Shown here one piece after another: positions 1-21,479 of a stretch of DNA of 21,479 nucleotides. The notes under the pieces were generated by a model. That model ran no database searches, was not told where the DNA came from, and worked only from the letters and a program-made list of their open reading frames with translations. The position numbers were made by a program, and so were the translations under genes. Location of the stretch: IMG/VR virus record IMGVR_UViG_3300046519_000129, positions 1-21,479 of that record; one strand, written 5' to 3'. How positions within the stretch are numbered: the stretch's first letter is position 1; each line of letters opens with the position of its first letter. Source of the DNA: a virus.

Positions 1-3
1 GCC

Positions 4-606
4 ATGAAGAACAAGCGCACCATCGCCAGCCTGCAGGATGCCGTTGATACCGAACTGGCCCGGGCGAAGATCGACGCCAGCCAGACGGCCGACGCAATTC
101 GCCTGAACCTAGAAAGCCTGCGAACCCTGGCTGCCGACCATGCCTTCCTGTTCGTCGATGCCCAGCAGTTGGTCATGAAAGCCAACGACGACCTGGTCGC
201 GCTGATCAAGGTTCGGATTTCTGAGCACCAGAAAGCCGAAGATCAGAAGGCCGAAGCCCAGCGCGAGCAGATCCGCAAGGAAGAGCTGCAAAGGATCGAG
301 GATGAAGCCAAGGCGAAGCAGGTGGTCGAGCCTGTCGCTGAGCCTGCGCCAGTTGTGACGCCGGCGCCGATCAAGTCCGCACCGGCAGCACAGACGGCAC
401 CCAAGTCGGTGACCGCGACAGCGCACCAGGCGGTGAACCTTCAGGCCGAAGTATTCGACCTGCTGGATCTGGTCAAAGCCGTGGCCTATGGGCAGGCGCC
501 TATCTCCGTGCTGACCGTCAACTGGGAAGCGCTCGATGCGATGGTCGCCGATCAGGGTCAAGCCTTCAGCATGGCCGGCGTGAGGCTGGTCAAGGCGGCC
601 GCATGA
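4..606 (+). CDS. Phage hypothetical protein with charged coiled-coil centre
   Basis: This encodes 200 residues if translation starts at the ATG at position 4. The frame stays open to the window edge, so the true start may lie upstream and this could be only the C-terminal part of a longer protein. Residues about 1-75 are helical. Residues about 75-105 are a highly charged Lys/Glu/Gln/Arg stretch typical of a coiled coil. A Pro/Ala/Val-rich linker covers about 106-140, and a small C-terminal domain follows. The pattern resembles accessory proteins found in phage early operons near recombination genes, but I cannot assign a function. The stop overlaps the next start (ATGA at 603-606), so the two genes are probably translationally coupled. 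Gene reality is high confidence; function is unknown. Confidence 0.8.
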   Translation: MKNKRTIASLQDAVDTELARAKIDASQTADAIRLNLESLRTLAADHAFLFVDAQQLVMKANDDLVALIKVRISEHQKAEDQKAEAQREQIRKEELQRIEDEAKAKQVVEPVAEPAPVVTPAPIKSAPAAQTAPKSVTATAHQAVNLQAEVFDLLDLVKAVAYGQAPISVLTVNWEALDAMVADQGQAFSMAGVRLVKAAA

Positions 607-944
607 GGTGGGATGCCCACAAGGCCACCGAGCCAGCCATTGCCCAGGCCCTGCATCAATTCGCTGATGCGGGGGTCTTCGCCGCATCAAAAGCGCTGCA
701 CCGCTCAACCCGCACGCTGAATCGGATAGCGATCGAGCATGGCGTCGAGTTCTCGACCAGCACTGCCAGGACGATGGAAGCACGTCGCCAGAATAGGGCC
801 TCAATGGTCACCCAGATCAAGGCCTTGGCCGGCACCCGGTCACAGGCGGAGATCTGCGCGGCCCTGGGCATCACCCGGGCCGTTCTGCGCGAGCTCGCCG
901 AAATCCACAACATCAACATCAACAGTCGCTCGAAAGGTGCCTGA
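603..944 (+). CDS. Small protein with two helix-turn-helix-like segments
   Basis: This 113-residue protein starts at the ATG inside an ATGA overlap with the preceding gene. Two segments look like helix-turn-helix units: residues about 24-50 (pattern A-S-K-x-L-x-x-S-x-x-T-L-x-R, ending V-E-F) and residues about 79-104 (A-E-I-C-A-A-L-G-I-T followed by R-x-L-x-E). The first segment closely resembles the C-terminal segment of the next gene, suggesting a duplicated DNA-binding module. It is probably a small phage DNA-binding or regulatory protein, but its target is unknown. It lies between two tightly packed plus-strand genes, 1 nt before the next start. Confidence 0.75.
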   Translation: MRWDAHKATEPAIAQALHQFADAGVFAASKALHRSTRTLNRIAIEHGVEFSTSTARTMEARRQNRASMVTQIKALAGTRSQAEICAALGITRAVLRELAEIHNININSRSKGA

Positions 945-945
945 C

Positions 946-1302
946 ATGGACCAAGCAATCGATGAAGCCGCAAAGCGGCAAAGTGGACTGGAGGCGGCGA
1001 AAGCTGCCTTCTTTGCATCCGGGGGTCAGGCGCAACTGATCCCAACAGGCCTGGGCAAGGATAGTCCTGGCGTCGATCAAATCCCGAAGCCGGCCTACGG
1101 CTATCGGAACATCGAGGCGCCAAAGAGCAAGCGCGGAAGAATCATCAGCGACGACGAAAAAGCCGCCCTGGCCGCTCAGTTGATGGAGTGCAAAGCAGCC
1201 GGCATGACGCGGTACAAGGCCAGCAAGCACCTCGGCATTAGCGAAACGCTATGCCGCCGGCTGATCGCCGATTACTCACTCGACTTCCCGGCATCAGCCT
1301 GA
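946..1302 (+). CDS. Small protein with C-terminal HTH-like module
   Basis: This 118-residue protein starts at the ATG at 946, one base after the preceding stop. An upstream in-frame start at 739 exists but would run through the preceding gene, so it was not used. The N-terminal 60 residues are alanine-, lysine- and glycine-rich without a recognisable domain. Residues about 86-114 form a helix-turn-helix-like unit (T-R-Y-K-A-S-K-H-L-G-I-S-E-T-L, then R-R-L-I) that matches the first unit of the neighbouring 113-residue protein. It is likely a DNA-binding accessory protein of the early operon. The specific role is unknown. Confidence 0.72.
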   Translation: MDQAIDEAAKRQSGLEAAKAAFFASGGQAQLIPTGLGKDSPGVDQIPKPAYGYRNIEAPKSKRGRIISDDEKAALAAQLMECKAAGMTRYKASKHLGISETLCRRLIADYSLDFPASA

Positions 1303-1353
1303 TGCGCAGGATGGCACGCGTGCAACAACGCAAACGACAAGCCTGGCTGGCAC

Positions 1354-1368
1354 TGCCGGCCAGCGGCA
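1354..1368 (+). promoter_or_regulatory. Pre-SD hairpin before the RHH-like gene
   Basis: The sequence is TGCCG-GCCAG-CGGCA, a 5-bp perfect stem with a 5-nt loop. It ends 5 nt before the GAGGT Shine-Dalgarno of the gene starting at 1384. It is one of a recurring set of hairpins in the same position in this operon. Confidence 0.55.
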
Positions 1369-1383
1369 TCGAAGAGGTATCAC

Positions 1384-1695
1384 ATGGCAGCCGCGCAGAA
1401 AGATCGATCGGCAAAGACTGCTGCGAAGCGAAAGGCCCGCGGAGAGGAAGAAATCCGGCTGCATTGCATGGCCGGCACCCGCCAAGCCCTGGCTGAGCTG
1501 ATGGCCTGGAACGGCATCGAGGAACAGGGCGAGGCCATAACGCTGATGATTCACCATCTTCATGCATTAGGGCCTCAAAAGTCCGCCCCACTGCTGGCCC
1601 CGCCGCGACACGAATACGTGATACCCGAAAACGTGTCGCGGAAGCTGGAGATTGCTTATCAGCGAGAGTCCATGCGGCTGACGTGCGAAAACTAA
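1384..1695 (+). CDS. Putative ribbon-helix-helix DNA-binding protein
   Basis: This 103-residue protein starts at an ATG 5 nt after a GAGGT Shine-Dalgarno. The first 20 residues are Lys/Arg/Ala-rich. Residues about 22-62 read as a short beta strand (E-E-I-R-L-H-C), a helix (T-R-Q-A-L-A-E-L-M-A), a turn with N-G-I-E-E, and a second helix (E-A-I-T-L-M-I-H-H-L). That order fits the ribbon-helix-helix fold of Arc/MetJ-type regulators. The remaining 40 residues show no recognisable domain. I infer a small regulator or DNA-binding accessory protein. The fold call is by pattern only; the gene itself is well supported. Its stop lies directly against the stop of the oppositely oriented gene at 1696-1908. 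Confidence 0.7.
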   Translation: MAAAQKDRSAKTAAKRKARGEEEIRLHCMAGTRQALAELMAWNGIEEQGEAITLMIHHLHALGPQKSAPLLAPPRHEYVIPENVSRKLEIAYQRESMRLTCEN

Positions 1696-1908
1696 TCAGA
1701 TTTTAAAGCCTGCAGTTAGCTGAATATTTTCAAGAGCCTCTCTCGCCGCCGATTTTTCGTTTGTTCCGCCTGGCCCATTACTTCCCATTATTGAGGCGGC
1801 GGCGACTTTGAAAACCGAATCAGGAGGATATCCAGCCCTCAAGCTGTTTTCCTTGATCAGAGCGATGACAAGATGCTCAAGAGCGGCCAAGCGTGCTGAC
1901 TCATCCAT
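1696..1908 (-). CDS. Small minus-strand hypothetical protein (70 aa)
   Basis: The start is the ATG at 1908 rather than the longer in-frame start at 2025, because GGAGG lies 7 nt upstream of it (1916-1920) and the longer version would overlap the 5' region of the NdpA gene. The 70-residue product has an N-terminal helix (M-D-E-S-A-R-L-A-A-L-E-H-L-V-I-A-L-I) and a Gly/Asn-rich middle. No domain is recognised. It is transcribed against the surrounding operon and ends directly at the stop codon of the convergent RHH-like gene. It probably has its own promoter in 1909-2024. Confidence 0.65.
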   Translation of the reverse strand: MDESARLAALEHLVIALIKENSLRAGYPPDSVFKVAAASIMGSNGPGGTNEKSAAREALENIQLTAGFKI

Positions 1909-1926
1909 AACAACACCTCCGTAGAA

Positions 1927-1943
1927 ACCGGCCCTATGCCGGT
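1927..1943 (-). promoter_or_regulatory. Pre-SD hairpin for the minus-strand gene at 1908
   Basis: Read on the minus strand this is ACCGGC-ATAGG-GCCGGT, a 6-bp perfect stem with a 5-nt loop. It ends 6 nt before the GGAGG Shine-Dalgarno of the 70-residue gene. Confidence 0.55.
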
Positions 1944-1950
1944 CACCCGT

Positions 1951-1960
1951 AATACCCCAC
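1951..1960. repeat. AATACCCCAC decamer, copy 1
   Basis: AATACCCCAC here is identical to 3846-3855. Both copies lie just upstream of the leader hairpin of a minus-strand singleton gene, where the minus strand reads GTGGGGTATT. They could be part of a shared minus-strand promoter, but this is unproven. Confidence 0.4.
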
Positions 1961-2024
1961 CACAATCCAAATTGCCACTGTCGCATCCGGTCACGGAGGG
2001 CGGCGCCTACCCGAGGTAACCGCA

Positions 2025-3032
2025 ATGCCTGTTCTCCACAGCATCATCCACAAGATCGACAAGAAGCCCGACGGCAGCCCGGCGATCCTGCACTACAGCG
2101 GCGCCGAATTGGCCGAGATCCAAGCCCGCGACGAACTAATCAACCAGTTCAACGAAAGCTACAACGCCAAGGCCGGCAAGGCATGGGGATTTTTTCACGC
2201 TGAGTCTGGCGCCTTTCCCCTCAGTGGATGGCTCGGCAAGTACTTGGCCGGCGACGAAGGCTTCGTGTCCTTCAGCGACAACGCTGTCGAGCACCTGACG
2301 AAGCTGATGGAAGAGTCGAACCTCTCGGTCGGCGGCAACGTCCTGTTCTGCCATTACCAGCAGGGCCTGACCGATTACCTGATCATTGCCTTGGTGCAGG
2401 AAACCGAAGCGGTTGCAATGACCGACGGGCTGACGCTACTGCCAATTCGGCGCCTAGATCTGGATCACATCCATCTGGCGGCTCGAATCAACCTCAGCGA
2501 GTGGAAGAACAATCCAGCGTCACGGCAGTACATATCGTTCATCAAGGGCAAGAATGGACGCAAGGCGAGCGACTACTTCCGCGACTTCATTGGCTGTCAG
2601 GAAGGGGTCGACGGCCCGGGCGAGACCCGCACCCTACTCAAGGCGTTCAGTGACTTCGTAGAAAGTGAGGACCTGGGCGAAGAGTCGGCACGCGAGAAGA
2701 CGAACACGCTGGTGAATTACTCCATGGCCCAGGCCAAACTTGGAGAGCCGATCACGCTCGAAGAGCTCTCAGGACTGATCGACGAAGATCAGCCGAAGAC
2801 CTTCTATGACTTCATCAAGGCGAAAGATTACGGGCTTTCCGAGACCCTGCCGCCGGACAAGAAGACCCTCAACAAATTCCGGCGCTTCACTGGCCGCATT
2901 GATGGCTTATCGATCAGCTTCGAGCAACACCTGCTCGGCTCGAAAGTTGAGTTTGACGAAGCCGGCGGCACCCTGACGCTGCGTTGTTTGCCGACCCAGC
3001 TCACAGACCAACTCAAGCGCGCGGCCGCCTGA
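2025..3032 (+). CDS. ndpA: NdpA/YejK-type nucleoid-associated protein
   Basis: This 335-residue protein matches the length and character of the 37-kDa nucleoid-associated NdpA/YejK family (NA37), which binds DNA in the host nucleoid. Recognised features are the N-terminal segment with I-I-H-K-I-D-K and H-Y-S, the [10 protein letters not shown] region near residues 102-111, the [13 protein letters not shown] segment near 145-157, and Y-I-S-F-I-K-G near 169-175 followed by [10 protein letters not shown]. The SD is AGGT, 7 nt before the ATG. Bacterial genomes usually carry this gene in the chromosome. A phage copy may alter host nucleoid structure or transcription, or protect phage DNA, but that role is inference. 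The next gene starts 12 nt after its stop, so they are probably cotranscribed. Confidence 0.88.
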
Positions 3033-3044
3033 CTGGAGACAGCT

Positions 3045-3299
3045 GTGGCTCCACAATTCGAAAGCCCGAACGGGCTATGGCGACGACTGGGCTACGCAGT
3101 TGAGCGTGGCCCGCGCGGCGAACGCACAATACGCCGACCAGACGGTTCAACGGTAAGCATCGACACCGAGCACGGCCACCACACCGGCGAAGTGGCCGCA
3201 GCCAGACAAGAGCTCACGCGATTGCCGCACGGTGAACTCGAGTGCAAAGCCGCGCAGATCGATATATTCACCTCCGCTCCCACCAACCTATATCCCTAA
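3045..3299 (+). CDS. Small hypothetical protein (84 aa, GTG start)
   Basis: The GTG start at 3045 is preceded by GGAG six nt upstream and lies 12 nt after the NdpA stop. The 84-residue product is polar and Arg/Gly/His-rich in its first half, with no recognised domain. Its stop codon TAA (3297-3299) overlaps the TAG stop (3296-3298 on the complement) of the convergent minus-strand HEPN-like gene. It is likely cotranscribed with ndpA. Function is unknown. Confidence 0.6.
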   Translation: MAPQFESPNGLWRRLGYAVERGPRGERTIRRPDGSTVSIDTEHGHHTGEVAAARQELTRLPHGELECKAAQIDIFTSAPTNLYP

Positions 3300-3799
3300 T
3301 TGGGCGGGTAATTTGCAGTAACAGCCTCAAGCGCCGCCAGTAAATGCCGACGCATATAAACTCGCTTGTCCCCGTAATAAACAGCTATGTCGTTCGCGAA
3401 ATCACACCCAAAATCTATGCCATTGATTTCGAATGCTGACGGCGCTAAGCCTGCAATGACGTTGAATGTAAACTTGTTGAATCCTTCGAGAACATGCTCT
3501 CCGCTTCCGATATGACAAGCCGCGTTTCTGCATTCTCTGATCAGGTCCGTCACGTCTTTAATTTTCTCGTTCGGCTGAACCTGGTCAGAAATTGTGATTC
3601 GGTTTCCGTCCTTATTGGACTTACCCAGAAGATCGTTAAGATTGATGAGCAAGGTGACAACGGCAGGCTCGAAAAGAGGGTCTGCAGCGCCGTCAGATGA
3701 AATTATCCCAGAGTTGAAAATTCTCTCGCACTTTAGGATAGAGGACTGAATGTCCTCCTTTCTTATCCACGCAGTAAAGTTCTTTTCCTGATTTGCCAT
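3296..3799 (-). CDS. HEPN-like hypothetical protein, probable moron
   Basis: The start is the ATG at 3799, with AGGAGT 5 nt upstream. A longer in-frame start at 3844 would run through the leader hairpin, so it was rejected. The 167-residue product is mostly helical. Residues 88-97 contain I-R-E-C-R-N-A-A-C-H, matching the R-N-x3-H form of the HEPN RNase motif (R91, N92, H96). HEPN proteins include many toxin and antiviral RNases, but the fold here is inferred from this motif and helical content only. The gene is visibly AT-richer than its neighbours and transcribed against the operon, with its own SD and leader hairpin. This suggests independent acquisition and expression, as expected for a moron. 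No obvious antitoxin partner is adjacent. Confidence 0.7.
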   Translation of the reverse strand: MANQEKNFTAWIRKEDIQSSILKCERIFNSGIISSDGAADPLFEPAVVTLLINLNDLLGKSNKDGNRITISDQVQPNEKIKDVTDLIRECRNAACHIGSGEHVLEGFNKFTFNVIAGLAPSAFEINGIDFGCDFANDIAVYYGDKRVYMRRHLLAALEAVTANYPPN

Positions 3800-3814
3800 A
3801 CGGCACTCCTTGAT

Positions 3815-3829
3815 CCGGCTCCATGCCGG
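3815..3829 (-). promoter_or_regulatory. Pre-SD hairpin for the HEPN-like gene
   Basis: Read on the minus strand this is CCGGC-ATGGA-GCCGG, a 5-bp stem with a 5-nt loop. It ends 4 nt before the AGGAGT Shine-Dalgarno. Its arms resemble those of the hairpin at 1927-1943, which serves another minus-strand gene. Confidence 0.55.
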
Positions 3830-3845
3830 GGCCGGGCCGAACACA

Positions 3846-3855
3846 AATACCCCAC
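3846..3855. repeat. AATACCCCAC decamer, copy 2
   Basis: This is identical to 1951-1960 and sits in the same relation to the leader hairpin of a minus-strand gene (16 nt from it, against 7 nt for copy 1). A role as promoter or operator is possible but not shown. Confidence 0.4.
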
Positions 3856-3867
3856 TTCAACGAATCA

Positions 3868-3879
3868 CGCCAGCCGGCG
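3868..3879 (+). promoter_or_regulatory. Pre-SD hairpin before the methyltransferase
   Basis: The sequence is CGCC-AGCC-GGCG, a 4-bp stem with a 4-nt loop. It directly precedes the AGGA Shine-Dalgarno (3880-3883) of the methyltransferase gene. It is the weakest stem of the series. Confidence 0.4.
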
Positions 3880-3889
3880 AGGATCTTCT

Positions 3890-5695
3890 ATGTCCGCTCA
3901 ACAGAAATTGCCCCAGTTCATCAACCGTCAGCCAAGCATGGGCCTGCCATTCGAAAAGGAACTGGTGGTGGACCTGTTCGCCGGCGGCGGCGGTGCCAGC
4001 ACCGGGATAGCCCGGGCGTACCGGGAGCCGGATGTCGCGGTAAACCACAACCCGATCGCCCTGGCGGTTCACCGCGCCAACCACCCGCAGACGGCGCACT
4101 ATGTCGCGGACGTGTTCGAGGTGGATCCGGTCCATGCCACCGGCGGCCAGCCGGTCGGCATTCTCTGGGCCTCGCCGGATTGCCGGCATCACAGCAAGGC
4201 CAAGGGCGGTGCACCGCGTGACCGCGGGGTGCGCGGGCTCGCCTGGGTAGTGGTTCGCTGGGCGCACGCCACCCGGCCGCGCCTGATGTTCCTGGAGAAC
4301 GTCGAAGAGTTCTGCGACTGGGGCCCGATCGACAAAGACGGCCAGCCGATCAAGGCCGAGCGTGGCCGAACCTTCAAGGCATTCATCGCCGCGCTCAGCA
4401 CCGGCCTCGCCGCCGATCACCCGGACATGCCAGAGATCCTGCAATCGATCGGCGAATACGTACCGGCGGAAAGCCTGGTGCGCGGCCTGGGCTACAACGT
4501 CGAATGGCGCGAGCGCATCGCGGCCAACGCAGGCACCCCGACCATCCGCAAGCGCCTGTACCTGGTGGCACGCAGCGACGGCAAGCCGATAGTCTGGCCA
4601 GCGCCAAAGCGCCACAAAGTGCCGACGGCGAAGCAGCAACCTTGGCGAACCGCCGCGGAATGCATCGACTGGAGCAACCTCGGCCGCACGATCTTCCGCG
4701 ACAAGCCTATGGCATTGAACACCATGCGCCGCGTAGCCAAGGGCTGCTGGCGACACGTGCTGACCAGCGCGAAGCCGTTCATTGTGCCGATGCGCGGCAC
4801 ATCGGAATCACACACCAGCACCCACGGCGTCGACGAGGCGTTATCGACCATCAGCGCCGGCGGCACACACCACGCACTGGTGCAGCCGGTAGCGGCGCCG
4901 TTCCTCACCGAGTGCGCCAATGGATCGTCGCAGCGCAACTTCGACGTGCAGGAGCCGTTGCGAACTCAGGTGGCACAGGTCAAAGGCGGCCACTTCGCGA
5001 TGGTTGCCGCGCACATGACAGCCTTCGGGCAGAACGCCGTCGGCAGCTCACCGGAAGAGCCAACACAGACTGTGCTGGCCGGCGCCGCGCGACACGGCGT
5101 CGTCGCTGCGTTCTTCGAACAGGCCAATGGCGGGTATTACAAAGGCGACGGCCGTTCGGCCTTCGACCCTATTTCAACCATCTGCCAGTCCGGCGCCAAC
5201 CAGCGGTTGGTCAATGCCTACCTGGTGAAGTACTACGGCAACGAGAAGGACGGCATTTCGCTCGCCGAGCCAATGCACACCCTGCCGACGAAGGATCGCG
5301 TCGCGTTGGTCGAGGTGGTGCAGGTGCCGGACACGCTGACGCCTGAGCAACTGGAAGGCGCCCGTCGCTGCGCCGCGTTCATGCATGAGCATCTGCCGGA
5401 ACACTTCAAAGACCCTGCCGACTTGGTCATGGTCGGAGGTTATGTGCTGGTCGACATCACCCTGCGAATGCTGCAGCCGCCTGAGCTGAAGGCAGCTCAG
5501 GGATTCGACAAGGACTACATCATCGATCGCGGGTTGTTCGTCGACCCGGTCACCGGCGCCGAAGAATGGCGCGACATTAACAAGACGGACCAGGTCCGAC
5601 TGATCGGCAACAGCGTGTGTCCGGATGAGGCCGAAGCCCTGGTCAGCGCCAATGCTGCCGACATCATCGAGCTCTACCAGCGGCTCGCGGCCTGA
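3890..5695 (+). CDS. C5-cytosine DNA methyltransferase, 601 aa
   Basis: This enzyme transfers methyl groups from S-adenosylmethionine to C5 of cytosine in DNA. Motif I is V-D-L-F-A-G-G-G-G (27-35). Motif IV is S-P-D-C (95-98) with C98 as probable nucleophile, where most family members have P-C. Motif VI is E-N-V-E-E-F (136-141). Motif VIII is T-I-R-K-R-L-Y-L-V-A (218-227). Motif IX-like L-Q-P-P-E-L-K-A-A-Q-G-F spans 528-539, and motif X is L-I-G-N-S-V (571-576). The protein is longer than the usual 330-450 residues because of an insert at about 310-480 made of roughly five degenerate repeats around D/E-P-x-x-T. No restriction enzyme gene is adjacent, so it looks like an orphan phage enzyme that may protect phage DNA from host restriction. 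The SD AGGA lies 6 nt before the ATG. Confidence 0.92.
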   Translation: MSAQQKLPQFINRQPSMGLPFEKELVVDLFAGGGGASTGIARAYREPDVAVNHNPIALAVHRANHPQTAHYVADVFEVDPVHATGGQPVGILWASPDCRHHSKAKGGAPRDRGVRGLAWVVVRWAHATRPRLMFLENVEEFCDWGPIDKDGQPIKAERGRTFKAFIAALSTGLAADHPDMPEILQSIGEYVPAESLVRGLGYNVEWRERIAANAGTPTIRKRLYLVARSDGKPIVWPAPKRHKVPTAKQQPWRTAAECIDWSNLGRTIFRDKPMALNTMRRVAKGCWRHVLTSAKPFIVPMRGTSESHTSTHGVDEALSTISAGGTHHALVQPVAAPFLTECANGSSQRNFDVQEPLRTQVAQVKGGHFAMVAAHMTAFGQNAVGSSPEEPTQTVLAGAARHGVVAAFFEQANGGYYKGDGRSAFDPISTICQSGANQRLVNAYLVKYYGNEKDGISLAEPMHTLPTKDRVALVEVVQVPDTLTPEQLEGARRCAAFMHEHLPEHFKDPADLVMVGGYVLVDITLRMLQPPELKAAQGFDKDYIIDRGLFVDPVTGAEEWRDINKTDQVRLIGNSVCPDEAEALVSANAADIIELYQRLAA

Positions 5696-5696
5696 C

Positions 5697-5813
5697 TCAA
5701 GCAAGCCACACCTGCCAAGGAATCGTGTTGAGCCATTCGATCAGGTGGTAGATCTGCTTTAACACCTGGTCGATCAGCATCTGGAACAACAGGTCTTCAA
5801 AAAATCGTTTCAT
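5697..5813 (-). CDS. Candidate 38-aa amphipathic minus-strand peptide
   Basis: The ATG at 5813 opens a 38-codon frame ending in TGA at 5697-5699, one base from the methyltransferase stop. AGGA lies 8 nt upstream of the start. The peptide is rich in Leu, Ile, Phe and Trp with spaced charged residues (K-R-F-F-E-D-L-L at the start, W-Q-V-W-L-A at the end), suggesting an amphipathic helix or membrane-active peptide. It fills what would otherwise be an empty gap and follows the layout of the two other minus-strand singletons. It could be a small toxin, a membrane-associated peptide or a chance frame. Function is unknown. Confidence 0.42.
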   Translation of the reverse strand: MKRFFEDLLFQMLIDQVLKQIYHLIEWLNTIPWQVWLA

Positions 5814-5942
5814 GGATACGTCCTGAGCTTGTTCAAAGCCCAGATCCTGTTGTCACGACATTTTCAAACCCCGCAAAAGCGCCATTTTTCTTAGTTTTTA
5901 AACTTATCCACAGCCCGGGCATGCCCCGGCAAAGGACGCCCC
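5814..5942. other. Intergenic leader before the 199-aa gene
   Basis: This stretch between the 38-aa minus frame and the next plus gene is AT-rich at 5855-5910 and ends in a hairpin and SD. It could hold a promoter for either direction. I saw no convincing -35/-10 pair. Confidence 0.3.
5915..5929 (+). promoter_or_regulatory. Pre-SD hairpin before the 199-aa gene
   Basis: The sequence is CCGGG-CATGC-CCCGG, a 5-bp stem with a 5-nt loop. It ends 3 nt before the AGGA Shine-Dalgarno (5933-5936) of the gene starting at 5943. Confidence 0.55.
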
Positions 5943-6542
5943 ATGCCCACAGAAAACCGAAAGGCCTATCACGTTGGTGAAGGGTCCGAAGGCGAACACG
6001 TCATCACCTTCGCCACCAGCAGCGCTCAGGCTCGCCGCGAAGGCGGTAACGAACTGGGTCTCGAATTCAACGAAGTGAGCTTTTGCCGGCGCGCGCCGTG
6101 GGCAGATGAGTTCGCAGGTCAGCCGTTCATTCCCGCCAAGGCCTACCACGACCAAGGCTGGTGGTTGTACTGCAACAACTGCGAAACCCAGCTTTATGAG
6201 GATGCCGAGGACGATGACGGCAATCCGCTCACGATCATCTACGCAGGCCGGCATGCCTACTGCGACCAGGGCTGCAAAGACTGTCGAGACAAGCAGATCG
6301 CCGACGCCAATGCGAAGGGCGAAGCGTTCCAGGCAAAGGTTCTGGAGATGCGCCCAGACCTGACCTTTATCGAATGGAGCATCGGTTGGCCCTGCATCTC
6401 TATGTCCGCCAAGTTCAAGTTCCCAGGCTGCCAGTACGGAGGTTCTGTGAGCGATCACGATGGTGACGGCAACTTGGTCTGGTACGTGGCCCAAGGTGAC
6501 AAAGCTGCATGGGACTTTTATCAACAGGAGCGCGCCGCATGA
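5943..6542 (+). CDS. Cysteine-rich hypothetical phage protein (199 aa)
   Basis: The ATG at 5943 lies 6 nt after AGGA. The 199-residue product carries C-x2-C at residues 77-80 and C-x3-C-x2-C at 107-114, a spacing that could bind zinc in a ribbon- or knuckle-like fold. The N-terminal half has a segment with F-C-R-R-A-P-W. The C-terminal part is Trp/Tyr-rich and ends in a helix. I do not recognise the family; the zinc-binding idea is inference from cysteine spacing. Its stop overlaps the next start through ATGA at 6539-6542, so it is probably translationally coupled to the small basic protein downstream. Confidence 0.75.
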   Translation: MPTENRKAYHVGEGSEGEHVITFATSSAQARREGGNELGLEFNEVSFCRRAPWADEFAGQPFIPAKAYHDQGWWLYCNNCETQLYEDAEDDDGNPLTIIYAGRHAYCDQGCKDCRDKQIADANAKGEAFQAKVLEMRPDLTFIEWSIGWPCISMSAKFKFPGCQYGGSVSDHDGDGNLVWYVAQGDKAAWDFYQQERAA

Positions 6543-6718
6543 AGCGCTTCATTCGCCGCAAGTTCGAAGCCTGGCTGATCCTTTTGGCCGCCAAGATCCT
6601 GATCGACCGCAACGTCCAACGCGCCGCAGTCGTTTCTCGCCGAGACAACAACGACATGTGGGGCATGGCCGAACAGCTCGAAGCCATCGCCAAGCGCATC
6701 AGCAAGAACTACCCGTAA
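6539..6718 (+). CDS. Small basic hypothetical protein (59 aa)
   Basis: The start chosen is the ATG at 6539 in an ATGA overlap with the upstream gene, with AGGAG 8 nt before it. A longer in-frame start at 6509 lies inside the preceding gene. The 59-residue product starts with a basic stretch (M-K-R-F-I-R-R-K-F), then a hydrophobic helix (W-L-I-L-L-A-A-K-I-L-I), then a polar helical tail. The hydrophobic stretch is too short for a confident membrane segment but could be membrane-associated. Function is unknown. Confidence 0.62.
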   Translation: MKRFIRRKFEAWLILLAAKILIDRNVQRAAVVSRRDNNDMWGMAEQLEAIAKRISKNYP

Positions 6719-6739
6719 CTCCCTCCCCCTTCAAAGTCA

Positions 6740-6753
6740 GCCGCTATAGCGGC
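6740..6753 (+). promoter_or_regulatory. Pre-SD hairpin before the 164-aa gene
   Basis: This is the perfect 14-bp palindrome GCCGC-TATA-GCGGC. It ends 1 nt before AAGGA, which precedes the ATG at 6765. It could form a hairpin in RNA or an operator in DNA. Confidence 0.55.
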
Positions 6754-6764
6754 AAGGAACCCCT

Positions 6765-7259
6765 ATGCTCGATGCAAACATCCACCACTCACTGAACACG
6801 CTCACTGCACGCCAGATGGCCAAGCTGCTGGTGATGCATCACGGAATCGACGCTTTCGGCTACAAGTACGACAGCCTGCGCGATGCACCGAATGGCCTCG
6901 TTACGCTTGAAGATTTGGCGTCCATGTCCGGCGAGGATCTGGATCAGCTTTACGATGAGAGCTCGCACGATGATGCGGTGAACGAGGTGCGTTACAGCGC
7001 AGTGGACGCCCCCGGAGTTCCGTCTTGGTGCCACTACAGCTGGGAGCGCAACTACGAGGTCGATGTGAAGGCCTTCATCCTGCCAGACGGCCGTGCTCTC
7101 GCCTTTTGTGAGATGAGCGGCGGCGGCAAGCACGGCGAGCCAGACGCCTACCCCTGGGTTGAAGAGGCAAAATTCATCAAGGTCTCCGGCGTCGAAGAGC
7201 GCGTCATCAAGACTTACAAGTTCGAGGATATTCCAGAGGCCTCAGAGGTGACGCCATGA
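6765..7259 (+). CDS. Hypothetical phage protein (164 aa)
   Basis: The ATG at 6765 follows AGGA (6755-6758) and the palindrome at 6740-6753. The 164-residue acidic protein has a helical N-terminus (residues 10-60) and a central region with W-C-H-Y-S-W-E-R-N-Y-E-V-D-V-K-A-F-I-L-P-D-G-R-A, which looks like paired beta strands. No family was recognised. Its stop overlaps the 18-codon frame that follows (ATGA at 7256-7259), the first link in a coupled chain of three genes. Confidence 0.7.
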   Translation: MLDANIHHSLNTLTARQMAKLLVMHHGIDAFGYKYDSLRDAPNGLVTLEDLASMSGEDLDQLYDESSHDDAVNEVRYSAVDAPGVPSWCHYSWERNYEVDVKAFILPDGRALAFCEMSGGGKHGEPDAYPWVEEAKFIKVSGVEERVIKTYKFEDIPEASEVTP

Positions 7260-7312
7260 TCGCCCTCGCCTGGTTCGCCTACGTGTACTGCTACAAGGGG
7301 CCGCGGCGATGA
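7256..7312 (+). CDS. 18-aa mini-ORF linking two genes
   Basis: The frame starts in the ATGA overlap with the 164-aa gene and stops in another ATGA overlap (7309-7312) with the next gene. The predicted peptide is hydrophobic with aromatic residues (A-L-A-W-F-A-Y-V-Y-C-Y) and a basic tail (K-G-P-R-R). It may be a real micropeptide or only a bridge that carries ribosomes to the downstream start. It is too short to judge from coding statistics. Confidence 0.4.
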   Translation: MIALAWFAYVYCYKGPRR

Positions 7313-7485
7313 ATCTCTGCGACTGCTACGTCACCGAAGTGCTCAGCCAGCCCTACCGAAAGTTCGGTAGCTGGTGGGTTGATGTCTCCTACGAAAGCTG
7401 GGGCTCCCCCAGCAAAACTCAGCTGATGTTTTCCACCGAAGCCGGCGCCGCCGCTGTGACGGTCGGCCACCACTTCCTTGCCTGA
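7309..7485 (+). CDS. Small hypothetical protein (58 aa)
   Basis: This 58-residue frame starts at the ATG in the ATGA overlap at 7309-7312. The product has alternating hydrophobic and aromatic residues (F-G-S-W-W-V-D-V-S-Y-E-S-W-G), suggesting a beta-sheet, and ends with a short Ala/Val/His-rich segment. No domain was recognised. The overlap and the compact spacing support it as a coupled gene of the operon. Confidence 0.55.
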   Translation: MNLCDCYVTEVLSQPYRKFGSWWVDVSYESWGSPSKTQLMFSTEAGAAAVTVGHHFLA

Positions 7486-7513
7486 CCGGCTGTAGCCCCA
7501 ACCACTCAACCAG

Positions 7514-7532
7514 CCTGCCGGTGAACGGCGGG
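7514..7532 (+). promoter_or_regulatory. Pre-SD hairpin before the phosphatase gene
   Basis: The sequence is CCTGCCG-GTGAA-CGGCGGG, a 7-bp stem with one T-G pair and a 5-nt loop. It ends 1 nt before GAGGA (7534-7538), which sets the ATG at 7545 as the start. The in-frame GTG at 7521 falls in the loop. Confidence 0.55.
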
Positions 7533-7544
7533 CGAGGACTTCGC

Positions 7545-8279
7545 ATGCTCGAAACTATCGAGGTGTCGCGCGTGAAGCGCTTCGCCGCAAACACCGCTGG
7601 CCGGGATTTCGCGGTCGGCGACATTCACGGGCACTTCACCAGGTTACAGGCCGCGCTTGACGCTGCCGGATTCGATCCATCGGCGGATCGCCTGTTCAGT
7701 GTCGGCGATCTGGTCGACCGCGGACCGGAGTGCCGCGACGTGCTCGCCTGGCTGGACAAGCCATGGTTCCACCCGGTGCGCGGCAACCATGACGATTACG
7801 TGGTGCGTTTCGACACCTGCGATGCGGAAAACTGGGTCTACAACGGCGGCTCATGGTTCGCCGGCCTGGCCTGGGACGAGCAGCGGGAGTTTGCAACCCA
7901 GTTCGCCGAGCTGCCGATCGCCATTGAAGTCGAGACGCCTGGCGGATTGGTCGGGATTATTCACGCCGACTGCCCTTTCCCTTCGTGGGAACAATTGCGC
8001 GCTGAGCTGGAGTCGCCCGAGAGCAACAAGCGGCTGAAGCTGGTGCAGAACAGCTGCATGTGGTCGCGCAGCAGAATTCAGGACGACGAGACATGCGGCG
8101 TCGAAGGACTGCGCGCCCTGGTGGTTGGCCATACACCACTCAAACAACCAGCAGTTCTTGGCAATGTGTATCACATCGACACAGCAGGATGGATGGACGG
8201 TCACTTCACCCTGCTGAATCTCGCCACGCTTCAGTGCACACCACCTATCAATCCCGAGCTCAGCCACGACTGGGACTAG
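7545..8279 (+). CDS. Lambda-type metallophosphatase (Ser/Thr protein phosphatase)
   Basis: This 244-residue protein belongs to the PPP/metallophosphoesterase superfamily, close in size to lambda phosphatase. Metal-binding motifs appear in order: G-D-I-H-G (25-29), G-D-L-V-D-R-G (54-60), G-N-H-D (80-83), H140 in I-I-H-A-D, and G-H-T-P (195-198). These residues coordinate the two metals and activate water to hydrolyse phosphoesters. The substrate is unknown; it could be a host phosphoprotein or a nucleotide such as Ap4A. The start at 7545 was chosen over the upstream GTG because GAGGA lies 6 nt before it. It has no coupled partner and is followed by a short gap and alpA. Confidence 0.9.
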   Translation: MLETIEVSRVKRFAANTAGRDFAVGDIHGHFTRLQAALDAAGFDPSADRLFSVGDLVDRGPECRDVLAWLDKPWFHPVRGNHDDYVVRFDTCDAENWVYNGGSWFAGLAWDEQREFATQFAELPIAIEVETPGGLVGIIHADCPFPSWEQLRAELESPESNKRLKLVQNSCMWSRSRIQDDETCGVEGLRALVVGHTPLKQPAVLGNVYHIDTAGWMDGHFTLLNLATLQCTPPINPELSHDWD

Positions 8280-8316
8280 TCACCTTCTGCCGCCGCGCGC
8301 GGCTCAGCGAACACAA

Positions 8317-8328
8317 GCCGCCAGCGGC
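8317..8328 (+). promoter_or_regulatory. Pre-SD hairpin before alpA
   Basis: The sequence is the inverted repeat GCCGC-CA-GCGGC. It ends 2 nt before GGAG (8331-8334) of the gene starting at 8341. A hairpin would need a 4-nt loop and a 4-bp stem. Confidence 0.45.
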
Positions 8329-8340
8329 AAGGAGCTATAA

Positions 8341-8553
8341 ATGACAGCAGCACAAAGCATTGATCGTTTTCTGCGCCTCGACGAGGTGCTTCACACCACC
8401 GGCCTGGGACGAAACACCGTTTATCGTAGGATCAGGGAGGGCACCTTCCCAAAACAGGTTAGAATAGGCCCCAACTCGGTGGCCTGGCGTCAGTCTGCAA
8501 TTGCGCAATGGATGCGTGAACTGAACCCCAGCAACGATCAATCAGTACATTGA
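8341..8553 (+). CDS. alpA: AlpA-family excisionase/regulator
   Basis: This 70-residue protein has the AlpA pattern of a winged helix-turn-helix: F-L-R-L-D-E-V (10-16), a turn with T-G-L-G-R-N-T-V-Y-R-R-I (20-31), then G-T-F-P-K-Q-V-R-I-G (34-43) and V-A-W (47-49) followed by I-A-Q-W. AlpA proteins bind DNA near att or int promoters and act as excisionases or int activators. GGAG lies 6 nt before the ATG. It sits 249 nt before int on the same strand, and direct repeats that begin in its last codons are candidate binding sites. It most likely controls excision of this element. Confidence 0.87.
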   Translation: MTAAQSIDRFLRLDEVLHTTGLGRNTVYRRIREGTFPKQVRIGPNSVAWRQSAIAQWMRELNPSNDQSVH

Positions 8554-8801
8554 TCAGTACACCAAAAACTAATCCTCGCTTAAAGTCCTCTAAATTCAAG
8601 CCCTACAGGTCATACCGTGGAAATCTTCAAAGATTCCACGGTAGCCTCCCATCGAAAACCTCCCCGCTTCACAATCTCCCACAAAGCCAAGATATACAAA
8701 GACTCGCGAGTATCAGCGAGTACCACGCAATACCTTCCCAATGCAAAGCAGTTAGTACATCATCCAGTACATCGAAAAAATGACCATCGAGAGGATGTAC
8801 T
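8541..8801. repeat. Five AGTACATC-like sites around the alpA-int gap
   Basis: ATCAGTACA occurs at 8541-8549 and 8553-8561, 12 bp apart. AGTACATC occurs at 8754-8761 and 8766-8773, again 12 bp apart. GATGTACT, the inverted copy, lies at 8794-8801 and overlaps the int Shine-Dalgarno region. Paired direct repeats on both sides of a gap next to xis and int genes are typical of arm-type integrase or Xis sites. AlpA or Int is the likely ligand; this is inference. Confidence 0.6.
8613..8643. repeat. 10-bp inverted repeat in the alpA-int gap
   Basis: The arms TACCGTGGAA (8613-8622) and TTCCACGGTA (8634-8643) are perfect inverted copies separated by 11 nt. The inner part (TCTT and AAGA) extends the symmetry with a one-base slip. 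It could be a recombination core site, an operator or an RNA hairpin. Confidence 0.5.
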
Positions 8802-8802
8802 A

Positions 8803-9978
8803 GTGGCACTCACGGACACAGCGGCCAAGCAGGCGAAGCCCAAGGAAAAGGCCTATACCCTCTCCGACTCTTTGGGACTGTCACTCTATGTGGCGGCAAG
8901 CGGTGTAAAGAGCTGGCACTTTCGATTCACCTGGCTCAGCAAACAGGTTCGGATTTCATTCGGGACTTACCCTGAAACGGGCCTGAAGGAAGCGCGCGCG
9001 CGCAGAGACGAGGCGCGAGAGGACGTTGCAAGCGGAGTGGATCCGCGCAATTCGAGGCGGGAGAAGAAGGCCGAGATGATCGAGGCCGGGGGCCGCACCT
9101 TTCGCCGTGTATATGACGAATGGCTGGCATTCAGGAAGGGAAGTATTTCGCCGGGCACTTACCGGGTGATCAGCAACGCCATGGAGCTGGATGTGCTGCC
9201 AGCCTTTGGCGAGCGACAGATTGACGCCATCAAGCGGGCCGACGTCATCGGCTTGATCCGGCGCGTGGAGAAGCGCGGATCGGTCGCCACAGCCGTCAAG
9301 GTGCGCCAACGCATGAGCCAGGTTTTCAGCTATGCAATTGCCACCGGACTGATTGAGGCGAACCCAACAGCCGAGATGCATGCCGTTACCGAGAAGATGG
9401 GCCAGCACAAGCCTCACCCGTTCCTGCCCTTCAGCGAGATGCCGACCACCATGGCGGCAATCAGGGACTGCGCCTCCGGCCATCAATTGAAGACGGCGCT
9501 GCTGCTGATGATCTACACCGCTTCGCGCCCTGGCGAAGTGCGCCACGCTGAATGGTCGGAAATCGACCTCGATACCGCGACCTGGACAACGCCAGCGGCG
9601 AAGATGAAGATGCGGCGAGATCACTCCGTCCCTTTATCGACCCAAGCCGTCGACCTGCTGAAAAGCATGCTGCCTATCACCGGCGGCCAGCGCTACGTGT
9701 TCGCGAATCGAAATGTCTCGACCGCGCCAATCGGAACCAATTACGCGAACAACGTCATGGACTCCTGCGGACTCACCGGCAAGCAATCGCCTCACGGCTT
9801 CAGACACTTGTTCTCCACCGAGATGAACGGTCGTGGATACAACCGCGACTGGATCGAGCGCCAACTGGCTCACGCCGACAGCAGCGTCATCCGTGACGTG
9901 TACAACCACGCAGCGTACATCGAGCAGCGCCGGGAAATGATGCAGGAGTGGGCCGACCTCGTTAGCCCCAACCCCTAG
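8803..9978 (+). CDS. int: P4-type tyrosine integrase
   Basis: This 391-residue site-specific recombinase integrates and excises the element. The GTG at 8803 was chosen because it gives the usual family start (M-A-L-T-D-T-A, then K-P-K-E-K) and has GAGAGG 7 nt upstream. The frame continues back to 8617, but that extension is unlike the family. The N-terminal arm-binding domain spans about residues 1-90, and the core-binding SAM-like domain about 100-185. Catalytic residues are R242 (S-R-P-G-E-V-R), H331 and R334 (H-G-F-R-H), H357 (L-A-H-A-D) and nucleophile Y372 (A-Y-I-E-Q-R-R). All are present, so it should be active. It ends the plus-strand operon, and a possible operator overlaps its start. 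Confidence 0.95.
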   Translation: MALTDTAAKQAKPKEKAYTLSDSLGLSLYVAASGVKSWHFRFTWLSKQVRISFGTYPETGLKEARARRDEAREDVASGVDPRNSRREKKAEMIEAGGRTFRRVYDEWLAFRKGSISPGTYRVISNAMELDVLPAFGERQIDAIKRADVIGLIRRVEKRGSVATAVKVRQRMSQVFSYAIATGLIEANPTAEMHAVTEKMGQHKPHPFLPFSEMPTTMAAIRDCASGHQLKTALLLMIYTASRPGEVRHAEWSEIDLDTATWTTPAAKMKMRRDHSVPLSTQAVDLLKSMLPITGGQRYVFANRNVSTAPIGTNYANNVMDSCGLTGKQSPHGFRHLFSTEMNGRGYNRDWIERQLAHADSSVIRDVYNHAAYIEQRREMMQEWADLVSPNP

Positions 9979-10208
9979 CACCCCATGCTTGCAAGGGGGC
10001 TAAAAAGCTCTACAGATCAGTCCCTTGGAACGGCGCCCACTGCAATCGATGCCGTACCGTGCTTAACCGTGATTTACATTTCCCCGCAAAAGTCCCTACA
10101 GGCTTTCGACGAGAAAGTCCCTGCTTCCCGGCGTTCTGCCGCTCGAATACATCCATGACGAACCTGACCGCGACTACTACGCTTTCCCTCATCTATAGAG
10201 GAATCTCG
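9979..10208. other. Gap after int; possible attP region
   Basis: This 230-nt stretch has no convincing gene. It holds a stem-loop (TAGC-A-CCCC and GGGGGCTA, 9975-10001) that overlaps the int stop and is followed by A rather than T, two copies of ACCGTG 10 bp apart near 10054-10069, and AAAGTCCCT at 10089-10097 and 10114-10122. It lies between int and genes of a different module, where lambda-type phages carry attP. No tRNA fragment was recognised, so the att core cannot be placed. Confidence 0.35.
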
Positions 10209-10418
10209 ATGCCAAACTCAGACCTACTCCCTTCCCTGCTATTCAAGATCAATGAAAACCAGCTCGCCCTGGAGGCCGCCATCATGGAGCTTTCAAACTG
10301 GGTTGAGCAACGCGGCGGGGCCGACGTCGCCGACAACGTGCGAGGCGCCCTGGACACCATCGATAAAAATGAAGAGTTCATCAAGCTGACGCTCGCGGTA
10401 CTGATGACGCCGGAGTGA
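10209..10418 (+). CDS. Small helical hypothetical protein (69 aa)
   Basis: The ATG at 10209 has GAGGA 6 nt upstream. The 69-residue protein is helical, with a hydrophobic start (L-L-P-S-L-L-F-K-I) and heptad-like Leu/Ile/Ala spacing. It contains L-S-N-W-V-E-Q-R-G and ends L-A-V-L-M-T-P-E. It looks like a small conserved protein of Pseudomonas prophages, but I do not know a function. The SD lies in the right arm of a weak CCTC/GAGG stem (10187-10201). Confidence 0.6.
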   Translation: MPNSDLLPSLLFKINENQLALEAAIMELSNWVEQRGGADVADNVRGALDTIDKNEEFIKLTLAVLMTPE

Positions 10419-10467
10419 TCCATTTTGCATTCCGTCGCCAGCATTCGCCATCGCGCCCCGCCTCGTT

Positions 10468-10487
10468 TACTGTATATCCAAACAGTA
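10468..10487 (+). promoter_or_regulatory. LexA (SOS) box
   Basis: The sequence reads TACTG-TATATCCAAA-CAGTA. Both outer pentamers match the 20-bp LexA consensus TACTG-N10-CAGTA exactly. It ends 16 nt before the GTG start of the coiled-coil gene, where bound LexA would block initiation. Derepression would follow DNA damage and RecA activation. Confidence 0.8.
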
Positions 10488-10503
10488 TCAGCAAGGCGCG
10501 ACC

Positions 10504-10824
10504 GTGGACCCCTACGAAATCGAAGACACCGGCGAATGGCTCGGCAGCCCAACCAGACTGGAAACCGTCAAACATTACGCAAGCATGCTCGAGGAGGACG
10601 TCCAAGATCTGAAGCGGCAGCTGCAAGCTGCGAAGGAAAAAATTTCCACCCTTGTCGAAATGAACGACCAGCTGTCAGCTGAACTCCAAAAGAAGCGGGT
10701 ATGGATGGCGAACCTGGAGGCGGAGACAACCGACCAGCTTTCCCAGATCCAAAGCCTGACGCTGGTCCTGGATCAAAAAGAAAGGATCATTCGCGAGTTG
10801 CAGGCGGCCAATCAGAGGGGCTGA
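10504..10824 (+). CDS. SOS-controlled coiled-coil protein (106 aa)
   Basis: The GTG at 10504 follows AAGG about 8 nt upstream and lies 16 nt after the LexA box. The 106-residue protein is almost entirely helical. Residues about 20-104 carry heptad spacing with many Leu, Glu, Lys and Gln, predicting a long coiled coil. No enzymatic motif was seen. The next gene, an SRAP protein, starts 2 nt after the stop, so the two form one SOS-regulated transcript. A partner or scaffold role for SRAP is possible, but this is inference only. Confidence 0.68.
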   Translation: MDPYEIEDTGEWLGSPTRLETVKHYASMLEEDVQDLKRQLQAAKEKISTLVEMNDQLSAELQKKRVWMANLEAETTDQLSQIQSLTLVLDQKERIIRELQAANQRG

Positions 10825-10826
10825 AC

Positions 10827-11522
10827 ATGTGCGGACGACTTTCCCAATACGACGGCATTCACGACTTCGTGGCGGCACTCAGCATGACCAACCCTCTGGT
10901 CAATAGCACCGGGGACCGGCCATTCGAGCGGTACAACGCCGCCCCGACAACCCAGCTCGCCATCTTTCACCAGGAAGGACAATACCTGCACGCCGACATG
11001 GTGCGCTGGGGATGGCGCCCGCATTGGGCCAAGGACCGCGCAGCACCGATCAATGCCAGGGTAGAGAAAGTCGCCCGCGGCCCATTCTTTCGCGCGATCT
11101 GGCCGCACCGGGCCATCATCGCTATCAACAACTGGTTTGAATGGGTGGATGAAGGCGGCCCGAAGAAGCAGCCGTATCTCATCCGCCGGCGCGACCGGTT
11201 GCCAATCCTCTGCGCTGCGATCGGCCAATATCCAAACGCCGAGCATGAGTCCAGCGAGCACGACGGCTTTGTGATCATCACCGCCGACAGCGCTGGTGGC
11301 ATGGTGGACATCCACGACCGCCGGCCAGTGACGCTATCTCCTGAACTGGCCCGAGAATGGCTCGACCCAGCCACGCCAAAGGAGCGCGCCGAACAGATGG
11401 TGATGCACCAGGGCGAGCCAGTTGAGGCGTTCGAGTGGTTCAAGGTGGACCGCGCGATTGGCAACGTGCGAAATCAAGGGCCTGACTTGATCCTACCGAA
11501 CAATGATGCGGGTGAGATATAA
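10827..11522 (+). CDS. SRAP (YedK/HMCES-type) protein
   Basis: This 231-residue protein belongs to the SOS response-associated peptidase family, which forms a DNA-protein crosslink with abasic sites in single-stranded DNA through an N-terminal cysteine. The start at 10827 was chosen because it places C2 directly after the removable Met (M-C-G-R). Other family residues are N37 (Y-N-A-A-P), the I-N-A-R segment (75-78), E105 (N-W-F-E-W) and H163 (I-H-D-R-R-P). The length fits YedK (about 220). It follows the coiled-coil gene by 2 nt under the LexA box. A likely role is protecting abasic sites in phage or host DNA during induction. Confidence 0.92.
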   Translation: MCGRLSQYDGIHDFVAALSMTNPLVNSTGDRPFERYNAAPTTQLAIFHQEGQYLHADMVRWGWRPHWAKDRAAPINARVEKVARGPFFRAIWPHRAIIAINNWFEWVDEGGPKKQPYLIRRRDRLPILCAAIGQYPNAEHESSEHDGFVIITADSAGGMVDIHDRRPVTLSPELAREWLDPATPKERAEQMVMHQGEPVEAFEWFKVDRAIGNVRNQGPDLILPNNDAGEI

Positions 11523-11523
11523 T
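11518..11523 (+). promoter_or_regulatory. Possible -10 element of the membrane-protein gene
   Basis: A perfect TATAAT overlaps the SRAP stop codon, 58 nt before the membrane-protein start. No good -35 hexamer is present at 16-18 bp, so it could need an activator or be chance in AT-rich DNA. Confidence 0.35.
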
Positions 11524-11580
11524 AGATACGTCGTATTCTTTTATTCTTTTTAATATCAGCGCTAGTGAAGAGGCAAATGA

Positions 11581-12453
11581 ATGAAGCACCTCCCTTGGAA
11601 GCCGTTAGCGCTTCTACTATTAGCTTGCCTCGCCTCATTCTTGATCTATTTGAATACAAGCAACGACCACAGCACTAAGATAATAGCGGACATCACTCTT
11701 AGCCTGGCAACATCTTTTATCTCGGTTATATTCACCGTACTAATACTAGATAGATACCTAGAATCACAAAGAATCGCCGAGAAACTAAACTTAAATCATG
11801 CATGCCTCAGAACGATGAGGCCTTCAATTGAACACATTGCTTATATTTTCTACAGCATAAACAAGGCAACCGCGCTGAAAAAAGGTGAGGCTGGTAAGCA
11901 ATCTATATCAACTATGCTGAAATCACTTGACAATGATCAAGTGCGATGCCTGAACTGTCAGTTGAGCTGCCCCCACGGCTTCCCAAGCATCAGCTGGGAG
12001 GACTATTTGATAGAACGTTTCAGAAAATTCACAGACGCTTTAAACAGATTACTGGAGAGGTACTCAGTAAATCTAGATGCAGATACAATCGAGCTTTGTG
12101 AGCAAATCGCTAATCATTTCTTTCCTCGATCGCTAAGCTTTGTTAACGATACAAGAGCGGCAAACAAAGAACTACTAGGCCTTGACTTCTCGAATATAAC
12201 AACTCTTCAGCTCGCAACGACTCACAGCTCAACTCCTACTGTTTTTGAAGACTATATTGATAAACTAAGCAAATTAACGACTCTGGTAGCCGCTGCGTAC
12301 AACGCGAAGGATCTATACATCGACTTGCAGTGGGAAGACCGCGTAATACCGTTACTCGGATCATGCCGATTGCCTGACAGCGATATCCCCGTGGATCCAT
12401 TCAGGGGGAAGGATAATGTCCGGCCAGATATGGATGAAGTGAATCGCTTTTAG
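11581..12453 (+). CDS. AT-rich two-TM membrane protein, probable moron
   Basis: The 290-residue protein starts at an ATG with GAAGAGG 8 nt upstream; the ATG at 11577 is out of frame. Two N-terminal hydrophobic segments (about 7-24 and 34-56) predict membrane anchors, followed by a long soluble domain. A C-x2-C-x3-C-x-H cluster at residues 123-132 could bind a metal. The rest is helical and rich in Leu, Asn and Asp. Base composition is clearly AT-richer than the flanks, and the gene lies on the plus strand against the late genes. These are signs of a horizontally acquired lysogenic-conversion gene. I do not recognise the family. Exclusion of other phages or modification of the host envelope are possible roles only. 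Confidence 0.72.
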   Translation: MKHLPWKPLALLLLACLASFLIYLNTSNDHSTKIIADITLSLATSFISVIFTVLILDRYLESQRIAEKLNLNHACLRTMRPSIEHIAYIFYSINKATALKKGEAGKQSISTMLKSLDNDQVRCLNCQLSCPHGFPSISWEDYLIERFRKFTDALNRLLERYSVNLDADTIELCEQIANHFFPRSLSFVNDTRAANKELLGLDFSNITTLQLATTHSSTPTVFEDYIDKLSKLTTLVAAAYNAKDLYIDLQWEDRVIPLLGSCRLPDSDIPVDPFRGKDNVRPDMDEVNRF

Positions 12454-12480
12454 TTATGAACAGTGCTTTAGAGCGAGGAA

Positions 12481-13014
12481 TCATAGCAGCACCGATGTCG
12501 ACTTACTCCATAGCTTCATTCGGTCAGCTTGACCATTGATACCACCATTGATCCGTCGAGTGATGGTTTCGAATTTTCCGGCGTCCGCCAGAGAACTCAA
12601 CCCCCTACTCGACCAGAACCATGCGGCTGATAGACACGCGTACTGCGGTTGCTCGAGAAATTCCGGATTATTGATCAGGTCAAGACTTAGGGCTTCGCCG
12701 CAAGCTGCATAGTTGGATCGCCCGGTGATCTGGATCAGGCCTCGCCCTCGGAATTTGAAGCCGTCCCCGGGGACGGTATTGCCGAGATCAGCCCGCCCTT
12801 CATACCGGGCTTGTGCGGGAGTCGGCCCCCAAATTTCTCGAACGTAGCGCAATTGGCCGGACTCATGACCCACTTGTGCGATGAAGGCGGCCATACGCTG
12901 GGGCGTATTGATTTGATACTTATCCATGGCCAGGGAAAGCGCATACGCAAAAACGCCGGCTTGTTTGCCGGCGCTCGGGAGGATCTGCAGCAGCTGCTGC
13001 GCTGTGATGGGCAT
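12481..13014 (-). CDS. GH19 (chitinase-type) endolysin
   Basis: This 177-residue enzyme belongs to glycoside hydrolase family 19, used by many Pseudomonas phages to cut peptidoglycan at lysis. The catalytic Glu is in G-H-E-S-G (residues 49-53). The substrate-site region F-R-G-R-G-L-I-Q-I-T-G-R follows, and the C-terminal N-G-G-I-N-G-Q-A-D-R-M motif is intact. The length is normal and no signal peptide is seen, so release would need a holin. The SD GGAG lies about 6 nt before the ATG. It is the last late gene in the window and converges on the moron gene 27 nt away. A strong terminator lies upstream of its SD and another terminator-like hairpin lies inside its first codons. Confidence 0.9.
   Translation of the reverse strand: MPITAQQLLQILPSAGKQAGVFAYALSLAMDKYQINTPQRMAAFIAQVGHESGQLRYVREIWGPTPAQARYEGRADLGNTVPGDGFKFRGRGLIQITGRSNYAACGEALSLDLINNPEFLEQPQYACLSAAWFWSSRGLSSLADAGKFETITRRINGGINGQADRMKLWSKSTSVLL
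12949..12973 (-). terminator. Terminator-like hairpin inside endolysin codons 14-22
   Basis: On the minus strand this is CGCCGGC-AAACAA-GCCGGCG followed by five T: a perfect 7-bp GC stem, a 6-nt loop and a U-run. It lies within the coding region, where two Ala-Gly pairs (GCC-GGC) create the palindrome. It could attenuate endolysin transcription or be coincidental. Confidence 0.4.
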
Positions 13015-13028
13015 ATTTTCTCCAGGCG

Positions 13029-13053
13029 AAAAAAAGCCCGCGACTTGGCGAGC
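13029..13053 (-). terminator. Rho-independent terminator after the second fibre gene
   Basis: On the minus strand this is GCTCGC-CAAGTC-GCGGGC followed by seven T. The 6-bp stem has one T-G pair and the loop is 6 nt. It lies between the second fibre gene's stop and the endolysin SD, so endolysin needs read-through, antitermination or its own promoter. Confidence 0.7.
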
Positions 13054-13069
13054 AAATTGTTCATATCAC

Positions 13070-15112
13070 TTAGAAAGTCATTGATTGTGAGTTTACGAGA
13101 ACATAGGAAAACACAGGTCTTCCTTTAGAGATCCTGAAAACGGTATCGAAGTCCGGTTCCGAGTAACGCTGCGAAACCGACCAACCACCGCGCCACTTGT
13201 AATCGTCTCCAACGCGGTACCCGCCCGCTACTGGGTCGTATGGCAGCGCTGCCATTGTTGCGGCATGGTAGCACTTGGTGTTTGATCCAACGCCCATACG
13301 GATATAGAAGGAGTTCGCGTCGACGTTCCTTCCATCTCCAACTCCATACGCTCTGTCCATCCAAGCAACCAGTTGCCCGGCTGCACCTTGGAAGCTGACT
13401 GCCCAGGCTTTGGGGGCATCGATTTTTTTGCCGGACTGAACACCGGTAGCGAATGCTATGCGCTGTTTTTGCACGCCTTCGGCGAACATGATTGAGGAAT
13501 TGAAGCCCAGCGTAAAACTCTGCGGGCCGTTGTCTTCCCAGATCTGAACCGGCTCGAGTTCATTCAGAATGCATTCAACCGAAATCGACTCCGGGATGAT
13601 TTGAATGTTGAAGCACTGATTTAGTACATACCTTCTGATCGAGGATTCAGGCTCCACCATACCCTCTATCCATGCAGGGTCATCAGCAGCGCCAGAGAAG
13701 TTGTAGGTAACACCTCCGTAAACGACTGACTTCGAGTCAATGGTGTTCGATGCCCTCACAGCGTTGACCACTGAGATTCCGATCTCACTGCAGAACCCAT
13801 AGCTGTCTACGCCACCATTGATGACTTGGCCGCCTATGTAGATCTTGAACAGCATATTTTTTGCTGTTCTATAGCCATTTGCGCCACCCCCTGCTCCATG
13901 GTTGCCGCTAGAGTAGTTTAGCGCCGCGCTGTCGACATTCCCGGTTAGAGCCTTGATTTTGATTGGTGGTAGCCAATCACCCGTTGTCTCTACGGCGGTC
14001 ACCCAACCCTGAACGCCATCATCATCGCGGTACTCGATCTTTTTGATGTTCGGGATATTGTTATAGTTGCTGATGCCTAACGTAACTCTGAATAGGCGAA
14101 CGCCAGATCGATACGTGTATTGGAGTGTTTTGGTGCTGGCGACGTATTCGTAATAGAGCGTGCCGCTGTTTAGAACCGAGAACTTCTCAGTTGTCGATTT
14201 CGGGATAAGTGCTGCCTCTGACACCGTCCATGACCAGGATGCAGGCTTGGTGGCGTTTTCAAAGTTTATTGCGGTCCCATAAGGAGTGGTGATTTTTGAG
14301 GTATCAATAGTCAGAACCACGCAAACACCAGGGTCCAGCTTAGAAGCGATGAGGCGAGCCTGAACAGTGCCGTCCCTTACGAAATCATCAACTATTGAAG
14401 TCCCGTCTACGCAATTTTCACGCACGGATGCAGTTGCGTAGGTGCCTTTTTTATACTTATAAACGAATATACGATCTTTGTTTGTCTCACCAAATGCAGA
14501 CGAACCGTTCCCAAAATACCCAAACCGATACACATAGCCGGGGTCAGCATTGATTATTTTCAGATCAACGAGAAAATCATTAAGTTGAAAGCTCACAGCG
14601 CTTACAGCGCCATCCCGCACCGCTGGATTAAGAGGGTGATTCTTTCCAGAGTTAACTGTCAGCTCATCAATCGAGGCTGACGGATACTTCGCCAGCAATG
14701 TGCTTGCCGAGGCACTTACTCGACGGTAAACAGATGCGGCGATGTACCCTGAGCCTTGTACGCTGAACGCTTGCCCATCGGCAACTGCTGCACGCCCCAA
14801 AGGTTCGGTAGCATATAGCGGGCCCACTGCCGCCATCGCGGCATCGAGAGCCAGTTGAGCCGCATCTGCAGACGACTGAGCGCTTTCGACGGCATCTGTA
14901 AGGTTGACCACCCCAGAATCCACCGCTTCATCCACGGCGAGAGCTCCATCTTCCTGGAGCTTCAGAATGACCTGCTTCAGGTTTGGGATAGCGCCGGAGT
15001 CGGTAGGGATCGGAGCGGCCACAACCGCGTCATTCGAGAATCGCGAGATAATATCGCTGCCGATCTCGGCCTTTACCGTGGCGATCTCAAGCCGCTGGGT
15101 CTGGTCAGTCAT
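13070..15112 (-). CDS. Putative second tail fibre / receptor-binding protein
   Basis: This encodes 680 residues from the ATG at 15112. The ATG six bases upstream (15118) is only 1 nt from the AGGA SD, whereas 15112 lies 7 nt away, so 15112 was chosen. Residues about 50-95 are Ala/Asp/Leu-rich and look like a trimeric coiled-coil stalk. Residues about 98-140 (starting L-Y-A-T-E-P-L-G-R) resemble segments seen in phage tail fibres. The remaining part is a beta-rich Gly/Ser/Thr/Asn/Val region without a recognised enzymatic motif. The gene is AT-richer than its neighbours, typical of host-range genes that move between phages. Tail fibre or tailspike is the best guess from composition and location. 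A capsid decoration protein is possible. Confidence 0.68.
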   Translation of the reverse strand: MTDQTQRLEIATVKAEIGSDIISRFSNDAVVAAPIPTDSGAIPNLKQVILKLQEDGALAVDEAVDSGVVNLTDAVESAQSSADAAQLALDAAMAAVGPLYATEPLGRAAVADGQAFSVQGSGYIAASVYRRVSASASTLLAKYPSASIDELTVNSGKNHPLNPAVRDGAVSAVSFQLNDFLVDLKIINADPGYVYRFGYFGNGSSAFGETNKDRIFVYKYKKGTYATASVRENCVDGTSIVDDFVRDGTVQARLIASKLDPGVCVVLTIDTSKITTPYGTAINFENATKPASWSWTVSEAALIPKSTTEKFSVLNSGTLYYEYVASTKTLQYTYRSGVRLFRVTLGISNYNNIPNIKKIEYRDDDGVQGWVTAVETTGDWLPPIKIKALTGNVDSAALNYSSGNHGAGGGANGYRTAKNMLFKIYIGGQVINGGVDSYGFCSEIGISVVNAVRASNTIDSKSVVYGGVTYNFSGAADDPAWIEGMVEPESSIRRYVLNQCFNIQIIPESISVECILNELEPVQIWEDNGPQSFTLGFNSSIMFAEGVQKQRIAFATGVQSGKKIDAPKAWAVSFQGAAGQLVAWMDRAYGVGDGRNVDANSFYIRMGVGSNTKCYHAATMAALPYDPVAGGYRVGDDYKWRGGWSVSQRYSEPDFDTVFRISKGRPVFSYVLVNSQSMTF

Positions 15113-15181
15113 TTGCATTTCCTTGAGGCGAATTTTATGAGCGCGACCAGGTTTGGTCCGCGAAAGATTTCGGGTGGGGGG

Positions 15182-16792
15182 TTACAGCCAGTTGCTGGAG
15201 AAAAATTCGCCGCCGTTGCTGATCAATATGTCGGCGACCGCGTCGAAGATGGTGTCGATCTGGTCGTCGTGCGCGTGGGTGTCGTCAGCCGTGAAGGCCG
15301 AGGCTTCCGTGAGGAATGGTGCGACCCAATCGGTGGTGGCGACGATCTCACCGCGGTGGTCGCGGACGTGATCGATCTTGCAGCCTTGGTCGTCGTAAAT
15401 GGCTGGCACGAATACCCGGCCCGACTTGAACCATGGCACAGCATCCATGCAGCGGGTAACCTTGTTGGCTGCCGGGCCGCGCGGCTGCGGCTCGATCGGG
15501 ATTGAACCTTTCTTGCTGATGGTCTGGATCAGGCCGGTGCCGCTCGACTTGTCCTCGACGCGCATGTAGCGCAAGGCGGCCGGGCGGAACGGGTCCCAAT
15601 CCTTCCACTTCTGCCAAACACGCAGAGCTTCGGTCTCCAAGTCGCCGGCGTCCCACTTCCCGCGGTTCACCTCGATGATGTACAGGTTGCCGTCGACACC
15701 CAGGCCGCAATGACTGAAAACTGAATAGTCGTGTTGCTCGCCGGTCTTCTGCGCGGTGTCGACGTACACGCCGCGCCAGACAAGGAAAGGCAATTGCTGA
15801 TAGGTCTTGAACCAGTCGGCATCGATCATGCCGCCGCTCAGTGCCACCGGCTCCTGCTGGTACTGGCTGACCATTGTGTAAGGGTCGCGATCCCACAGCG
15901 CCATCAGGTCGGCGACCGTCTCCTTGGCTGGCCAATAGGACCAGTATTCGACACCGCCACGGACTATTGATGGACCGCTAAAAACGTCACGCTCGGCGTG
16001 CTCGCGGATCTCCGGGGGCAGGCCTTCTATATAGTCACGGGTGACCAGGGCCGGGACTTTGATGTGGCTGAAGTCCAGGCCCATGCCGCCTTTGAGCAGA
16101 AAGCCCGACACGTCGTCCGTGTGCAGGCGCTGCTGAGTGCAGATGACCGGTGTGTCCGGCGATGCCCGCCGGCTGCGCAGAGTGTTGGTGACAATCCGCT
16201 GAGCCTTGGCCCGCATGGTTGCGCTGAATGCGCTGTCGGCCTTCTCCGGGTCGTCCAGGTTGATGAACCCGGTGAAACCTTCGGAGATATAGCCGCCACG
16301 CACACCAGTGATCTGTCCACCGGTGGAGCGACTGAATATCTGGTGTTTGTTGCGCCCGTTCTCGTCGGTGATGATCCAGTTGGCCACGTCCGCCTTACCC
16401 AACTCGCACGGCCAGAGCTCCTGATACTCGGAGCTGGTGATGATCGACTTGATGCGGTTGGAGTTCTCTTCGACCAGCGATTTCGAGTAGGACACGCTCA
16501 GGTTGCGCGTACGGTCGAACTTGGTCATCACGTAAGCAGGCAGGTGGATCGACCAGTATTCAGTCTTGGTGCCGCCCGGGGGCATGTTGAAAACGACGTT
16601 TTTAAGCTCGCCGGCCAGCACCTGCTTGGCCGTGTAGTCCATGTAGCGGTGGTGCCAGTTGCAGAGAAACTTCATTCCCTGGTTGATCTGGAAGAAGACG
16701 CGCATGAAGGCAAGCGGGGAATGCTCGCTGATCAGTTTTGACGCTTCCTTCTCCTCTCGACTCATCGAATCCCAGTCGAGAAGCGCACTCAT
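15182..16792 (-). CDS. terL: Terminase large subunit
   Basis: This 536-residue protein is the ATP-driven motor and nuclease that packages DNA into the procapsid. The N-terminal ATPase has a P-loop variant P-P-G-G-T-K-T (71-77) and Walker B-like I-N-L-D-D (177-181). The C-terminal RNase H-like nuclease has D345 (Y-V-D-T-A), E413/D414 (R-V-E-D-K-S-S) and D509/D510/D513 (H-D-D-Q-I-D). The P-loop lacks the classical G-K-S/T spacing but keeps Lys-Thr. The ATG overlaps the terS stop by ATGA, so they are coupled. The position after the tail fibre genes is unusual, as terminase normally opens the head module. Confidence 0.92.
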   Translation of the reverse strand: MSALLDWDSMSREEKEASKLISEHSPLAFMRVFFQINQGMKFLCNWHHRYMDYTAKQVLAGELKNVVFNMPPGGTKTEYWSIHLPAYVMTKFDRTRNLSVSYSKSLVEENSNRIKSIITSSEYQELWPCELGKADVANWIITDENGRNKHQIFSRSTGGQITGVRGGYISEGFTGFINLDDPEKADSAFSATMRAKAQRIVTNTLRSRRASPDTPVICTQQRLHTDDVSGFLLKGGMGLDFSHIKVPALVTRDYIEGLPPEIREHAERDVFSGPSIVRGGVEYWSYWPAKETVADLMALWDRDPYTMVSQYQQEPVALSGGMIDADWFKTYQQLPFLVWRGVYVDTAQKTGEQHDYSVFSHCGLGVDGNLYIIEVNRGKWDAGDLETEALRVWQKWKDWDPFRPAALRYMRVEDKSSGTGLIQTISKKGSIPIEPQPRGPAANKVTRCMDAVPWFKSGRVFVPAIYDDQGCKIDHVRDHRGEIVATTDWVAPFLTEASAFTADDTHAHDDQIDTIFDAVADILISNGGEFFSSNWL

Positions 16793-17238
16793 AGGCGATC
16801 AAGCACAGATTCGAGGGTTTTCTTGTCCACCGTGACGCGCGACTTCGTTTCGATGGCGCCGCCATTCTTGCCGGTGATTTCAACGATCTTCTTGTCCAGG
16901 CCTAGAAGCTTGGCCTTGCCCATGGTGGCTGATACGGCGGCGGAGGCTTGTGGAGTCTCGGCGGACAAGGCCTTGGACCGCGCCTCTTCCAATTCGGCCA
17001 GCAGCGTATCGACGGTGATGTTGTGCCTGTCCATGACGGCTTCCCTTAGCTCGGCGATCCGGGCCTGAACCTGCGGCTTTTGCAGGACGATCCAGCTCTC
17101 TCGAGCGGCTGTTTTCTCTGCCATGTTGGTGACGTTGTAGGACCGACGATAGGCCTCGGAAGCGTTATTCGTCTCCATGTAGACGAGGCAAAACGCCTCC
17201 ATCTTGTCCGTGAAGCGGCGCTTGCGAGGCCTTTCCAT
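16789..17238 (-). CDS. terS: Terminase small subunit
   Basis: This 149-residue protein recognises the packaging site and recruits the large subunit. The ATG at 17238 was chosen, with AGGTG 6 nt upstream; the frame is open further upstream (to 17730) but that runs through other late genes. Residues about 9-50 carry the small-subunit pattern (F-T-D-K-M-E-A-F, then N-N-A-S-E-A-Y-R-R, then A-A-R-E-S). This is the N-terminal helix-turn-helix unit of the Terminase_2 type. A helical oligomerisation region and a basic C-terminus follow. It overlaps terL by 4 nt. Confidence 0.87.
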   Translation of the reverse strand: MERPRKRRFTDKMEAFCLVYMETNNASEAYRRSYNVTNMAEKTAARESWIVLQKPQVQARIAELREAVMDRHNITVDTLLAELEEARSKALSAETPQASAAVSATMGKAKLLGLDKKIVEITGKNGGAIETKSRVTVDKKTLESVLDRL

Positions 17239-17246
17239 ATCTGCAC

Positions 17247-17438
17247 CTAAGGGTTGATGAGTTTCCACTTGTAGCCGACCCACTTCGGCATCTTGCCGCC
17301 GGTGAACAATGGCGGTTTGACCTCGGTTGTTCGAGCAGGCAGAAGCCAGTTGCCAACCACCACCGGGTCGGCATCGGCCAGCGTCTCGCCCATGTACCAG
17401 CCGCTTTCGTCGTATTGGTAAACAGTCTTTTGGCTCAT
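17247..17438 (-). CDS. Small tail-fibre-assembly-like protein
   Basis: This 63-residue protein starts in an ATGA overlap with the tail-collar gene stop. It contains Y-Q-Y-D-E-S-G-W-Y-M-G, N-W-L-L-P-A, and a C-terminal W-V-G-Y-K-W. This pattern is found in short proteins encoded next to phage fibre genes and in the N-terminal part of fibre assembly chaperones. It is followed 8 nt later by terS. The chaperone role is inferred from position and pattern. Confidence 0.65.
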   Translation of the reverse strand: MSQKTVYQYDESGWYMGETLADADPVVVGNWLLPARTTEVKPPLFTGGKMPKWVGYKWKLINP

Positions 17439-18388
17439 AGGTATCGAATCCATCGAACTTGCGCGAGGTTGGTTGAGCGGGCTTCGGCGCCGCCATTGGA
17501 GCCGATGCTGATCGTGTGGCTGTGTGAGCCGGCCGGCTGAACAGCAATCCCGTGAGCGTGATCGCCCACCGGAGTGCTAGTGAAGGTATTCGTGCCATCG
17601 CTTTCTTGGTCGCCAAACACGGCGTTGCCGCCTGACGGAACAAAGGCTGCCGTAATTCGCTCGCGACTGATTGCGGTGTCGTGCGCGTGCCCGCCAGCTC
17701 CAGCGCTGCTGGCGCTGTGATTGTGATCACCTATGTTCGAGCTGCTGGCTGAGTGAGCGTGCGCCAGGTTCTGACTTGCTTGCGGCGTATTGCTAAGCGC
17801 TCGCCCCTGGTCAATTCCGCGCCCTTCGTCCAAGACTCTAGGAAACATCGCGCGCCAATCAGGTAGTCGAAACTGCGTGCTCAGCTCGCCGCCGACGTTG
17901 TACGTCGTGCCTATTTTTGCGAACAACCTCGGATAGGCCGCACGCAGCAGCACTGCGCCATGGCATTTAAGCCAGCCGGCATCCGGAACATCGTTATGCG
18001 CGACGTCCTTGTATTCACCAACGCTGAAACTTGAGTAAAGGCTCGAACCAATCAGCCGCCAGTTGGCCTGGCTGCTGATTGGGGTGTTTCCTGAGTTGTT
18101 ATTCGTGATCGACTCGTAGTAATTGCCATCACTGGCTAAACATGGCGCTCCAGATGCATACACCGCTTGCGGGTGCCAGGACATGGCGCCGCGGCGCTCA
18201 AGATCCTGCAGGGCCGTATCAACCCGGTTGTGCCACCAGTTTTCCTGCCCAGCCGGCGGGGCGTCCTTGTCTTGCCCACCCTCCCAGCCCATCGAAAGGC
18301 GAACGTCGCCAGGGGCCTTGAAAGAGTTAAGGCTGTCCTCGGTTTCCACGCCCTGGGCCCAGCGCGTATTGAAAGGCTGTCGTGCCAT
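17435..18388 (-). CDS. Tail collar/fibre protein with HxH motifs
   Basis: This 317-residue protein has an N-terminal baseplate-attachment region. A phage tail-collar domain follows at about 119-195 (G-W-L-K-C-H-G, then Y-P-R-L-F-A-K-I-G, then F-R-L-P-D-W-R). The C-terminus is Gly/Ser/His-rich with five or more H-x-H pairs (residues 210-212, 222-224, 234-236, 277-279, 289-291). In trimeric fibres of the T4 type, H-x-H pairs bind iron along the axis. It is likely a short fibre fixed to the baseplate. The TAATG overlap with the DUF2612 gene and ATGA overlap with the assembly-like gene show tight coupling. Confidence 0.88.
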   Translation of the reverse strand: MARQPFNTRWAQGVETEDSLNSFKAPGDVRLSMGWEGGQDKDAPPAGQENWWHNRVDTALQDLERRGAMSWHPQAVYASGAPCLASDGNYYESITNNNSGNTPISSQANWRLIGSSLYSSFSVGEYKDVAHNDVPDAGWLKCHGAVLLRAAYPRLFAKIGTTYNVGGELSTQFRLPDWRAMFPRVLDEGRGIDQGRALSNTPQASQNLAHAHSASSSNIGDHNHSASSAGAGGHAHDTAISRERITAAFVPSGGNAVFGDQESDGTNTFTSTPVGDHAHGIAVQPAGSHSHTISIGSNGGAEARSTNLAQVRWIRYL

Positions 18389-19047
18389 TAGGCTAAATCT
18401 CCAGGGAGGGTGACGTTTGCGAAGGTGTAAATGCGTGACGAGGTGTACTCGACGCCTCCGATGTTGGTCGGCAGGACAAATATCGAGTTGAGTCTTACGC
18501 CTTGTGGACGCGGGATGATGTCGAAGTTGTAGAGCAGGTACTCGGTCGTGTTGTCCAGTTCCGAGGCGATGCCTATATCAAATGATCTGTCGCCGTTATC
18601 AACCAGCGCTGTCACCTTGATTCCGATGATCATTTCGACCAGCTGGATGATGCTGTCTGCGGTGCCGTCGCTGATGTTGCGGGCGATCTTGGCCTTGATC
18701 AGCTTTCGGTACAGATCGTTATTCAGTGGCGCGTCAACCATGGCGCCATCGCCGATATAAGGCGAAATGTTGTAGTTGGTGTAAGTATCGTTGCCCCCGT
18801 AGCCAAAAACGTCATACGCAGCGCCGCGCAGAATTGGCCGGGGAATCCCAACGATTCGCCCGATGATGTCTAGACGCTCGCCGGTTGCGGTGTCGACGTC
18901 ATAGCTGTCGTAGATCTGACTCAGTGGCGCTTCCAGGTGCTGATTGGCGATCTCGGGCGTTATCGTTAGCCATCGCTCCATGCGTGGCTTGTCTCGGTAT
19001 TCGTTGATGATGCGCGACCTGGATCGCGCGACGTGATCCATGATCAT
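18388..19047 (-). CDS. DUF2612 baseplate-associated protein
   Basis: This 219-residue protein matches the DUF2612 pattern, seen in I-Y-D-S-Y-D-V-D-T-A-T-G-E-R-L-D-I-I-G-R, then G-I-P-R-P, then L-Y-R-K-L-I-K-A-K-I. Such proteins occupy the place of gpI-type baseplate wedge components between baseplate J and the tail fibre in contractile phages. It starts in an ATGA overlap with the baseplate J stop, and a second ATG two codons in is less likely. A role as wedge-to-fibre connector is inferred from gene order. Confidence 0.85.
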   Translation of the reverse strand: MIMDHVARSRSRIINEYRDKPRMERWLTITPEIANQHLEAPLSQIYDSYDVDTATGERLDIIGRIVGIPRPILRGAAYDVFGYGGNDTYTNYNISPYIGDGAMVDAPLNNDLYRKLIKAKIARNISDGTADSIIQLVEMIIGIKVTALVDNGDRSFDIGIASELDNTTEYLLYNFDIIPRPQGVRLNSIFVLPTNIGGVEYTSSRIYTFANVTLPGDLA

Positions 19048-20303
19048 GGCGTCACCGTCACTACGATATTGTCGGCATCAAAGGTGGCGAGCTGGGCAAT
19101 CGTAGGCTGAATCGGCGTCAATCCCTGTGCGCCGGCGCTCAAGCCTATCGTGAGCGTGACGATGTAGCTGTCGCCATACTTGCCAAGCACTTTGTTGACC
19201 GGCGTATAGAGTCGGCCAACCGGTACCACTTCGCCGATGTCATAGCCGTTTTTATTAAAGCCGATCGTTGATTCGCCAGAAAACAGACCTTTCGTAGAGT
19301 CGGCCACAATAGCCTGCTGAATCTGCGCGGCGATGTCGCTCGGAAGATCGCCTTTTTTCTTCACGTTGACGGCTACATAAACCGCCAAGCCGGCAGCGCG
19401 CTGGAATGTCATAACAGCTTGATTGCCGGTGACCGAAGACGTCACGTCGACCTTGACGCCAGTAGAGCCTGGTGCATCCACCCACGTATCGGTTTTGTTG
19501 TTGTAGCGCGGAAACATCGGAGTGCCTGGGTTGTGCTTCTCGTACATGGCCAGGCCGATGCCTGCATCCGACCCACCATTGACGATAACGGCGATTCCGC
19601 AATAGGGAACCCCGTCAGCGTCGAATGGGCTGACGCTGGTATTTTGCAGAACCACAACGTCAGTCACGCCGGGCACGTTTGCGATATTGCCGATCATGTT
19701 GTCGAGCATGTTGCTGCCGGCCAATGCGACCGAACGATTTCGGCGCGCACGAAACTCCTCGTCCGACTCGGCGTCGTCGCCAGGCGCGGCTTCGGAATTG
19801 GTGACCGATGACCAGCCTGGGAACGGTGTGCCGATGATGGTCAGATCGCCAGCTGAGGCCAGGACTCGGCCCGGGGTTGAGCAGGTGGCAAACCCCGTAG
19901 CCGTCATGCCGACGCCGATGACGATAGCGGCCGTGGTCAGCCATACGGTGTTATCGACCCGGCTGCGAACTTGAGAGAGCGCAGGAATAACTGTGCCAGC
20001 CTGCCCCGCTACCGTGATTGGCGCTACAGAGCTGGTCGCTTCGCGGATTGATACGCCGGAAATCTTGCCAATGTTGCGCAAGGCCTCGCCGGTTGAGCTG
20101 TCCGGGTCTTTGCTTTTGAACGCGGCGACAGCCAACTCATCCAGGTTCGCCAGCAGTTCGGCGTCGACACCAATGCGCTGACCGTCCGGCGAGTCAGGCT
20201 CGATGTTCCAGTTCGGATCAATCGCCAGCGTTCTTGTTTTGATGTCGGCCAGGTACTCGTTGAGCGATCGCCCAGTGATGCCTTGATCGGTGATTTCTGC
20301 CAT
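19044..20303 (-). CDS. Baseplate J-like protein
   Basis: This 419-residue protein is the gpJ/gp47-type baseplate wedge component. The ATG at 20303 was chosen because it overlaps the previous stop (TAATG); the frame is open further upstream to 20543 but overlaps the preceding gene. The N-terminal region has L-A-D-I-K-T-R and D-P-N-W-N-I-E-P-D-S-P-D-G. The core has E-A-A-P-G-D-D-A-E-S-D-E-E-F-R-A-R-R, typical of baseplate J. The C-terminal part is beta-rich. It sits between the gp25-like and DUF2612 proteins, as expected for a baseplate operon. Confidence 0.92.
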   Translation of the reverse strand: MAEITDQGITGRSLNEYLADIKTRTLAIDPNWNIEPDSPDGQRIGVDAELLANLDELAVAAFKSKDPDSSTGEALRNIGKISGVSIREATSSVAPITVAGQAGTVIPALSQVRSRVDNTVWLTTAAIVIGVGMTATGFATCSTPGRVLASAGDLTIIGTPFPGWSSVTNSEAAPGDDAESDEEFRARRNRSVALAGSNMLDNMIGNIANVPGVTDVVVLQNTSVSPFDADGVPYCGIAVIVNGGSDAGIGLAMYEKHNPGTPMFPRYNNKTDTWVDAPGSTGVKVDVTSSVTGNQAVMTFQRAAGLAVYVAVNVKKKGDLPSDIAAQIQQAIVADSTKGLFSGESTIGFNKNGYDIGEVVPVGRLYTPVNKVLGKYGDSYIVTLTIGLSAGAQGLTPIQPTIAQLATFDADNIVVTVTP

Positions 20304-20668
20304 TAGATAACCGCCTGCACATAATTGATATCGGCGCTGTCGCCCGAGCTGCTGACGATTGACGCGCTCACGGTGAGCGTCCGCGTAGCGATGTCCGAGG
20401 TCACGCTGAAAGCCGTCATGCCGGCGCAGCCTGGGGTCAGCAGGATTCGGCGACGGATCACTGATTCGCGCGATGCCAGGGCCGAGCCTTTGCCGAGGAC
20501 GCTGCCGAACCAGTCGGTACCGTCGGCGGTGTCGAGGAACCACTCGCCCAGGAAGAACTTGAGGCGTGTCAGTACGTTCTGCGCGACCTCTTCAGCGCTG
20601 TAGCCGGTCAGGAATTCCTGCGAGCCCAGGGCCAGATCTCCGTCAGCGTCCAGTTTTCGTACCGTCAT
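20303..20668 (-). CDS. gp25/W-like baseplate wedge protein
   Basis: This 121-residue protein starts in an ATGA overlap with the spike gene. It has L-T-R-L-K-F-F-L-G-E-W-F-L-D, then G-T-D-W-F, then V-I-R-R-R-I-L. This matches small baseplate proteins that sit between the spike and gpJ in contractile phages, analogous to T4 gp25 and P2 gpW. The product probably links wedge and sheath. The family match is from memory of these motifs and gene order. Confidence 0.78.
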   Translation of the reverse strand: MTVRKLDADGDLALGSQEFLTGYSAEEVAQNVLTRLKFFLGEWFLDTADGTDWFGSVLGKGSALASRESVIRRRILLTPGCAGMTAFSVTSDIATRTLTVSASIVSSSGDSADINYVQAVI

Positions 20669-21321
20669 GGATTGACCGCTCCTGAAATGTCGTCGCCCTG
20701 TTCAACGCCGACGTGTCCGTGTTCCAGGCCAATGCTGACGCCCTGGTTGTGAATGGTGGTCTCGGTGGTCACGGCCTGCTCGAAGTTGACCGGGCACTTA
20801 AAATTGGCCGACACACCGTCGAATTCGAGCGTCTTGTTGTCGTGAATCCAGATGTAGGCCGCGCCGTCATTGCTGCGCAGGCGAATGCCGTCGTTGGCAA
20901 AGTTGCTGATCGCGCCAGGTTTCGACCGGATACCCGGGATGAAGTAGGCATCGTTGATCGAGAAGCGCCGCGGCTCGGACTTGATCGCCACGCCACCCTG
21001 GTCGACCCAGGAGTCGATGCATTCCTGCGAGAAGAACAGAGCGCCCTCGGTTCCATTGGCGACCCGACATTCCAGCGTGCCGCCGGCAGCGCCCCAGAAC
21101 TGCACCGGGACGCAGATGATTGGGCGCCGCGCTTCCTGGTTGCCCTGGCGATCCTCCAGCATCAGGCCGATTTGAACTTCCGCCATCTGGGTGTCCGGAT
21201 CAAACTTCAGGACATGCCCCGGGATGCTGGTGCGCATGTTGCCTTTCAGGTACTCGCCGAAGACGTCACGCAGCATCTTGGAGAACTCTGCCTGCGTTCT
21301 TGAGGCGAGCGGATCGGTCAT
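20665..21321 (-). CDS. Gp138-type membrane-puncturing spike
   Basis: This encodes 218 residues from the ATG at 21321, which overlaps the preceding stop (ATGA). The frame is open further upstream, but that overlaps the hub-like gene. The N-terminal half forms an OB-like region (H-V-L-K-F-D-P-D-T-Q-M-A-E-V-Q-I-G, then V-P-V-Q-F-W-G-A), typical of Gp138_N or gpV-type spikes. The C-terminal half (I-R-L-R-S-N-D-G, then F-D-G-V-S-A-N-F-K) is a beta-helix-like repeat, and the tail carries H-x-H (G-H-V-G-V, E-H-G-H). It pierces the outer membrane at contraction. No lysozyme domain is fused. Confidence 0.86.
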   Translation of the reverse strand: MTDPLASRTQAEFSKMLRDVFGEYLKGNMRTSIPGHVLKFDPDTQMAEVQIGLMLEDRQGNQEARRPIICVPVQFWGAAGGTLECRVANGTEGALFFSQECIDSWVDQGGVAIKSEPRRFSINDAYFIPGIRSKPGAISNFANDGIRLRSNDGAAYIWIHDNKTLEFDGVSANFKCPVNFEQAVTTETTIHNQGVSIGLEHGHVGVEQGDDISGAVNP

Positions 21322-21479
21322 CTGGTGGCCCTTTGGGAAATTCCGGCTTGCGCCGCCGCGCTGAGTCGCAGGCAGCTGATCTGGCTTTCCCACTGGTCGC
21401 CGTGGGAATCCCCCGCGAACACCAGTGAGTTGACCTTGTAGAAGCCCTCGCCAATCGTGCGGGGGATGTCGTAGAAGAA
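21318..21479 (-). CDS. C-terminal end of a baseplate hub-like protein (partial)
   Basis: Only the last 53 codons are in the window; the 5' part lies beyond the right edge. The sequence includes F-Y-D-I-P-R, then F-Y-K-V-N-S-L-V-F-A-G-D-S-H-G-D-Q-W. This resembles the end of hub-type proteins encoded directly before the spike gene in contractile phages. The TGA at 21318-21320 overlaps the spike ATG. The assignment rests mainly on gene order. Confidence 0.6.
   Translation of the reverse strand, partial: FFYDIPRTIGEGFYKVNSLVFAGDSHGDQWESQISCLRLSAAAQAGISQRATR

Follow-up and report, generated by a model that had tools for sequence, protein, structure and literature searches.

The window, i.e., the whole 21,479-base virus record that was analysed, belongs to a Pseudomonas-type temperate phage. 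An integrase (8617-9978), an AlpA-like gene and a C5 methyltransferase follow one another in the gene order, and endolysin, tail and terminase genes lie on the opposite strand. At the locus described here (Table 1), a predicted LexA box is separated by 16 nt from the GTG start of a coiled-coil gene, whose TGA stop lies 2 nt before the ATG of a gene encoding an SRAP protein. The coordinates and spacings of the box and of both open reading frames are exactly those given in the preliminary description of this DNA. The ribosome-binding-like site of the SRAP gene falls inside the end of the coiled-coil gene, an arrangement that suggests coupled translation of the two. No terminator-like site was found between the SRAP gene and the downstream 290-aa gene, which is thus possibly the third gene of the transcript; its product has no relative in the phage collection searched. 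No sigma-70 hexamers were recognisable in the operon promoter, which counts against the reading proposed below. The phrog_12397 gene upstream is a frequent neighbour of the operon in relatives.

Table 1. Features of the predicted LexA-controlled operon and its surroundings (window coordinates)
Feature	Position	Strand	Basis or remark
Small conserved phage gene, 69 codons, phrog_12397	10209..10418	+	phrog_12397, 3.6e-38; stops ahead of promoter
Element TTCCGTCGCC (relatives: [CT]TCGTCG[CG]C)	10430..10439	+	9-mer recurring upstream of box in relatives
GCCTCG(A/T)T block abutting LexA box	10460..10467	+	Conserved; information content at most 1.9 bits per position
Predicted LexA (SOS) box TACTGTATATCCAAACAGTA	10468..10487	.	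Matrix score, conservation, host controls
Ribosome-binding-like AAGG, coiled-coil gene	10493..10496	+	Sequence
Coiled-coil gene, GTG start, 106 aa	10504..10824	+	Family undescribed; IEDTxDWLGxPTxLE conserved near N terminus, plus a single long helix
Ribosome-binding-like AGAGGGG for SRAP	10814..10820	+	Sequence; within 3' end of coiled-coil gene
SRAP gene (YedK/HMCES type), ATG start, 231 aa	10827..11522	+	PF02586, 157 bits; YedK structures, 177 bits; C2, N76, E105, H163 intact
Putative membrane protein, 290 aa	11581..12453	+	Possible third gene of transcript

For scoring, a matrix was derived from 14 host SOS boxes, drawn from the genomes of P. fluorescens FW300-N2E3 and P. protegens FD6. Under this matrix TACTGTATATCCAAACAGTA scores 26.1 bits, within the range of the host boxes themselves (16-33.7), and the best site in 100 Markov-simulated windows averages 5.2 bits, with a maximum of 14.7. 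The operon thus carries, 16 nt before its first start codon, a promoter box that scores like those of known LexA regulon members. As a positive control, the pattern ACTGTAYNNNNNNACAG was matched in the two host genomes at lexA, umuD-like, yebG and radical-SAM repair genes, the gene names being assigned from translations; in FW300-N2E3 and FD6 it also matches three prophage coiled-coil genes.

The box is held at a near-fixed position across relatives. When up to five differences from the ideal were allowed, it was found in 151 of the 155 distinct coiled-coil loci having sufficient upstream sequence, 41-52 nt ahead of a conserved Trp codon, and only 1.4% of random 130-nt windows hold such a box. 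The commonest start codon in these loci is GTG and the commonest box spacing is 16 nt. The information content per position, taken over 77 representatives sharing less than 80% protein identity, is 1.58 bits in the box and 0.55 and 0.44 bits in its flanks, values that are conditional on alignment at the box. The window contains a further exact TACTG-N10-CAGTA at 12050-12069, which might be taken to mean that the operon box is a chance match as well. With a score of just 2.9 bits and a position within a gene, that second copy is itself a chance occurrence and was rejected as a real LexA box; the matrix score, conservation and positional constancy of the operon box all oppose the same explanation there, which we regard as extremely improbable. 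A real and conserved LexA box in front of the operon is well supported by these sequence comparisons, and the direct SOS control of the phage SRAP operon put forward in the preliminary description gains strong support from the box conservation and the host positive controls.

Further elements were observed upstream of the box. The 9-mer [CT]TCGTCG[CG]C is held by 85 of 151 relatives (background 0.8%), nearly always at -37 to -39 of the box, with one relative at -33 and with the reverse complement in some cases; the window copy has one mismatch. More broadly, a fixed upstream element consisting of TCGTCGCC at about -38, CTCGC at about -24 and GCCTCGAT at -8 of the box is common to coiled-coil loci and to loci with an unrelated 241-aa leader, and is partly present in F116-type phages; its first part is reverse-complemented in some loci. 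A host-wide regulatory role for TCGTCGCC was considered and rejected, as its matches in six host genomes are near the control level.

The second gene of the operon encodes a complete SRAP domain. Its product matches PF02586 with 157.2 bits (cut-off 27.1) over model positions 1-214 of 214, and YedK structures with 177 bits. Of the active-site residues named in the preliminary description, C2, E105 and H163 (YedK H160) stand, and the alignment with YedK moves the catalytic Asn from N37, which is another invariant Asn, to N76 (YedK N75). All four catalytic residues are intact in the window protein and are kept in 111 of 111 phage and prophage SRAP rows. YedK is known to form covalent crosslinks with single-stranded DNA at positions that have lost their base, and its His160 and Glu105 matter for crosslinking (PMC9436759).

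SRAP genes of other prophages occur in different surroundings. Some follow a 241-aa leader gene that has a LexA box and whose product carries CxxC..CxxC at its end, others come directly after a box at a distance of 57-61 nt, and the P. aeruginosa phages F116, Presto and Fyn8 combine a box with a further leader; prophage SRAP genes are thus LexA-boxed via at least three independent arrangements. In a tree of 111 SRAPs, whose bootstrap is not fully settled, the coiled-coil label changes at least seven times on well-supported branches. Among 29 canonical SRAPs sampled separately from other Pseudomonas genomes, 24 have a box of at least 15 bits, mostly 57-66 nt upstream. Judged from these gene arrangements, SRAP is tied to a LexA box independently of its leader and appears to be an exchangeable cargo of the operon.

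The phage enzyme differs from the SRAP that the host already has. SRAP was present in all 99 Pseudomonas genomes searched. In the 20 genomes examined for both properties (L314-L333), the core protein is about 206 aa long, none of the core genes has a LexA box (best sites from -12.8 to +4.3 bits), and in all 20 proteins His replaces the catalytic Asn and the catalytic His is absent. Since the host core copy lacks both the box and two active-site residues, the phage would add a damage-inducible SRAP with a complete active site. One could instead suppose that the main task of the phage SRAP is counter-defence, in which it would protect the abasic sites that Brig1-like defence glycosylases create in the phage genome; defences acting via abasic sites are indeed known (PMC11078745). 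However, the target of Brig1 is modified T-even DNA, a LexA box couples expression to damage rather than to infection, and LexA-boxed SRAPs also occur in Pseudomonas genomes, some of them presumably outside phages. We therefore consider a primary role in counter-defence unlikely.

Relatives of the coiled-coil protein were gathered from viral contigs, phages and 75 genome loci. All 75 genome loci are from Pseudomonas, and no plasmid relatives were found. The protein had been called unrecognised, which was borne out: no family of Pfam or NCBIfam exceeded its cut-off, PHROGs and PADLOC gave no convincing match, and known coiled-coil families (YabA, the crescentin rod and others) all scored far below their curated cut-offs. 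The AlphaFold model (mean pLDDT 90.5) consists of a single helix spanning residues 18 to 105, preceded by a short N-terminal hook that bears the conserved IEDTxDWLGxPTxLE; a structural search of BFVD with this model returned no match. Such a protein probably self-associates, presumably as a dimer. An effect at the DNA level was rejected as the source of its conservation, as the synonymous sites of the N-terminal part diverge freely (pS 0.41-0.51). In one locus (L174:6001-6756), the coiled-coil gene forms an in-frame fusion with the C-terminal portion of a protein resembling that of window 4-606, apparently as a result of recombination.

The preliminary description had proposed that the coiled-coil protein could be a new SRAP accessory protein and looked to its occurrence beside SRAP in other genomes. 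A dedicated accessory, e.g., a recruiter of SRAP to single-stranded DNA, would fit the 2-nt coupling in the window and the intact SRAP found in 47 of about 127 coiled-coil loci. When the loci retrieved by the coiled-coil query are counted together with the window, these 47 are accompanied by 11 with a remnant, broken or divergent copy downstream, 69 with no SRAP within 3.5 kb and three that are too short. Several SRAP remnants stand beside an intact coiled-coil gene (L030, L031 and L032). Within the window's own clade, the omega of the coiled-coil gene is 0.19 with SRAP (21 genes) versus 0.17 without (22 genes); because it is equally low in SRAP-less loci, the gene is maintained without SRAP. 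Most relatives keep their own LexA box even where SRAP is missing. Conversely, SRAP is found behind other leaders or none. The coiled-coil gene thus shows neither consistent co-occurrence with SRAP nor dependence on it, and the accessory proposal did not hold up: SRAP-less loci keep both the box and purifying selection, and SRAP freely exchanges leaders. We rate a dedicated accessory role as quite improbable. The coiled-coil protein appears instead, on comparative grounds, to be an SOS-induced effector in its own right and not a dedicated SRAP partner.

The slot behind the coiled-coil gene also receives other cargo, including acyltransferases, a fatty-acid-hydroxylase-like protein and a hexapeptide-transferase-like protein. 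In three loci (L061, L062 and L063), the coiled-coil gene is followed by a short MCGG-containing protein with only trace similarity to SRAP, which is possibly a divergent SRAP.

The region upstream of the coiled-coil gene is often host DNA in the genome loci, and in several of them a tRNA-Ser or tRNA-Leu gene lies 0.2-0.6 kb upstream. The host DNA and the nearby tRNA genes indicate that the operon lies next to the attachment site, where the prophage ends. A small protein under a LexA box and away from the immunity region recalls the antirepressor units of Gifsy (PMC3121763), and the coiled-coil protein might be a LexA-controlled antirepressor, as are Tum of 186 and GfoA/GftA of Gifsy, acting on the repressor of its own or of other prophages. 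The gene does share with the Tum/GfoA type its small size, its box and its position outside the immunity region. The prophages do not share the non-self-cleaving repressor of that type: an S24 repressor-like protein, of the self-cleaving kind, accompanies the coiled-coil gene in 19 of the 20 long prophage records that carry it, and an antirepressor would thus be unneeded for self-induction. In addition, no DinI or antirepressor family match was found for the coiled-coil protein. An antirepressor function is, in our estimation, not probable. Since a role against its own prophage's repressor is unlikely, the protein is classed here as an SOS-induced effector; it may still act on other prophages. 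In several of the same prophages (L247, L248, L250-L253 and L256), a small gene of the DUF1654 family (PF07867) is preceded by a second LexA box, which lies 0.4-2 kb from the S24 repressor gene; the DUF1654 product may likewise be a phage protein under SOS control.

Taken together, the locus is best read as an operon, repressed by LexA and situated at the end of a temperate Pseudomonas phage, that encodes an undescribed SOS effector family together with an exchangeable SRAP cargo providing YedK-type shielding, a reading to which we assign a probability of roughly 0.78. The sequence, the box, its conservation, the exchange of leaders and the selection on the coiled-coil gene were observed directly. 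From these we infer LexA binding, induction and an action of the coiled-coil protein, with the SRAP chemistry taken from YedK. In a lysogen free of DNA damage, host LexA would occupy the box, which lies in the promoter region, and silence the operon. Upon DNA damage, RecA filaments would trigger the cleavage of LexA, as well as of the S24-type repressor encoded by the prophage, and expression of the operon would coincide with the onset of phage replication. The first gene would yield a small helical, probably self-associating coiled-coil SOS effector. SRAP would shield abasic sites in single-stranded DNA by attaching to them covalently through its Cys2. As an enzyme that is damage-inducible and complete in its active site, it would supplement the host core copy.

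More tentatively, and with somewhat less than even odds, the coiled-coil family may constitute a new class of SOS-induced phage effector. In such a protein, a constant N-terminal hook would be joined to a variable helix, and the target would be either host machinery (replisome, RecA/LexA, cell division) or co-resident prophages. In many Pseudomonas phages the gene would head a slot at the prophage end, driven by the SOS response, whose cargo is exchangeable. The analysis now defines a gene family of Pseudomonas prophages that had no annotation, carries a LexA box and is under purifying selection; induction by mitomycin C is predicted for it. Pseudomonas phages also seem to have placed SRAPs with a full active site under the control of the host damage response on repeated occasions, in hosts whose core copy is incomplete and has no box.

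A literature search, which covered few subscription journals, found no description of the operon or of the coiled-coil family, and the PseuP_222 paper contains no SOS data on the SRAP operon of PseuP_222. The new elements are the LexA box with its conservation, the leader exchange, the difference between the phage SRAP and that of the host core, and the coiled-coil family itself. The second protein is like SRAP/YedK/HMCES (PF02586) in domain, length and the residues C2, N76 (N75), E105 and H163 (H160), and differs in being phage-borne and second in a predicted LexA-boxed operon. The operon resembles the Gifsy antirepressor units, Tum and AntC (PMC3121763) in being a LexA-boxed prophage unit that encodes a small protein and lies away from the immunity region; unlike them, it belongs to prophages with S24-type repressors and carries SRAP cargo, and no sequence relation was found. 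The Acinetobacter prophage SRAP A1S_2014 is reported to be induced by DNA damage (PMC3978071, PMC7273328) and is likewise prophage-borne, but it adjoins umuC and is under UmuDAb/DdrR, in a genus without LexA. SRAP has been linked to the SOS response before and is also found in temperate phages (Aravind et al. 2013, PMC3765255). The SOS-linked operons of that study share the tie of SRAP to the SOS response, which had come mainly from gene neighbourhood; their neighbours are umuDC, imuAB-dnaE2 and dinB, whereas the partner in the window is an undescribed coiled-coil gene and a direct LexA box is now placed on SRAP itself. Phage F116 (NC_006552) shares with the window the order of LexA box, leader gene and SRAP near the integrase, and departs from it in the leader, a 171-aa protein outside the coiled-coil family.
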